NCBI RefSeq assembly: GCF_012163155.1 | Contig: NZ_JAAVUN010000017.1 | Span: 1-64,000, forward strand | Direction of reading: 5' to 3' | DNA from: Kocuria subflava | Lineage (GTDB): Bacteria; Actinomycetota; Actinomycetes; Actinomycetales; Micrococcaceae | DNA length: 64,000 nt | Shown here: in pieces, positions 1 to 64,000 of the stretch | Layout: every line of letters starts with the position of its first letter | Position numbering within the stretch: position 1 is the first letter of the stretch | Translations under genes and position numbers: made by a program | Notes under the pieces: model-generated | The model's database searches: none | What the model was told of the DNA's origin: nothing | The model's input: only the letters and a program-made list of their open reading frames with translations

Positions 1-1
1 T

Positions 2-64
2 GCTGAGGTCCTCACGCAGTTGCTGAACACCGACCACAAAACCGGTGTTGCAACCACCACATGA
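2..64 (+). CDS. possible 3' end of an upstream gene (partial)
   Basis: From base 2 a frame is open from the window edge and ends at TGA 62-64, giving about 20 residues ending in GVATTT. The composition is plausible for a protein C-terminus and the frame has the same orientation as the next gene. Nothing identifies a family, and a 20-codon open frame can occur by chance. Confidence 0.3.
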   Translation, partial: AEVLTQLLNTDHKTGVATTT

Positions 65-226
65 ATCCACCCCCCGGTTTTCCGGCCTGAAGCGTGTTCC
101 AAACATTGAGCGATTCGGTGACCTGGACCACACTGGAGGTGTGCAGGGTGCTGATCAACACTCCGCAGCGCTCGGTGCCACCCACAGGCCGCCCGGGCAC
201 ACCATCGGCTCCACGAAAGGCTCACC

Positions 227-1318
227 ATGCTCATCGGCATCCCCAAAGAGACCAAGAACCAGGAAGATCGCGTGGCGATCACCCCGGCAGGGGTACATCA
301 GCTGGTGAGCCAAGGCCACGACGTCGTGGTTGAACAGGGCGCCGGGGCGGGTTCGCGCATCCCTGATGAGGAGTACGTGGAAGCGGGCGCCCGCATGGTC
401 TCCGTGGAGGAGGCGTGGGGTGTGGAGCTGGTGCTCAAGGTCAAGGAGCCCATCCCGTCCGAGTACGGCTACCTGCGTTCTGACCTGGTGTTGTTCACCT
501 ATCTGCATTTGGCCGCTTCAGAAGAACTGACCAGGGCGCTGGTGGAGGCCGGAACCACGGCCATCGCCTATGAAAACGTGGAGACCGACGACGGCGCCCT
601 GCCCCTCCTGGCGCCCATGTCCGAGGTTGCGGGGCGGATGGCTGCCCTGGTGGGCTCCCACCTGTTGCTGGCCACGAGCGGTGGGCGTGGCCTGCTGGTT
701 CCGGGGATTCCGGGTGTTCGCCCGGCGGTGGCCACCGTGATCGGTGCTGGAAACGCCGGCTCCAACGCGTTGAGCCAGCTGGTGGGGCTGGGGGCAGACG
801 TGACAGTGCTCGACCTGTCCATCGATGCCCTGCGCCGAGTGGATGACCAGTACGGCGGGCGGGTGCGCACGGTGGTGTCCAGCCCGTACGAAATCGAAAA
901 GTGTCTGCTGCGCTCCGACCTTGTGATCGGTGCAGTCCTGGTTCCTGGCCGCAAGGCACCCAAGGTGGTCCCGCATGAGCTGGTGGAGAGGATGATGGAT
1001 GGCTCCGTGCTGGTGGACATTGCCGTAGACCAAGGTGGGTGTTTTGAGGACACCCGAGCCACCTCACACGATGACCCCACATTCACGGTTGGCCCGGCCA
1101 CGTTCTACTGTGTGGCCAACATGCCTGGGGCAGTTCCGGTGACCTCCACATACGGGCTGACCAACGCCACATTGCCGTTTGCTCTGCAGCTGGCCCACTC
1201 CGGGTGGCAGACGGCCTGCCAGGAGAACACTGCATTGAGCCGCGGCGTTCTGGTCTCCGGAGGCAAGATCCAGCACTCGGCCATCGCAGCAGAGTTCCCG
1301 GACCTGCCGGCCGCCTGA
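227..1318 (+). CDS. ald: alanine dehydrogenase
   Basis: NAD-dependent L-alanine dehydrogenase, which interconverts L-alanine with pyruvate plus ammonia in the cytosol. The 363-residue protein has the normal family length. It opens with MLIGIPKETKNQEDRVAITP, the conserved pyruvate-side N-terminus of the AlaDH/PNT family with the substrate-binding Arg and Lys. A Rossmann NAD site with VIGAGNAGSNA lies near residue 173, and the conserved D(Q)GGCFEDTRATSHDDP loop is near residue 268. An AAAGG motif lies about 7 nt before the ATG. It stands alone, with a 70-bp palindromic repeat behind it. It may produce or consume ammonia in step with the urease and glycine genes downstream, but no shared regulation is visible. 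Confidence 0.95.
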   Translation: MLIGIPKETKNQEDRVAITPAGVHQLVSQGHDVVVEQGAGAGSRIPDEEYVEAGARMVSVEEAWGVELVLKVKEPIPSEYGYLRSDLVLFTYLHLAASEELTRALVEAGTTAIAYENVETDDGALPLLAPMSEVAGRMAALVGSHLLLATSGGRGLLVPGIPGVRPAVATVIGAGNAGSNALSQLVGLGADVTVLDLSIDALRRVDDQYGGRVRTVVSSPYEIEKCLLRSDLVIGAVLVPGRKAPKVVPHELVERMMDGSVLVDIAVDQGGCFEDTRATSHDDPTFTVGPATFYCVANMPGAVPVTSTYGLTNATLPFALQLAHSGWQTACQENTALSRGVLVSGGKIQHSAIAAEFPDLPAA

Positions 1319-1646
1319 GTCCTGCCCGCGAGCCCCGCTGGGGCTTGCCGGCCCACCCCGCCCGGCTGGCCACGGTCCCGCTGCCCGTGAGATCACCGGT
1401 GAATGCTGAGATGACACCCTGTTGCGGGTCACCTCAGCATTCACCGGTGATCTCACTGCGCGGAGACATGCATACTCATGTGCATGCATAAAATGAAAGC
1501 AGCAGGTGGAGATCGATGGGGTCACTCACCGTTGGATGCACCTCAGGTGAGCTGACCGGTCAGAATTCGATGTAGGCCGGGGACCACGTACTCCCTCCGG
1601 GACCCGGAAACTCCATGGGGAGTGGAGAGATGGGAGAGTCAGCGTC
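1319..1646. other. 328-bp intergenic region
   Basis: No gene is supported here. The stretch holds copy A of the 70-bp palindromic repeat (1387-1456) and then about 190 bp that must carry the promoter and ribosome site of the following gene. A GGGAG lies about 11 nt before the ATG at 1647. Short ORFs reading through the repeat have no recognisable product. Confidence 0.6.
1387..1456. repeat. 70-bp palindromic repeat, copy A
   Basis: Perfect inverted repeat with 24-bp arms (1387-1410 and 1433-1456) and a 22-nt loop. The outer ends are GTGAGATCACC and its complement. The inner part reads GCTGAGATGACACCC, which recurs in the copies at 20287, 50267 and 55231. It sits 69 bp behind the ald stop codon. 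Confidence 0.9.
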
Positions 1647-2264
1647 ATGATCAGCACAGGATCATTGACTACGGGGGCGCAGCCTCGCAGCTGGGCGGAT
1701 GCACAACGCCGGAAAGCCCACGTCAAGACTTTGGCACCGAACCCCTCGCTCAGGGATGTTCTCTACGCCGGGGTGCTGGTCCTGGTGACGGACCTGGGCG
1801 CCACACTCGGCGTGATTCTGGGTGGGTTGGCCTTTGGTGCAACCGGCGCCACAACCACGGGCGTGGTGGCCAGCGTAGGGATCGCCGCCGTAGGCCTCGC
1901 CCTCGACGTCATGAGCTTGCGGCCAGGCGCCGGTCCGCTTTCACAGATCAGACCTGAAACTGCGCAGGGCTTGATGCTGGCGCTGGTCCCGAGCCTGGTG
2001 ATGGCTTTGGCCCAAGAGGTCCTCTTCCGCCGGGTCCTGTTGGACTGGCTGCTGCAGCACTTGCCGATCCCTGCGGCTGCAACCATCACGGTGGTGGTCT
2101 TTGCAGCAGTACACCTGGATGCAGCATCGATCCTGTTCAGCCTGATCTTGGGTGTGGCGTTGACGGCATCCAGACTCTGGTACGGAAACCTCTGGGCACC
2201 GGTGATCATGAGTTGAGTGGTCAGCGCATCAGTTCTGGGTGCCGTGCTGTTCTGCATCTCATGA
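1647..2264 (+). pseudogene. degraded CPBP-family membrane protease
   Basis: The reading frame from ATG 1647 encodes 189 residues with several hydrophobic helices and a CPBP (CAAX/Abi) intramembrane protease signature: AQEVLFRRVLL near residue 130 (normally EExxxR), then FAAVHLDA, then GNLWAPVIM. The frame stops at TGA 2214-2216, where the last catalytic block (HxxxN) should follow NLWAP. The same frame continues after the stop for 15 codons to TGA 2262-2264 with membrane-like residues. The expected His is Ser and the expected Asn is also Ser. The first Glu of EExxxR is Gln. I read it as a decayed gene, though a non-catalytic membrane protein is possible. Its tail overlaps the convergent nickel permease gene. 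Confidence 0.6.
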
Positions 2265-3344
2265 CCGCACACGAACCAACCTGACACCGAGCCAGGCAAC
2301 CAACAGGACGGTCGCCAGCACAAAGCCCCACGCTTCCAGCCCAACGGCCTCGGTCCACGCGAACAGATCCGGAGTCCCGAACCATTCCGCCAGCGCACCG
2401 GACAACGACGCTGCACCCACCACCAGCGCCACCACCACGGACAGGGTGGTGATCCCGATGTTGTAGGTCAGAAGCCGCCGCGGGTGAGCATCTGCCCACC
2501 CGTAGGCTCGGCGAGCCACCCAACCTTGGGCCAGGTCAAAGGTGCTCATGCCCGCCGTGAAAAGAAGGGGCAGCGTGAGAACGGCCCACCACGGCACAGC
2601 TGCCAACCCTGCGGTCCCGGCCAACAGGAGCAGGCTGATCTCCGTGGCGGTGTCGAATCCAAAGCCGAACAGCAACCCCACCACGTACATCTGACGCGGG
2701 GTGCGGATATGCGCGCCGAGTCGGTCCAGCACGCGGGTCACAGGACCCACCGTCATGTGGCGGTGGGTGGCCGCCTGAGTCAGATGAGCATTCCCGTCCT
2801 CCTGGCCAGAGCAAGCGGAGCGAGTGACCAGAATCCGCCGCAGGGTCTGGACGTTCAAAGCCGCAATCACCAGCAGAAATATCCCGGCCACCAGCGGCCC
2901 CCACACGCCGGTGAAGTGATGCCATGCGGAATCTTGGTCCGCCACAGGGTCCATCAGAGCGGAAAGTCCGAAGGCCAGGAGCAGGCACAATCCCACAACC
3001 ACGGTGGAATGGCCCATGGAGAACCAGAAACCAACCGTTGAGGCGGGTCGGTTTTCGGCAAGCAAACGCCGTGTGGTGTTGTCGATCGCCGCAATGTGGT
3101 CGGCATCAAAAGCGTGGCGCACACCCAGCAGGAAGGCCGTGACCCCCAGTGCGCCGGTGAACACCGCAGGTGTTCCATCGGCCTGTACGCCCAAGCTCAG
3201 ATCGGCAGGAACCACCGTGAACAGCAGCAGCCCCCAACCCACCGCGTGCAAGAGCACAACGGTCAGGGACACCACCACGGTGGACCTGTGCTCCCGCGCT
3301 CTCACCCCCCGCGGCTGAGCGAGTGGTCGCGTGAGTGTTGACAT
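2259..3344 (-). CDS. nicT: nickel/cobalt permease, NiCoT family
   Basis: Secondary transporter for Ni2+/Co2+ in the cytoplasmic membrane. The signature HAFDADHIAAIDNTTR (the HX4DH metal-selective motif) lies in an early helix, and a second conserved block LLFGFGFDTATEI lies near the middle. About eight hydrophobic segments are visible in 361 residues. ATG 3344 is chosen because GGAGGGGAG lies 5 nt upstream; an in-frame start 36 bp further out lacks such a site. It follows ureD by 40 nt on the same strand, so it probably supplies nickel to the urease encoded just upstream. Confidence 0.93.
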   Translation of the reverse strand: MSTLTRPLAQPRGVRAREHRSTVVVSLTVVLLHAVGWGLLLFTVVPADLSLGVQADGTPAVFTGALGVTAFLLGVRHAFDADHIAAIDNTTRRLLAENRPASTVGFWFSMGHSTVVVGLCLLLAFGLSALMDPVADQDSAWHHFTGVWGPLVAGIFLLVIAALNVQTLRRILVTRSACSGQEDGNAHLTQAATHRHMTVGPVTRVLDRLGAHIRTPRQMYVVGLLFGFGFDTATEISLLLLAGTAGLAAVPWWAVLTLPLLFTAGMSTFDLAQGWVARRAYGWADAHPRRLLTYNIGITTLSVVVALVVGAASLSGALAEWFGTPDLFAWTEAVGLEAWGFVLATVLLVAWLGVRLVRVRS

Positions 3345-3384
3345 GGTGGTCTCCCCTCCAGAGTTTCCGGGCACGTGCATCTGG

Positions 3385-4299
3385 TTAGTACTTCCGGGCG
3401 TTCAGTCGCCCTTGATTTCCCCAACGACGCCGCAGCGCTGCGTGCACATCCAGCAGCAGGTCTTCAACAGCGGAAGTTCCCGGACCCAAAACTCGGACAG
3501 CCAGACCGGCGGCAGCCGAACCCCGGGTGCCTTGCGCGACACCAGCGGGCTCGGCCAATCCCGTGACGCCCGCCCGCAGCCCGGTCACCTCGGCCTCCCG
3601 TTTGGTCAACAGGTCATGGACTACCTCGATCACTGCCCAGTCGATCTCCGGAGCCACCGCCAGCAGGGTGCCCAGATGGGTCCGTCCGGGCAGGAACCCG
3701 TGATCGGCCACGGCGTCGTCGTCAGGAACCAGGTGCAGGGTGTCCAGACTGATCAGCCCACCGTGGGGCCGGGCAAGTGTGGTTCGCAGCAGCACCGAGG
3801 ACCACCGGTGGAGCGAACCGTCCGGGGCCCAACCCGGCGTCACCACGTCCGTCAGGACCGCACGTGCATCCGGACTGACCACCACTTCCGTGCGCTGCAG
3901 GTAGTCGGCGTCCTGATAAGCGATCAATGGGTCCGGAATCACCTCCAAGGTGCCGCCGGCTCCCACGGTGAAGGTCTGTTCCTGGACCACGGCCCGGCCT
4001 GGCGTCCGGTACACCTTGGTGGCGGATTGGGTGGTCACCAGAGCGGATGCCTCCGATCCCACCGCAACGGCCAATCGGTACCGGTCCCCACCCACATAAC
4101 CGCCACCAGGGTTGACCACGGTCAGACACGGCTGGCCGGAGGAGTCCAGGTACAGGGGACGCAACAGTCGCAGCGCACCCTGATGGCGTTGACCGGTCAC
4201 CACATGGCGGCCGCCACGGTGTTCGACCTGGAGCAACAAGCCTCCGGTCAGCTCCACGTCATGGGCAGCACCTGTCCGGGTCACCGCGTCGATCACCAC
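3385..4299 (-). CDS. ureD: urease accessory protein UreD
   Basis: UreD (UreH) is the scaffold that binds apo-urease and, with UreF and UreG, delivers nickel and CO2 to the active site. The 304-residue protein contains the conserved LTVVNPGGGYVGGDRY block and the TTQSATKVYRT block typical of the family. The start is GTG, 13 nt after the ureG stop. It is last of the accessory genes, before the nickel permease. The order G-then-D is common in actinobacterial urease operons. Confidence 0.93.
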   Translation of the reverse strand: MVIDAVTRTGAAHDVELTGGLLLQVEHRGGRHVVTGQRHQGALRLLRPLYLDSSGQPCLTVVNPGGGYVGGDRYRLAVAVGSEASALVTTQSATKVYRTPGRAVVQEQTFTVGAGGTLEVIPDPLIAYQDADYLQRTEVVVSPDARAVLTDVVTPGWAPDGSLHRWSSVLLRTTLARPHGGLISLDTLHLVPDDDAVADHGFLPGRTHLGTLLAVAPEIDWAVIEVVHDLLTKREAEVTGLRAGVTGLAEPAGVAQGTRGSAAAGLAVRVLGPGTSAVEDLLLDVHAALRRRWGNQGRLNARKY

Positions 4300-4312
4300 A
4301 GAGAATCCCCGG

Positions 4313-4933
4313 TCACTGTGCCAAGTCGAGCATCAACACGTCCCGACGGATCCAGTCCAACACCGTGTCCAGGCCCTCATCCGTTTTCAGGTTGGTGAAG
4401 GCGAACGGCTTGTCCTTCCGAAACACCCGCGAGTCGGCTTCCATCACGGACAGATCCGCCCCCACGTACGGCGCCAAATCAGTTTTGTTGATCACAAACA
4501 GATCCGACTTGATCATGCCCTGACCTGCCTTGCGCGGGATCTTCTCCCCCTGTGCCACATCAATGATGTAGATCGAAAAATCCACCAACTCCGGGGAGAA
4601 CGTGGCGGAGAGATTGTCCCCGCCGGACTCCACAAAAATCACCTGCAGATCCGGGTGCCTTCTCACCAACTGCTCAATGGCCGCCTCGTTCATGGAGGTG
4701 TCTTCCCGAATGGCTGTGTGCGGACAGCCTCCGGTTTCGAGCCCCACAATGCGGTCCTCATCCAACACGGAGGTACGCGCCAGGATCTTGGCGTCCTCGA
4801 TCGTGTAGATGTCATTGGTGATCGCCGCCGTGGACACCTCGCCGTCCATCGCACGGGTAATGCGCTCCACCAACTGGGTCTTGCCGGCCCCCACTGGCCC
4901 TCCCACACCGATCCGTATTGGTTCAGTTTTCAT
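4313..4933 (-). CDS. ureG: urease accessory GTPase UreG
   Basis: SIMIBI-class GTPase that couples GTP hydrolysis to nickel insertion into urease. The 206-residue sequence has the P-loop GPVGAGKT near residue 12, the metal-binding CPH within [14 protein letters not shown] near residue 69, the [17 protein letters not shown] block, and NKTD for guanine recognition near residue 149. Normal length. An AGGAGGCG-like site precedes the ATG. It sits between ureF and ureD. Confidence 0.96.
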
Positions 4934-4983
4934 CTGCGCCTCCTTTGTGTTGGTGGTGATTCACGACGACACCAGCCGCCGTC

Positions 4984-5664
4984 TCATGACATGAACATCC
5001 GGGCCCGTTGCCAGGCGTGACGCATCTGATCTATCTCCAGCGCGGGGCTGACCGCACCCACCTGGTCCTCCGTCAGTGCAGCCACCCGGTCCACAGCACG
5101 CGTCACCTCCGGGTGCATGGCCCGCAGCACCCGCTGACCGGCGTTCTGCCCGATGGGAATACCCCGCACCGCGTTCTGTGTCAGGGCGGTCAGCGACGTG
5201 AACACGTGGGCGGCACAGGCATCCCGCCAGTGGATGCCGTGCTCACGCGCCAAGAGCGCCAGGACCACCGGGACACTGCCCACAGCCCGGCGGGTGGAGA
5301 CCAGCGCCGCGTAGTCGGTGATCTCCAGGCTGGGGAAATTCTCTGCCGCGATCTGCACGGCCCGCCTCCCCATGGCCGCATTGGCCTCCCTGACCTGTAC
5401 CGGAAGGCTCATGGCGTGCAGCATGGCGTCCACTCGCAGGGCATACAGGCCGTCACGCACCACGGCGCGGATGGCCCAGCCGTCCGCCGGTGCCAGTTGG
5501 TGGTGCAGGAAACGGTGGAGCCAGGTCTGAAATGTGGCCTCGTCATGGACGGCGTCGTCGTGGATGGCCGTTTCCAGGCCCAGTGACTGGCTGAAGGCAC
5601 CGGTGGGCAGGGCCGAGTCCGCGAATTGCAGAACGGTGAGCAGCCCGGATTCATCGCCGATCAC
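4984..5664 (-). CDS. ureF: urease accessory protein UreF
   Basis: UreF joins UreD and UreG in the urease activation complex and acts as the GTPase partner of UreG. The protein (226 residues) shows the conserved N-terminal block LLQFADSALPTGAFSQSLGLE (here LTVLQFADSALPTGAFS) and a later TQNAVRGIPIGQNAGQR block that matches the family C-terminal half. The start is GTG, 2 nt behind the ureE stop, so translation is probably coupled. The gap to ureG is 50 nt. Confidence 0.93.
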   Translation of the reverse strand: MIGDESGLLTVLQFADSALPTGAFSQSLGLETAIHDDAVHDEATFQTWLHRFLHHQLAPADGWAIRAVVRDGLYALRVDAMLHAMSLPVQVREANAAMGRRAVQIAAENFPSLEITDYAALVSTRRAVGSVPVVLALLAREHGIHWRDACAAHVFTSLTALTQNAVRGIPIGQNAGQRVLRAMHPEVTRAVDRVAALTEDQVGAVSPALEIDQMRHAWQRARMFMS

Positions 5665-5666
5665 GG

Positions 5667-6155
5667 TCAGTGCGTGTGCTCGGCATGGCGGAAAGGAACT
5701 TCCATGACCCGGTCCACCCGGGCAAAGCGCACCGTGTGCTCGGTCAGGAAGTGCTCTGAGGTGTGGTCGTACTGAACCACCATGACCCCGCTGTGACCCT
5801 CCAGACCCGTGAACTGGGCGTCCGGACCAAAGAACTGTGCCGGCAGGTGGCGGTTGCCCAGCGAATGAGCAACAAAGGCAGCTTCCTCCACCGTTGCCGG
5901 AGCAATGGCCAGAACCTCCGTGGGCAGAGTGGAGACGACGACGACGTTGCGCCCCTCCCGGTGCAGGATGTCCCCATCACGCAGTTCACGGCGCTCGGTC
6001 AGCCGTAGCCCCAGCTCATTGCCGTGATCGGTGGTCACACGCTGCACCCGCTGGCGCAGGGCAGCCCCCTCCATCGCCACGCGTTCAACATGCAGGTCAA
6101 CCTTCTCTTCCTCAGAGAGGTCATGCAGGTTGCCCTGAATGGAATCAACAATCAA
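5667..6155 (-). CDS. ureE: urease nickel metallochaperone UreE
   Basis: UreE donates Ni2+ to the urease activation complex. The 162-residue protein has the UreE N-terminal fold, the GNRHLPAQF motif, and an internal conserved YDHTSEHF region. The C-terminus ends in RHAEHTH, a short histidine-containing metal-binding tail and not the long poly-His tail seen in some enterobacteria. The start codon is TTG with AGGAG 8 nt upstream. It lies between ureC and ureF. Confidence 0.92.
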   Translation of the reverse strand: MIVDSIQGNLHDLSEEEKVDLHVERVAMEGAALRQRVQRVTTDHGNELGLRLTERRELRDGDILHREGRNVVVVSTLPTEVLAIAPATVEEAAFVAHSLGNRHLPAQFFGPDAQFTGLEGHSGVMVVQYDHTSEHFLTEHTVRFARVDRVMEVPFRHAEHTH

Positions 6156-6194
6156 CGGTTCGGCTCCTTGGAAGTACAGGGGTTTGGAAGATGC

Positions 6195-7919
6195 TCAGAA
6201 CAGGAAGTAGCGCTGGGCCATGGCCAATTCCTGGGCCGGCTCGGCTGTGATCAGCTCACCGTCCACCCGCACCTGGTAGGTCTGCGGGTCAACTTCTATC
6301 TGCGGCGTCTGCCCGTTGTGCTTCAGATCTGCTTTGGTCAGGCCACGGATTCCGCCCACGGGCAGGGTCTTCTTAGCCAGGCCGAATCGGGTGCGGACGT
6401 CGTCGTCATGTGCGGCACCGGAGACAAAGTGCACGGAGTTGTGCGCGGGTGCCTGCCCCTGGGCGCCAAAGGCGTCCCGCATGAGCTGCGGCTGCGGCGT
6501 GGGAATGGACGCGTTGGGGTCCCCCATCACGGAGTGGACGATCTGCCCGCTCTTGAGCACGGCGGCGGGTTTGACGCCAAAGAATGCGGGCTCCCAGAGC
6601 ACCAGGTCCGCGAGCTTTCCCACCTCAACCGAGCCAACGTGGTCGGCGATGCCGTGGCTGATGGCCGGATTGATCGTGTACTTGGAGACGTAGCGGCGGA
6701 TCCGGAAGTTGTCCGCATGCTGGTCACCCGCCAACGGCCCGGTGCGCTTTTTCATCTGGTCCGCCAACTGCCACGTCCGCAGGACCACTTCCCCCACACG
6801 GCCCATGGCTTGGGAGTCCGAGGAGGTCATGGAGAACACCCCCAGATCATGCAGGACGTCCTCGGCGGCAATGGTCTCCGGGCGGATCCGGGAGTCCGCA
6901 AAGGCCACGTCCTCCGGGATGGAGGGGTTGAGGTGGTGGCAAACCATGAGCATGTCCAAGTGCTCTTCGGCCGTGTTTCTGGTGAAAGGCAGGGTGGGAT
7001 TGGTGGAGGACGGCAGCACGTTGGGCATGGCCGCCATGGAGATGATGTCCGGGGCGTGGCCACCACCAGCACCTTCGGTGTGGAACGTGTGGATCACCCG
7101 GCCGTCGATCGCGCGGATGGTGTCCTCCACGAACCCGCATTCGTTGAGGGTGTCCGTGTGAATGGCAACCTGCAGGTCAAAGCGGTCCGCAGCGGTCAGG
7201 GCTGCGTCAATGGATCCGTGGGTGGCACCCCAATCCTCGTGGATCTTGAAGCCCACCACCCCGGCCCGCACCTGCTCCTCCAAAGGGTCCTGTGCCGAGG
7301 TGTGGCCCTTGCCCAGCAGGCCGAAGTTCATGGGGTAGGCATCAAGTGCCTGCAACATGCGTTCGACGTGCCACGGTCCCGGTGTGATGGTGGTGGCCTT
7401 GGAGCCTTCGGCCGGGCCCGTTCCGCCGCCGATCATGGTGGTGATCCCGGAGGCCAGTGCGGTGCCGATCTGATCCGTACCGATGAAATGGATGTGCGTG
7501 TCCACACCGCCTGCCGTTAGGATCTTGTGCTCCCCGGCAATGACCTCCGTGGCGGCCCCGATCAGAATGTCCACGCCATCCATCACATCTGGGTTACCGG
7601 CTTTGCCGATCGCACTGAGGCGCCCGTCCACCATCCCGACGTCCGCCTTGAACACCCCTGAGTGATCGATGATCAGGGCATTGGTGATCACGGTGTCCAC
7701 CACGCCGTCCGCCCGGGTCAACCTCCCGTTGTGTCCCATGCCGTCGCGGATGACCTTTCCGCCTCCAAAAACCACCTCGTTCCCGGGGTTGGCCAGATTG
7801 CGGTTGGTAAGATCCTGTTCCACCTCCGCGAACAGTTCGGTGTCCGCCAGGCGCACTTTGTCACCGACGGTGGGCCCGTAGAGGGAGGTGTATTCGGAGC
7901 GGCTCAGTTCACGCGCCAT
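6195..7919 (-). CDS. ureC: urease catalytic subunit alpha
   Basis: Large nickel-containing subunit that hydrolyses urea to ammonia and carbamate. The 574 residues match the usual length. The metal ligands are intact: HIHF near residue 137, the carbamylated Lys in [11 protein letters not shown] near residue 220, the His residues in HTDTLNE and [15 protein letters not shown], the mobile-flap MVCHHL near residue 320, and [12 protein letters not shown] near residue 363. The start overlaps the end of the gamma/beta gene by 11 nt. The enzyme would act on urea imported by the Urt system and on urea released by the guanidino-acid hydrolase at 25493. Confidence 0.97.
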
Positions 7920-8568
7920 GGTTGGCCTCCTGGTCTACTGATGCCCCGGCACTCCGGGCGATCTGGCCTGTCCCCGCAAAGCTGACCAACCGCACCGTTT
8001 TGGCATCCCCTGGTTCAAATCGCACGGCAGTGCCCGCAGGGATGTCCAGACGGTGTCCCATCGTTGCCGCACGGTTGAACTCCAAGCCGGGATTGGCCTG
8101 GGCGAACGGGAAGTGGGAGCCCACCTGGACCGGCCGGTCCCCGCGGTTGATGACCTCCACCTCCACCGTGGGCCGATCCGGGTTGATCACCACGGGCTCG
8201 TCCCGCAGCACGTATTCACCGGGAATCAAGCGGTTCTGCGTTGAGGCATTTGTGGCATCCGGCCCCGGGCGGATGGGCTCGTGCACGGTCACCAACTTGG
8301 TGCCGTCCGGGAACGTGGCCTCCACCTGGACGGAGTGGATCATTTCCGGCACCCCATCCATGACCTGCTCGGCGGTCAAAATGGTGGCTCCCCAGGACAT
8401 CAGGTCGGCCACGGTGCGCCCGTCACGGGCGGCTTCCAACAGCTCAGCGGTGATCAGCGCAACCGCCTCCGGATGATTCAGTTTCAGTCCACGGTCACGA
8501 CGACGTCGGGCCAGGTCACCGGCCACAACAATCTGCAGTTTCTCTTGTTCCCGGGGCGTCAGGTACAT
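7909..8568 (-). CDS. ureAB: urease gamma/beta fusion subunit
   Basis: The two small urease subunits are fused in one 219-residue chain. Residues 1-100 are the gamma subunit ([20 protein letters not shown], later [22 protein letters not shown]). From about residue 112 onwards is the beta subunit ([18 protein letters not shown], then [18 protein letters not shown] and [16 protein letters not shown]). No Shine-Dalgarno sequence is obvious before the ATG. It is the first gene of the urease operon; the 100 bp upstream must hold the promoter unless transcription once came from urtE. The same fused arrangement is known in Helicobacter UreA and in some actinobacteria. Confidence 0.94.
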
Positions 8569-8584
8569 GTTTCGACCGTAGCGG

Positions 8585-8607
8585 GGACACGTTTCGGGCT
8601 TGTGTCC
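8585..8607. promoter_or_regulatory. inverted repeat upstream of the urease operon
   Basis: GGACAC (8585-8590) and GTGTCC (8602-8607), 11 nt apart, lie 17-39 nt upstream of the ureAB start codon. This could be an operator for the urease operon. The arms are short and no regulator is identified. Confidence 0.3.
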
Positions 8608-8668
8608 AGGACCAGAGGTCGATTCAACACCGGCGGCTCCCTGGCGGCTGGTCGAATGAGCTACCCGC

Positions 8669-8734
8669 TCCGAAAATCTCCAGGTTCAGGTCCGAAAATC
8701 TCCAAGTTCAGGTCCGAAAATCTCCAAGTTGGGG
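8669..8734 (+). repeat. three tandem 22-bp repeats before the AAA ATPase gene
   Basis: Three head-to-tail units (8669-8690, 8691-8712, 8713-8734), each beginning TCCGAAAATCTCCA. Units 1 and 2 differ at one position, and unit 3 departs only in its last bases. The array ends 12 nt before the ATG at 8747, so it covers the promoter and leader of that gene. It looks like a set of protein-binding iterons. Confidence 0.85.
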
Positions 8735-8746
8735 CATGATGGACTC

Positions 8747-10006
8747 ATGGATGAGACCGCCGGATCCTACCCCCGACATGCTCTGTCACTGGTTCAAGAA
8801 GCGCTTGGAGACACCCCTGTCGTTGTCCTCCAGGGCGCCCGTCAAGTGGGCAAGAGCACGCTTGCTCAGATGGCCTCCACAGACAGGGAAACCACCGTCG
8901 TGTCCCTGGACGACCCCTACAGTCGATCCCTAGCCACGGAGGATCCACAGTTCTTCGTGGAGCGAGCGGGGCAAGGCATGTTGGTGGTTGATGAGGCTCA
9001 ACGCGCCCCTGACCTGATCCTGCCCATCAAGGCGTCCGTGGACCGCCAGCGGCGCCCGGGCCGCTTCCTGCTCACCGGCTCCGCGGACCTGCTGCACGTG
9101 AAGGGTGTGGGCGATTCCCTCGCGGGCCGGGCGGAGACCGTTGAACTCATGACCTTGAGCCAAGGCGAAATCAGCCGTCGCTCCTCCCCGGAAGACTTCG
9201 TGTCGTGGGTACTGGAAGGAGCACAGTCAGACGATGCTTTCCTCCCCCTCGACCCCCAAACAGTGGTCAGCGGGGGCTATCCAGAGGTTCTCACCAGGTC
9301 CGGGCGCCGGAGGGATCGTTGGTTTGCCTCCTACACCGCCCGGCTAGCAGACCATGACGCACGCGATCTCCAATCGGGCGGTTTTGCGGATCACATGGCC
9401 GCTGTACTTCGCCTGCTTGCCGCGCAAGGCCAATCCGAGCTGGTGAAAGCCAAGGAGGCCCGAACCCTGGGGATCTCGGAAACCACGCTCGACTCATACC
9501 TCCGCTTGGCTCAAGTCATGCGCCTGGTGACCACCACAGCCCCTTGGCGCCGCACCCCGCGGAGCCGGCTCTCCAAACGTCCCAAAGTGTCACTGACCGA
9601 CACGGGGCTGACCGCCCACCTGGCTGGATTCACCGCGCCGATGGCCGCGACGATCGGAGGACGCGAGTTCTACGGGACGTTGGTGGAACAGTTCGTCGCT
9701 CTTGAACTCCAACGGCAACGCACATGGTCAGAGCAGCTCTTCGAGCTCTATCACTACCGGGACCACGATGGTCCCGAGGTTGATCTACTTCTTGAACTCT
9801 CGGACGGACGGCTGATTGCGATTGAGGTCAAGAGTGCGCGAACCGTAAACGACCGATCATGGGCGGGACTCAAGCAGTTCCGAGATCACGTGCCAGACCG
9901 GGAGGTGGTGGGGGTTGTGCTACACACCGGCACTGAGGTTGCCCACCTGCATGACTGGCTCCACGTCCTGCCCATCAGCTCGTTGTGGGGGCATCCAACC
10001 TTTTGA
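8747..10006 (+). CDS. AAA ATPase with DUF4143 and PD-(D/E)xK-like end
   Basis: A 419-residue protein of the AAA_14/DUF4143 group. Walker A is GARQVGKST (residues 30-38) and Walker B is LVVDEAQ (79-85), followed by FLLTGSADLL. The middle matches DUF4143, with a winged-helix-like TLGISETTLDSYLRLAQVMRLV near residue 245. Near the end EVDLL and IAIEVKSA are spaced like a PD-(D/E)xK nuclease core. The function of the family is not settled. ATG 8747 was chosen; a TTG start 18 nt upstream would fall inside the tandem repeats. It sits convergent to the restriction module and divergent from urease, inside what should be one urea locus, so it probably arrived with the island. Confidence 0.8.
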   Translation: MDETAGSYPRHALSLVQEALGDTPVVVLQGARQVGKSTLAQMASTDRETTVVSLDDPYSRSLATEDPQFFVERAGQGMLVVDEAQRAPDLILPIKASVDRQRRPGRFLLTGSADLLHVKGVGDSLAGRAETVELMTLSQGEISRRSSPEDFVSWVLEGAQSDDAFLPLDPQTVVSGGYPEVLTRSGRRRDRWFASYTARLADHDARDLQSGGFADHMAAVLRLLAAQGQSELVKAKEARTLGISETTLDSYLRLAQVMRLVTTTAPWRRTPRSRLSKRPKVSLTDTGLTAHLAGFTAPMAATIGGREFYGTLVEQFVALELQRQRTWSEQLFELYHYRDHDGPEVDLLLELSDGRLIAIEVKSARTVNDRSWAGLKQFRDHVPDREVVGVVLHTGTEVAHLHDWLHVLPISSLWGHPTF

Positions 10007-10080
10007 TGTGGCTCGGCATGCTTCCGTATACTGCGGGAGCCTGCCACACATACGACTTTCCTGGGAGGCCGCGCCGATAA

Positions 10081-12643
<2,563 letters not shown>

Positions 12644-12651
<8 letters not shown>

Positions 12652-14317
12652 CGATTCCCAACTCCATCGGACGGACTACTTTCTCGACGAAAGCGATCTC
12701 CTCATCGGTCAGACGGTATTTCGCATACAAGTCAGAGTCGGTCCACTGCTTGGTCCACTCTTGAACAGGCACGAAGCCGTAGACCCTGCTCGTAACATGC
12801 TGGGAGGCCTTTCGGAGCTGAATCAACAAGCGCGTCAACCGGCAGGACAGGTACGTGAGCGCACTCTCTGCTTCGTCCTTCGAATCGAAGGGGCCGATGG
12901 CCAGGTATGTCTCCGTGGAGATACTCCCGGGTTCGCCGAGGAATGGCGTGCTGATGACGCGGTGGGGATACGAGTCCTTATTGCCGGTACCCGGAGCCGC
13001 GTAGCTGACAAAGATCTTCCACTTGTCGATCAACGCTTTGCCAGAAGCCACTTCACTCCTCGCGATGTAGCCGATGCCACCGTTCTGGTAGACCTTCACA
13101 TCCTCGGGGCCGGCAACCGACTTCGCCTTGAAGAAGGTCCGCAACCCGAACGCACGGGCCGAACTCACAAGTTCGCTGAAGCTCTTCTCGGCCGGGAGGG
13201 AAACGCTCGGCTGCCCTGCGAGCTCGACTTTCATGATCTTCTTCAGGATGGAAACACCCTCATTGAAGCGTATGAAGACATCGGCGCCTTCTTCGAGTAG
13301 CGGCCGGGTGTCGGTCGAGTCATCCCATCCTTTGAAGTGGGTCGTCACCACGCACTCTCCAGGATGGTCGCGATCCCAGAGGAAGTAGTTCACGCCACCC
13401 TTGAGACCAACGCCGGGAAAGACATCAGCCGCACTGAGGAAGTCGTCTATCGAGCGAAGGCGTCCGTCTTTGAGCATCGACTCGCGGAAATCCTCCAATC
13501 CCTTGCCACCGGCAAACCATCTGGAGGGAATGACCATCGTGAGGAAGCGGGGATCAAGCTTCTTGGCCTGCTCTACGAAGAGTTGATAGATCGGCGCAGC
13601 ACTGGTTCCGTGTCCGCCGTCGCTGAGCTGGTAGGGCGGGTTTCCGATGATGACGTCGAACTGCATGTTGTCTCCGAACAGCTCGGCCATGCGAGCTTTG
13701 ATGTCGTCGGTGTGAATGAAGGCATATGCGTGAGTCTCGAGGTTATGACCACGGCCATAGTCATCCTCGCCCGCCCCGCAGTAAACACACTTGCGGTTGG
13801 TGTAGACCGCGATCTCTTCACTCGTGAGGGGATCGGCGCGGAACTCGGGTTTGCCGCCGCCCCAAGTGTGTTCGGTGCGGTCAAACCAGATGTTGCCGTC
13901 CTTGGTCGTGAACGACGCGGCAATAGAGTGAGGACCGTTGGCGAGCTTCGAGCAGTAAACGCTCCGTCGAGCCAGCAGTGCAGTGAGCTCGGTGATCCCG
14001 ATGCCGAACACCTGACGGGTCAGGACGTGATCGACGCGTTCGGCTAGGTCAGGGATCGCCAAGATCAAGCCGTCTGTGAGCCGACGCACGATCTCACGGA
14101 GGAACACCCCGGACTTGGTGAACGGATCCAGGAACGTGACATCCGGATTTGCCCAGATGTCCGCGCCGTCGTTGGCATCTGCCCACGCGGCGGCAAGCGT
14201 GTCGAGCATCTGGTTCGCAAATTCCGGCGGAGTGAAGACCTCATCGTTGGAGAGGTTTGCGATGCAGGTCAAGACATCCGGGTTGTGTGCTCGTAAGTTG
14301 AAAGGCGCAAGGGTCAC
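12644..14317 (-). CDS. Eco57I-type adenine DNA methylase
   Basis: Modification subunit of 557 residues. The S-adenosylmethionine motif appears as FLDPFTKSGVFLREI (62-76) and the catalytic motif as NPPYQ (226-230), typical of gamma-class N6-adenine methyltransferases of the Eco57I group. A CVYCGAGEDDYGRG segment near 177 suggests a small metal-binding insert. The C-terminal third probably recognises the DNA target. The start is GTG, overlapping the stop of the upstream half-methylase (GTGA). Its product would protect host DNA from the neighbouring helicase-nuclease. Codon choice appears less extreme in GC than in the urea genes, but this was judged by eye. Confidence 0.88.
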
Positions 14318-14958
14318 GTGGCGGCCCCGGCGATCTGGGCGACGGTCATCGTCAGGTAAGTCTGCGCGGGGACGAACAAGTCCTTGTCGTCAAGCTCGCC
14401 GAACAGGCTGCCTTCGTACGAGGCACGCTTGGTGAGTTCGTCATAGCGGAAGTCACGCCTCTGGAACTTTCCCTTGCCCAGGTAGCCCCATTCAGGAAAA
14501 GTGATCGGTTGGCCAGTCACTGTGGTCATTGTCAAGGCATCACCCTGGACGATATTCACCGCAAGGACCGCACGCGCCGCTTGTGCCCACTGATCATCAT
14601 GACTGACACCCAGGAACGCGTTGAATACCTCATCAAGGTTATCTCGGCATTCTTCGGCATTATCAGTGAGGAGCTCGATACCGTACAGACACATAAGCGC
14701 AAACAGAGCATAGTGGCGCTTCTCGAACTCGCTCTTGCCGTGACGAAGCTGGACGGTGACCAGCTTGCGGGCAAGCACCGGGACCAGAAAATTGCCCGAG
14801 CCACAGGTTGGTTCAAGAACACGGGAGTCGATACGTTCGGACTCTGGCTTGACAAGATCAAGCATGTCGTCAACCATCCACGCCGGTGTGAACACCTCAC
14901 CATGATCAGCAACGCGCTGCTTAGACTTCACCAAGCGCTGGGCTTCATTCAGCGTCAC
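14314..14958 (-). CDS. short N6 DNA methylase-like protein (no NPPY)
   Basis: A 214-residue protein with the N-terminal methylase signature DHGEVFTPAWMVDDMLD (residues 18-34) and motif I LEPTCGSGNFLV (48-59). QGDALTM follows, but no NPPY catalytic motif is present before the end. The frame can be extended upstream to 15360, but that would cross the urtE gene. GTG 14958 (MTLNEAQRLVKSK) with GGGAGAAG just upstream is the natural start. It overlaps the next methylase by 4 nt. It may be a SAM-binding partner subunit of the full methylase, or the remnant of a split enzyme. It starts 175 nt after the urtE stop. Confidence 0.75.
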   Translation of the reverse strand: MTLNEAQRLVKSKQRVADHGEVFTPAWMVDDMLDLVKPESERIDSRVLEPTCGSGNFLVPVLARKLVTVQLRHGKSEFEKRHYALFALMCLYGIELLTDNAEECRDNLDEVFNAFLGVSHDDQWAQAARAVLAVNIVQGDALTMTTVTGQPITFPEWGYLGKGKFQRRDFRYDELTKRASYEGSLFGELDDKDLFVPAQTYLTMTVAQIAGAAT

Positions 14959-15133
14959 AGCCACTTCTCCCTTGCTCCATGGCGCAGACAGGCCAAGGAC
15001 CATAATCATAGGCACTTCGACCCCATCAGGAGCAGTCTCGACTTTGACTGGCTCACGACCGTGGCCCGCGCCGATGCCAGAGCAACCCAGGGCCAGAAGG
15101 AGGTCACAGACGCCGAACCCAAACCACCCGCAC

Positions 15134-15826
15134 TCACACCGCGAGCGCCTCCCTCGCGGCATCCACAGCGGCTTCATCGGCTCGTCCGGAGCGGACCACT
15201 CGACCCGTGGCCAGCACGGTGTACTGATCGGCAGCGTCCAGGGCAAAGCCGACCTTCTGCTCGGCCAGCAGCACCTGGGTTCCGGAGCGGGAGGCCAGGC
15301 CCACGATCTTCTCCTCGATCTCCTGGACCACTGACGGCTGGATGCCTTCCGACGGTTCATCCAGCACCAGAAGACGCGGCCCGGTCAACAAGGCACGGGC
15401 GATGGAGAGTTGTTGCCGTTGGCCTCCGGAGAGCAGCCCCGCCCGGCGGTCCATCAGAGGTTCCAGGGCCGGGAACATGGCCACAACCTCCTCCAGTCGC
15501 CCCCGTCCACCGGGATGCGCTTCTGCCACCACCAACAGGTTTTCGCGTGTGGTCAGGGTGCCGAAAGACTGTTGCCCCTGGGGGACCCAGGCCAGACCTT
15601 CACGAACCCGTTGGTGGGCTGACATCCGGGTGATGTCCTTCCCGTCCCAGGTGATCCGCCCGGAGCGCACCGGCAGCAGTCCCATGACCGTTTTCAACAG
15701 GGTGGTCTTGCCCGCCCCGTTGTGCCCCAGGACGGTGGTCACGCCGTCGTCGGCAATGGTGAGGTCAATACCGTGCACTACTTCCGTGCGTCCGTACCCG
15801 GAGCGCACACCTTCCAGTGCGAACAT
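15134..15826 (-). CDS. urtE: urea ABC transporter ATPase UrtE
   Basis: Second ATP-binding subunit of the urea importer, LivF-like, 230 residues. Walker A GHNGAGKTTLLKT lies near residue 34, the Q-loop at WVPQGQ near 81, the signature LSGGQRQQ near 129, and Walker B LLVLDEPSEGIQP near 149. The ATG overlaps the urtD stop codon as TGATG. It is the last urt gene. In related genomes urease genes often follow directly; here the methylase module lies next. Confidence 0.92.
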   Translation of the reverse strand: MFALEGVRSGYGRTEVVHGIDLTIADDGVTTVLGHNGAGKTTLLKTVMGLLPVRSGRITWDGKDITRMSAHQRVREGLAWVPQGQQSFGTLTTRENLLVVAEAHPGGRGRLEEVVAMFPALEPLMDRRAGLLSGGQRQQLSIARALLTGPRLLVLDEPSEGIQPSVVQEIEEKIVGLASRSGTQVLLAEQKVGFALDAADQYTVLATGRVVRSGRADEAAVDAAREALAV

Positions 15827-16668
15827 CAGTTCTCCTTGCTCTGTGTACTGCCGGAAACGGCCACGGCCTCCGGGTCCAGGCCCAGCAGTTCGGCCTCCAC
15901 CTTGGCTTCCTCCAGGCTCTTGGTCCCGGCGGTTCCCAGATAGATTTCCTGCACGGTGGAATCGGCCTGGACCTGCGCCACGGTACCTTCGGCAATGACC
16001 TTTCCGGCGGCCATCACAGTCACGGACTGGGCGTATTTGCGCAGGAACTCCATGTCGTGTTCCACCACAACCACCACGTGATCGGCGGCCAGTTTGGTCA
16101 GCAGCTCGCCGGTGGCGTCGCGTTCGCCCTGGCTCATCCCGGCCACGGGTTCATCCAGCAACAACACCGTGGCGTCCTGGACCATCAGCATCCCGATTTC
16201 CAGCCATTGCTTCTGCCCGTGGGACAGCACCCCGGCCTTGGTCTCCTGGTGCCGACTCAGACCTGTGGTCTCCATGACCTCAAGAATCCGCGGAGACACC
16301 TCTTGACGGGTCCGCACCATGTCCCGCGGTCGTCTGCGCAGCCCAGCTGCGATGTCCAGGTTCTGCAGGACGGTGAGGTCCTCGAACACACTGGCCGTCT
16401 GGAAGGTCCTCCCCACCCCGTACCGCACGATCTTGTGAGTCTTGCGTCCCACCAGCTCGTGCCCGTTGTGATTGATGGATCCTTGGGCCGGTGCCAGGGC
16501 CGTCACGGCGTCGATGGTGGTGGTCTTGCCCGCACCGTTGGGGCCGATCAGGAACCGCAGATCACCTTGCTCAACCCGCAGGTCAACACCGTCAACGGCA
16601 ACGAACTTGTCAAAGACCACGCGTAGATCGCGGATCTCCAGATAACTGGGGCGGTGGTCGCGGCTCAT
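15826..16668 (-). CDS. urtD: urea ABC transporter ATPase UrtD
   Basis: LivG-like ATPase of the urea importer, 280 residues from ATG 16668. Walker A GPNGAGKTTTIDAVT lies near residue 39, LSHGQKQWLEIGM is the signature region, and VLLLDEPVAGMSQGE is Walker B. The reading frame is open 249 nt further upstream inside urtC, but AGGAGG lies 7 nt before ATG 16668, and that ATG overlaps the urtC stop (ATGA), which decides the start. Confidence 0.93.
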   Translation of the reverse strand: MSRDHRPSYLEIRDLRVVFDKFVAVDGVDLRVEQGDLRFLIGPNGAGKTTTIDAVTALAPAQGSINHNGHELVGRKTHKIVRYGVGRTFQTASVFEDLTVLQNLDIAAGLRRRPRDMVRTRQEVSPRILEVMETTGLSRHQETKAGVLSHGQKQWLEIGMLMVQDATVLLLDEPVAGMSQGERDATGELLTKLAADHVVVVVEHDMEFLRKYAQSVTVMAAGKVIAEGTVAQVQADSTVQEIYLGTAGTKSLEEAKVEAELLGLDPEAVAVSGSTQSKEN

Positions 16669-17873
16669 CGTGTTGCCTCCTGTTCTGAACTCACTGGTGC
16701 CGTGGTGCTTCCCGCCGCTTGGCCGCCGTCGTCGTTCGCACCCTGGGAACGACGACGCCGCACCAGCCCCAGTACCGAAGCCAACCCGCCGGGGAGGAAC
16801 CCGATGACCAGGATGAACAGCAGACCCTGGAGGTAGACCCAGAAGGAGGGGAAAGCTGATGCCAGCTGCGTGCCGGCAAAGGAGACCGCAATGGATCCCA
16901 GGACCGGGCCGAGCCACGTGGAGCGGCCACCGATGGCCACCCCGATCAGGAACGCGATGGATGGGACCACGCCGATGTCCGCCGGGGAGATGATCCCCAC
17001 CACCGGCACAAACAAGGCACCGCCAATGGCTGCAAAGAGAGCAGCGATCATGTAGGCCACGGTCTTGATCAAGGCGGGGTCATACCCCAGGAAGCGCACA
17101 CGCTCCTCCTGATCACGGACCGCCACCAGCAGTTCGCCGAACCGGGAGCGGTACAACTGCCAGGTGACGGCCAGCATGACCAGCAGCACTGCGGCAACCA
17201 CCAGGAACAACACGGTGCGGTTGGCCTGATCAGAGAGGTCCCAGCCGAACAGAGAGTGGAAGTTGGACAGGCCGTTGGAACCGTTGGTCAGCACCGGCTG
17301 GCCGATGATCAGCACGGCGAATGCGGCAGCCAACGCCTGGGACAGGATGGCAAAGTAGGCGCCTTTGACCCGCCGGGAGAAGATGGCCCACCCCAGCAGC
17401 CCGGCGACACCCGTGGGCACCAGGATGACCGCGGCCACCGCAACCACCGGGTGCTGCACGATCCCCCACAGTTCGGGCAGCTGCTCCACGCCGTTCTGGC
17501 GCATGAACGTGGGGATGGTTTCCCCCTCGAGCGTGGTGTCCGCCAGAGTCATGTGCATGGCCATGATGTAAGCGCCCAGCCCGAAGTACACGCCTTGGCC
17601 CATGGTCAACATCCCACCACGGCCCCAGGCCAGTCCGATGCCCACGGCCACCATGGCCACACACAGGTATCGGCCCAGCAGGTCCAACCCAAACCCGCCC
17701 AGGGTCAGCGGTGCAATCACCAGGAGCAGCACCGCCCCGATGCCCAGTCCCAGCAGGGCGCCGCGCGGCCCGGTGGTCCACACCCCGGCTCCCTCTGCCA
17801 CGGAGGGCAGTTCAGCGGAACCGGTGGTGGGCGGCGTCGTCGTTGTTTGTTGGGGTGAAACTGTGGTGGTCAT
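16665..17873 (-). CDS. urtC: urea ABC transporter permease UrtC
   Basis: LivM-like membrane subunit, 402 residues with about ten hydrophobic segments. Conserved blocks include AWGRGGMLTMGQGVYFGLGAY near residue 82 and the EAA-like cytoplasmic loop with SRFGELLVAVRDQEERVRFLGYDP near 245. The C-terminal 35 residues are polar and variable. The start overlaps the urtB stop by 4 nt (ATGA). With UrtB it forms the channel for urea entry. Confidence 0.93.
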   Translation of the reverse strand: MTTTVSPQQTTTTPPTTGSAELPSVAEGAGVWTTGPRGALLGLGIGAVLLLVIAPLTLGGFGLDLLGRYLCVAMVAVGIGLAWGRGGMLTMGQGVYFGLGAYIMAMHMTLADTTLEGETIPTFMRQNGVEQLPELWGIVQHPVVAVAAVILVPTGVAGLLGWAIFSRRVKGAYFAILSQALAAAFAVLIIGQPVLTNGSNGLSNFHSLFGWDLSDQANRTVLFLVVAAVLLVMLAVTWQLYRSRFGELLVAVRDQEERVRFLGYDPALIKTVAYMIAALFAAIGGALFVPVVGIISPADIGVVPSIAFLIGVAIGGRSTWLGPVLGSIAVSFAGTQLASAFPSFWVYLQGLLFILVIGFLPGGLASVLGLVRRRRSQGANDDGGQAAGSTTAPVSSEQEATR

Positions 17874-18754
17874 GCCAACCCCCTGGTTTGAGTGGCCACA
17901 ATGCCCTGTGGGCGGATCTGGAGGAAGGCCACCACGATCACCAGGACAATCACCTTGGCAATGGACGCGGTGGTGCCGAATTCAAAGAAGACCTGCAGCA
18001 AGCCCAGACCCGCTGCGGCGATCACCGCACCGCGGATCTGACCGATGCCACCGGCCACCACCACCAGGAACGCGTCCACGATGTATGTGGTGCCCAACGT
18101 GGGACTGGTGGAGCCGATCAAGGTGATGGCCACGCCGGCCACCCCGGCCAGGCCCGAACCAATGAAGAACGTCAGGGCGTCCGTGCGGCGGGAGGAGATA
18201 CCGGAGGCCTCCGCAAGGTCGCGGGACTGCACGACTGCGCGGATGCGGCGCCCCAGGGACGTCTTGGACAGCAGCAGGGAAAGCCCTGCCACCACCACAA
18301 CCGTCAGTACCAGGATGAACACGCGCGAGGCCGGAACCGGGGTGCCCAGGATCATCACGGGACCGGACAAGAACTCAGGCAGTCGAACGTCAACCGAGGG
18401 CGCTCCAAAAATGTCCCGGGCCAGTTGCTGCAGGATCAGGCTGACACCAAAGGTCACCAGCAAGGTGTCCAACGGACGGTGGTACATCCGCCGTAGCAGC
18501 GTGGCCTCCAGGATCAGACCCAATGTGCCGCCGATCAGAAAGGCCAACGGGAGACTGACCAGCAAGGAAACCCCAGCGCTGCCCAGAACCTGCTGAACCG
18601 TGAAAGCCGTGTAGGCACCGGCCATGATGAACTCGCCGTGAGCCATGTTGATCACGCCCATCTGACCAAAAGTCAGAGACAAGCCGACTGCTGCCAGCAG
18701 CAGGACCGAGCCCAGGCTCAGGCCCGCAAAAACTTGGCTGATCAGAATCTCCAC
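17870..18754 (-). CDS. urtB: urea ABC transporter permease UrtB
   Basis: LivH-like membrane subunit of 294 residues with about eight hydrophobic segments. Family blocks QVFAGLSLGSVLLLAAVGL, FGQMGVINMAHGEFIMAGAY and GRRIRAVVQSRDLAEASGI are present, and the RTDALTFFIGSGLAG loop matches UrtB rather than amino-acid permeases. The start codon is GTG behind AAAGGGGGCG. It is separated from urtA by 72 nt. Confidence 0.93.
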   Translation of the reverse strand: MEILISQVFAGLSLGSVLLLAAVGLSLTFGQMGVINMAHGEFIMAGAYTAFTVQQVLGSAGVSLLVSLPLAFLIGGTLGLILEATLLRRMYHRPLDTLLVTFGVSLILQQLARDIFGAPSVDVRLPEFLSGPVMILGTPVPASRVFILVLTVVVVAGLSLLLSKTSLGRRIRAVVQSRDLAEASGISSRRTDALTFFIGSGLAGVAGVAITLIGSTSPTLGTTYIVDAFLVVVAGGIGQIRGAVIAAAGLGLLQVFFEFGTTASIAKVIVLVIVVAFLQIRPQGIVATQTRGLA

Positions 18755-18826
18755 GTGCGCCCCCTTTCTGAAGGGTGTTGGTGTGGTGCTGGGAAAAAAC
18801 GCCGATGTGCGGTGGGGCCGCAGGCA

Positions 18827-20092
18827 TCAGGCCCCGGTGATGGAATCCGCCCAGGGATAGGTCTCCAGGAACGGGTCCGGAACCACAGGCTCGGGGGCTT
18901 CCCAGACGGTGTCGATCAAACCGTCGTCGCGAATCTGACCGATCCGCGGGGTCTTGGAGATGTGCTGGGTCTCCCCATCCACGGTCACTTCACCTTCGGG
19001 TGCGTCATAGGTGATCTCCCCGGTGTCAACGGCCTCCTGAACAGCGGCGACGTCAAAGGACCCGGCCTCCTCCACCATGGCCTTCCACAGGTACACCGAG
19101 GTGTAGGCGGCCTCCATGGGGTCGGAGGTCACCTGGTTCTGGCCGTAGCGGTCCTTGAAGTTGGCCACGAATTGGTCATTGGTGGGGGTCTGGATGGTCT
19201 GGTAGTAGTCCCAGGCCACGTACTGACCCTGGATGTTGTCCACGCCGATGCCCGGCACTTCTTCCTCCGCGATGGACACGGACATCACGGGCATGGTCTC
19301 CGGGTCCAGGCCCACGGCGTTGTACTGCCGGAAGAACGCCACGTTGGAATCCCCGTTCAAGGTGTTGAACACCGCGTCCGCATCCGATGCCATGGCCTTG
19401 TTCACGATCGTGGAGAACTCCGTGGAGCCCATGGGCACGTATTCCTCGCCCACGATCTCCATGTCATGGGCTTGTGCGTAGGCGTTGATGATCCGGTTGG
19501 CCGTGCGCGGGAAGACGTAATCCGAGCCCACCAGGAAGATCTTCTTGTGACCCTGTTCCCGCATCCAGTCCAGGGCCGGGATGATCTGCTGGTTGGTGGT
19601 GGCCCCCGAGTAGAAGATGTTGGGAGAAGCCTCCAGCCCCTCGTACTGAACGGGGTAGAACAGCAGGGAGTTCTGGGCCTCGAACACCGGGAGCATGGCC
19701 TTGCGGGAGGCTGACGTCCAGCCACCAAACGTGGCTGCCACACAGTCCTGACGGATCAGCTTGCCCGCGCGTTCGGCAAAAATGGTGGGCTCACTGGCGC
19801 CGTCCTCCGTGACGGGTTCAATCTGTTTGCCCAAAACCCCACCGTCAGCGTTGATCTCATCGATCGCCATGTTCAGGGAGCGGTTCACCGTGGTCTCACT
19901 CACCGCCATGGTGCCTGACAGGGAGTTCAGCAACCCCACCTTGACGGTATCTCCGCTGGTATCCACGCACGATGCCTGCGGCACCTGCTCTGCAGCCGCC
20001 TCCGCCTGAGGGTCGTAGCGCTGGCCACAACCGGTGATCGTCAAAGCGGCAACCAGGCTCAGAACTGCGCTCACGGTGGTACGAGCGGACAC
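18827..20092 (-). CDS. urtA: urea ABC transporter binding lipoprotein UrtA
   Basis: Substrate-binding protein of the urea importer, 421 residues. The N-terminus is a lipoprotein signal with lipobox LTITGC (Cys at about residue 22), so it should be anchored to the outer face of the membrane. The mature part has the Leu/Ile/Val-binding fold with VGLLNSLSGTMAVSE, GGWTSASRKAMLPVFE and FYPVQYEGLE, which are typical of UrtA. The start is GTG with GAGGGAG upstream. It is the first gene of the urt operon; the promoter must lie within the 300 bp upstream. Confidence 0.95.
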   Translation of the reverse strand: MSARTTVSAVLSLVAALTITGCGQRYDPQAEAAAEQVPQASCVDTSGDTVKVGLLNSLSGTMAVSETTVNRSLNMAIDEINADGGVLGKQIEPVTEDGASEPTIFAERAGKLIRQDCVAATFGGWTSASRKAMLPVFEAQNSLLFYPVQYEGLEASPNIFYSGATTNQQIIPALDWMREQGHKKIFLVGSDYVFPRTANRIINAYAQAHDMEIVGEEYVPMGSTEFSTIVNKAMASDADAVFNTLNGDSNVAFFRQYNAVGLDPETMPVMSVSIAEEEVPGIGVDNIQGQYVAWDYYQTIQTPTNDQFVANFKDRYGQNQVTSDPMEAAYTSVYLWKAMVEEAGSFDVAAVQEAVDTGEITYDAPEGEVTVDGETQHISKTPRIGQIRDDGLIDTVWEAPEPVVPDPFLETYPWADSITGA

Positions 20093-20396
20093 GGCGGCTC
20101 CCTCGGAACGGCGGGAGAACCCGCTGCGGTCAAGACAGCACTGAGGCTAGGGACGCTGTGTTTCGCCGTTTGTCCGAGTGTGTTTCCAGTCCTCACTCAG
20201 CGAGTTACAGCTGAGTGTCCGGCGTTAACCACAGATTTCCGCTCCACCTGATACCCGCCTGACGCCCTGGCCGACGTCCACCCACCGTGAGATCACCACC
20301 TGCTGCTGAGATGACACCCAACTGGCGGTGATTTCACCGGTAAGAGGTGATCTCACGGTGCGGTCGCAGCGGGTGGAGCCGCGACCGCGCACGCGT
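20093..20396. other. 304-bp intergenic region upstream of urtA
   Basis: The region holds the urtA leader, and copy B of the palindromic repeat (20287-20356) lies next to the end of the decarboxylase pseudogene. A GTTAC followed by GTGTC at 20204-20219 vaguely resembles a GlnR half-site pair but is not convincing. No gene is seen. Confidence 0.5.
20287..20356. repeat. 70-bp palindromic repeat, copy B
   Basis: Same length as copy A. The outer arms GTGAGATCACC and GGTGATCTCAC are conserved and the internal CTGCTGAGATGACACCCAAC block is present, but the right inner arm has diverged, so the hairpin is imperfect. It lies 40 bp beyond the stop of the decarboxylase pseudogene. Confidence 0.85.
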
Positions 20397-22034
20397 TCAC
20401 ACGGTCGGTGTCTCCACACTCTTGGCGATCGGCAGATGAATGAGCGTGGGGCCATCGGCCTCCAACGCCGCCAGCACGCGATCGGCCACGTCATCCGTGG
20501 TGGCTGACGTCCCCCGAGCCCCCAAGGCCTCCGCCAACGCCACCCAGTTCGGCTGCTGCAGATCCACTGCCAGGGGCTCGATGGAGCGGTCCTCCATGTT
20601 GGCCCGGATCTCCCCGTAGCCGCCGTTGTCCACGCACACGATCGGCAACGTGATCCCCAGCTCCACCGCGGTCATGAGCTCCTAGATGGAGAACATCAAG
20701 GCGCCGTCGCCCACCAGGCACACCACCGGGCGATCGGGTGCAGCCAGTTTGGCCCCGATCGAGGCCGGCAGCCCGTAGCCCAACGTGGCGTAGGTGCCCA
20801 TGTAGAGCAGCGAATTCGGCTGCTGCGCCCGGAAGAACGTGGTGGAGCCCATGTACGTGACTTGGGAGGAGTCCCCGCCAATGATGGTGTCTGCCGGGAC
20901 GGCATTCATGATCGCCTCGTTGAGCTCGGCCAGCTCTGGCGCCCACTGGCGCCCCTCCTGATCCAGGCGCGCGAACACCTCCGTCAGATCCTGCGCCGCC
21001 CGCTCCCCCAGATCACCCAGGGCCTCGATCAGTTGCGGTACGACGGCGGCCGAGTTGCCCGGCAGCTCGATCTCCGGGTCCAGGTTGCACAACATCTGAT
21101 CGCGCATGATGTCCACGCGGATGATGGGCCCGTCCGAGGTGATGTCTCCACCCCACAGTTCAGCAGCCCCCACCTTGGAGCCGATCACCAGCAGGGCATC
21201 GGCAGATCGCAGGAACTCATGTGCGGTGCTCAACCGCAGGTCAGCACCCAGGGACAGCCGGTGCCGCTCCGGGATGGCGCCCTTGCCGTTGGTGGTGGTG
21301 ATCACCGGGGCTTCAAGCTTTTCGGCCAGTTGCAGCAGGTCCGTGCCGGCCGCCAGAGATCCCCCACCGGCCAGAATCACGGGGCGTTCAGCTTGGCGCA
21401 GGGCCCGGGCCGCCCGTTCGACGTCGTCCACCGGAGCCGGCTGCGGGGTTCCCAGTGGCCGCGGGGCAACCTGATGCTCCGTGTAGTCCAGCTCCGCTTC
21501 CAGGATGTCCAGGGGGATTTCAATGTGGACGGGCCGCGGGCGGGAGTGGGTGAAGTCCCGCATGGCGTCGTGGATCATGGTGATTGCCTCGCAGCCGTGG
21601 GTGACCCGGCGGCTCCTGCCCACGATCGAGTTGACCGTACCGGAGGGGTCCTTGGTTTCGTGGAGGTCCCCGATGTCCCGGAAGTCCTGTCCCAGCGGAC
21701 GCCCCGGGGAGAGCAGGATCATGGGTCGGGACTCCGCGTAGGCGGTGGCAGCCCCGGAGAGAGAATTGAGCAACCCGGGGCCCGACGTCGTGATGACCAC
21801 GCCGGGAAGCCCGGACACCAGGCTCCACCCGTCCGCACCGCAAGCCGCGCCTTGTTCATGCCGGGGTGTGACGGCACGGATTCCGAGTTCACGCATGGGC
21901 CGGTAGAACTCCAGCGAATGCGTTCCGGGGATGCCGAACACGGTGTCGATCCCGTAGCCCTTGAGGGTTTCCAGGACGGCGCGGCCGGTGGTGCGTCGGG
22001 GGGGGGCACAGTGTGCTCCTAGTGGTGATCTCAC
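20397..22034 (-). pseudogene. thiamine-diphosphate decarboxylase, AruI-like, disrupted
   Basis: A ThDP enzyme of the acetolactate synthase/5-guanidino-2-oxopentanoate decarboxylase family, broken in two ways. The 450-residue upstream frame ends at TAG 20682-20684 inside the ThDP-binding motif (GDGALMFSI, stop, ELMTAVELG). The same frame then continues for 95 codons through VDNGGYGEIRANMEDR to 20397, so CAG has become TAG. At the 5' end the only start with a good ribosome site (AGGAG, 6 nt, GTG 22009) is one base out of frame because of a nine-C run at 21998-22006. The in-frame GTG 22034 lies in a half-copy of the palindromic repeat and has no ribosome site. By context the enzyme would turn 2-oxo-5-guanidinovalerate into 4-guanidinobutyraldehyde. 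Confidence 0.75.
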
Positions 22035-22045
22035 GGCGAAAGTAG

Positions 22046-23440
22046 TCAGTCCTCAGGACCGGCGATGAACAGCAGGCGTTTGTTGACGAACTCGTTCATG
22101 CCCAGCGGACCCAATTCGCGTCCGTACCCGGAGCGCTTGACACCACCGAACGGCATCTCCGCGGTCTCCGCCGACGCCGCATTGACCGCGCTCATGCCCA
22201 CGTCCAGCAGTTGGGCAATGGCCTCGGCCCGCTTGGGATCCGTGGAGTGCACGGATCCGCCCAGACCAAAGGCGGTGTCGTTGGCCAGGGCCAATGCTTC
22301 CTGGTCCGATTCCACCTTGTAGACCACAATCACCGGGCCGAACAGCTCTTCCTTGTAGGCCTCCGTGCCGGGCTTGACGTCGGTGAGTACGGCCGGGCTG
22401 AAGTAGGCCTCCGGGCCCTCGGAGAGTTCACCTCCTACGTGCAGGGTGGCGCCTTCCTCCACGGCCTTCTTGACCTGCTCATCCAGAGTTTCCGCAGCCG
22501 CTCGGGAGGACATGGGGCCATAGGTGTTGGGCTTTTCCGACGCCGGATCGGCCGGTTCCAGCTGTTTGGTCAGGCGCACCATCTCGGCCACAAAGTCGTC
22601 GTAGATCTCTGAGGAGACAATGATCCTCTTGTTGGAGTTGCAGGCCTGTCCGGTGTTTTCGATCCGGGTTTCAAAGGCCAACTTGGCGGTCTCCGCCAGG
22701 TCCTTGGTGTCCAGGACGATGAACGGATCGGACCCACCCAACTCCAACACGGCCTTCTTGAGGTTGCTGCCGGCGATTGCGGCCACCTTGGCACCTGCAC
22801 GCTCGGAACCCGTCAAGGACACACCCTGGACCCGGGGGTCGCCAATGATCTGCTCGATCTGGTCATGGCTGGCAAAGATGTTCTGGTACACGCCCTCCGG
22901 CAGCCCGGCATCCCGCATGAGTTCCTGGATGGCCAAGGCCGCTTGCGGGCATGACTCCGCGTGCTTGAGCAGCAAAACGTTGCCCAACATCAGGTTGGGG
23001 GCGGCAAAACGGGCCACCTGGTAGAACGGGTAGTTCCAGGGCATGATCCCCAGCAGCACCCCGATGGGCAGTGACTGGATGACTGCCTTGCCTTCAACCG
23101 TGGATTTGATGGGCTGATCCGCAGCCAGCGTGGGGCCTTGTTTGGCGTAGTAGTCAAAGATGTCGGCACAGAACTCGGCCTCCCCGCGGGATTCACCCAA
23201 TGGCTTGCCCATCTCCTGGGTGGCAATGGCCGCAAGGTCGTCCGCTCGGTTCTTGAACAGCTCCGCAATGTTGGTCACGATTCGCGCCCGCTCCTCAATG
23301 GGAGTGGCACGCCACTCGGCATACCCAGCTTCAGCGCGCACCAGAACGTCCTCGATCTGGTCATCCGTCAGACCGTCGTACTCGGCCACGGTCTGACCGG
23401 TGGCCGGATTCACGGTTTTGTAATGCAACGCGTTGCTCAT
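22046..23440 (-). CDS. NAD(P) aldehyde dehydrogenase
   Basis: Aldehyde dehydrogenase of the succinate-semialdehyde type, 464 residues. The cofactor region is [15 protein letters not shown] near residue 130, the general base Glu is in LELGGSDPF near 230, and the catalytic Cys is in [11 protein letters not shown] near 263. ATG 23440 is preferred, with AGGAG 6 nt upstream; an ATG two codons earlier abuts the ribosome site. The neighbours suggest 4-guanidinobutyraldehyde or succinate semialdehyde as substrate: both lie on the arginine-transaminase route, and GABA would be produced by the ureohydrolase. Substrate choice is inference. This gene looks intact, unlike its neighbours. Confidence 0.9.
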
Positions 23441-23567
23441 GTCCATCTCCTGATGTGCTACTGATCACGTACTGCTGGCCATGCTTCTACAGCCGGCTCG
23501 GCCTCGCCAGAGGTGTTCGCTGCCAGGTGCAGACTCTATGACGGCGCACAGATACGGTCCCCGCATG

Positions 23568-24733
23568 TCACGCGTGCTCGCCCACGGAATCCTCCGACTG
23601 CCCGGCAAGGCGCCGGTCCCAGGCGCCCAGAACAGCAGGATCGGTGGGGCGGGTGGAGAGTGAGACCACCACGTACACCACGGCCGAAACCCCCAACCCG
23701 ATGTAGATGGGGGCATTTGCCATCACGCCGAAGGCCAGCATGCCAACCACCACTGCCACTGAACCGGCGGCCATGGAGGCGGCTGCCCCCAGAGAGTTGC
23801 CTCTACGCCACAACAGACCACCCAGGATGGCCACCAGCAGGCCGCCCACCAGTAGGTCATAGGCGATTGTCAGAGCCGTGACCACATCGGGGACCAGGAC
23901 GGAAAACACGGTCACCACCACACCGAAAGTCAGCAGGTACAGGCGGTCACCGCGCACGGAGGGCCGCGAGTTCTGCTGACCGGTCACCAGTGTTTTGAAC
24001 AGCGCGACGACGTCGATCCGGGCCACCGTGGCGGAGGCGATCAGAGCCCCGGAGGCCGTCGACATCATGGCTGCCACACCTGCCGCCAGCACCACACCAC
24101 CCAGCCCTGCCGGAACGTGCTGTTGGGCCATGATGGCGAAGGCGTCGTCGGAGTTTTCCAGGGTGGGGAGGACGGCAGCAGCGGCCATGCCGATGACCGC
24201 ACCAGCCACACCGTAAAGACCCACGTGAACGGCAGCCGATGTGCCGCCCCAGCGGGCCACCCCTGCCGATCGCGCGGTGAACACCCGCTGCCAGATGTCC
24301 TGCCCGATCAACATGCCAAAGCCGTAGATCACGAACATGGTGATGATCGATTGGAAGCCCATGGCATCCGGGGCAAAGAACGTGGCGTCCAACCGGTCAC
24401 TCATGCCGGACCAACCGCCCACAGCCACCAGGGAGACCGTGTAGATCTTCAGCCTGGTGATCCGACCAGCAAACACCAGACTCAGCACCAACAGGCCTGT
24501 GGCAATAGCCATCACCAGCCACATTCCGGAGATGCCGTAGGTGTATCCCAGCCCGATTCCACCCACAGTGGAGGCGCCACCCAGAACGACGGCGGACATG
24601 GTGCCGGTGTAGAACGGGGGCCCAGCCGGTGGCCAGCCACCCTGTAATCCTCCGTACTGGATGCCCGGCGGGCCGCCCACAGGCCGACCACCACCATGGC
24701 CACCAAGTAGACGACGATGATCGCAATGTCCAT
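23568..24733 (-). pseudogene. sodium:solute symporter, frameshifted and deleted
   Basis: Solute:sodium symporter family. The true N-terminus MDIAIIVVYLVAMVVVGLWA starts at ATG 24733 with AGGA upstream, and runs through STEDYRVAGHRLGP. It then leaves frame at a five-C run (24616-24620), where six would restore continuity into FYTGTMSAVVLGGASTVGG. Further on, GRITRLKIYTVS joins directly to LVAVGGWSGMSDRLDATFF; family members carry roughly 90 more residues between these blocks, so about three helices are missing. What remains reads in one frame to the C-terminus GEHA. The substrate is unknown, perhaps a guanidino or amino compound. Confidence 0.75.
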
Positions 24734-24857
24734 GGCGGGATTCCTGTCTGTTGCGACTGGCCAGCGGCTATGTTTCTTCCAGAGAAACAAAAGTTGCGTA
24801 TCAGTATAGGCATCATGTGATCCACGGCATAGTGTTGGATCACAGCTGCGACAACTC

Positions 24858-25442
24858 GTGCCCCCGGAGGTTCCACTGAAAGCTCTTCCCGTTCACAGCG
24901 GATCCGGGGACGCACGGATCGGGGCGCGGCTACGCAACCTCCGGCGTCGTAATCACATGACCGTTGAACAACTGGCAGCAGCAGCGGAACTGTCCAAGGG
25001 TTTTGTCTCCCGGGTGGAGCGTGACCTGACGTCCCCCTCCGTGGATGCCTTGGTCCGACTGTGCAGGGCGCTGCGGGTTGAGGTGGGGGAAGTTTTTGCC
25101 GCTGAGGCAGCAGTGGATGTGGTGCGACTGGCTGAAGCCCCGGAGGTCGATCTGGGTGGTCACGGGATTCGCGAACTGCTGGTCACCCCGTCCGTCAACA
25201 AGGCCCTGCAGATCATTCGGGCCACAGTGGAACCCGGCGGGCACAGCGAGGACGAGCCCTACAGCATGGATTGCCGCCATGAGGCCCTGCACGTGATCAG
25301 TGGGCAGTTCGTGTTGAGCACTCCCGACCAGCGCCTTGAACTCCAGGGCGGAGACACCGTCAGTTTCCCCGGCTCCGAACCCCACGGATGGGAAAACCCA
25401 GGCTCGCAGCCCGCCACGGTCCTGTGGATCATGGCCACCTGA
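24858..25442 (+). CDS. XRE-family regulator with cupin domain
   Basis: A 194-residue regulator. The helix-turn-helix lies near residues 20-75 (GARLRNLRRRNHMTVEQLAA, then SKGFVSRVERDLTSPSVDALVRLCRALRV). A cupin sensor domain follows (GGHSEDEPYSMDCRHEALHVISGQF, then LQGGDTVSFPGSEPHGWENPG). It is transcribed divergently from the symporter pseudogene and just ahead of the ureohydrolase, so it is the likely local regulator of the guanidino cluster. The GTG 24858 start is uncertain; GGAGG lies within the first codons, so translation may begin slightly later. Confidence 0.85.
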   Translation: MPPEVPLKALPVHSGSGDARIGARLRNLRRRNHMTVEQLAAAAELSKGFVSRVERDLTSPSVDALVRLCRALRVEVGEVFAAEAAVDVVRLAEAPEVDLGGHGIRELLVTPSVNKALQIIRATVEPGGHSEDEPYSMDCRHEALHVISGQFVLSTPDQRLELQGGDTVSFPGSEPHGWENPGSQPATVLWIMAT

Positions 25443-25492
25443 CCCACCTCACCTGTTGACCACCATCACCACCATCCACCCAGGAGAGAACC

Positions 25493-26536
25493 ATCGACCC
25501 CGAACGTGTCACCCACACCGGCCCCGACGGGCGCCACCTTCTTGGCCCCGTCAACGCCGCCAAAACCCCGCGCTGGGCAGGCGTGGGGACGTTTGCGCGG
25601 TTGCCCAGGACGGATCAGGTGGAGCACACGGACATCGCGGTTCTGGGCATCCCCTTCGATGCCGGGGTCTCCTACCGCTCGGGCGCCAGTTTCGGTCCCA
25701 ACCACGTCCGGGAATCCTCCAGGTTGCTGCGGCCCTTCAACCCGGCCCAGTCCGCCTCACCGTTTGCCGCGTGCCAGGTGGCTGATGCCGGTGACTTGAT
25801 CGGCAACCCTTTCGACATCGCAGAAGCCATCGAATCCATTGCTGCCGGAGCCGCGGAGCTGATGGACGGCGGCACCAAGATGGTCAGCGTCGGCGGAGAC
25901 CACACCATTGCCCTGCCCCTGTTGCGTGCCCACCACGCCCTCCACGGACCCGTGGCGCTGCTGCATTTTGACGCGCACCTGGACACCTGGGACACGTACT
26001 TTGGCGCGGAGTACACCCACGGGACACCGTTCCGGCGCGCCCATGAGGAAGGCCTGATCGATCCCGAATCGATCATGCACGTGGGTACCCGTGGCCCGCT
26101 CTACGGCACACAGGACCTGGACGACGACGCCCGGTTCGGCTTCGGCATCGTCTCCTCCGCAGATGTGATGCGCCGGGGCGTGGACGCCGTGGTCAGCCTC
26201 CTGCGGGACAAGGTAGGGAACCGGCCCTTGTACGTCTCTTTGGACATCGACGTCCTGGATCCCGCACACGCCCCCGGGACCGGGACCCCGGAGGCCGGTG
26301 GCATGACCAGCCGTGAGGTCCTGGAGATCCTGCGTGGACTGCGCGGCTTGAACATTGTGGGCTGCGACGTCGTGGAGGTCTCCCCCGCCTACGATCATGC
26401 GGAACTGACAGGCATTGCCGCCGCCCATGTGGTCTACGAACTCATCACCGTGATGGCATTGGGGCCGCAGGCCGAGCCGGGTGGCCCTGCCTACGGCATC
26501 TCCCGCAACCTCTACGGCTCAGCCGCTGAAGACTGA
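25493..26536 (+). CDS. guanidinobutyrase/agmatinase-family ureohydrolase
   Basis: Manganese ureohydrolase that would split a guanidino acid, most likely 4-guanidinobutyrate, into urea and GABA. All metal ligand blocks are present: [19 protein letters not shown], and [19 protein letters not shown]. Family homology continues upstream of GTG 25583 through [17 protein letters not shown] to 25493. There a perfect ribosome site (AGGAG 25482-25486, 6-nt spacer) points to ATC, not ATG. No other start exists between the in-frame stop at 25457 and GTG 25583. Either ATC is used weakly, or a truncated protein is made from GTG 25583, or the start has been lost. The urea product links this gene to the urease operon. 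Confidence 0.85.
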
Positions 26537-26576
26537 GATTCCGATGACCGCGTTGCCCCAGCCAGCGGGATCCGGC

Positions 26577-27755
26577 TCAGTCTGCTGAACCTGCCTCAAC
26601 ACGCTGGGTCCACCACGAGTGGAATTCCCCGATGTGGTGCTCACTGGGCACCAGTGCGCCACCTGACCGGTAGGCACGGGAACTCATGGAGGGCTGGGTC
26701 TGTTCACAGGCCTCAAAGTCCTGCAGATTGACGCGGTGGAAGAGCTCAACGGACTTGGAGACGTCCAGCTCTCCGGCATCCACACGTTCCACGACCTCCG
26801 GGAGGAACAACCAGTCGCACACCACGATGGTCCGGGACTCGGAGACCGGGAACATCCGGTGGATGATGACCTGGTCCGGCGCGGTGTTGATGAACACCTG
26901 CGGCTTGACCGTGATTGCGTAGTACTTGCGCTCCTGGTCGGGTGCAATGGAGGGGAACTCAGTCACGCCGTCGGAACCGTCCACGGTGAACCCGCGGATC
27001 TGCTCGCCAAAGGAAGCGCCGTGCACCTCACCGTTGGCACGTTGCGAGGCCAGGCCGTCCGCGAACTCCGGGATGACCTCGGTCAGCTCCGGGTGAATGG
27101 TGGCGCAGTGGTAGCACTCCATGAAGTTCTCAATGATGAGCTTCCAGTTCGCTGCGACGTCGTAGGTCTTGGACTCACCGCACCGCAGGTTCTCGATCCC
27201 GTAGTTGTCGATCGATTCCACGGCACCGAAGCTGGTGCGCACCTCTCCAAGGACGGTTTCCTCAAACGACGGCGGCTGCTCACCCTGGTCCGCATCGGAC
27301 AGGCACACCCACACGTAACCCAGCCATTCCCTCACGGCCACGGACTTCAGCCCGTACTGCTCGCGGTCCACATCAGGCATGGAGGTGAGGTTGGGCGCGG
27401 CCACGAGCTCGCCTTCCAACGCGTAGGTCCATGCGTGGTAGCCGCATTGAAGGGTCTTGTTCTTGCCGTCACCGCTGGTGCAGACCCTCATGCCACGGTG
27501 CCTGCACACGTTGTGATACGCCTTGATCCCGGCCTTTCGAGTGCGAACCACAATGATTTCCTCGCGCCCCACGGTCACGGTCTTCCACTGGCCAGGGCTG
27601 GGAATGGAGTCCGCGCGCAACACGCAGTTCCACATCTTCTCGAAGATCTCCTGCTGTTCGCGTTCAAACACCTCCGCTGAGGTGTAGGCCTCCCCCGTCA
27701 GGGTGGGGTGCAGGGATGATCCGGGAACGGGTGCGTCCAGGTGGTCAATGATCAC
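26577..27755 (-). CDS. Rieske oxygenase alpha subunit, betaine-demethylase type
   Basis: Terminal oxygenase of 392 residues. The Rieske [2Fe-2S] ligands are CRHRG (near residue 84) and CGYHAW (near 104). The mononuclear iron site is NWKLIIENFMECYHCATIHPEL near residue 204. The catalytic part resembles the quaternary-amine demethylases (GbcA, stachydrine demethylase, carnitine oxygenase) rather than aromatic dioxygenases. It is encoded with its own ferredoxin and reductase, and the dimethylglycine oxidase gene lies beyond the IclR regulator. Glycine betaine to dimethylglycine is therefore the most economical reaction; stachydrine is the main alternative. Confidence 0.88.
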   Translation of the reverse strand: MIIDHLDAPVPGSSLHPTLTGEAYTSAEVFEREQQEIFEKMWNCVLRADSIPSPGQWKTVTVGREEIIVVRTRKAGIKAYHNVCRHRGMRVCTSGDGKNKTLQCGYHAWTYALEGELVAAPNLTSMPDVDREQYGLKSVAVREWLGYVWVCLSDADQGEQPPSFEETVLGEVRTSFGAVESIDNYGIENLRCGESKTYDVAANWKLIIENFMECYHCATIHPELTEVIPEFADGLASQRANGEVHGASFGEQIRGFTVDGSDGVTEFPSIAPDQERKYYAITVKPQVFINTAPDQVIIHRMFPVSESRTIVVCDWLFLPEVVERVDAGELDVSKSVELFHRVNLQDFEACEQTQPSMSSRAYRSGGALVPSEHHIGEFHSWWTQRVEAGSAD

Positions 27756-27829
27756 GATGTTTCCCTTCAGCGTTCAGCACCGGCTGGTGACCGGTCAATT
27801 GATCAGGCTGTTGTGGTTTCTCCGTTCGC

Positions 27830-29155
27830 TCAGACTGCAGTCATGCGGGACTTGCCGCCGCGAATTCGCCATTGCTTGCGCCACTTGGTGACGTCCCGCA
27901 AGCGGTTGATCCCCAGGATTCCCACCTCTTGTCCGTCACGCAGGTAGCGCACCAGAAGGTTGTGCTCCTCAGGCGTTCCGTCCAGCACTTCCACCTGGTT
28001 GGCCAGGTGGATTCGTCCAGCGCCCTGGATACGGAGGTCGAACTGGTCGGACCAGAAGTAGGGCTCCTGCAGCGCAACTTCATCGGCTCCGGTCAGCGCC
28101 GCTGCCACCACCGCAGCCTCTTCCACGGCTTCCTGCCAGTGACCCACCGGGCGCAGACCGCTGGAGTGAGAAGCCCATTGGGCACAGTCGCCGGCCGCAT
28201 AGACCCCGGGGATCACGGTGGCACCGGAGTCGTCACAGCGCACCGCGCGGGTGTCCGGGGTGAAGGTCAACTCGGAATTCGCCAGCCATTCGGTGCGCGG
28301 CTTGGCCCCGATGGCACAGATCACGATGTCGCCCTTGAGAACGGTGTCGTCCGTCAGCAACACTTCATGACCGTCCGTGGCGGTTCGCAGGCACCTGGCA
28401 CGCGACGGCGGGGCAATCTGCACCCCACGCTTTTCCAAAGCGGACCGAATGGCCTGTCCCACGGCATGTCCCAGACGCTTTGCACCTGGATACTGCTCAC
28501 CCGCTGCCACGGTCACGGAGGCAGCTCCACGCTGAATACAGGTGGCTGCCGCTTCCAAGGCCAGGAATCCGCCGCCGACCACCACGATCTCAGCCCCGCT
28601 GAGGGTGGCATCACGCAAGGCCAGCGCGTGCCCCATGTCCCGCAGGACGTAGGGCTCCACGTGGGGTTGGGAGGAGTCGGGGGCAGCCGGCAGGGTCAGC
28701 GCAGAAGCTCCGGTGGTGATCACGACGGCGTCACCGGCGTGGAACTGGCCATCTGCGGTGTAGATCCCCAGCGGTGCAGGGAGTTCCTCAACGTCGCCGT
28801 CTTCTTCGGCCGGTACTGCCGACCCAGACAGTCCAACAACTCCCACGCCGCTGATCCAGGTGGCCTCCACCGGGTCCTCGGGGTCATCGAGGTGGAGATC
28901 CTCCTCGGTGACTGCACCCGTGAGGTAGGCCTTGCTCAAAGCGGGGCGATCGTAGGCCGGGCGGTTCTCGTCACCGAAGATGGTGATGGGACCGGTGTGA
29001 CCGTGACTGCGTACGCCGCGAGCCACGTGATACCCGGCAAGACCCGCACCCACAATCAGCAAGTGACCGTCCGGCGCCAGCACCGGACCGTCTGAACCCA
29101 CGGCCTCGTGCTGCAACAGGCTGTCATCGAGCACATCAGCACCGTGCGTGGTCAT
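27830..29155 (-). CDS. ferredoxin--NAD(P) reductase, FAD-dependent
   Basis: Electron-transfer flavoprotein of 441 residues for the Rieske system. The FAD Rossmann motif is LLIVGAGLAGYHVARGVR near residue 29, an NAD motif EIVVVGGGFLALEAAAT lies mid-protein, and VYAAGDCAQWAS is the conserved C-terminal FAD contact. This is the rubredoxin/ferredoxin reductase layout. The start is ATG 29155, overlapping the ferredoxin stop by 4 nt (ATGA); the longer open frame lies inside the ferredoxin gene. The oxygenase gene follows after 74 nt. Confidence 0.9.
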   Translation of the reverse strand: MTTHGADVLDDSLLQHEAVGSDGPVLAPDGHLLIVGAGLAGYHVARGVRSHGHTGPITIFGDENRPAYDRPALSKAYLTGAVTEEDLHLDDPEDPVEATWISGVGVVGLSGSAVPAEEDGDVEELPAPLGIYTADGQFHAGDAVVITTGASALTLPAAPDSSQPHVEPYVLRDMGHALALRDATLSGAEIVVVGGGFLALEAAATCIQRGAASVTVAAGEQYPGAKRLGHAVGQAIRSALEKRGVQIAPPSRARCLRTATDGHEVLLTDDTVLKGDIVICAIGAKPRTEWLANSELTFTPDTRAVRCDDSGATVIPGVYAAGDCAQWASHSSGLRPVGHWQEAVEEAAVVAAALTGADEVALQEPYFWSDQFDLRIQGAGRIHLANQVEVLDGTPEEHNLLVRYLRDGQEVGILGINRLRDVTKWRKQWRIRGGKSRMTAV

Positions 29156-29496
29156 GCGGTGACCCCCGGAGGCAGGTTGGGTGCGTCCTGAGAGAGCTCC
29201 ACCAGAACGTCGTCGCCGTCGATTTCCACACTGTGGACCCGCACCCGGCGCTTGGCGGGTGGCTGATCCACCTCCCCGGTTTCCAGGGAGAACGTGCTTT
29301 CGTGCAGAGGGCATTCCACCCGGCAGTCCTCCACCCAGCCGGCCGCCAGAGAAGCGTCTTGGTGCGTGCAGGTGTCGTCCAGCGCGTGGACAGTTCCTTC
29401 CTCGGTCAAGAACACGGCAATGGGCGGCTGCACCGAGTCGATGCGCAGCCCTTCACCGGGAGTCAAGTCTTGGAGGGAGCAAGCTCTGAAGCTCAC
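29152..29496 (-). CDS. Rieske-type [2Fe-2S] ferredoxin
   Basis: Small 114-residue electron carrier. The cluster ligands are CTHQDASL (near residue 43) and CPLHESTF (near 63), the two-Cys two-His pattern of BphF/NirD-type ferredoxins. It is the first gene of the ferredoxin-reductase-oxygenase operon and is divergent from the IclR gene. The shared 142-bp gap contains the palindrome at 29524-29540, so the operon is probably under IclR control. Confidence 0.92.
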   Translation of the reverse strand: MSFRACSLQDLTPGEGLRIDSVQPPIAVFLTEEGTVHALDDTCTHQDASLAAGWVEDCRVECPLHESTFSLETGEVDQPPAKRRVRVHSVEIDGDDVLVELSQDAPNLPPGVTA

Positions 29497-29523
29497 GTCA
29501 GATCACCAACCATTCGTACCTTC

Positions 29524-29540
29524 GTTGCAAGATATGCAAC
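29524..29540. promoter_or_regulatory. IclR-type operator (site 1)
   Basis: Perfect inverted repeat GTTGCA, 5 nt, TGCAAC in the gap between the ferredoxin operon and the IclR gene. A near-identical site is found at 30524, on the other side of the IclR gene. The spacing and sequence match known IclR-family operators. Confidence 0.7.
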
Positions 29541-29638
29541 AGTGGTCACATTCCACAACACGTGGTTGGGGAAAGTATGAAGGCATCCGTGGCACAGTCG
29601 TCAAGAGGCACAACACAAGTGATGGGAAATTTACGGGC

Positions 29639-30445
29639 GTGAAACCAGAACAAACCACCATCCAGTCAGTCGACCGGGCAGCCACGATCCTGGAGGTGCT
29701 CAGCGACGAGGCCCCGTTGAGCATCAGCGAGATCGCCCGCCGCCTGGATGTTCACCGCTCCACCGCATTACGCCTGCTGGCCACCCTGGAGGCACACAAT
29801 TTGGTGGAGGAGACCACCACCCGCGGCTCCTACCAACTGGGCTTTGCGCTGCTTCATCTTGCCAACTCGGTCACACACCGCATCGACTTTGCCCGGGACG
29901 CCCAAGCCTGCTGCGATGCCGTTGCCGAACAACTCAACGAGACCATCAATGTGGCTGTTCTGGACTCCGGTTACGCCATGACCATCACCCAGACCACAGG
30001 CAACCGGATGATTGGACTCACGCGGCAGTACGTGGGCCAACGCGGCCCCCTGCACGCCACGTCCACCGGCAAGATGCTGCTTGCTCATGCCGACCAGATC
30101 GAACTGGAGCGCGTCCTGGACCAAGGCCTGGAGGCCTACACCAGCATGACCATCACGGATCCGGATGTGCTGCTCATGGAACTGGAGACGCTGCGTGAAC
30201 GTGACTGGGCGTCATCCGTGGCGGAGTGGGAGGAGGGGATCAATGCGCTGGCGGTCCCCGTCCGTGACCCCGAGGAACGGGTGGTGGCAGCGCTGGCGGT
30301 CAACGCCCCGGCCTTCCGGCTGCCGGAATCCAGTTTTGCGGAGGTGGCCGGCCTGTTGCGTGAGCACACGGAGTTCCTGGAGTCGCGCTTGAGCCTGGAG
30401 ACTTCAGTGATCGGCGGCCCACGGACTGCGTTGCTCGGCCACTGA
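29639..30445 (+). CDS. IclR-family transcriptional regulator
   Basis: A 268-residue regulator. The N-terminal winged helix-turn-helix is IQSVDRAATILEVLSDEAPLSISEIARRLDVHRSTALRLLATL. The C-terminal effector domain contains GLTRQYVGQRGPLHATSTGKMLLA and ends with the LLREHTEFLESRL helix. GTG 29639 is the start that best fits the family; the frame is open further upstream without a ribosome site. It lies between the Rieske operon (divergent) and the dimethylglycine oxidase gene (same strand). Palindromes at 29524 and 30524 flank it, so it probably controls both. A betaine-pathway metabolite is the likely ligand (inference). Confidence 0.9.
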   Translation: MKPEQTTIQSVDRAATILEVLSDEAPLSISEIARRLDVHRSTALRLLATLEAHNLVEETTTRGSYQLGFALLHLANSVTHRIDFARDAQACCDAVAEQLNETINVAVLDSGYAMTITQTTGNRMIGLTRQYVGQRGPLHATSTGKMLLAHADQIELERVLDQGLEAYTSMTITDPDVLLMELETLRERDWASSVAEWEEGINALAVPVRDPEERVVAALAVNAPAFRLPESSFAEVAGLLREHTEFLESRLSLETSVIGGPRTALLGH

Positions 30446-30523
30446 CTTTCTCCAAAACGGTGCGCGTAACTATTGCCTGGATCACAGGTGCATTCGTACT
30501 GTAGTTGCACTATGCACTATGGC

Positions 30524-30540
30524 GTTGCATAGTTCGCAAC
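30524..30540. promoter_or_regulatory. IclR-type operator (site 2)
   Basis: GTTGCA, 5 nt, CGCAAC, one mismatch from the perfect palindrome at 29524. It lies 24 nt before the dimethylglycine oxidase start codon. A further GTTGCA half-site is at 30504-30509, so binding may be cooperative. Confidence 0.65.
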
Positions 30541-30563
30541 ACACGCGCTGTGGAGGTTTTCTC

Positions 30564-33158
30564 ATGACAGAACTCCGGTCGGGACCCGAGTCCCGCGTGG
30601 TGATCATCGGGCTGGGCGTGGTTGGCGCCGCGTTGGCCGATGAACTGGTTTCACGTGGCTGGACAAACGTGACGGTGGTGGAACAGGGGCCGATTTACGT
30701 CACGGGCGGTTCCAGCTCCCACGCCCCCGGTTTCGTCTTCCAGACCTCCCCCAACCGCACCATGTGCCAGCTGGCGCAGCGGACCCTGGACAAACTGGAC
30801 GGCCTCACGGTCAACGGCGAGTGGGTCATGAAGCGGGTGGGTGGCCTGGAAATCGCCACCACGGAAGAGCGCGCTCAGGAACTGCGGCGCCGTCACGACC
30901 TGGCCAACTCCTGGGGTGTGCCCTCTGAGCTGATCTCCCCTGAGGAGGTGGCGCAGCTATGGCCGGGCCTGGACGTCAGCCGCGTGCTCGGCGGGTTCCA
31001 CACCCCCACCGACGCCGTGGTCAAGGGGATTCGCGCCGTCGAGTTCCAGGCACGTCGCGCCCAGAAAGGTGGCGCCCAGATCCTGGAGCACACGGAGGTC
31101 ACGGGCCTGCAGTACGACGACGGCCGTGTCACCGGCGTGCAGGTCCGCCCTGTTCAACCGGGAGATCCGTCCGAAACCGTGGACATCGAGGGCGACCCGT
31201 CAGCTGACGAATCGGCAGAAGCCTCTGAGGTGATTCCCGCCGACGTCGTCGTGACGTGTGCGGGGCTGTGGGGGCCCAAGATGGCCCGTGAAATGCTGGG
31301 GATCGACATCCCCATGCTGCCGGTGGAACACGGCTTCGGATTCAGCCTGCCCATGGATTCATTGGCGGAGATGGATTCGGCCACGGAAGTGGTCAAGCCC
31401 ATGCTGCGCCACCAGGACCACGCCATGTATCTGCGCGAATGGGACAACCGGATTGCCATTGGCGCCTATGAGCACCGGCCGCTGCCGGTGGACGACACCC
31501 AGATCGCCAGCGCCCAGAGCTTTGCCACCACGGGGACCCACCCGGCCATCCACCCCTTCACCTCGGAGGATTTCGAATCCACATGGCGTGAAGCCCAGGA
31601 TCTCCTGCCTGAATTGCGCCAGAGTGAACTCGAAGACTCCATGTGCTTCAACGGCATCTTCTCCTTCACCCCCGACGGCGGACCGCTGTTGGGGCCGGTG
31701 CCGGGATCGCCAGGTCTGTGGATGGCTCAGGCCGTGTGGGTGACCCAGTCCGCCGGAGTCGGTCAGGTCATGGCGGAGTGGATCACCACCGGGGACCCGG
31801 GAATTGACACCCACAGTGTTGACCTGACCAGGTTCGATCCTCGGGTGACCTCCAAGAGGTGGGCCCGCGAACAGGGCGAGGAGTCCTACGACGAGGTCTA
31901 CGACGTCGTCCACCCCAAGGCCACCACGTTGCGGATGCGGGGGCTGCGCACGACGTCGTTCAACGACCGTCAGCGGGAGGCCAAGGCGGTGTTCTCCGTG
32001 GCCAACGGCTGGGAGCGCCCGCTGTGGTACGAATCTTCTGCTGAGCGTGGTCAGCCCATGCTCGGGGATCAGCCGTTGCCAGGACGTGGCGCCTGGGCGG
32101 CACGGCACTGGAGCCCCTTGGCGGCCGTTGAGGCCCACGGCCTGCGCAATTCCGTGGGGTTGGTGGACATGACCTCCCTGCCACGGCTCCGGGTCTCCGG
32201 AACGGGACGGCCGGGGCGCGATGCCACGGCGTTCTTCACCTCCCTTGCCGACGACGGCCTGCTGAGCCGCACCGTGGGCAAATCACCTGGCAGCGTGGTG
32301 TACGCACTGGTCCTCAATGCCTCCGGGGGGATCCTCTCCGACATCACCATTGCCAGGACCGGCCCGGACACCTACCACGTGGGTGTCAACGGCAACCAGG
32401 ACCGGGCATGGCTGCAGGAGCGGATGCGCGAACGCGGCGTGGACCTGACCGTGGAGGACGTGACCTCCGGGCACTTCGGTCTGGGCCTGTGGGGCCCCAA
32501 CGCCCGGCGGACCCTGGAAACCCTGGTGGATCAGGACATCAGCAATGAGGCCTTCCGGTTCTACCGGTGCGGTGAACTCAGCATTGCCGGTGTCTCCACC
32601 CTGGCTCTGCGTCTGAGCTACGTGGGTGAGCTCGGCTGGGAGCTTTACGCCCCTGCGGAGTTCGGCGGCTACCTGTGGGACCAGATCATGGCTGCCGGGC
32701 AGGAGTACGACATTCTCCCGGTGGGGCGCCGCGCATTCGAGAGCATGCGACTGGAAAAGGGATTCCGCCTGTGGGGTGCGGACATGGACCGCAGCAACAC
32801 ACCGGAGGAGGCCGGGCTCGCGTTTGCCGTCAAGGGTGTGGCAGCCGAGCACATGGAGGCCCGTGGGGCACCCAGCAAGATCCTGTCCTGCTTGCTGCTG
32901 GGTGATCCCTCCGCCGTGGTGCTGGGCCATGAGCCGGTCCACGCGGTGGGGGCAGATCCAGATGCACCAGCCGTGGGCTATGTGACCAGCGCGGATCAGG
33001 GATACACCATCGGCAAGTCGATCGCCTACGCGTGGCTGCCTGCGGAGCTGAGCACCCCGGGCACCGCGGTGGAGATCTCCTACTTCGGTCAGCGCTACCC
33101 GGCCACCGTGACCCCGGAGCCCTTGCTGGATCCGAGTGCGGAGCGTATGCGCAGCTGA
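30564..33158 (+). CDS. dimethylglycine oxidase (FAD and folate domains)
   Basis: A two-domain enzyme of 864 residues, closely similar over its whole length to Arthrobacter globiformis dimethylglycine oxidase. Residues 1-400 form the FAD oxidase (VVIIGLGVVGAALADELVSRGW, SSSHAPGFVFQTSPNRTMCQLA, RVGGLEIATTEER, and GIFSFTPDGGPLLGPVPGS). The C-terminal half is a GcvT-like folate domain (LVDMTSLPRLRVSG, LSYVGELGWELYAP, RAFESMRLEKGFRLWGADM) that captures formaldehyde as methylene-tetrahydrofolate. ATG 30564 follows GGAGG by 7 nt. An acidic insert near residue 205 (DPSADESAEASE) is unusual. The product is sarcosine, which would feed the glycine route. Confidence 0.92.
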   Translation: MTELRSGPESRVVIIGLGVVGAALADELVSRGWTNVTVVEQGPIYVTGGSSSHAPGFVFQTSPNRTMCQLAQRTLDKLDGLTVNGEWVMKRVGGLEIATTEERAQELRRRHDLANSWGVPSELISPEEVAQLWPGLDVSRVLGGFHTPTDAVVKGIRAVEFQARRAQKGGAQILEHTEVTGLQYDDGRVTGVQVRPVQPGDPSETVDIEGDPSADESAEASEVIPADVVVTCAGLWGPKMAREMLGIDIPMLPVEHGFGFSLPMDSLAEMDSATEVVKPMLRHQDHAMYLREWDNRIAIGAYEHRPLPVDDTQIASAQSFATTGTHPAIHPFTSEDFESTWREAQDLLPELRQSELEDSMCFNGIFSFTPDGGPLLGPVPGSPGLWMAQAVWVTQSAGVGQVMAEWITTGDPGIDTHSVDLTRFDPRVTSKRWAREQGEESYDEVYDVVHPKATTLRMRGLRTTSFNDRQREAKAVFSVANGWERPLWYESSAERGQPMLGDQPLPGRGAWAARHWSPLAAVEAHGLRNSVGLVDMTSLPRLRVSGTGRPGRDATAFFTSLADDGLLSRTVGKSPGSVVYALVLNASGGILSDITIARTGPDTYHVGVNGNQDRAWLQERMRERGVDLTVEDVTSGHFGLGLWGPNARRTLETLVDQDISNEAFRFYRCGELSIAGVSTLALRLSYVGELGWELYAPAEFGGYLWDQIMAAGQEYDILPVGRRAFESMRLEKGFRLWGADMDRSNTPEEAGLAFAVKGVAAEHMEARGAPSKILSCLLLGDPSAVVLGHEPVHAVGADPDAPAVGYVTSADQGYTIGKSIAYAWLPAELSTPGTAVEISYFGQRYPATVTPEPLLDPSAERMRS

Positions 33159-33303
33159 TCCGCACGTCCTCACCGTCAACGGCGTCCGTGATCCGGCCAT
33201 CTCTTGACCGGGTCACGGGCGCCGTGCACGCTGGTGCTCGCGTGTGCTCCGCGAACATCGGGGTCCGCAGCCCTGGACCTTCAGCAGATCGAGGCAACCC
33301 CCG

Positions 33304-34530
33304 ATGTCACGCCATCAGCCCTCCCCCACTGCTTCATCCACAGACACGGGTTTCGCCACCCGGTCCAAGGAGTTTCGTCCGTCTCCGGTCAGAGCTGTGT
33401 TTGAGACGGCCCTTGATCCATCAGTGGTCTCCTTGGCCGGTGGAAACCCGGATCTGAGCACTCTGCCGGAAGGTTCGGTGGCGCAGCTGGCGTCGTCGTT
33501 GCTGAGCGAGCGTGGACCGGAGATCCTGCAGTACGGCTCCGGTGCAGGCATTGACGGGCTGCGCGAACTGGTGGTTGAGCTGATGGCGCGCCGTGGCTCC
33601 AGCATCGGTTCTGGTGAGGTGCAGCCGCTGGCGGGGTCGCAGGTTGGGCTGGACCTGGTGACCAAGCTGTACTGCAACCCGGGTGACGTGATCCTGGCCG
33701 AGGACCCCACCTACGTGGGCGCGCTGGGGGTGTTCGGCAGCTATGAGGTCCAGGTCCGGCACGTGAACATTGACCAGGACGGCCTGGACCCTGAGGCGGT
33801 GGCCCACGCGATTGACGCCGCACGCGCGCAGGGGCACCGGGTGCCGTTCGTCTACACGGTTCCCACTCATCAGAACCCCACGGGGGTCACGCTCTCCCCT
33901 GAACGACGCCGGGCGTTGGTGGAGGTTTGCGCCGCCCGCGGCGTGATGATCATTGAGGACGATCCCTACGGGCTGCTGGATTTTGAGCGCACCACCGGGC
34001 CGGTGGCCACGTTGCATTCCATGGCTCCCGAGCACGTGATCCACCTGGGCAGCGCGTCCAAGATCTTTTCACCCGGTTTACGCGTGGGGTGGGCCGTTGC
34101 ACCGGCCCATGTTCGGGCTCGTATGCAGATCGCGGCCGAAGCCGTCCTCGTCCACCCCTCGGTGCTGTCCCAGGAGCTGGTGGTCACGTGGCTGGGTTCA
34201 CCGCAGTGGACCACCGTGTTGGACCGCTCCGTGGAGTTCTACCGCGAGCGCGCACAGGCCACCACCGCTGCATTGCAGGAGCATCTGGGCGACCGTGCCG
34301 AATGGACGGATCCCAAGGGTGGGTTCTTCACCTGGGTGCGTTTCCCCGGAGTGGAGTTGGGGGACATTCTCAACCGTGGCATCCAGGAGGGTGTGCTGAT
34401 TGTGCCAGGCGCCGCGTGCTACGCCGACGGCCGATCCTCCGACGCCGTGCGGGTGGCCTACTCGGGCGTGAGCCCCTACCGCGTGGCGGAGGGCATCCGG
34501 CGCCTGGCACGTGCTGTGCCGGCCCGCTGA
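33304..34530 (+). CDS. PLP-dependent class I aminotransferase
   Basis: Fold-type I aminotransferase of 408 residues, similar to the 2-aminoadipate/aromatic aminotransferase group. Visible blocks are SLAGGNPDLSTLP, QYGSGAGIDGLRELV, TVPTHQNPTGVTLS, IIEDDPYGLLDF, and the Schiff-base Lys in GSASKIFSPGLRVGW near residue 257. The amino substrate is not clear. It could supply the arginine or GABA transamination step missing from the guanidino cluster, or serve another amino acid. ATG 33304 has a weak GAGG upstream. It lies alone between the dimethylglycine oxidase and pdxT, which is convergent with it. Confidence 0.85.
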   Translation: MSRHQPSPTASSTDTGFATRSKEFRPSPVRAVFETALDPSVVSLAGGNPDLSTLPEGSVAQLASSLLSERGPEILQYGSGAGIDGLRELVVELMARRGSSIGSGEVQPLAGSQVGLDLVTKLYCNPGDVILAEDPTYVGALGVFGSYEVQVRHVNIDQDGLDPEAVAHAIDAARAQGHRVPFVYTVPTHQNPTGVTLSPERRRALVEVCAARGVMIIEDDPYGLLDFERTTGPVATLHSMAPEHVIHLGSASKIFSPGLRVGWAVAPAHVRARMQIAAEAVLVHPSVLSQELVVTWLGSPQWTTVLDRSVEFYRERAQATTAALQEHLGDRAEWTDPKGGFFTWVRFPGVELGDILNRGIQEGVLIVPGAACYADGRSSDAVRVAYSGVSPYRVAEGIRRLARAVPAR

Positions 34531-34551
34531 CTGACGGCGGCTCGTACCACC

Positions 34552-35214
34552 TCAGAGCCGATCCAGGAATTCGTGGTGGAAAGTCACGTCCCCGGTGAGT
34601 TCCGGGTGGAAGGACAGTGCCACCGCTTGATCCGTGGCCACACCAACAATCGGCCCGTCACCGGCGACATCCGTGCCCCTACGTGCCACGACTGCAACAC
34701 CGTCCCCCGCGGAGACCACCGCCGGCGCGCGAATGAAGGCGGCATTCACGGGGCCCAAGGTGGTCTCCAGCATCTCCGTGGCCGAGTCCGCTTGAGGCCC
34801 AAAAGCGTTGCGCTGCACGGAGATGGGCACCACAGCCAGGGACTGCTGCCCGGGAGCCGGGTCCACGATCTGCTCCGCCAGCAGGATCATCCCCGCGCAC
34901 GTGCCCAACACGGGCAGGCCCTCCGCCAGCATCTCCACCAGCGGGTCACGCAGCTGGAATCGCCGCAGCAACCGGTCCACCGTGGAGGACTCACCACCGG
35001 GTAGCACCAGCCCGTCCAACGACGACTCCGTCAGCGCACCTTCTGTGCGCACCGGCACCACCCGAGCCCCCAAGGTCTCCAGCATGGCGGCATGTTCCGC
35101 CACGCCACCCTGCAAAGCAAGAATTCCCACCGTGGGACGGGCAACCCCGCCGCTGACCCCGCGGACCGGTGAGGTTGCGGCGCGGACCGGTGCGGCGGCG
35201 TCGTGCTCCGGCAT
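34552..35214 (-). CDS. pdxT: pyridoxal phosphate synthase glutaminase PdxT
   Basis: Class I glutamine amidotransferase subunit that passes ammonia to PdxS. VGILALQGGVAEHAAMLE marks the start of the domain (about residue 29). The catalytic Cys is in LGTCAGMILLA, and His/Glu are in LSFHPELTGD near the end. The GGESSTVDRLLRRF loop is also present. ATG 35214 lies 4 nt after the pdxS stop. The first 28 residues are an extra low-complexity extension. Confidence 0.94.
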   Translation of the reverse strand: MPEHDAAAPVRAATSPVRGVSGGVARPTVGILALQGGVAEHAAMLETLGARVVPVRTEGALTESSLDGLVLPGGESSTVDRLLRRFQLRDPLVEMLAEGLPVLGTCAGMILLAEQIVDPAPGQQSLAVVPISVQRNAFGPQADSATEMLETTLGPVNAAFIRAPAVVSAGDGVAVVARRGTDVAGDGPIVGVATDQAVALSFHPELTGDVTFHHEFLDRL

Positions 35215-35218
35215 GCGG

Positions 35219-36136
35219 TCACCAGCCGCGTTCGGCCAGCCGATGCGGGGCGGGCAGGTCTGCCACGTTGATGCCCACCATGGCTTCGCCCAGACCGCGG
35301 GACGTCTTGGCAATGGCTGCGGGGTCGTCGTACTGGGCCGTGGCGGCAACAATGGCCTCCGCGCGCTGGGCGGGGTTGCCGGACTTGAAGATCCCGGAGC
35401 CCACGAACACGCCATCGGCGCCCAACTGCATCATCATGGCGGCATCGGCCGGAGTGGCCACACCACCTGCAGTGAACAGCACCACGGGCAGTTTCCCGGT
35501 TTCGGCCACCTCCCGGACGATGTCATACGGGGCCTGCAGTTGCTTGGCGGCCACGAACAGTTCATCCGGGTTGGCACGGAAGGTGGCCTGCAGATCGGCA
35601 ATTTGTTTGCGAATGGTGCGGATGTGCTTGGTGGCCTCGGAGACGTCCCCGGTGCCGGCCTCACCCTTGGAGCGGATCATGGCCGCACCCTCTGCCAGTC
35701 GGCGCAGCGCCTCCCCCAGATTGGTGGCCCCGCACACGAACGGCACGGTGAAGGAGTGCTTGTGGATGTGGTTGACGTAATCCGCGGGGCTGAGCACCTC
35801 GGATTCGTCGATGTAGTCCACACCCAGTTCCTGAAGGACCTGAGCCTCCACAAAGTGCCCAATGCGCGCCTTGGCCATCACAGGAATGGAGACGGACTCG
35901 ATGATCTGGTCAATCAGATCCGGATCGGACATCCGTGCCACTCCACCCTGCGCCCGGATGTCAGCGGGCACCCGCTCCAGGGCCATCACGGCCACCGCGC
36001 CCGCGTCCTCCGCGATTCGCGCCTGCTCGGCTGTGACAACGTCCATGATCACCCCGCCCTTGAGCATTTCGGCAAGGCCTCGCTTGACCAGAGGTGAGCC
36101 GGTGGTGGACGTGGGTGCAGCGCTGGTTTCAGTCAT
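35219..36136 (-). CDS. pdxS: pyridoxal 5'-phosphate synthase PdxS
   Basis: Synthase subunit that builds PLP from ribose 5-phosphate, glyceraldehyde 3-phosphate and ammonia. The 305-residue barrel includes [21 protein letters not shown], the catalytic Lys in [14 protein letters not shown], and [18 protein letters not shown] 36136 fits the GTGAGG site better than the in-frame GTG 36151. It is paired with pdxT and divergent from a MocR-type gene. Several PLP enzymes (aminotransferase, GcvP) lie nearby. Confidence 0.95.
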
Positions 36137-36158
36137 GGAAGCCATCCTCACGGGGCTT

Positions 36159-36204
36159 CTGGTCCATCACAAGATCCAGTTCTGACCACTTTCACTGGAC
36201 CAGT
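36159..36204. promoter_or_regulatory. candidate PdxR operator in pdxS/pdxR gap
   Basis: CTGGTCCA (36159-36166) is repeated in inverted orientation as TGGACCAG (36196-36203). The second half is itself a palindrome, ACTGGACCAGT. The site spans the whole divergent promoter region. Confidence 0.55.
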
Positions 36205-36232
36205 TGGGGGGATCCCCTGGAGAATTCACACC

Positions 36233-37735
36233 ATGACCCCGCGTGCCACCATCGATCTCACCCTGGTGCTGGACCGATCGGACCCCAGGCCCCTACCAGT
36301 ACAGGTGGCTGACGGCATCCGTGAACAGATCACCCGATCCACACTGACTCCAGGCGATGCCCTGCCGTCAACACGGGTACTGGCCAGCCAGTTGAAGGTT
36401 TCCCGCGGAACCGCAGTGGCAGCCTATGACCAACTGTTGGCCGAGGGATACGTGCTGGCTTCCCAGGGCAAACCCACCACGGTGCACCCTCAGTTGGACC
36501 GCATTCACCCTGTGGCAACGGACCAGCAGTCCATCAAGGAACCAGACTCAAGCCACGCCGTCGTAGCTCATGACACTCGCGCAACCCCGGCCGCCCCCGC
36601 AGATCGGGGACGATCCGCCGCATTGCTGGACCTTCGCCCGGGCCAACCGGACACGGGCCAGGTGGCGGGAACCGCTTGGCGCTCCGCGTGGCGTCATGCC
36701 GCGCAACAACCCACCGATGCCCCCGAGCAGCCGCTGGGTTCAAGTGATCTGCGCACCGCCGTGGCGGAACACCTGCGGTTGATGCGCGCCCTGCCCGTGC
36801 CGAGTTCACACATCGCCGTGACCGCTGGGGCGCGGGAGGGACTGACGCTGCTGTTGGCCGCGGCAGCAGCACGGGTCAGTCGAACCCAGCTGCGGATCGG
36901 CCTTGAGTCCCCAGGCCACCCCGGGTTGCGCCAGGTTCCCACCGCACACGGCCACACAGTGGTTCCCTGCCCAGTGGATTCACACGGCCTGAGAGTGGAC
37001 CTGTTACCCACGGGGCGAGATGCCCCGGACGTCTTGATCGTGACCCCCAGTCACCAGTACCCGTTGGGCGGCTCCTTGACACTGGATCGACGCCTGGCGC
37101 TGTTGGAATGGGCCCAACGCTGGGACGTGTTGATTGTGGAAGACGATTTCGATTCGGAGCTGCGCTACGTGGGTACGCCGCTGCCCACGCTCTCTGACTT
37201 GGACACCTCCCGCGAGCAAGTGGCGCTGCTGGGAACGTTCTCCACATTGCTCACACCGTCCTTGGCCACCGGATACCTGGTGCTGCCGCTGAACCTGGTG
37301 GGCGACGTCACCCGTCTACGCGCCACATTGGGGCTGCCCGTTGCTGCCACCACTCAGTACGCCTTGGCGCACTTGTTGGATTCCGGTTACGTCCGCCGGC
37401 ACACCCAGCGCATGCGCGCCACCTATCGTCGTCGTCGGACTGCGGTGCAACAAGCGTTCGAGCAGGCCGATCACGCCCGCCTGACCCCCATGCACGGCGG
37501 TATTGATGCGGTCATTGACACAGATCTTCCGGAGGACACCGTGGTGCACCGCTGCCAGGAAGCCGGTCTGCGAGTGGGCCGTCAGTCCAGCTACTGGGCC
37601 TGGGGTACCCGGGGCAAACCAGCCTCACCTCTGGCAACCACCACGGGGCAAGGAATCGCGGTGGGCTTTGCCCAAGCCGGCGACGACGCCCTCCGGGATC
37701 TCTTGCCCCGCCTTGTCCAGGCCTGCGGAGGGTGA
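36233..37735 (+). CDS. pdxR: MocR/PdxR-family regulator (GntR-aminotransferase)
   Basis: A 500-residue chimeric regulator. The N-terminal GntR winged helix is LPVQVADGIREQITRSTLTPGDALPSTRVLASQLKVSRGTAVAAYDQL, with a linker at about 85-125. A class I aminotransferase-like domain follows (LDLRPGQPD, VTPSHQYPLGGSLTLDRRLALL, VEDDFDSELRY). At the usual PLP-lysine region the sequence reads LLGTFSTLLTPSLATGYL. Here Lys is replaced (family: GTFSKxLxPxLRxGY), so internal aldimine formation may be impaired. It is divergent from pdxST, the classical PdxR context. Confidence 0.88.
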   Translation: MTPRATIDLTLVLDRSDPRPLPVQVADGIREQITRSTLTPGDALPSTRVLASQLKVSRGTAVAAYDQLLAEGYVLASQGKPTTVHPQLDRIHPVATDQQSIKEPDSSHAVVAHDTRATPAAPADRGRSAALLDLRPGQPDTGQVAGTAWRSAWRHAAQQPTDAPEQPLGSSDLRTAVAEHLRLMRALPVPSSHIAVTAGAREGLTLLLAAAAARVSRTQLRIGLESPGHPGLRQVPTAHGHTVVPCPVDSHGLRVDLLPTGRDAPDVLIVTPSHQYPLGGSLTLDRRLALLEWAQRWDVLIVEDDFDSELRYVGTPLPTLSDLDTSREQVALLGTFSTLLTPSLATGYLVLPLNLVGDVTRLRATLGLPVAATTQYALAHLLDSGYVRRHTQRMRATYRRRRTAVQQAFEQADHARLTPMHGGIDAVIDTDLPEDTVVHRCQEAGLRVGRQSSYWAWGTRGKPASPLATTTGQGIAVGFAQAGDDALRDLLPRLVQACGG

Positions 37736-37857
37736 GTGCCACCGATACCCCCATCCGGGCTGGCTGAGCGCGGATGGAGCAGGGCAGCCACAAGCCACAC
37801 TCCGGTTGAGTACGTGGTGCTGTGGCACCCCCGTTGGCCTCGATGCGATTCCCTACC

Positions 37858-39285
37858 TCAGCACTCCACCACGTTCACACCCACACTCACGGCCAACCCG
37901 CCCCGTGCAGTCTCCTTGTAGTTCTCTGACATGTCAGCTCCCGTGTCTCGCATGGTCTGCACCACCTTGTCCAAGCTCACATGGGTGGGGCCGTCCTCGA
38001 ACAGCGCCATCCGCGCGGCGTTGACGGCAGTGACCGCGGCAATCGCGTTGCGCTCGATACACGGCACCTGTACCAATCCACCCACGGGATCGCAGGTCAA
38101 ACCCAGGTGGTGTTCCATGGCGATTTCCGCCGCGTTCTCGACTTGCTGCGCGCTGCCACCCATGACCTGAGCCAGTCCGGCAGCTGCCATGGACGACGCC
38201 GATCCAACCTCACCTTGGCAACCCACTTCAGCCCCGGAGATGGAGGCCTGCTCCTTGATCAGCGCCCCCACAGCCCCTGCGGCCAGCAGGTAATCGGCAA
38301 CAATCTCTTCCCGAGGCCGGGCATCATGGCCGCGAGCAGCCGGAGTGTAGTGGGTGGCGTAAAACATCACAGCCGGCACAATGCCTGCCGCACCGTTGGT
38401 GGGTGCGGTCACAATCCGACCGCCGGAGGCGTTCTCCTCGTTGACCGTCAACGCCACCAGGTTCACCCACTCCACCCAGTACTGGGAGTCAAAGGTGGAG
38501 TCGATCGCCTTGAGCCGTGCGTACCAGTCCGGGGCACGACGACGCACCGCCAACCCACCCGGCAAGCATCCCGTTCGGCGGAGGTTGGAGTTCTTGGACT
38601 CCTCCATCACATCCGCAATCTTCGCCAGCCCGGCCCTGACCTCCGCCTCTGGCCGACGAGCACACTCGTTGGCCAGCGCCAACTCGGCCACGCTCAGCCC
38701 GTGCTCATCGCACAAGGCCATGAGTTCATCAGCCGTGCGGTACGGATACGGGACCTGGACGTCGTCGTCATCCGCCATGGGGTCCGTACCCTCCGGCGGA
38801 TCCACCACCACAAAGCCGCCACCACACGAGTAGGCGGTGCGCTCGGCCAGGACCTGCCCGTCAGCGTCAAAGGCGCGAAACCACATGCCATTGGGGTGAT
38901 AGGGCAGCAGCGTGAGGGGACGCTGGACAATGTCACGCTCGTGAAAGTCCAGCTCAACCGGTGCAACAACCCCGTCAAGGGCACCGGCGAACTGCAGCGG
39001 TTGACCAGACTCCAACGCCTCACGGCGTTGGTCAATGGTTTCCGGGGCCACCTGTTCCGGGCGGTGGCCCTCCAACCCCAACAACACGGCGGTGAACGTT
39101 CCGTGCCCCTTGCCCGTGGAGGACAGGGACCCGTACAGGTCCACCCCCACGGAACTCACGGATTCCAACTGACCGTCGGCAACAAGGTCGGCAACAAAGT
39201 CCGCTGCGGCACGCATGGGCCCCACGGTGTGGGAGGACGATGGCCCCACACCAATGCTGAACAGGTCAAAAACGCTCACCACCAT
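37858..39285 (-). CDS. sdaA: L-serine dehydratase (iron-sulfur, single chain)
   Basis: Converts L-serine to pyruvate and ammonia using a [4Fe-4S] cluster. The 475-residue chain has [24 protein letters not shown] at the N-terminus and the conserved [19 protein letters not shown] and [23 protein letters not shown] blocks carrying cluster cysteines. It is downstream of gcvH by 12 nt, so it belongs to the glycine-riboswitch operon. In that setting it drains serine made from glycine (by a hydroxymethyltransferase not in the window) into pyruvate. Confidence 0.95.
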
Positions 39286-39296
39286 GATGGTTCACC

Positions 39297-39680
39297 TCAC
39301 TCTTGGTCTTGTGCTGCGGCGTATTCCTCCGGGGAGAGCAGATCCCCCTCGGAGTCGACCTCCACGGAGAACAACCAGGCTGCGCCATAGGGGTCGGAGT
39401 TGAGCAGTGCCGGGTCATCAATCACGGCGTCGTTGACCTCGGCCACGGTTCCGGTGACCGGGGAGTAGATCTCGGAAACGGACTTGGTGGATTCCACCTC
39501 GCCGCAGACTTCACCCGCGGTCACGGTGGCACCGGCCTCTGGCAGGTCCACGTACACAACATCGCCCAGGGCGTCCACGGCGATCTGGGACAGCCCGATC
39601 TTGGCGGGGCTGGCGGAATCAACCCATTCGTGTTCAGCAGAGTAGCGGTAGTCCTTGTTGACCTTGTCAATGGCACTCAT
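39297..39680 (-). CDS. gcvH: glycine cleavage H protein
   Basis: Lipoyl carrier of the glycine cleavage system, 127 residues. The lipoylated Lys is in [15 protein letters not shown] near residue 64, and AEHEWVD and [12 protein letters not shown] are typical. ATG 39680 follows AAAGGA; the frame is open upstream into gcvT but without homology. It lies 91 nt behind gcvT. Confidence 0.95.
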
Positions 39681-39771
39681 GGATGGGGGTCCTTTCGGTT
39701 CCTGGCTCCTGTTGAGTGGAGCCTCTGGCTGCTTGGAGTTGGTGGGCACCCGGCGTCGTACCGAGCACCGA

Positions 39772-40932
39772 TCAGCGTTCGCGCTTGTAGAAGGGCAGAG
39801 CCACCACAGTGAACGGGGTGGGTTTTCCACGCAGGTCCACCTGGAGCTCAGTACCCACCTCTGCCAGGTCCGGGCGCACGAAAGCCAACGCGATGGCGTG
39901 GCCCAGTGTTGGGCTGGGGGCACCTGAGGTCACCTCACCCACGGTGTCGCCGTCGTGAAGGACGGCGTATCCGGGGCGAGCTGCGCGTTTGGTGTCGTTG
40001 GCCAGGCCCACCAGCTTGCGCTGCGGTCCGGATTCCTTGATGGCTGCCAGGGCATCCCGTCCCACAAAGGACACTTTGGACTTCAAAGCCACCACCGGGC
40101 CCAGGCCCGCGCTGAACGGGTCAATCGATTCGGAGAGCTCGTGACCGTGCAGCGGCATGCCAGCCTCTAGACGCAGCGAGTCACGGGAGGCCAAACCACA
40201 CGGAACCAGGCCGTAGGACTGGCCGGCTGATTCCAGCAGTGTCCACAGACGTTGGGGTGCCTCTGGATCGGCTTCCGCATCCACGTAGATCTCGAAACCG
40301 TCCTCCCCCGTGTAGCCGGTGCGGGCCAGTTTCACGGGCAGTTCACCGTCTCCGGTCTCCACCACGACGTCGACGATCGCGTAATACCGCAGCGCCTTCA
40401 CTGCCTCCACGCTGTCGGCAGTGACAACCTCCAGCAAGATGGCTTCCGAGGCTGGTCCCTGCACCGCAATCAGTGCAGTGGCCTCCGTGCGGTCGGAGAT
40501 GGTGACGTCAAAGGTGTGACCATCAGGCGTGCCGGTGCGCCCCTCGAGCGCGGCCAACGCCGCCGGGGTGTTGGCAGCGTTGGGTACCACCAGGAACTCG
40601 TCCTGACCCAGGCGGTAAATGATCAGGTCATCGATCACGCCACCCTGCTCATTGCACAGCAGTGAGTACTTGGCCCTGCCGACCTCGACCGCGGACAACC
40701 GCCCCACCAGGGCGTAGTCCAGGAATGCTGCGGCCTCCGGGCCGGTCACCAAGACTTCCCCCATGTGGGAGAGGTCAAAGATTCCAGCGGCCTGCCGGAC
40801 GGCCAGGTGCTCAGCCACGTCGGAGCCGTAACGCAGGGGCATCCACCACCCACCGAAGTCGGTGAAGGAGGCGCCCAGGCGCTCATGGACGGAGCTCAGC
40901 GCAGTGGGCTTGGAGTTGTTCGGCGCGCTCAA
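39772..40932 (-). CDS. gcvT: glycine cleavage T protein (aminomethyltransferase)
   Basis: Tetrahydrofolate-dependent aminomethyltransferase, 386 residues. Landmarks are [58 protein letters not shown], and [21 protein letters not shown]. It overlaps gcvP by 4 nt. It releases ammonia and makes methylene-tetrahydrofolate from the H-protein intermediate. Confidence 0.96.
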
Positions 40933-43900
40933 CGCGGGGTCTCCTCCTTGGTGTTGGTGGTGGCTTCCCGGTTCTCGCTGTGGGCAGCGCCCTTGGGATC
41001 GGGAGTCTCCGTTGCATCGGCACTTTCCGAGGCCCCAGCGGTTTTTGCTGCATCAGCGGCATTCTCCACGACGACGTCGTCGTGATCACGTGAGTCCGCA
41101 AAGGCTTCAGGCGGCGGGCAGGAGCAGACCAGGTTGCGGTCCCCGTGGGCGCCGTCAATGCGGCCCACCGGTGGGAAGTACTTGTCCACGCGCAAGGACG
41201 GCAACGGGAAGGCTGCCCGTTCACGGGTGTAGGCGCGCTCCCACTGATCGGCAACCAGAACGGCGGCGGTGTGCGGTGCGTTGCGCAGCACCGAGTCCTC
41301 TGCGCTGACCTCACCATTGGCCACGGCTTCAATCTCTGCGCGAATGGCAATCATGGTGTCCACAAACCGGTCCAGTTCCGCCAGGTCCTCCGACTCCGTG
41401 GGCTCCACCATCAGGGTGCCACTGACGGGGAAGGACTCTGTGGGCGCGTGGAAGCCGTAGTCGATCAGACGCTTGGAGACGTCCGCCACGGTGATGCCTG
41501 AGCGTGCAGTGAGCTTGCGGAAGTCCAGGATGCATTCGTGGGCCACCAGACCGTTCTCACCGGTGTAGAGCACCGGGAAGTGCTCATCCAGGCGCTTGGC
41601 CAGGTAGTTGGCGTTGAGCAGTGCAACGGATGAGGCGCGGGTCAGCCCCTCCCCTCCCATCAGCGCCAGGTAGGCCCAGGAGATCGGCAGGACACCGGTG
41701 GAGCCCCACCGGGTGCTGGAGACCGGCAGACCCTTGCCCACAGAGGCGGCGTCGTGCGCCTCATGGGTGTGACCACCCACGGTGGGGCGACCAGGATCCC
41801 CCGCCAAGGGGTCCCCGGGGAGGAACCGCACCAGGTGTTCAGCCACGGCCACAGGACCAACGCCTGGGCCACCGCCACCGTGCGGGATGCAAAAGGTCTT
41901 GTGCAGGTTCAGGTGGGAGACATCCCCACCGAACTTGCCGGGCTGGGCCAGGCCCACCATGGCGTTGAGGTTGGCTCCATCCACGTACACCTGGCCACCG
42001 GCCGCGTGCACGGTCTCGCACACGGCCTTGACCTCTGACTCGAAAACGCCGTGGGTTGAGGGGTAGGTGATCATGATGGCCGCCACCCGGTCCTGGTTCT
42101 CCGCAATGGCTTTGTCCAGATCCACCGGATCAATGGTGCCGTCCGGCGCAGTCTTGACCACGCGAACCCGCAACCCTGCCAGAACGGCAGAAGCGGCGTT
42201 GGTGCCGTGGGCGGAGGCCGGGATCAAGCACATGTCCCGCTGATCATCCCCGCGGGAGATGTGCCAGCGGCGAATGGCCAGCAGACCCGCCAGCTCACCC
42301 TGTGAACCGGCATTGGGCTGCACGGAGACCTTGGCATAGCCGGTGATCTCCGCCAGGCGGTCCTCCAGGTCCGTGACCAGATACTGCCACCCCTGCATTC
42401 GCTCGGCCGGCGAATACGGGTGGACGTCTGCGAACTCAGGCCACGTGATGGCCGCCATCTCCACTGCAGCATTGAGCTTCATGGTGCAGGAGCCCAACGG
42501 GATCATGGTGCGGTCCAAGGCCAGGTCCCGGTCGGCCAAACGGCGCAACCAGCGCATCATCTGGGTTTCGGAGCGGTAATCGTGGAAGTTCTCGTGCGTC
42601 AGGAAGTCGCTGGTCCGGCGCAGGTTCTCGGGCAGGTTCGGCTCGGACAGTTCGGTGGCCGGTGCCTTCGCTCCGAACACCTCGGCCACGGCCGCGATGT
42701 CCTGGGCCGTGGTGCGTTCGTCCGTGGAGACTCCTACGTGGTCGGCGTCCACGCGCCGCAGGTCGATGCCCTGCGCTGCCGCGGCGGCCAGGATGTCGTC
42801 CGCCCGACCGGGCACCCGGGCGACGAGTGTGTCGAAGAACTGCTCCGCCACCAGCTCGACCCCGGCCTCGGCGAGTGCTGCCGCCAGGTTGACGGCGTGT
42901 CCGTGGACGCGCTTGGCGATCGCGGTCAGCCCCTCCGGGCCGTGGTACGCCGCGTAGCAAGCGGCCACCTCGGCCAACAGCGCCTGGGCGGTGCAGATGT
43001 TGGAGGTCGCCTTTTCACGGCGGATGTGCTGTTCACGGGTCTGGAGCGCCAAGCGGTAGGCGGGTCGGCCGGCGTCGTCGTGACTCACGCCCACCAGGCG
43101 ACCGGGCATGGAGCGCTGCAGACCATCTGTGACCGCCATGAAGGCGGCGTGTGGACCGCCGGCGAACAACGGCACGCCGAAGCGCTGGGAGGTGCCCACG
43201 GAGATCTCCGCGCCCAGGTCCCCGGGGGCGGCCACCAGCGTCAGGGCCAGGAGGTCGGCGACGACGGTGACCATCGCGTTGCGCTCGTGGGCCTCACCGA
43301 TCACCTGCGACCAGTCGTGCAACCGACCGGAGGAACCGGACTGCTGGACGATCACGCCGGCCACCGGCTCGTCGATCTGGGGCAGGCCCTCGGTCAGGTC
43401 CAGGATGCGCAGGTCCAGGCCGACGGCGCGGGCACGGCCGGGGAGCAGCGCGAGCGACTGCGGGAACAAGTCCTGGTCCACCAGGATCACACCGTTCTTG
43501 GCCTTGCGGTTGGCGCGGCTCATCAGCAGCGCGGCCTCGGCTACGGCGGAGGCTTCATCCAGCAGGGAGGCGTTGGCGATGGGCAGCCCCGTGAGGTCCT
43601 GGATCATGGTCTGGTAAGTCAACAGCAGCTCGAGGCGGCCCTGTGAGATCTCCGGCTGGTACGGGGTGTAGGCCGTGTACCAAGCCGGACTCTCCAGCAA
43701 GTTGCGGGCAATTGCCGGCGGGGTGATGGTCCCGTAGAACCCCTGGCCGATCATGGGTGTGCCGGGGTCGTTCTGGTCTGCGATCCGGCGCAGTTCCGCC
43801 AGGACCTGGGCCTCCGTCAACGGGGCCGGTAGCTCCAGCTCCTGTTCCTGCCAGATGCTGGCGGGAATCGCCCGGTCGACCAGATCGGCGAGGGAGTCCA

Positions 43901-44015
43901 CACCCACGGTGCTCAACAGGCGCTCGAACTCGGCGCCCCGCGGACCGATGTGACGGTCCACGAAATCGTGCGCATCCTGCCCCACGGGGCGGGCGGGTGC
44001 TTCTGACGAACTCAT
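40929..44015 (-). CDS. gcvP: glycine dehydrogenase (decarboxylating), P protein
   Basis: PLP-dependent P protein, a single 1028-residue chain with both homologous halves. The N-terminal half begins [21 protein letters not shown]. The PLP Lys lies in [22 protein letters not shown] in the C-terminal half. ATG 44015 follows GAGGGAG; the longer frame runs into the riboswitch. The last 50 or so residues (from about [15 protein letters not shown] to the end) are an acidic, low-complexity tail not normally found in GcvP. It is first in the riboswitch-controlled operon. Confidence 0.96.
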
Positions 44016-44061
44016 ATGGGACTCCCTCATTCGTGGGGCCTCGCGCGAGCCCCAGCCGGAT

Positions 44062-44275
44062 CCTCCCCGCTCTGTCCTTGGACCTGAGAGATTCAACGGG
44101 AAACCTCCCGTTTGCCCCGTCGGTGACGGATCCCGCCCGCAATGGGCCGGCCCGTACTTTCCAGAGTTGCCGAGCGTCCCGGTGCGGGTGCCTGAGAGTT
44201 TCCCGGGGAGGGATTGCTCCTACGGCGCCCCACGCAGTTTCCGCGGGGTCTCTCCCGGGAACGCTCGTCGGCATG
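44062..44275 (-). ncRNA. tandem glycine riboswitch
   Basis: On the minus strand, upstream of gcvP, two glycine aptamers follow one another. The first (about 44265-44175) starts CGGGAGAGACCCCGCGG and includes AAACTCTCAGGCACCC. The second (about 44160-44062) includes CGGGCGGGATCCGTCACCGACGGGGCAAAC and AATCTCTCAGGTCCAAGGACAGAG. Each carries the conserved CGGAG/GAGA and CTCTCAGG features of the class. Tandem glycine riboswitches usually turn on gcv genes when glycine is plentiful. Confidence 0.9.
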
Positions 44276-44396
44276 TTCGTTTATGCGGTGAGCTTAGCGT
44301 GACGTGGGTCTCTGCACCAAGGTCCGGAACACCCCGGGCCCTGGCGCGGACCCCGCGGCCGCCGGCCCCTTGGACACTGGTCCGTGCCCGCGGGTT

Positions 44397-45353
44397 TCAG
44401 CGGCTCCGCTCGACAGTGCGGGCCAACCGGTCGCTCATCGCACTCATGGCTGCCACCAGCTCCGGCGGCTCGAGGACCTGGGCCGGCATGGGCAGGGACA
44501 CCAGCCGGAAAGCCACCCAGTCGAACTCCTCCGTGTACGTGGTCAGCACGCAGCTGTCCGGTCCGTCGGCGTCCAGCGGTCCCACATCGGCCGGGATCTG
44601 GGCGCTGGCCTCCTCCCTGGAGGCCAGGAACCGGACGCGCACCCGGGTGCTTCGCCCACCGTGGGAGACCGCTTGGCGCAGGTGCACCTGAATGTCCGGG
44701 GTGGGCCGTGGGCTGTAGCGGAACGTGGTCAGCCGCGCGGACTCGATCCGGTCCAGCCGGAACGTCCGCCAGTCATCGCGGTCCAGGTCCCATGCGAACA
44801 GGTACCAGTTGCGCCCCATCGACAGGACCCGGTACGGCTCGACGCGACGTTGCGTGGCGGCTCCGTCCCGCGCCACGTAGTCCAGCCGCAGCTGAACCTG
44901 TCCGCGCACCCCCTGGGCCAGAACCAGCAGGATCTCCAGTTGGACGGGTGGGACACCCGTGAGCACGACGTCGACGGCGGCCCCCACGGTCGCGATCTCG
45001 TCCTTGATGGATTGGTGCACCAGTTGCTCGAGGTGAGCCAGGGACCTGACCGCGACCTCGTCCAGGCCCGTGATGCCGGAGGCTGCGGCCAGACGGAGTC
45101 CGACCCCCACAGCAACGGCCTCGTCTGCTTCCAACAACAGGGGCGGGAGGCGCTGCCCGGCACCCAGCTGGTACCCGCCCCCGTGCCCCTTCTCGGACAG
45201 CACGGGATACCCCAGCTCCCTCAACCGTTCGATGTCACGCCGCAAGGAGCGCGTGGTGACACCCAGCTCATCCGCCAGGCTCTGCCCGGTCCACACGGGT
45301 CGAGCCTGCAGGAGGGTCAGCAGGCGCAAGGCTCGTCGGGTCGTGTCGCTCAT
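44397..45353 (-). CDS. YafY/WYL-family transcriptional regulator
   Basis: A 318-residue regulator. The N-terminal HTH_11 domain is RRALRLLTLLQARPVWTGQSLADELGVTTRSLRRDIERLRELGYPV, then GGGYQLGAGQRLPPLLL. The WYL ligand domain follows near residue 185 (GRNWYLFAWDLDRDDWRTFRLDRIES). It is divergent from the DinB-like gene at 45461, with a 107-bp shared promoter region, and probably controls it and the following genes. Its ligand is unknown. Confidence 0.9.
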   Translation of the reverse strand: MSDTTRRALRLLTLLQARPVWTGQSLADELGVTTRSLRRDIERLRELGYPVLSEKGHGGGYQLGAGQRLPPLLLEADEAVAVGVGLRLAAASGITGLDEVAVRSLAHLEQLVHQSIKDEIATVGAAVDVVLTGVPPVQLEILLVLAQGVRGQVQLRLDYVARDGAATQRRVEPYRVLSMGRNWYLFAWDLDRDDWRTFRLDRIESARLTTFRYSPRPTPDIQVHLRQAVSHGGRSTRVRVRFLASREEASAQIPADVGPLDADGPDSCVLTTYTEEFDWVAFRLVSLPMPAQVLEPPELVAAMSAMSDRLARTVERSR

Positions 45354-45460
45354 GGTGTCATCATCGCCTTTTCAGAGGACGGAAAGTGACCTTTGATGGC
45401 GTGACCCTGGTGGTGTCCGGGGCGGAAGGCCCGCCCGGTTCAGCCGGAGGAGCGACACCG

Positions 45461-46030
45461 ATGAACACGCAGATCGACCCCCTGACCGCCGTCGTCGAAC
45501 AGTTCAAGATCCACTGGAACCACCAGTTGAAACAGCGGCTGGTCACGTTGACGGACGACGAATACTTCTTCGATCCCACGCACGACCGTTCAGCCTGGAC
45601 CGTCCACGCGCGCGACAGCGGAGGGGCCGCCGTTCAGGGCGGATCCGGCGAGATGGTCATCGACTTCGAGTTCCCCGAACCCGATCCCACGCCGTTCACC
45701 ACGATCGCCTGGCGGCTGGGCCACGTGATCGTCGGCATTCTGGCCGTCCGCAATCACGACCACCTGGGCGCGCCGGAGGCGTCCTACCTGGACTGGGAGT
45801 ACGCCCCGACGGCGGCCGAGGCGATCGACCAGCTGCAGCACCAGGTGGACGTCTGGTTCAGCGGCATCCGCAGTTTCGACGCCGAGCGGCTGGCGGCCCC
45901 GTGCGAGCCTGCGGAAGGTGAATGGGCCGACCGTCCCATGCTGAGCCTGATCCTGCACATCAACCGCGAGCTGATCCACCACCTGTCAGAGGTCTCCTTG
46001 TTGCGAGATCTCTACGCCCACACCCGCTAA
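45461..46030 (+). CDS. DinB-like protein
   Basis: A 189-residue protein resembling the DinB/YfiT four-helix family. Landmarks are FTTIAWRLGHVIVGILAVRNHDHLG near residue 88 and LILHINRELIHHLSEVSLLRDLY at the end, which offer the three histidines of the usual metal site. ATG 45461 follows GGAGGAG by 8 nt. It is the first gene downstream of the divergent WYL regulator. Related proteins act as thiol-dependent transferases or are of unknown role. Confidence 0.8.
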   Translation: MNTQIDPLTAVVEQFKIHWNHQLKQRLVTLTDDEYFFDPTHDRSAWTVHARDSGGAAVQGGSGEMVIDFEFPEPDPTPFTTIAWRLGHVIVGILAVRNHDHLGAPEASYLDWEYAPTAAEAIDQLQHQVDVWFSGIRSFDAERLAAPCEPAEGEWADRPMLSLILHINRELIHHLSEVSLLRDLYAHTR

Positions 46031-46083
46031 TTTCTGCCTCCGAGCACTGAAACTTTGTCAGCAATCCACGAACAGGAGCAGTC

Positions 46084-46695
46084 ATGCCGTTCTTCACCCG
46101 CCAAGTCACCACCGAAACTGACGCGCTGGCCGCGTACGCGGCACAACAGATCCACCAGCTCGCCACCACTCTGATCGGGCTGGATGACGAACAGATCCGG
46201 GCCACTCCCACGGCCAGCGAGATGAGCCTTGCGTCCCTGGCCAGGCACTGTCTCTACGTGGGCAACGACGGATTGTTGGCCACCGCTGTCGACCCCTCAC
46301 GGGCTGAGACACACGGCACGGGCGACATCTCCGCGGGGGAACCGTTGGCCGCAGGGATCCGCCCGGAGGACACGTCGGAGAGCCTGATCGAGGCGCTCGA
46401 GGACATGGCCCAATGGGCCGAAGACCTGGTCCCCACGCTGGACATGGACGCCCGGGTCGAGAAGCCGGATGCCCCTTGGTACCCGCAGGACCTCGAGTCC
46501 TGGCCGATGCGCTGGGTCGTTCTGCACTACGTCGAGGAATACGCCCGTCACGCGGGCCACGCGGACATCATCCGGCAGTCAATCGACGGCAAGACAGCCT
46601 ACGAACTCAATGCACTGGCCGATGGCGAACCGTGGCCGCCCGAGGACTGGGGCAAGAACTGGGACGAATGGGTCGAGAACCAGAACCGCGACTGA
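46084..46695 (+). CDS. DinB superfamily protein, DUF664 type
   Basis: A 203-residue DUF664 protein, a DinB branch that in actinobacteria includes mycothiol-dependent enzymes. [14 protein letters not shown] (near residue 51) and [25 protein letters not shown] (near 149) supply the conserved histidines. An AGGAGCAGTC ribosome site precedes the ATG. It probably forms a pair with the DinB-like gene 54 nt upstream. A hairpin at 46739 closes the unit. Confidence 0.88.
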
Positions 46696-46738
46696 GATCT
46701 GGAACCCCGGCCCGTCATCTTCGCCCACACGGGTTCCG

Positions 46739-46780
46739 CGACGGTTGCGTGGGTCACACTTGTTGACAACGCAACCGTCG
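46739..46780 (+). terminator. hairpin after the DinB-like pair
   Basis: Perfect 12-bp arms (46739-46750, CGACGGTTGCGT, and 46769-46780) with an 18-nt loop, 43 nt behind the DUF664 stop. No U-tract follows. It could instead be an operator for the alcohol dehydrogenase gene 90 nt further on. Confidence 0.5.
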
Positions 46781-46869
46781 TGCCGGGGCGCCGGCCTCAG
46801 GACGGCGGTTCCGCGCGGAGGAGCGACCACCTCAAGGTCGCCGCCGGAACACTTCAAGGGAGAAGAACT

Positions 46870-48075
46870 ATGCAGGTCACCGCAGCCGTCGCCACCGCCC
46901 CCAAAGAACCACTGACGATCCAGGACCTCGACCTCGACGAGCCCCGCCCGGACGAAGTGCGCGTGCGCATGGTGGCCACCGGGGTCTGTCACACGGACGC
47001 GATCGTCCGCGACCAGTGGTATCCCACTCCCCTGCCCGCCGTCCTTGGTCACGAAGGGGCCGGCGTCGTCGATGCCGTGGGAGCAGCGGTTACCAACGTC
47101 TCCCCCGGCGACAAAGTCGTCCTGAGCTTCGACAGTTGCGGCTCGTGCCGCCTGTGCCTCACGGGTCACCCGGCGTACTGCGAGCAGTTCTACTCCCACA
47201 ATTTCGCGGGCAGGCGCGGGGACGACTCCTCGGCGCTGTCAAAGGACGGCCAGGTCCTCTCGTCCCATTTCTTCGGACAGTCCTCGTTCTCCACCTACGC
47301 CAACGTTGCCGCCCGCAGTGTCGTGAAGGTGGACGACGACGCCCCGCTGGAGATCCTGGGGCCGTTGGGGTGCGGCATCCAGACGGGGGCCGGTGCAGTC
47401 CTGAATGTGCTGCAACCGCGACCGGGCTCCTCCGTCGTCGTCTTCGGCGCAGGCGCTGTGGGGCTGTCGGCCGTCATGGCCGCCAAGATCCGCAACGCCA
47501 CCACCATCGTCTGCGTGGAGATCGTCCAGGAGCGGTTGGACCTGGCGCTCTCCTTGGGGGCCACCCACACCGTCAACGGGCGCGACGGCGACCAGATCCA
47601 GCAGATCAAGGACATCACCGGCGGTGGCGCCGACTACGTCCTGGACACCACGGGTGTGGCCGCGGTGTTCCGCACCATGACGGACTGCATGGGCATCCTG
47701 GGGCACGCCGCGCTGGTTGGCGCCAGCGCATTGGGCACAGAATCCACCATCGACATCGGCACCCAGATGCTCTCCGGACAGAAAATTTCCATGGTGATCG
47801 AAGGCGATTCAACACCACAGGTGTTCATCCCCGAGCTGATCCAGCTGCACAGGGCAGGACTGGTCCCCTTCGACCAGCTGATCCGGACCTACACGTTGCA
47901 GGAGATCAACCAGGCCTTCGACGACAGTCACTCCGGGGATACCCTCAAACCGGTCGTTGTCTTCCGAACGAGAGGTACAAGGAAGTCATCATGTCCCTCA
48001 CGGAACAACTCGGTTTGGACATCCCACTGGTCGCAGCCCCCATGGCGGGTGGGCCCTCCACCCCGGAGCTGGTGA
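46870..48075 (+). CDS. zinc-dependent alcohol dehydrogenase
   Basis: Class III-like medium-chain dehydrogenase. Catalytic zinc ligands are GVCHTD (near residue 40) and GHEGAG (near 61). Structural zinc cysteines are in CGSCRLCLTGHPAYC. NAD is bound at VVVFGAGAVGLSAVMAAK near 188. It resembles benzyl/aryl-alcohol dehydrogenases. Homology ends near PVVVFR at about residue 367; the frame then runs another 35 residues, rich in Trp, Pro and Ser, into the next gene, overlapping it by 85 nt. The natural stop seems to have been lost. ATG 46870 follows GGGAGAAG. Confidence 0.88.
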   Translation: MQVTAAVATAPKEPLTIQDLDLDEPRPDEVRVRMVATGVCHTDAIVRDQWYPTPLPAVLGHEGAGVVDAVGAAVTNVSPGDKVVLSFDSCGSCRLCLTGHPAYCEQFYSHNFAGRRGDDSSALSKDGQVLSSHFFGQSSFSTYANVAARSVVKVDDDAPLEILGPLGCGIQTGAGAVLNVLQPRPGSSVVVFGAGAVGLSAVMAAKIRNATTIVCVEIVQERLDLALSLGATHTVNGRDGDQIQQIKDITGGGADYVLDTTGVAAVFRTMTDCMGILGHAALVGASALGTESTIDIGTQMLSGQKISMVIEGDSTPQVFIPELIQLHRAGLVPFDQLIRTYTLQEINQAFDDSHSGDTLKPVVVFRTRGTRKSSCPSRNNSVWTSHWSQPPWRVGPPPRSW

Positions 48076-49013
48076 TTGCGGCTGCTGAGGCCGGTGGCCT
48101 GGGGTTCCTGGCTGCCGGGTACAAAACTCCGCAGCAGTTGGCTGACCAGATCAGCACCGTGCGAGCAGCCACGTCCACTTTCGGCGTGAACCTGTTTGTG
48201 CCCAACACCTTCCACCCGGATCCGGACCAGTTCAGGTCCTACGTGGAATCACTGGCCCCCGTTGCCACAGAACTGGGAGTGGAACTGGCCACGGAACCAC
48301 GGGATGACGACGACGCTTGGGAGGCCAAGGTGGAGCTCCTGGTCAAGGACCCCGTCCCGGTGGTGAGCTTCACCTTTGGCCTGGCCCCGGCTGATGTGGT
48401 GGGCCGGCTCAAGACCGCCGGTTCCCTGACTGTCCAGACGGTCACCACCCTGGCTGAGGCACACCAAGCTCGTGAGTGCGGCGTGGATGCCTTGGCCGTC
48501 CAGGGGTCTACTGCCGGTGGGCATTCGGCAACGGTTACTCCGCAGGAACCCATCGCCCAGGTCCCCCTTCCGGAGCTGGTGCGCACCATTGCCGGAGAGG
48601 TTGAACTCCCGATCTTTGCCGCCGGTGGGATCAGCACCCCGGAGGCCCTCCAGGAGGTCCTGGCTGCTGGTGCGGCAGCCGCGGTGGTGGGGACTGTGCT
48701 GCTGCGCTGCCCAGAAGCCGGGACCTCGGCACCACACCGCGCCGCGCTGGCCGATTCGCAACGGACGGAGACCGTGATGACCCGCGCCTTCTCCGGCAGA
48801 CCGGCCCGGGCCTTGCGCAACCAGTTCACAGACCGGTATACGGAGAGTGCTCCCCTGGCCTTCCCTGCCGTTCATCACCTGACCGCACCGCTGCGCAAAG
48901 CTGCCACCGCTGCAGGCCAACCCGAGTACATCAACCTGTGGGCCGGTACGGGCTTCCGTAACGCCTCAGCGGCCCCTGCTGCAGAAATCCTCCGGCACCT
49001 GACGGGTCACTGA
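47991..49013 (+). CDS. nitronate monooxygenase-like flavoprotein
   Basis: A 340-residue FMN TIM-barrel protein of the 2-nitropropane dioxygenase family: IPLVAAPMAGGPSTPELVIAAAEAGGLGFLAAGYK at the N-terminus, GVDALAVQGSTAGGHSATV near residue 163, and LPIFAAGGISTPEALQEVLAAGAAAAVVGT near 205. The catalytic-type His is in AGGHSA. ATG 47991 follows AAGGAAG. The reading frame is open far upstream inside the alcohol dehydrogenase gene, but no homology extends there. It might oxidise alkyl nitronates or act as an enoyl reductase-like enzyme. Confidence 0.87.
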   Translation: MSLTEQLGLDIPLVAAPMAGGPSTPELVIAAAEAGGLGFLAAGYKTPQQLADQISTVRAATSTFGVNLFVPNTFHPDPDQFRSYVESLAPVATELGVELATEPRDDDDAWEAKVELLVKDPVPVVSFTFGLAPADVVGRLKTAGSLTVQTVTTLAEAHQARECGVDALAVQGSTAGGHSATVTPQEPIAQVPLPELVRTIAGEVELPIFAAGGISTPEALQEVLAAGAAAAVVGTVLLRCPEAGTSAPHRAALADSQRTETVMTRAFSGRPARALRNQFTDRYTESAPLAFPAVHHLTAPLRKAATAAGQPEYINLWAGTGFRNASAAPAAEILRHLTGH

Positions 49014-49026
49014 TGCCTTGAACAAC

Positions 49027-49077
49027 AACGACGACGGCGGGTCACCTCCCACAGGAAGGTGACCCGCCGTCGTCGTT
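49027..49077. terminator. bidirectional terminator hairpin
   Basis: Perfect 21-bp arms (49027-49047 and 49057-49077) with a 9-nt loop, placed between the stop codons of two convergent genes (49013 and 49109). The stem is GC-rich and lacks a U-tract, as is common in actinobacteria. Confidence 0.85.
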
Positions 49078-49108
49078 GCCGTGAGGAACTAGCTCGCCAG
49101 CAAAAGCG

Positions 49109-50134
49109 TCACGCGGTGACGGAAGTCCCGGCCGAGCCGAGGTCCTGGCATGCCTGGACCACGCGGGCGGCCATGCCGGTCTCAGCGGAAGCGCCCCAGA
49201 CGCGGGGGTCGTAGAGCTTCTTGTTGCCGATTTCGCCGTCAATCTTCAGCACGCCGTCGTAGTGGGAGAGCATGTGACCGGCCACGGGGCGGGTGAAGGC
49301 GTACTGGGTGTCCGTGTCCACGTTCATCTTGATGACACCGTAGGAAACGGCGTCAGCGATCTCCTGCTCGGTGGAGCCGGAGCCGCCGTGGAAGACCAGG
49401 TCGAACGGACGGTCCTTGCCGTACTTGGCGCCGACCTCGTCCTGGATCTGCTTGAGCAGCTCCGGACGCAGCTTGACGTTGCCCGGCTTGTAGACGCCGT
49501 GCACGTTGCCGAAGGTCAGAGCCGTGATGTAACGGCCCTTCTCGCCCAGGCCCAGTGCCTCAACGGTCTTGATGCCGTCTTCCGTGGTGGTGTAGAGGGT
49601 GTCGTTGATCTCGCCGACCACGCCGTCCTCTTCACCGCCAACCGCACCGATCTCAACTTCCAGCACGATCTTGGCCTTGCCGGTGCGCTCAATCAGCTCG
49701 GCGCCGATCTTGAGGTTCTCATCCAGGTCAATGGCGGAGCCGTCCCACATGTGGGACTGGAAGATGGGGTCCTCGCCGCGGGCCACAGCGGCCTCGGACT
49801 CGGCCAGCAGCGGCAGCACGAAGCCTTCCAGCTTGTCCTGGGGGCAGTGGTCAGTGTGCAGGGCAATGTTGACGTCGTAGTTCTTGGCCACCTCGCGGGC
49901 GAAAGCAGCCATGGCCAGGGATCCACGGACCATGTCCTTGACGGAGGAGCCGGACCAGTAGGCAGCGCCACCGGTGGAAGCCTGGATGATGCCGTCAGAG
50001 CCGGCCTCAGCAAAACCACGGATGGCTGCGTTCAGGGTCTGGGAGGAGGTGACGTTGATCGCCGGGTAGGCGAAACCCTTCTCCTTGGCCCGGTCGAGCA
50101 TCTCGTTGTAGACCTCAGGGGTTGCGATGGGCAT
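49109..50134 (-). CDS. fbaA: fructose-bisphosphate aldolase, class II
   Basis: Zinc aldolase of glycolysis and gluconeogenesis, 341 residues, of the long (type A) class II form. The zinc and substrate blocks are NIALHTDHCPQDKLE, IFQSHMWDGSAIDLDEN, VLEVEIGAVGGEEDGV, TFGNVHGVYKPGNVKL, and DLVFHGGSGSTEQEI. ATG 50134 follows AAGGAG. It stands alone between a terminator hairpin and copy C of the palindromic repeat. Confidence 0.96.
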   Translation of the reverse strand: MPIATPEVYNEMLDRAKEKGFAYPAINVTSSQTLNAAIRGFAEAGSDGIIQASTGGAAYWSGSSVKDMVRGSLAMAAFAREVAKNYDVNIALHTDHCPQDKLEGFVLPLLAESEAAVARGEDPIFQSHMWDGSAIDLDENLKIGAELIERTGKAKIVLEVEIGAVGGEEDGVVGEINDTLYTTTEDGIKTVEALGLGEKGRYITALTFGNVHGVYKPGNVKLRPELLKQIQDEVGAKYGKDRPFDLVFHGGSGSTEQEIADAVSYGVIKMNVDTDTQYAFTRPVAGHMLSHYDGVLKIDGEIGNKKLYDPRVWGASAETGMAARVVQACQDLGSAGTSVTA

Positions 50135-50266
50135 GCTGGCTCCTTCTTCGTCGAGTGCCTTGGGCTGCCACCGGCCACGTGTGCACGGCGGCACTGCTGC
50201 CCAGTCTACTGGCCCGTTGTGGGCAACGTCAGGGTGATGCCATCAGGTGCCGTGAGGTCCTGACTC

Positions 50267-50336
50267 GTGAGATCACCGGTTGCTGCTGAGATGACCCCCA
50301 ACTGGGTGTCATCTCAGCAGCAAGTGGTGATCTCAG
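50267..50336. repeat. 70-bp palindromic repeat, copy C
   Basis: Near-perfect palindrome with arms of about 29 bp. The left arm opens GTGAGATCACCGG and the centre reads GATGACCCCCAACTGG. The two arms differ at three positions. It lies between the aldolase gene start and the end of the glycoside-hydrolase gene. Confidence 0.88.
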
Positions 50337-50350
50337 CGGTGGAGACGACG

Positions 50351-51424
50351 TCAGCCCCGGCGCAGGACCAACCCGTGGTGGGCATGCAGCACGTGTTTTC
50401 GTGCCACAGGCTCACCGGAGGCGTCCACCATGCCGCGGGGAACCTTGATCTTGCGGCGCATCCGCCGATCCTTGGCCAGGTTGGCGGCGGCAAAACCGTG
50501 TTTGAACTCCCGCGTCCAGGTGTCCCCCACCTGTTGCGGCGGCCCCAACGGGGAGCCCAGCTGGAAGTCCAGCTCCGGCACGTACTGCAGCTGGGAGTAG
50601 TCATCATGGCCCGTTGCCGAATAGGCCCCGGAACCATCACCGAAGATCCAGAAGGCGGCCAGTCCGTACAGAAAATTGGGGTGGTCATCCGAACCGTGGG
50701 TGGGCACCCGCAGGATGGAAATGCCCGGCCCGGCGGCCTGCCCGAGTTGCTGATGTGCCGTGTAGGGCTCGAACAGCTCATCAGGATTCCAGCCCAGCCA
50801 CACCTCCTCGAACCCGCCACCCCACTGCGCGTGAGTGTCCCACCGGCCGGGTTCGCGCCGCGATTCCGCAATGTTGGGGACCAGGATCTTGCCCCGCTCC
50901 CGTAACGCAGCCCCCGCGGCAGCCACCAACTCACCCAGCGCCGCCCGCAATTCAGACATGGAATCCAACCCGGTCAGAGGAAGGTTCAGCCCGTAATAGT
51001 CGTCAAAGACGTCGTTGTCCGCCATGACCCCGTCAAACGGCGAATCAGCCAGTTCGGCAGACACGTTGGCCACCCACCGTTGCCGGTAGGCCGGGTCCCA
51101 GACCCGCATCTGCCAGTGCCGCGGGTAACGCTCCCACTCAATGCGGCTGCCGTCCAGGCGAGTGGCGAACCAGTCCCCACCCTCCCGTTCGGCCTCCGTA
51201 GAACTGACTCCGGAGGTGAACACCGGACCAGGTTCGTAATCCCTGGTGGAGGACAGGCACTTGTAACAGAGCACCGTCATGTCCGGGCGTCGGCGTTTGA
51301 GCTCGGCGGCGGCCTCCACTTCCCAGGGCTGCAGAATCGCAGCCCGGTAGTGCTCCACCGCAAAGTCGATCTCATGCGCCTGAATCGGGTCTTTGTACCG
51401 GATCCACGCCCCCACCCCACTCAT
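50351..51424 (-). CDS. putative glycoside hydrolase of the Pel-like locus
   Basis: A 357-residue protein with no signal peptide. It looks like a TIM-barrel hydrolase of the GHL (putative glycosyl hydrolase) type, with acidic residues at strand ends such as FDGVMADNDVFDDYYG (near residue 130) and NIAESRREPG (near 181), and an aromatic-rich face (WDTHAQWGGGFEEVWLGWNPDE). The exact CAZy family is not certain. It starts 10 nt behind the PelF-like gene with GAGGAG before the ATG, so it is co-transcribed. It may trim or edit the polymer. PelA, which does this in known pel operons, is secreted or periplasmic, so a cytosolic hydrolase here is unusual. Confidence 0.7.
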   Translation of the reverse strand: MSGVGAWIRYKDPIQAHEIDFAVEHYRAAILQPWEVEAAAELKRRRPDMTVLCYKCLSSTRDYEPGPVFTSGVSSTEAEREGGDWFATRLDGSRIEWERYPRHWQMRVWDPAYRQRWVANVSAELADSPFDGVMADNDVFDDYYGLNLPLTGLDSMSELRAALGELVAAAGAALRERGKILVPNIAESRREPGRWDTHAQWGGGFEEVWLGWNPDELFEPYTAHQQLGQAAGPGISILRVPTHGSDDHPNFLYGLAAFWIFGDGSGAYSATGHDDYSQLQYVPELDFQLGSPLGPPQQVGDTWTREFKHGFAAANLAKDRRMRRKIKVPRGMVDASGEPVARKHVLHAHHGLVLRRG

Positions 51425-51434
51425 GAATCACTCC

Positions 51435-53327
51435 TCACGCACGGTGCCGGGGCGACCCCGGGCGTGCGTGCTCAGCATCCAGCTCCAGCCACTGGTCTCC
51501 TTCATGGATGGGCTCGACCTCAGGCATGGAGGCGGCAGCCTTGCGTGCCTGCTCCACACCGGTGGCGGTCGTGGACTCCACCTGATCCGGGGAGACCACC
51601 ATGAGGGACTCCGTGATCGGATCCATGCGGCGGTGGGCCACCTCGGAGGCGCCCTCGTAGCGCACGTTGCGCTCACCGGCGGTGTCACCGAGCATGCGGT
51701 AGAGCTGGTTGTAGTTGGCCATGACCTCGTGCAGCTGGAAGAAGTTCTGCACGCGCTCGCGGGAGTTGACCGAATAGGTCTTGTAGAGCTCCGGGTTGGA
51801 AACCACGCGGTGGATGCCTTCAGCCATCATCTGGATGTCACCGGCCACCACCAGTTCACCGCAGGCCTCATACACGCGGCCATCACCGGTGGTGAGGTCA
51901 TCGTGGATCAGCTGCTTCATGCCGCCAACGTCCGTGCCCACGGTGGGGATGCCCGCGGCCATGGCCTCCAGGACCACGATCGGCTGCCCCTCGTTGTAGG
52001 ACGGCAGCACCAACAGGTCGTACTCGTGCAGGTGTTCGCGGACGTTCACGGTGCCGTGAATGGTGACCATGTCCTCCAGCTGCAACGCAGCGATCTTCTC
52101 CACGCAGGCCTGGTGGTACCCGGGATCGTGTTCGGTGGGGCCCAGCACGTTCAGGTGCACGTTGGGGTAGCCCATCTCCCGCAGCATGGCCATGGATTCC
52201 AGAAGATCCAGCAGTCCCTTGATGGGCACCAGACGCGCAATGTAAACCAGGCTCCAGCGGTGCTCCTTGGGGTTGGCAAAGATCGACTCCATGGCCTCCG
52301 CCCGGGCACGGTAGGGACGGTCGAACTCCTCGATCACCATGCCGTTGGGAACCACCACGGACTTGTCCACGTCCGTGCCCAGGGAGGCGGCCTCCGCAAT
52401 GGCGGACGGGTACAAGTAGGTGATGACCTGCGCGGACGGGTAGCAGAAGTGGCCCATTTCCGTCCACCATGCCATCCAGGCCCGCTCCTCCGCGGTGACG
52501 TCGAACTCCCTGTAGTCGTGGGAGGTCAGCGGCAAGGCCATGTTGCGCCCCAGCAGGGTGTTCACGGTGTCACGCACGTAGAGGTTGTGCTCGGTCAGCA
52601 GGAAGGAGGTGTCGTGCTCACGGGCGGCCGCAGCAGACATCAGGGATGCGTACCCGGTGGTGTGCGCGTGGTAGACCTTGGCCCGCGGCATGGTCTCCGC
52701 CAGCACGGCGTGCCCCAGGGAGAAGAAGTTGCGCAGCGTCCAGAAAGCCTCGGACAGGGACAGCCCCAGCTCCGGCAGGTGCCGGCCCACGCCCATCATG
52801 AATTCACGCGATCCCAGCAGGGCCCACAGCGGGTACCGGCGGGTGGATTCCAGGACACCCTCGTCCAGCAACTCCCACAGGGCATCCACTTCACGCTTGG
52901 ACGGATCCTGGTTGGCCAGGACCTTCAGCGCATTGAAGAGTCGGTCGGTCAGCTCACGACGCTCCCGCGAGGTCATGTTCAGGTCCGCCACACGGGCTGA
53001 GCTGAAGTCGTGGCGATGCTCCTCCATGGACAGGTAGACCATGCGCACCCACTTGACGTTGCCCGGCATGCCGTAGAGATCCTCGTGCGGCGCCTTGGAA
53101 TCCCACGCGATGTGAATGATGCCGAACTCCACGTCCGGGTTCTCCACCACGATGTCATGCACCACCGCAGACACCCCACCCTTGAGGTAGGGGTAGGTGG
53201 ACTCCATCACGATGGCGACGTCCACCTCCGGGTAGTCACCGTTGTAGGCGATCTGCGCAGCGTTGAGTTCGGTGCTGGTCTGGCTGGTCTTCTTGAACTG
53301 CTGGGTGAACTTGTCCAGGAACTTCAT
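51435..53327 (-). CDS. pelF: PelF-like GT4 glycosyltransferase
   Basis: A 630-residue glycosyltransferase resembling PelF, the cytosolic polymerase of Pel exopolysaccharide. The N-terminal DUF3492 domain contains VDVAIVMESTYPYLKGGVSAVVHDIV (about residues 35-60) and FGIIHIAW. The GT4 catalytic domain contains VVVPNGMVIEEFDRP, LVPIKGLLDLLESM, and the nucleotide-sugar E-x7-E in PSYNEGQPIVVLEAMAAGIP. The last 65 or so residues are a variable tail. ATG 53327 has no clear ribosome site; the upstream frame lacks homology. It sits between the PelG-like gene and the hydrolase. Confidence 0.85.
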   Translation of the reverse strand: MKFLDKFTQQFKKTSQTSTELNAAQIAYNGDYPEVDVAIVMESTYPYLKGGVSAVVHDIVVENPDVEFGIIHIAWDSKAPHEDLYGMPGNVKWVRMVYLSMEEHRHDFSSARVADLNMTSRERRELTDRLFNALKVLANQDPSKREVDALWELLDEGVLESTRRYPLWALLGSREFMMGVGRHLPELGLSLSEAFWTLRNFFSLGHAVLAETMPRAKVYHAHTTGYASLMSAAAAREHDTSFLLTEHNLYVRDTVNTLLGRNMALPLTSHDYREFDVTAEERAWMAWWTEMGHFCYPSAQVITYLYPSAIAEAASLGTDVDKSVVVPNGMVIEEFDRPYRARAEAMESIFANPKEHRWSLVYIARLVPIKGLLDLLESMAMLREMGYPNVHLNVLGPTEHDPGYHQACVEKIAALQLEDMVTIHGTVNVREHLHEYDLLVLPSYNEGQPIVVLEAMAAGIPTVGTDVGGMKQLIHDDLTTGDGRVYEACGELVVAGDIQMMAEGIHRVVSNPELYKTYSVNSRERVQNFFQLHEVMANYNQLYRMLGDTAGERNVRYEGASEVAHRRMDPITESLMVVSPDQVESTTATGVEQARKAAASMPEVEPIHEGDQWLELDAEHARPGSPRHRA

Positions 53328-53418
53328 GATGCAATCCGTTTCAGAGTCAAAACTTCTTGGGGGTTCGCCAACCTCAGCCCTGCACAGGGGAGGTGAGGCG
53401 GGAAGGTGAGCGGGGCGT

Positions 53419-53454
53419 CGTCGTCGTGGGATTGCATGAACACCCACGACGACG
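53419..53454 (-). terminator. hairpin between pelG-like and pelF-like genes
   Basis: Perfect 12-bp arms (53419-53430 and 53443-53454) with a 12-nt loop, 9 nt beyond the pelG-like stop codon. It may partly end transcription or set different levels for the two genes. Confidence 0.6.
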
Positions 53455-53462
53455 AACGGGGC

Positions 53463-54905
53463 TCACCACGTGACGGCGTGACGCCAGAAGAGCGTGTACT
53501 CCGGCTGGGACCAGGCGCGCTTGTAGAGCCACCAGGCCACGGCCACCAGGGCCAGGTCACCGGTGACGATGATCAAGTAGGCGCCCACGCTCGGCACCAG
53601 GGCGAATGCTGCGATCATCACGATCAGGTGCGCGGCGGCCAGCCACTGGGAGAGGTGACGTTCGCCGATGTAGTCCAGCTCGTAGCTGAGCATGGTGAGC
53701 ATCATGAAGGCCCAGGAGGCCAGCGCGATCCCCACGGCCAGACCGGCCTGTTCCGGGACCAGAACCTCAAGGACCAACGAGCAGGCCAGGGTGAGCAACA
53801 TGCCCAGGGCGCCGGTTCGCAGCACGGAGCGGTCAATCACACGGGAGAGTTCGGCGGAGGTGTTGACCAGGTCCTTGATGGGCTCACCCTGGATGGCGGT
53901 GTGCAAGCCACGGATGTTGTTGTCCACCGCCGGAGCCAGGTTCACAAAGTAGAAGTTGTAAGCCAGCACGGCCGGCAGCATGGCCATGAAGACCACAATC
54001 ACCTGGAACTGACCGTCCGTGACCATGAACAGGATGAACTTGTCCCCCCACAGAACGGAACCCAGCAGCAGGCCGCGCAGCAGATCCTTGGCCACATCAC
54101 GGTGCGGGAGGCGGATCAGTGCGGTGACGTGACGCAGGTGGCCCCGGATGAAGAACAGCTGGGTCAGCGTGGCAGCAACGGGTGGCAGCCAGACCCAGGT
54201 GGGAGCCACGGCCAGCGCTGCGGCGTAGGCGATCCAGGCAACGGCCCAGTGGCCCCGGCGCTCACCGATGTTGGCGATCACCAAGGACTGGACAAACACC
54301 AGGTGCAGCACGCACAGCAGGGCGTAGAGCCCCATGGCCTGCGCGGACCAACCGCTGACCAGCCACAACGGCAGGGCAAACACGGCCACCAAGGGTAGGG
54401 CCTGGACCAGCATGGGCACCCAGCCCTGAACAAAGCGGGGGACGATCTGGGACATGTCCTTGTCGCCCATGAGCTGCGCCAGACCGCGATAAGCCGGCAT
54501 GCAAGCAGCCTGAGCCAACCACGGGGTGGTGATGGAGCTGGCCAGCACAATGTAGGTCAGGGTCACTCCCCCGACTTCCTGGTTGTTGATGGCCGGGGTG
54601 ACCAGGGGGAACACCAGGTTCAACAGAACCAGCGGGGAGAGGTAGAGGGCCAAGGCAATGCCCTGCCCCAAGGTGCCGCGGGTGTCAGTGCTACCCGTGA
54701 CGGCGGCGTTGAGCCGCTTGTTCGGCATGAGCAACACGGTGATCACACCGATCACCACGCCGGCCACGATCAACAGACCGCTTTCAGTGGCGGGCACAAC
54801 CCTCACCAGCGCTGGCACAGCCAGTGTTGCCACCAGCGCGGCGGCAATCACGAACGCTCGACGGCGACTGTAGGTGTCTTGCAAGACGGCAGCAAAAGAG
54901 CCCAT
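53463..54905 (-). CDS. pelG: PelG-like polysaccharide exporter
   Basis: A 480-residue integral membrane protein with about 12-14 hydrophobic segments and the features of PelG: a WGDKFILFMVTDGQ block near residue 290, a YNFYFVNLAPAVDNNIRG loop, a cytosolic stretch with RLPHRDVAKDLLRGLLLG, and paired IVLASSITTPWLAQ and PAYRGLAQLMGDKDMS segments. PelG moves Pel polymer across the membrane in partnership with PelF. ATG 54905 follows GGGGAG. It is first in the small operon. No PelD, PelE or signal-bearing PelA homologue is visible nearby. Confidence 0.75.
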   Translation of the reverse strand: MGSFAAVLQDTYSRRRAFVIAAALVATLAVPALVRVVPATESGLLIVAGVVIGVITVLLMPNKRLNAAVTGSTDTRGTLGQGIALALYLSPLVLLNLVFPLVTPAINNQEVGGVTLTYIVLASSITTPWLAQAACMPAYRGLAQLMGDKDMSQIVPRFVQGWVPMLVQALPLVAVFALPLWLVSGWSAQAMGLYALLCVLHLVFVQSLVIANIGERRGHWAVAWIAYAAALAVAPTWVWLPPVAATLTQLFFIRGHLRHVTALIRLPHRDVAKDLLRGLLLGSVLWGDKFILFMVTDGQFQVIVVFMAMLPAVLAYNFYFVNLAPAVDNNIRGLHTAIQGEPIKDLVNTSAELSRVIDRSVLRTGALGMLLTLACSLVLEVLVPEQAGLAVGIALASWAFMMLTMLSYELDYIGERHLSQWLAAAHLIVMIAAFALVPSVGAYLIIVTGDLALVAVAWWLYKRAWSQPEYTLFWRHAVTW

Positions 54906-55230
54906 CAACTCATCTCCCCAATGAATCGTCGGAGGCGCTCCGAAAGTTCCCCAACCCGGCCCCCCGGCCGGATGCGGACTTGGCTGCGGATCAGAAACCG
55001 CGTGCCTGGATACGCCCGAACTTGATGGTTTCAGTCTGCTTCCGGGCGTTCACAAATGCACTAGTTGGGCAATGTGATTCAGGTCTAAATCTCTACTGAC
55101 CGGTAACCGCGGGGGTGTTCCGGCAGGTCACAAGCTCTTCTGTCGGTACTTGGTGGGCAAGGTCACGGTGCACAGCCTGGGTTGGGCCACGGCAACCGTG
55201 CAACATGACGGCATGTTGGAGCCACTGCCC
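54906..55230. other. non-coding stretch upstream of the pelG-like gene
   Basis: Together with the repeat at 55231 it forms a 391-bp gap. It must carry the promoter of the pelG-like operon. The centre (about 55020-55100) is AT-richer than its surroundings, a reasonable promoter position. No ORF with recognisable content is seen. Confidence 0.5.
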
Positions 55231-55300
55231 CCGAGATCACCGTTTGCTGCTGAGATGACACACAACTGCAGGCGCTCTCAGCAGTAACCGGTGATCTCAG
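55231..55300. repeat. 70-bp palindromic repeat, copy D
   Basis: Opens CGAGATCACCG (one end base changed relative to copy A), with the TGCTGCTGAGATGACAC core and a right arm ending GGTGATCTCAG. The inner right arm has a few mismatches. Its last bases overlap the stop codon of the RNA methyltransferase gene (55297-55299). Confidence 0.85.
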
Positions 55301-55953
55301 ACTGTGGGTCTCTGTCCGAACACGTGGCGGCGGATCCACGCGTGCATGGTCACGGCCGCTGCGGCACCGGCGTTGATCGAGCGGGTGGAGCCGAACTGGC
55401 TGATTTCCAGCACCGCATCAGCGTGCTCTGTGACCTCGGCAGAGAGCCCAGGGCCCTCCTGGCCGAACACCAGCACACACTTCTCCGGGATCTCAAAAGT
55501 CTCGATCGGAACCGAGCCCTCCACGTTGTCCACGGCCAGCACGGTGAACCCCTCACCCCGGGCCCAGTCCAGGAACTGCGCCACAGAAGCGTGGTGGTGA
55601 ACGCTCAAATACCGGTCCGTGACCATGGCACCCCGCCGATTCCAACGACGACGGCCCACCACGTGCACCCCGCCCGCATTGAACGCGTTGGCGGTACGGA
55701 CCACCGAGCCGATGTTGAAATCGTGCTCCCAGTTCTCAATGGCCACGTGGAAGGCATGCCTGCGCGAATCCAGCTCGGCAACGATTGCCTCCAGGCGCCA
55801 GTACCGGAACTCGTCTTCCACGTTGCGGCGGTCGCCGTCGCGCAGAAGCTCCGGATCCCAGTGGTTGCCCTCCGGCAAGGGCCCCTCCCAGGGACCAACC
55901 CCCACCTCCGGGCGCTCGGTCGACGCACCAGGATCTGCCACCGGCTCAGTCAA
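55297..55953 (-). CDS. TrmH/SpoU-family RNA methyltransferase
   Basis: A 218-residue 2'-O-methyltransferase of the SpoU group. Motif 1 is HDFNIGSVVRTANAFNAGGVHVVG near residue 80, motif 2 is CVLVFGQEGPGLSAEV, and motif 3 is ISQFGSTRSINAGAAAAVTMHAW, the trefoil-knot SAM site. The target could be tRNA or rRNA. The start is uncertain: TTG 55953 (overlapping the pyrE end) or GTG 55941; the longer open frame lies within pyrE and has no homology. Confidence 0.88.
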   Translation of the reverse strand: MTEPVADPGASTERPEVGVGPWEGPLPEGNHWDPELLRDGDRRNVEDEFRYWRLEAIVAELDSRRHAFHVAIENWEHDFNIGSVVRTANAFNAGGVHVVGRRRWNRRGAMVTDRYLSVHHHASVAQFLDWARGEGFTVLAVDNVEGSVPIETFEIPEKCVLVFGQEGPGLSAEVTEHADAVLEISQFGSTRSINAGAAAAVTMHAWIRRHVFGQRPTV

Positions 55954-56527
55954 GACCGAGTTCGTCCTTGCCGTAGGCGTACAGGCAGGGCACTCCCGCG
56001 GTTTCCTCGATGCGTTCCTTGGCCCCGGTGGCGCGGTCCACGATGATGGCCACGGCCACCACGTTGGCACCGGCCTTCTTCAAGGCCTCAACAGCAGTCA
56101 GCGCAGATCCGCCGGTGGTTGAGGTGTCCTCGACCACCACCACGTTGCGCCCCTCAACAGCCGGGCCTTCCACCTGGCGTCCCATGCCGTAGGACTTCTG
56201 CGCCTTGCGCACCACAAAGGTGTCCACGGCGCGCCCCTGGTCTCCGGCGGTACGCATGATGGCGTGGCCCACGGGATCAGCCCCCATGGTCAGCCCGCCT
56301 GCGGCGTCAAAATTCACACCGGCCTCATCCAGCATGCCCAGCATGACCTGACCCACCAGCCGGGAGGCTTCATGGTGGAGGGTCACACGGCGCAGATCCA
56401 CGTAGTAGTCAGCCTCGATCCCGGAAGCCAACGTGACCTTGCCGCGGACCACGGCCAGTTCCACAATCAGTTCACGCAACCGCTCACGGGCGGCGGCCAG
56501 GTCAGGGGCGTTCAGCTGGGTGCTCAT
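55946..56527 (-). CDS. pyrE: orotate phosphoribosyltransferase
   Basis: Pyrimidine biosynthesis enzyme joining orotate and PRPP to OMP, 193 residues. The PRPP-binding motif is VVVVEDTSTTGGSALTAVEALKKAG near residue 122. Lys/Arg of VVRKAQKSYGMGRQVEG form the flexible loop. ATG 56527 follows AGGA by 8 nt and is preferred to an ATG three codons earlier. It overlaps the RNA methyltransferase gene by 8 nt. Confidence 0.94.
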   Translation of the reverse strand: MSTQLNAPDLAAARERLRELIVELAVVRGKVTLASGIEADYYVDLRRVTLHHEASRLVGQVMLGMLDEAGVNFDAAGGLTMGADPVGHAIMRTAGDQGRAVDTFVVRKAQKSYGMGRQVEGPAVEGRNVVVVEDTSTTGGSALTAVEALKKAGANVVAVAIIVDRATGAKERIEETAGVPCLYAYGKDELGLD

Positions 56528-56551
56528 GGGCACCATCCTATGTGGGCCACC

Positions 56552-57745
56552 TCATGCAAAGGCGCTGTGGCCCGTGAGCTCCCGACCCAGGATCAGGGCC
56601 TGAACAGATTCCGTGCCCTCATAGGTGTGAATGGCCTCCACGTCCAGAAGGTGGCGGATCACGTGGTTCTCCAACAACATGCCGTTGCCCGCCAGCATGT
56701 CCCGGGCAATGGTTGCGATCCGCCGGGCGGCCCGCGTGTTGTGAAACTTGACCAGGGAAGCCTGCTGGGGACGCAAGGTGCCCGCAGCTTGCAGTTCTGT
56801 GGCCCGTGCACACTGCAGCTGCATGTTGGTCAACTCCTCCAGCATCTGCACCAGACGTTCTTGGACCATCTGCTTGGTGGCCAGCGGCTGCCCGAACTGG
56901 GTGCGACGCTTGGAGTAGTTCAAGGCCGCATCAAACATGGCCAGTCCGTGGCCCAGCGCGGACCATCCCACGCTCAGGCGGGTTTCGGACAGGACCTTGG
57001 AGACGTCTTTGAATGACGTGACACCGGGTAACTGCGCATCAGCAGGCACCCTGACGTTCTCCAGGGTGATGTCCGCCTGGTGGATGGCCCGGATGCCGCC
57101 CTTGCCGGCGATGGGCACACCTGTGTACCCCGGGGTCTCCTGGTCCACAATGAAGCCCTTGACCTGGTTGTCCTCCGGGTTCCTTGCCCACACGATGGTG
57201 ATGCCACCGGAGGCGCCGTTGCCGATCCATCGCTTGTGCCCGTTGATCACCCACTCCTCCCCGTCGCGCACCGCGGTGGTTTCCAGGGACACGGAGTCGG
57301 AGCCGTGATCCGGCTCCGTCAGCGCAAAAGAGCCCAGCACCTCTGCTGTGGCGATGGGCAACAGCCACTTCTCCCGTTGTTGCTCACTGGCAAAAAACGC
57401 CAGCGAGCGCAGCACCAGTCCACCTTGGACTGCTGCGGCGGCTCCCATGGAGCCATCCGCCCGGGAGATCTCCATGGTCACCAAACCTGCTGCCAGCGGG
57501 GACATCGGTTCCAGGCCCGGGATGTCCAGGCCGTCGGTCAGCAGCCTCAGCTCACCCATCCGTTTGACCAGATGCAATGGGTATTCGGCCTTGTCCCAGG
57601 CCTGACCGATCACCGGAATGATTTCCTCCGCGTACTGCTTGGCCCGGTCCCAGTGGGCGCGGTCATCTGCATCAACGTCACTGAATACGTCCAGAAAATC
57701 AGTGCCCAGGTATTCACCCAGTCGGTAGTCCTGCGGTGCACCCAC
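56552..57745 (-). CDS. acyl-CoA dehydrogenase (glutaryl-CoA dehydrogenase-like)
   Basis: FAD acyl-CoA dehydrogenase of 397 residues. FAD and substrate blocks are SFALTEPDHGSDSVSLETTA, INGHKRWIGNGASG, and RRTQFGQPLATKQMVQ. The catalytic Glu is in IHTYEGTESVQALILGRELTG near the end, the position used in glutaryl- and short-chain enzymes. Start GTG 57745 is supported by AGGAGAAGGAG upstream. It lies 61 nt behind the SDR gene and belongs to the same operon. The substrate is probably a short or dicarboxylic acyl-CoA (inference). Confidence 0.9.
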   Translation of the reverse strand: MGAPQDYRLGEYLGTDFLDVFSDVDADDRAHWDRAKQYAEEIIPVIGQAWDKAEYPLHLVKRMGELRLLTDGLDIPGLEPMSPLAAGLVTMEISRADGSMGAAAAVQGGLVLRSLAFFASEQQREKWLLPIATAEVLGSFALTEPDHGSDSVSLETTAVRDGEEWVINGHKRWIGNGASGGITIVWARNPEDNQVKGFIVDQETPGYTGVPIAGKGGIRAIHQADITLENVRVPADAQLPGVTSFKDVSKVLSETRLSVGWSALGHGLAMFDAALNYSKRRTQFGQPLATKQMVQERLVQMLEELTNMQLQCARATELQAAGTLRPQQASLVKFHNTRAARRIATIARDMLAGNGMLLENHVIRHLLDVEAIHTYEGTESVQALILGRELTGHSAFA

Positions 57746-57806
57746 AGTGGTCTCCTTCTCCTGCGGGGTTCCCCGCGGCGTCGTCGTTGGTGGTGTGGTC
57801 CTGTGT

Positions 57807-58574
57807 TCAGCGCGGGGGCATCCGCAGCGCACCGTCCATGCGGATGGTTTCGCCGTTGAGGTAGTCGTGCTCCACGATCATCTGCACCAGCTGCGCGTAT
57901 TCCTCCGGTCTTGCCAGGCGCTTGGGGAACTGGACGTTGGCTTCCAGTTCGCTCCGGAACTCCGGGGTGATCCCGGCCATCATGGGGGTCTCCACGATGC
58001 CGGGGGCAATGGTGCACACCCGGATCCCCACCCCTGCCAGATCCCTGGCGGCAGCAATGGTCATGGAGTGCACCCCACCTTTGGAGGCCGCGTAAGCCGC
58101 CTGCCCCACTTGGCCTTCAAAGGCCGCAACGGAGGCGGTGTTCGCGACGACGCCGCGCGCCCCGCCCTCCAGGGGAACGTTGTGCGCCATGACCGCCGCA
58201 GCGCGTGCCAGAACGGTGAAGGTGCCGATCAGATTGACCTCTATCACGGTGCGGAACAGACCCAGGTCATGTGGGCCCTTTTTGCCCACGATCCGCGCCA
58301 CCGGGGCAATGCCTGCGCAGTTGACCACGGTCCGCACAGGGGCCAGCGCCTGGGCGGTTTCCACAGCGGCATCAACGGCGGCTCCGTCCGTGACGTCGGC
58401 AGCCACCAGGGTCACGCCATCAGGAACAGAACCAGCTTGTTGCGCCCTGGTGATGCCGGAGTCCAGGTCCACGCCCACCACGTGCACTCCTTGGGCGGCC
58501 AGTGAGGCTGCCACAGCAGACCCCAAGCCGGAGGCCGCACCGGTCACCAGCGCACTTGAGTTGGAAAGATCCAC
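57807..58574 (-). CDS. short-chain dehydrogenase, 3-hydroxyacyl-CoA type
   Basis: NAD-dependent SDR of 255 residues. ALVTGAASGLGSAVAASLAAQG is the nucleotide site, VVNCAGIAPV the conserved Asn region, and YAASKGGVHSMTIAAARDLA the catalytic Tyr-Lys. It resembles type 2 3-hydroxyacyl-CoA dehydrogenases (HSD17B10-like), which act in branched-chain acyl-CoA oxidation. GTG 58574 follows AAGGAG. A long hairpin separates it from the upstream acyl-CoA dehydrogenase. Confidence 0.9.
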   Translation of the reverse strand: MDLSNSSALVTGAASGLGSAVAASLAAQGVHVVGVDLDSGITRAQQAGSVPDGVTLVAADVTDGAAVDAAVETAQALAPVRTVVNCAGIAPVARIVGKKGPHDLGLFRTVIEVNLIGTFTVLARAAAVMAHNVPLEGGARGVVANTASVAAFEGQVGQAAYAASKGGVHSMTIAAARDLAGVGIRVCTIAPGIVETPMMAGITPEFRSELEANVQFPKRLARPEEYAQLVQMIVEHDYLNGETIRMDGALRMPPR

Positions 58575-58598
58575 GGTTTCTCCTTGGTTTTCAGATCC

Positions 58599-58660
58599 CG
58601 CCGAGCAGTGGGTTGTGCCGCTCATCAGCGCTGATGGGCGGCACAACCCACTGCTCGGCG
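58599..58660 (-). terminator. very long perfect hairpin inside the acyl-CoA cluster
   Basis: Perfect 23-bp arms (58599-58621 and 58638-58660). The 16-nt loop contains a smaller palindrome (TCATCAGCGCTGATG). It lies between two codirectional genes, 13 nt behind the upstream stop. It probably terminates or attenuates transcription and splits the cluster in two. Confidence 0.75.
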
Positions 58661-58672
58661 GAGGCGTGAGGT

Positions 58673-59881
58673 TCAGACGAAAGCGGATTGCCCTGTGATG
58701 GCGCGTCCCACAATCAATGAGTTGATTTCGTAGGTGCCTTCATAGGTGTAGAGGATTTCAACATCGTTGAAGACTTTGGAGATCTCGTAATCGCGTAGCA
58801 CTCCGTTGCCACCCATCAACCCCCTGGCCACGGACACGGCCTCCCGTGCGGAGGACGTGGTGGTGGCCTTGGCCAACGCGGCGTGGACCATCTGGAACCC
58901 GCCGTCCTCCTGCAGCTGGACCAGGCGAACCATCAGTGCCATGGAGGTTGAAAGCCCGGCCATCATCCGGGACAGAGCATCCTGGACCAGTTGGAATTTG
59001 GCCAATGGGCGGTCGAACTGCTTGCGTTCCAAAGCATAGTCCCGAGCGATTTCAAAGGCCGCCATTTGCGCGCCGACCCCCTGCCACCCCACCCAGGCGC
59101 GGGAGTCACGCAGTTTCACGTTGGCGGCATCGAACCCCTCGCCACCGGGCATCAAGTTCTCCCCCGGAATGCGCACGCCGTTCAAACTGATGTCTGCGTT
59201 CTGCATGATGCGCAGGCCCATTTTGCGTTCGATCTTGGTGGCGGTGAATCCCGGGCGGTCGGTCTCCACCAGGAACGCCTTGGCCTGCCCGTCGGCTGCG
59301 TCCCGCGCCCAGACGATCGCAAAGTCCGCGAAGGTTCCGGCCCCGATCCACCGCTTGGCCCCGGTGATGACCCATTCGTCTCCGTCACGCTGGGCGGTGG
59401 TCTCCAGTCCACCGGCAATGTCCGATCCGTGCTCCGGTTCCGTCAAGGCAAAACAGCCCACGGCCTCAAAGTTCTTCAGCTTCTCCAACCAACGATCCTT
59501 CTGCTGATCGGAGCTGAGTTCATGAACCAAACCCAGAATGAGCTCGTTGTGAATGCCCACCAGGGCGCTCAGGGAGATGTCCGCACGCGCAACCTCCGCG
59601 TACACCAGCCCGATGAACAGCCGGCTGTGACCGGAGAGCACCAGATTTCCCAGGCCCGCCCTGGCCAGGACAGGCAACAGGTGGAAGGGGAATTCCTCCC
59701 TGTCCCAAAACTCCCCCACGGCCGGACGGATCTCACGGGAGAGGATTTCGCGGATGGAATGGAGTTTGTTGCGTTCGTCGTCGTCCAGGAGGTGTTCGAC
59801 GTGGAAGAGGTCCACCTCCGGGTGGGCAATGCCCACCTGACGCTCAACCACGGGAGATTCGCCGCGCATGACCGGGGGCAT
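58673..59881 (-). CDS. acyl-CoA dehydrogenase
   Basis: Second FAD acyl-CoA dehydrogenase of the cluster, 402 residues from ATG 59881 (an in-frame GTG lies 21 nt upstream). Blocks are CFALTEPEHGSDIAGGLETTA, ITGAKRWIGAGTFAD, RKQFDRPLAKFQLVQDAL, RGLMGGNGVLRDYEISKVFNDVEILYTYEGTYEINSL, with the catalytic Glu in YEGT. It resembles the glutaryl-CoA/peroxisomal acyl oxidase-like branch. It is divergent from the TetR gene, with a palindrome at 59981 between them. Confidence 0.9.
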   Translation of the reverse strand: MPPVMRGESPVVERQVGIAHPEVDLFHVEHLLDDDERNKLHSIREILSREIRPAVGEFWDREEFPFHLLPVLARAGLGNLVLSGHSRLFIGLVYAEVARADISLSALVGIHNELILGLVHELSSDQQKDRWLEKLKNFEAVGCFALTEPEHGSDIAGGLETTAQRDGDEWVITGAKRWIGAGTFADFAIVWARDAADGQAKAFLVETDRPGFTATKIERKMGLRIMQNADISLNGVRIPGENLMPGGEGFDAANVKLRDSRAWVGWQGVGAQMAAFEIARDYALERKQFDRPLAKFQLVQDALSRMMAGLSTSMALMVRLVQLQEDGGFQMVHAALAKATTTSSAREAVSVARGLMGGNGVLRDYEISKVFNDVEILYTYEGTYEINSLIVGRAITGQSAFV

Positions 59882-59980
59882 GGGAACTCGCTTTCTGATC
59901 ACCTGGCTCTGAAGCGTGCCTGTGGGCGCGGCTGGTCAGAGCGGTGGGGAGTCAAGAGTGGTTAGTGATCCAGCTCACCT

Positions 59981-60004
59981 GTACGATAACGGCATGAATC
60001 GTAC
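59981..60004. promoter_or_regulatory. candidate TetR operator
   Basis: Perfect inverted repeat GTACGAT, 10 nt, ATCGTAC, in the gap between the acyl-CoA dehydrogenase gene and the divergent TetR gene. Length and position are normal for TetR autoregulation. Confidence 0.65.
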
Positions 60005-60010
60005 TGTGCA

Positions 60011-60616
60011 ATGGGTCAACTTCACTCCGGGATCCGGCCCGTGACGCTCACCCAACGGCAACAAGAGGTTTTCGGCCACCTCCGCACCATGTTCCTGGCG
60101 GAGGGTTTTGCGCACTTCACCATCGACGCCGCCGCAGCTCGGCTGCAGTGCTCAAAGTCCACGATCTATGCGCTGGGCCGCACCCGCGAGGAGTTGATTC
60201 GTGCGGTTCTGGTGCACTTCTTCAAGGGCGTCACTGCGGTGACCAATGCTGCACTGGCCCAGCCCGGCTCCGTAAGTCAGCGCCTGATAGCATACCTGGA
60301 GACCATGGCGCGGGCCCTGGAACCGGCCTCCGCGCAGTTCATGCGGGATGTTGCCACCTCCCCCAGCGCATCCCAGGTTTATGCCACCAACACCAAAGCC
60401 GCCACGGCCAAACTGCGCGAACTGTTGGATCAGGGTGTGACCACGGGAGAGTTCCGCCCCGCGCCCACTGCTTTGGTGGCGGAAATCATCGCCTCCGCCA
60501 TGGACAGCATCCAGCAGCGCACGATTCAGCACGGATCCGGTGATGCGTCGTCGTACAAGGCACTGGGCGAGTTGATAGTGAACGGAGTGGCCACACCCGC
60601 ACACCTTGTCAACTAA
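60011..60616 (+). CDS. TetR-family regulator
   Basis: A 201-residue regulator. The HTH is TLTQRQQEVFGHLRTMFLAEGFAHFTIDAAAARLQCSKSTIYALGRTREELIRAVL. The C-terminal part is a helical ligand domain with ARALEPASAQFMRDVATSPSA. ATG 60011 may not be the real start: GTG 60041 (MTLTQRQQ) fits the family better. A 16-codon leader frame from ATG 59994 ends at TGA 60042-60044, overlapping that GTG in the GTGA manner of coupled genes. It probably represses the flanking acyl-CoA genes. Confidence 0.88.
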   Translation: MGQLHSGIRPVTLTQRQQEVFGHLRTMFLAEGFAHFTIDAAAARLQCSKSTIYALGRTREELIRAVLVHFFKGVTAVTNAALAQPGSVSQRLIAYLETMARALEPASAQFMRDVATSPSASQVYATNTKAATAKLRELLDQGVTTGEFRPAPTALVAEIIASAMDSIQQRTIQHGSGDASSYKALGELIVNGVATPAHLVN

Positions 60617-60710
60617 TAGGAAGTCCAAATAGTCTGCCTGTGACTCCGATCACAACTTTTGCTGACCAGGCGTGTTCCACCCTGGGGCAACCGAACGGGA
60701 GCAGGACGCC

Positions 60711-62492
60711 ATGACATCCGAGGCCACTTCCACCACTGAAGGCAATTCCGTCACGGAGCGTTTTCGCGCGGCACGCGACCAACTCTTGAGCTTGCGCACA
60801 GACCTCAATGGCGCCCACCGTGATTTTGAATGGCCCCGTTTCAGCCACTTCAACTTTGCCTACGACTGGTTCGATCAGATTGCAGCCGGTCCACGTGGCG
60901 AGCAGGAGGCCCTGGTCCTGGTGGAGCAGGACGGCTCCTCCACTCGGCGTACCTACAAACAACTCTCCGAACGATCCTCCCAGGTGGCAGCGTGGCTGGA
61001 GAGCATCGGTGTCAAGCGCGGGGACCACGTGCTGCTCATGCTGGGCAACCAGGTGGAGCTGTGGGAAGCCATGCTGGCTTGCACCAAGTTGGCTGCGCGC
61101 CTGATTCCCACCACCGTGATGCTCGGGCCATCCGATCTTGCCGATCGCATTGAACGCGGCCGCGCCTCCTGGGTGATCACCACCGCCGTGCAGGCCCCCA
61201 AGTTCAACGCCGTCCCCGGGGATTTCTCCGTCATCACCATCGGTGAGGCCACCGGCGAGCGCGTGCCCGGTCACGACGGCGAACACCAGCACCCCGAGCA
61301 CGACTGGGCTGATTCCTTCGGTGCACCCGCAGACTTCAGCCTGTCGGAGCCAACCGCTGCGGATGAAACCCTGCTGCTGTACTTCACCTCCGGGACCACC
61401 TCCAAGGCCAAGTTGGTGGAGCACACCCACACCTCCTACCCCGTGGGGCATCTCTCCACCATGTACTGGATCGGCCTGGAACCGGGAGACGTACACCTGA
61501 ACGTGGCCTCCCCGGGGTGGGCCAAACACGCCTGGTCCAACTTCTTTGCACCGTTCATTGCCGAGGCCACGGTGTTCCTCTACAACTACGGACGCTTTGA
61601 CCCCAAAGCCCTCATGCAGCAAATGGACAAGGAGGGTGTCACCAGCTTCTGCGCGCCTCCCACGGTGTGGCGCATGCTGATCCAGGCTGATCTGACGCAG
61701 CTGAAGACCCCGCCACAGAAGGTGGTTGCCGCTGGTGAACCGCTGAACCCTGAGGTCATCGCCAAGGTGCAGCGGGCGTGGGGCACCCAGATCCGGGATG
61801 GGTTCGGCCAGACCGAATCCTCCCTGCAGATTGCCAACACTCCTGGACAGCCGGTCATCCCCGGAGCCATGGGCAGGGCTTTGCCGGGTTACGACGTCGT
61901 GCTGATTGATCAGGTGACCGGGCAGGAATCTGCCACGGAAGGGGAGCTGTGCCTGCGCCTGGACCCGCGGCCCGTGGGGCTCACCCCCGGTTACTGGGGA
62001 GACGAAGCCAAGACCGCTGAAGCGTTCCGGGACGGGCTGTACCACACGGGCGACGTCGTGAGCAGGGCCGATGACGGCGTGATCACCTACGTGGGGCGTG
62101 CGGACGATGTGTTCAAGGCTTCCGACTACCGCCTCTCCCCGTTTGAACTGGAGTCCGTGGTGATTGAGCACCAGGCCGTGGCTGAAGTTGCCGTGGTGCC
62201 CTCACCTGACCCCATTCGCCTGGCGGTCCCCAAGGCGTACGTTGCCCTGGCCAACGGGTACGAACCCACGGAGGAGACCGCCCGCAGTATCCTCCAGCAC
62301 TGCCGCGACGGCTTGGCGCCCTACAAGCGCATCCGGCGCCTGGAGTTCTTTGAACTGCCCAAGACCGTTTCCGGCAAGATCCGCCGCGTGGAGTTGCGCA
62401 AGCGCGAAGGCGAAATTCACGACGACGCCGGTACCCCCACCGGCGGGCAGGAGTACTCGGACGTGGACCTGCTGCAGAACACCAATGACTGA
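60711..62492 (+). CDS. acyl-CoA synthetase (AMP-forming)
   Basis: A 593-residue AMP-binding ligase that activates a carboxylic acid to its CoA ester. The P-loop is LLLYFTSGTTSKAKLVEH near residue 223, later blocks are DGFGQTESSL and YHTGDVVSRADDGVITYVGRADDVFKASDYRLSPFELES, and the catalytic Lys is in LPKTVSGKIRRVELR near residue 565. It resembles medium-chain (ACSM/MbcS-like) synthetases rather than acetyl-CoA synthetase. ATG 60711 follows GGGAGCAGGA. It overlaps the MarR gene by 8 nt and probably provides substrate for the acyl-CoA dehydrogenases nearby. Confidence 0.92.
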   Translation: MTSEATSTTEGNSVTERFRAARDQLLSLRTDLNGAHRDFEWPRFSHFNFAYDWFDQIAAGPRGEQEALVLVEQDGSSTRRTYKQLSERSSQVAAWLESIGVKRGDHVLLMLGNQVELWEAMLACTKLAARLIPTTVMLGPSDLADRIERGRASWVITTAVQAPKFNAVPGDFSVITIGEATGERVPGHDGEHQHPEHDWADSFGAPADFSLSEPTAADETLLLYFTSGTTSKAKLVEHTHTSYPVGHLSTMYWIGLEPGDVHLNVASPGWAKHAWSNFFAPFIAEATVFLYNYGRFDPKALMQQMDKEGVTSFCAPPTVWRMLIQADLTQLKTPPQKVVAAGEPLNPEVIAKVQRAWGTQIRDGFGQTESSLQIANTPGQPVIPGAMGRALPGYDVVLIDQVTGQESATEGELCLRLDPRPVGLTPGYWGDEAKTAEAFRDGLYHTGDVVSRADDGVITYVGRADDVFKASDYRLSPFELESVVIEHQAVAEVAVVPSPDPIRLAVPKAYVALANGYEPTEETARSILQHCRDGLAPYKRIRRLEFFELPKTVSGKIRRVELRKREGEIHDDAGTPTGGQEYSDVDLLQNTND

Positions 62493-62994
62493 AGCGGCAG
62501 GCAGCACCGGCGACCCCATAGACCAGGCACGGCGGAACTGGGAGCAGCGGGGCTGGAGCGCAGCGGCACCGGGGATGGCCACCGTCACGGCCATCTTCCG
62601 CACCCAGCAGATCCTACTGACCCGCATTGACCAGGCACTGCGCCCGCATGGGCTGACGTTCTCCCGGTACGAGCTGTTGGCGCTCCTGCAGTTCACCCGC
62701 TCCGGTGCCCTGCCCATGAGCAAAGCCAGCGCCCGCCTGCAGGTCCACCCCACCTCCGTGACCAACACGGTGGACCGCCTGGAGGCAGCCAGGTTGGTCC
62801 GCCGCGTGGCCGACCCCGCCGACGGCCGCGGCCGCCTGGTGGAAATCACCGACGCCGGCCGGGAGCTGGTCACTGCGGCAACACCAGGTCTCAATGCGGT
62901 GTTCGAAGACGTTGGCATGCCACCCGAGGACCTGGAGGCCATCTACCGGGCACTCAAAACGTTTAGGCAGGCCACAGGGGATTTTGAGGCGTGA
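62485..62994 (+). CDS. MarR-family transcriptional regulator
   Basis: A 169-residue MarR regulator. The winged HTH is LTFSRYELLALLQFTRSGALPMSKASARLQVHPTSVTNTVDRLEAARLVRRVADPADGRGRLVEITDAGREL. The start ATG lies inside the end of the synthetase gene (overlap 62485-62492), so the two are co-translated. It probably responds to an acyl-CoA or acid and tunes this operon. Confidence 0.92.
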   Translation: MTEAAGSTGDPIDQARRNWEQRGWSAAAPGMATVTAIFRTQQILLTRIDQALRPHGLTFSRYELLALLQFTRSGALPMSKASARLQVHPTSVTNTVDRLEAARLVRRVADPADGRGRLVEITDAGRELVTAATPGLNAVFEDVGMPPEDLEAIYRALKTFRQATGDFEA

Positions 62995-63196
62995 GAGCTG
63001 TGGCACGATACACATCATGTGCCTCGGCCAGCACCTGACCACGAATAGAGTCGTGGACGGCCCTTCTGGCGACCACATGAACTGGACTGCCAAAAGTAGC
63101 GTCAGCTCCTCAGCGACGGACTCGATCGCCCATCCCAAGCGGGACAGCCGGCACCATGAGGTCACGTCCTCGAGGCTTCCTCACCCAGTCGGAGGG

Positions 63197-63241
63197 GATG
63201 CTGGTGGTGTGCATCAAGTATTGGTGCACACCACCAGCATC
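63197..63241. terminator. hairpin downstream of the small membrane protein gene
   Basis: Perfect 17-bp arms (63197-63213 and 63225-63241) with an 11-nt loop. It lies 15 nt past the stop codon (63256) of the leftward gene and about 200 nt behind the MarR gene, so it can end transcription from either side. The rest of the 62995-63255 gap shows nothing else. Confidence 0.75.
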
Positions 63242-63255
63242 TCCTGAAAAATGGG

Positions 63256-63543
63256 TCAGATGGCCGCGATTGCCACAGGAAGCACAAGACTTCCGAATAT
63301 GGCCAGAACAATCGCGATGAGGGAATTAAAGGGAGTTTTCCGATCCCATTGCAGACCCAGATACAGGCCGGATAAACCAGCGGCGATGAAAATTCCAGCG
63401 ACGACAGCGTAAATATCGAATCCCGACAAGTCGCGATATACGCTTACGCCGGTGAACATCACACCAGCACCAATCATCAGAACGGCCACGGATACTAAAT
63501 TGTACCCCTTGATCGCACTCTTCTTGTGGTTAAGTTGATTCAT
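63256..63543 (-). CDS. small three-helix membrane protein
   Basis: A 95-residue protein, not recognised. Three hydrophobic segments stand out: about 15-34 (YNLVSVAVLMIGAGVMFTG), 43-63 (DIYAVVAGIFIAAGLSGLYLG) and 73-94. The N-terminus is basic (MNQLNHKKSAIK). A GGAG site precedes the ATG. It starts 22 nt after the secreted protein gene, on the same strand. That pairing and the size suggest an immunity or partner role, but this is inference. The DNA is visibly AT-richer than the surroundings. Confidence 0.7.
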   Translation of the reverse strand: MNQLNHKKSAIKGYNLVSVAVLMIGAGVMFTGVSVYRDLSGFDIYAVVAGIFIAAGLSGLYLGLQWDRKTPFNSLIAIVLAIFGSLVLPVAIAAI

Positions 63544-63565
63544 GGCAAATCTCCGTCAACGATTA

Positions 63566-64000
63566 TCAGCAGGCCGCCAAGCTGCCGCCCGTAAGGATTG
63601 CAGTCGTCACAACACCCCCAGCGGCCGCAACAGCCGCTGCAGGAGGAGCCACAGCGGTTACGCCCGCCGCAGCCCAGAGAACGGTATTGGCCATACCAAC
63701 TCCTGCGAACATGTAATCACAGGTGTTCGCGCTAGCCGTCGCCATGGGCGCCCCGACCTGACTCCCTGGCGCCCTGCCGAGCTCCTCTTGCACTTCAGCC
63801 ATGGTGGTCTCCCCAATGAGAGATGAACCAGCAAACAGCTGAATATCGTTCGTCACCTGATCCCATACGATGCGAACTTCAGTGCCATCTGCGGGAACCA
63901 CTGTCTCCGTCACCACGGCGTCATTTACTTCGCTACTGGAAACCGAAGTCTCCGATGCATTCACATCTGCATTGGCGGGCGTCACTCCGCCCAAAATTCC
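63566..64000 (-). CDS. secreted Ala/Gly-rich protein, truncated at window edge
   Basis: The frame is open to the right edge of the window, so the start is missing. The visible 145 residues begin GILGGVTPANADVNASE, which looks like the end of a signal peptide with cleavage after ANA. A Ser/Thr/Val/Glu-rich propeptide-like part follows (SVSSSEVNDAVVTETVV). The C-terminal 53 residues are strongly hydrophobic, running from TCDYMFAGVGMANTV to GGSLAAC, with one Cys near each end. No family is recognised. The form, together with a small membrane partner, recalls secreted antimicrobial peptides. Confidence 0.65.
   Translation of the reverse strand, partial: GILGGVTPANADVNASETSVSSSEVNDAVVTETVVPADGTEVRIVWDQVTNDIQLFAGSSLIGETTMAEVQEELGRAPGSQVGAPMATASANTCDYMFAGVGMANTVLWAAAGVTAVAPPAAAVAAAGGVVTTAILTGGSLAAC

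Follow-up and report, generated by a model that had tools for sequence, protein, structure and literature searches.

Can an exopolysaccharide be built and exported by a PelF-type synthase and a PelG-like exporter when no other recognised pel gene lies beside them? This question is raised by three genes in a 64,000-nucleotide stretch of Kocuria subflava DNA (contig NZ_JAAVUN010000017.1, positions 1 to 64,000; hereafter the window). They run from 54905 to 50351 on the minus strand, in the order PelG-like exporter, PelF, GHL15 hydrolase, as read from their open reading frames. The original prediction interpreted them as a reduced Pel-type locus made up of a polymerase, an exporter and a cytosolic hydrolase. 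The three-gene observation is confirmed: all three open reading frames are real and are located on the minus strand as claimed. The interpretation placed on it is partly supported.

Layout of the cassette

The spacer between pelG and pelF contains a 12-bp perfect hairpin (53419..53454, minus strand), a tentative feature that was read directly and folded. The corresponding spacer of the closest relative, L036, also forms a hairpin, but one of another sequence, and the window's hairpin was not seen in the other nine pelG–pelF spacers folded. The window's pelF and ghl15 genes are separated by a 10-base gap, without overlap. No galE, DUF4832 or Spherulin4 gene was seen next to the window's own cassette. 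The operon is flanked by two 68-bp palindromes. We rejected the possibility that these represent the termini of a mobile element because the palindrome occurs at about 21 sites across the genome (palindromic matches counted once, by hand), which marks it as a dispersed repeat.

Conservation of the gene set in actinobacteria

A PelF-seeded genome scan gave a set of 79 PelF loci. In 78 of these, a PelG-like gene sits upstream of PelF in the same orientation, and in 77 a GHL15 gene lies within 4 kb of PelF; the loci with missing members (L082; L081 and L113) run into contig edges. At 60 of the 79 loci the GHL15 gene follows PelF in the same orientation at a distance of no more than 600 bases, which leaves 17 of the 77 GHL15 loci without this arrangement. 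Most adjacent pelF–ghl15 pairs (44/59) have a 4-base start/stop overlap. Conservation of the gene set is far above chance, and the carriers include 19 named actinobacterial genera. The cassette recurs stably as a three-gene system in many actinobacteria and is not a single-genome oddity. To describe it as a reduced locus in an actinobacterium, as was originally done, is therefore too narrow with respect to the organism, and "reduced" implies a loss that nothing shows. A sample of 346 genomes drawn from across the phylum is too thin to estimate distribution, with one match to the PelG-like profile (the Kocuria genome itself), four to PF16933, three to the PelF alignment (E ≤ 1e-60) and two to GHL15. 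A distance correlation of r 0.95–0.96 over 51 loci mostly reflects shared ancestry and is not taken as proof of interaction.

The cassette might nevertheless be a relic, decaying and no longer working, left when a canonical pel operon lost pelD, pelE and pelA. No linked PelD, PelE or PelA was found, and one relative (G002) holds only broken cassette remnants, both of which would suit a relic. However, dN/dS relative to L036 is 0.04–0.07 for all three genes (pelG 0.041, pelF 0.068, ghl15 0.068), with three neighbouring genes at 0.037–0.081. Relative to L037, which is more distant, the values are 0.073 for pelG and 0.102 for pelF; saturation of synonymous sites leaves the ratio for ghl15 undefined. 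Active-site residues are conserved, and the same gene set recurs in 77–78 of the 79 loci. Selection and conservation data thus contradict decay, and we find a relic scarcely credible.

The synthase and the exporter

PelF (51435..53327, minus strand; 630 aa) is a GT4 glycosyltransferase with DUF3492 and Glycos_transf_1 domains. It scores 239 bits against the NCBIfam PelF model NF038011 (cut-off 100), which bears out its identification as a PelF-like polymerase, and 139 bits against DUF3492. Residues R365, K370, E446 and E454 do not vary among 10 aligned sequences, so that the active-site residues of this PelF-type GT4 synthase are common to the four canonical PelF proteins included.

The PelG-like exporter (53463..54905, minus strand; 480 aa) has two extra N-terminal helices (residues 11–36 and 39–59) followed by a MOP-type core (residues about 63–475). 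It had no Pfam or NCBIfam match up to E = 1. The Pfam PelG model, PF16933, matched none of 54 aligned exporters, the window protein included, and nothing in the Kocuria genome. When a profile of those 54 members was compared with a 9-member profile of canonical PelG in hhalign, the match was 91.4% (E 9e-7) over 200 columns, whereas Wzx gave 0.8%, MurJ gave 1.1%, and none of the five negative comparisons (Wzx, MurJ, MFS and two reversed controls) exceeded 1.1%. A comparison of small profiles, with 9 exporter and 3 canonical PelG sequences, gave 0.9%, which we take to be underpowered because the larger profiles gave 91.4%. The PelG homology was seen over 200 C-terminal columns; this, together with its absence when small profiles are used, counts against the synthase–exporter model developed below.

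AlphaFold2 modelled the exporter with a pLDDT of 92.2. The predicted fold is that of a MOP transporter, and its best solved match is the lipid III flippase WzxE (9g9p; Z 18.7, rmsd 4.1 over 362 residues). The solved matches listed include no PelG structure, to which we attach no weight. That match could favour a Wzx-like pathway, in which PelF would build a lipid-linked glycan and the MOP protein would flip it, with no polymer synthase involved. However, PelG is itself a member of the MOP superfamily, according to the available part of PMC13254593. The MOP fold is common to all MOP proteins, and a modelled structure alone cannot tell a Wzx-like flippase from PelG. WzxE and MurJ share this fold with the exporter without profile similarity to it, and the contrast between 0.8% for Wzx and 91.4% for PelG disfavours Wzx-family membership. 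Inspection by eye of the 25 neighbour clusters listed revealed neither an initiating sugar-phosphate transferase nor a Wzy-type polymerase. We consider the Wzx-like pathway improbable. The exporter combines PelG homology by profile comparison with a MOP fold, and its identification as PelG-like holds. The original prediction was to be abandoned if the exporter folded like an unrelated flippase; the superfamily found is PelG's own.

PelD, PelE, PelA and c-di-GMP

We searched for the remaining Pel proteins with phmmer (E ≤ 1e-4), using as queries PelD-, PelE- and PelA-like proteins from two other genomes of the phylum. Neither the window nor the remainder of the contig beyond it gave a match. 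The predicted absence of linked PelD, PelE and PelA is therefore borne out, and it extends to the region just outside the window where such genes might have been hidden. Around 80 loci, with flanks of up to 10 kb that were in many cases cut by contig ends, there was no match to PelE or to a PelA-type deacetylase, and the only match to PelD was to the epimerase part of one query. No GGDEF domain was found in the genome at E ≤ 1e-5 (the control was positive in 8 of 14 genomes). The Pfam tests for PelD (PF16963; nothing over the cut-off) and for the deacetylase (PF25115; none in the Kocuria genome) were likewise negative but prove little, since each control was also negative in all 14 genomes. 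A PelD without a recognisable GGDEF may yet be encoded elsewhere in the genome, which counts against the model developed below.

The GHL15 hydrolase

The third gene (50351..51424, minus strand) encodes a GHL15 glycoside hydrolase of 357 aa that scores 183.7 bits against PF14885 (gathering cut-off 27). It has no visible signal peptide, in agreement with the cytosolic location originally claimed. In its structural model (pLDDT 95.8), the first barrel strand comprises residues 5–9. Of 65 copies, the barrel motif was found in 61, where no more than 28 residues precede it, which argues against secretion, and we infer that GHL15 is retained in the cytoplasm. PelA acts outside the cytoplasm; GHL15 shows no export signal.

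The fold is of the GH168 type, with Z scores of 23.6–26.6 to the 14 top-ranking entries. These are fucanase-type structures, most of them labelled GH168 or endo-1,3-fucanase; 9f9v and PbFucA (8rg3, 8rg5) are not so labelled. GHL15 matches the GH168 endo-fucanase fold over its whole length at 13–21% identity. Matches to GH191 (Z 21.4), GH114 (Z 18.6) and PelA GH166 (Z 18.3) are lower. According to the available text of PMC12054363, PelA GH166, GH114 Ega3 and GH191 have a TIM barrel and an Asp/Glu pair, as GHL15 putatively does, yet at Z 18–21 the identity is 10–13%. The likeness to GH114 (PF03537) and GH135 (PF12138) is structural only, as GHL15 was the sole Pfam match of the protein at E ≤ 1. 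That the closest solved relatives are fucanases rather than galactosaminidases counts against a Pel-type model.

Residues D136, D138, E187 and E207 are invariant in all 44 operon-linked copies aligned. D136 aligns with the strand-end Asp of several fucanase-type chains, and E207 aligns with a Glu in one weak structural alignment only (8rg5). The catalytic pair of the GH168 enzyme FunA is D206/E264, as given in the accessible part of PMC10778895, and D136/E207 may be its counterparts. In the same part of that paper, FunA and FWf5 have signal sequences and cut algal fucans; the window's GHL15 differs in having no visible signal. The portions of the literature examined contain no mention of pel genes alongside GH168 enzymes or GHL15 proteins.

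The genome has a second, free-standing GHL15 gene, in which the aligned columns read V for D136 and P for E207. We rejected it as another cassette because it has lost both residues and no PelF- or PelG-like gene is nearby. The loss does suggest that non-catalytic roles may exist among GHL15 proteins. Together with the tight coupling to pelF (four-base overlaps in 44 of 59 pairs), it lends something to the idea that GHL15 is a structural or regulatory synthase subunit that replaces PelD/PelE rather than a working hydrolase. Invariance of the four acidic residues in the operon-linked copies speaks against this, and we regard such a role as quite improbable.

Accessory genes and the nature of the polymer

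Of the 77 loci at which PelF was called, 16 have a GalE-like epimerase nearby and 17 a DUF4832-type protein; two have Spherulin4 (PF12138) genes, which we take to be of the GH135 type. One set is carried by a conjugative plasmid (galU, pelG, pelF, ghl15, galE and a DUF4832-type gene), and close relatives of the plasmid galU and galE adjoin chromosomal copies in Arthrobacter and Pseudarthrobacter (galU: 6 loci). Genes for galE and DUF4832 adjoin Gram-positive pel operons in the available part of PMC7112168. The accessory genes recall Pel, though in a minority of loci; their scarcity, and their absence beside the window cassette, count against a Pel-type model.

The cassette might instead make a different alpha-glycan, containing for example galactose or fucose, and be Pel-related in its machinery only. 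GHL15 is nearest to fucanases (Z 23.6–26.6 against 18–21 for galactosaminidases), and the galU and galE genes by the plasmid copy and its Arthrobacter and Pseudarthrobacter relatives point to a supply of UDP-glucose/UDP-galactose. A search around the 80 loci yielded no PelA-type deacetylase, whereas two canonical loci of the phylum have one. However, the substrate cannot be read off a fold neighbour, two loci have Spherulin4 genes, and GalE-type epimerases also adjoin proven pel operons (PMC7112168, available part). A different glycan seems to us rather unlikely, and the polymer may be a galactosamine/galactose-type alpha-glycan like Pel.

A proposed synthase–exporter with an intracellular hydrolase

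We think it reasonably likely that the cassette encodes a compact PelFG synthase–exporter without c-di-GMP gating, together with an intracellular, PelF-coupled GHL15 acting on the same polymer. PelF (GT4) would polymerise a nucleotide sugar at the cytoplasmic face of the membrane and the PelG-like MOP protein would pass the chain outward, with no PelD/PelE scaffold linked to the synthase and no gating by c-di-GMP. GHL15, apparently coupled translationally to PelF in most loci and kept inside the cell, would cut this polymer in the cytoplasm, where it might remove or free chains that have stalled, control chain length or generate primers. PelF and GHL15 presumably share a polymer substrate, whose chains GHL15 may edit or clear. 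The product is probably a biofilm-type sugar polymer, whose synthesis and export would dispense with the customary helper and control proteins.

The gene set, the family and fold assignments, the conserved putative catalytic residues and the pelF start/stop overlap in most adjacent pairs were computed directly. This synthase–exporter model is supported by the constant gene association, the pelF–ghl15 overlaps, the conserved PelF active site, the PelG-specific exporter profile, the galactosaminidase fold neighbours, the Pel-like accessory genes and the negative GGDEF search in the Kocuria genome. The 17 of 77 loci without a close downstream GHL15, and the window's own 10-base gap, count against coupling.

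More tentatively, and with less than even confidence, the cassette could represent a separate class of exopolysaccharide machine, so far found in actinobacteria only. PelF and a distant PelG would then suffice without PelD, PelE or c-di-GMP, and the obligatory third subunit would be an intracellular endo-hydrolase/transglycosylase that acts on the growing chain (release, length control, priming) and replaces secreted PelA. If this is true, oral and skin genera (Actinomyces, Rothia, Corynebacterium) would use such a machine for surface polysaccharide. PelF, PelG and an intracellular hydrolase offer a small natural system for the minimal requirements of polymerisation and export, and the cassette bears on the recurrence of hydrolases in operons for exopolysaccharides. 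A further prediction is that actinobacteria of soil, skin and mouth make a polymer not yet described.

Comparison with known pel loci

We found no paper on a partnership of GHL15 with PelF/PelG in the open-licence literature. The statement that known Gram-positive pel operons carry pelD, pelE and pelA holds for characterised operons; however, the available part of PMC7112194 already lists, in the S3 Fig legend, Gram-positive operons for which pelF and pelG were the only pel genes identified.

The pel operon of Bacillus cereus ATCC 10987 is ordered pelD-E-A(DA)-F-G in the available parts of PMC7112168 and PMC13254593. As far as it is described there, it resembles the cassette in having a PelF-family synthase beside a PelG-related MOP exporter, recurrent galE/DUF4832 genes and a hydrolase of galactosaminidase-type fold nearby. 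Unlike that operon, the cassette has no linked PelD, PelE or PelA deacetylase, its order is G-F rather than F-G, its exporter falls outside Pfam PelG, and its hydrolase is a GHL15 protein that shows no signal peptide and forms a fixed part of the set. Two canonical pel loci found elsewhere in the phylum (L156 and L157) likewise share PelF and PelG with the cassette and have a hydrolase nearby, Spherulin4 in L156 and GH114 in L157. They differ from the cassette in having genes for PelD-like (GAF with GGDEF or epimerase), PelE-like (TPR) and deacetylase proteins, and their PelG, unlike the cassette exporter, matches PF16933.

Genomic Context and Distribution of the Cassette

Three consecutive minus-strand genes make up the cassette, encoding in order a PelG-like exporter (54905-53463), PelF (53327-51435) and a GHL15 hydrolase (51424-50351). 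Upstream lie what we take, from their sequences, to be a TrmH-like methyltransferase gene and pyrE, and downstream is presumably a class II fructose-bisphosphate aldolase gene. The same site carries the cassette in two relatives (loci L036 and L037), and it has different surroundings in four more Kocuria records, two of them K. marina and the others L040 and L105. The pelG-pelF spacer contains a perfect 12-bp hairpin (53419-53454); that of L036 also has a hairpin, of different sequence. A 68-bp palindromic repeat lies on both sides of the cassette (50268-50335 and 55233-55300), with further copies in the window at 20282-20360 and 1386-1456. It is REP-like and dispersed, occurring at about 21 places genome-wide by manual count.

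Among 120 genomes drawn from the family, the exporter was present in 10, the window's own included. Eight of the other nine carriers share the complete three-gene set and its order; the ninth, G002, retains remnants. We also scanned a genome contig collection, described as covering 84,980 species, with a PelF alignment; some genomes occur in both samples. The scan confirmed 82 relatives, of which 80 loci were kept and 79 encode this PelF (L115 was dropped). Because its seed patterns are biased towards this PelF subclade, the count is uninformative on other PelF lineages. By manual count, 19 actinobacterial genera appear in the record titles, including Kocuria, Arthrobacter, Pseudarthrobacter, Rothia, Actinomyces, Corynebacterium, Kineococcus and Actinoplanes. 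One record, titled Vibrio cholerae strain 35D (L114), has a cassette that groups with the Arthrobacter ones and is probably contaminated.

The PelG-like gene lies upstream of PelF on the same strand in 78/79 loci, and GHL15 lies within 4 kb of PelF in 77/79; the loci missing a partner (L082, L081, L113) break off at a contig edge. GHL15 follows PelF on the same strand within 600 bases in 60 of the 79 loci, and in the remaining 17 that have it the gene lies at a greater downstream distance, in opposite orientation, or ahead of PelF. A 4-base start/stop overlap joins 44 of 59 adjacent pelF-ghl15 pairs; the window's own pair has a 10-base spacing. In Corynebacterium meridianum (L103:5210-9986), a second, divergent PelF-like gene with GHL15 next after it stands directly upstream of the pelG-pelF pair.

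PelF and the PelG-like Exporter

The window's PelF passes the NCBIfam PelF equivalog model (239 bits against a cut-off of 100), and alignment with canonical PelF showed R365, K370, E446 and E454 to be common to both. Residues of this type have a catalytic role in GT4 enzymes.

The exporter had no match to Pfam or NCBIfam models up to E = 1, and the Pfam PelG model (PF16933) was matched by none of 54 aligned family members. Profile comparison with hhalign (54 exporter and 9 canonical PelG members) linked the two families at 91.4% (E 9e-7) over 200 columns in the C-terminal half. Comparisons with Wzx, MurJ, one MFS family and two reversed controls gave at most 1.1%, and the positive control, Wzx against MurJ, gave 97.5%. 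With smaller profiles (9 and 3 members) the PelG link was not seen (0.9%). The confident structure model (pLDDT 92.2) has a MOP fold preceded by two helices and matches WzxE with Z 18.7 and an rmsd of 4.1 over 362 residues. PelG itself is classed as a MOP protein (PMC13254593).

The GHL15 Hydrolase

The window's hydrolase belongs to Pfam GHL15 (183.7 bits), and its model (pLDDT 95.8) begins the first barrel strand from residue 5. Over its whole length it matches fucanase-type structures, mostly labelled GH168 (Z 23.6-26.6), followed by the GH191 alpha-galactosaminidase (21.4), GH114 Ega3 (18.6) and the PelA hydrolase domain (18.3). According to PMC12054363, GH114, GH135, GH166 and GH191 are families of endo-galactosaminidases that have an Asp/Glu pair. 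In profile alignments, D136 aligns with an Asp at the same strand end in several of these structural chains, and E207 aligns with a Glu in one weak alignment only (8rg5). D136, E207, D138 and E187 are invariant in 44/44 GHL15 copies.

The barrel motif was located in 61/65 relatives, with at most 28 residues ahead of it, and inspection by eye of the 14 longest or unmatched N-termini listed revealed no signal-like segment. The window's genome encodes a second, solitary GHL15 of 373 aa (L120; contig C35, 5953-7074), which has V and P at the D136 and E207 columns and has lost both putative catalytic residues.

Accessory Genes and Plasmid-Borne Copies

Neighbours were counted at 77 loci in which PelF was called, in BLAST clusters with a Pfam check on five DUF4832 proteins and one epimerase. 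GalE-like epimerases occur near the cassette in 16/77 loci, DUF4832-type proteins in 17/77 (two clusters, 8 and 9), a galU-like gene in 6/77 and Spherulin4 in two (L091, L107). Accessory genes of these four types were not seen beside the window's own cassette. PMC7112168 describes galE and DUF4832 alongside Gram-positive pel operons.

Conjugative plasmid pTC2 of Paenarthrobacter aurescens TC1 (L121) carries, in order, genes for galU, a membrane protein, a glycosyltransferase, a hypothetical protein, galE and a hypothetical protein. By profile, the three middle genes are PelG-like (595 bits), PelF (1045) and GHL15 (599). The last gene of the unit is DUF4832-type. The galU, galE and last genes have up to 92% identity to those beside Arthrobacter and Pseudarthrobacter chromosomal cassettes. 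A response regulator gene is also found near the pTC2 cassette. PelF/PelG pairs with unnamed upstream genes occur on roseobacter-type plasmids of Sulfitobacter and Paracoccus (L122, L123).

Proposed Function and Comparison with Known Pel Systems

The original prediction described a reduced Pel-type locus without PelD, PelE or a secreted PelA. The PelD-like, PelE-like and deacetylase proteins of two canonical loci from this phylum had no match at E <= 1e-4 in the window (1-64000 of a 68.7-kb contig), the contig end or the 80 loci, whose flanks reached up to 10 kb and were often truncated at a contig end, apart from one PelD with an epimerase part. That protein matches sequences in 8 loci, the best being a GalE-like neighbour. 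Pfam PelD and Agd3-type deacetylase searches gave nothing over cut-off, but neither model had a match in the control genomes. A search of the window's genome for GGDEF domains came back empty.

The best reading is a PelF/PelG system with an intracellular GHL15 on the same polymer and no c-di-GMP gating. PelF would polymerise a sugar chain and the PelG-like protein would export it, both without gating by c-di-GMP, while GHL15 may act inside the cell on the chain made by PelF. Candidate roles, unranked from sequence data, are clearing of stalled chains, chain release, length control and priming. We infer the identity of the sugar from PelF, GalE and Spherulin4; a galactose-type or mixed polymer fits the fucanase-like GHL15 fold and the GalU/GalE pair just as well.

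A bare pelF-pelG pair is not new, because the S3 Fig legend of PMC7112194 already includes operons for which no pel genes beyond pelF and pelG were identified. The open-licence literature searched yielded no report of a GHL15 partnership with PelF/PelG or of this exporter family. The characterised Gram-positive pel operon includes pelD/E/A (PMC7112168), and PelD-like, PelE-like and deacetylase genes are present in two canonical loci from the same phylum. The odd feature of the cassette is a probably intracellular hydrolase with conserved active-site residues coupled to the synthase.
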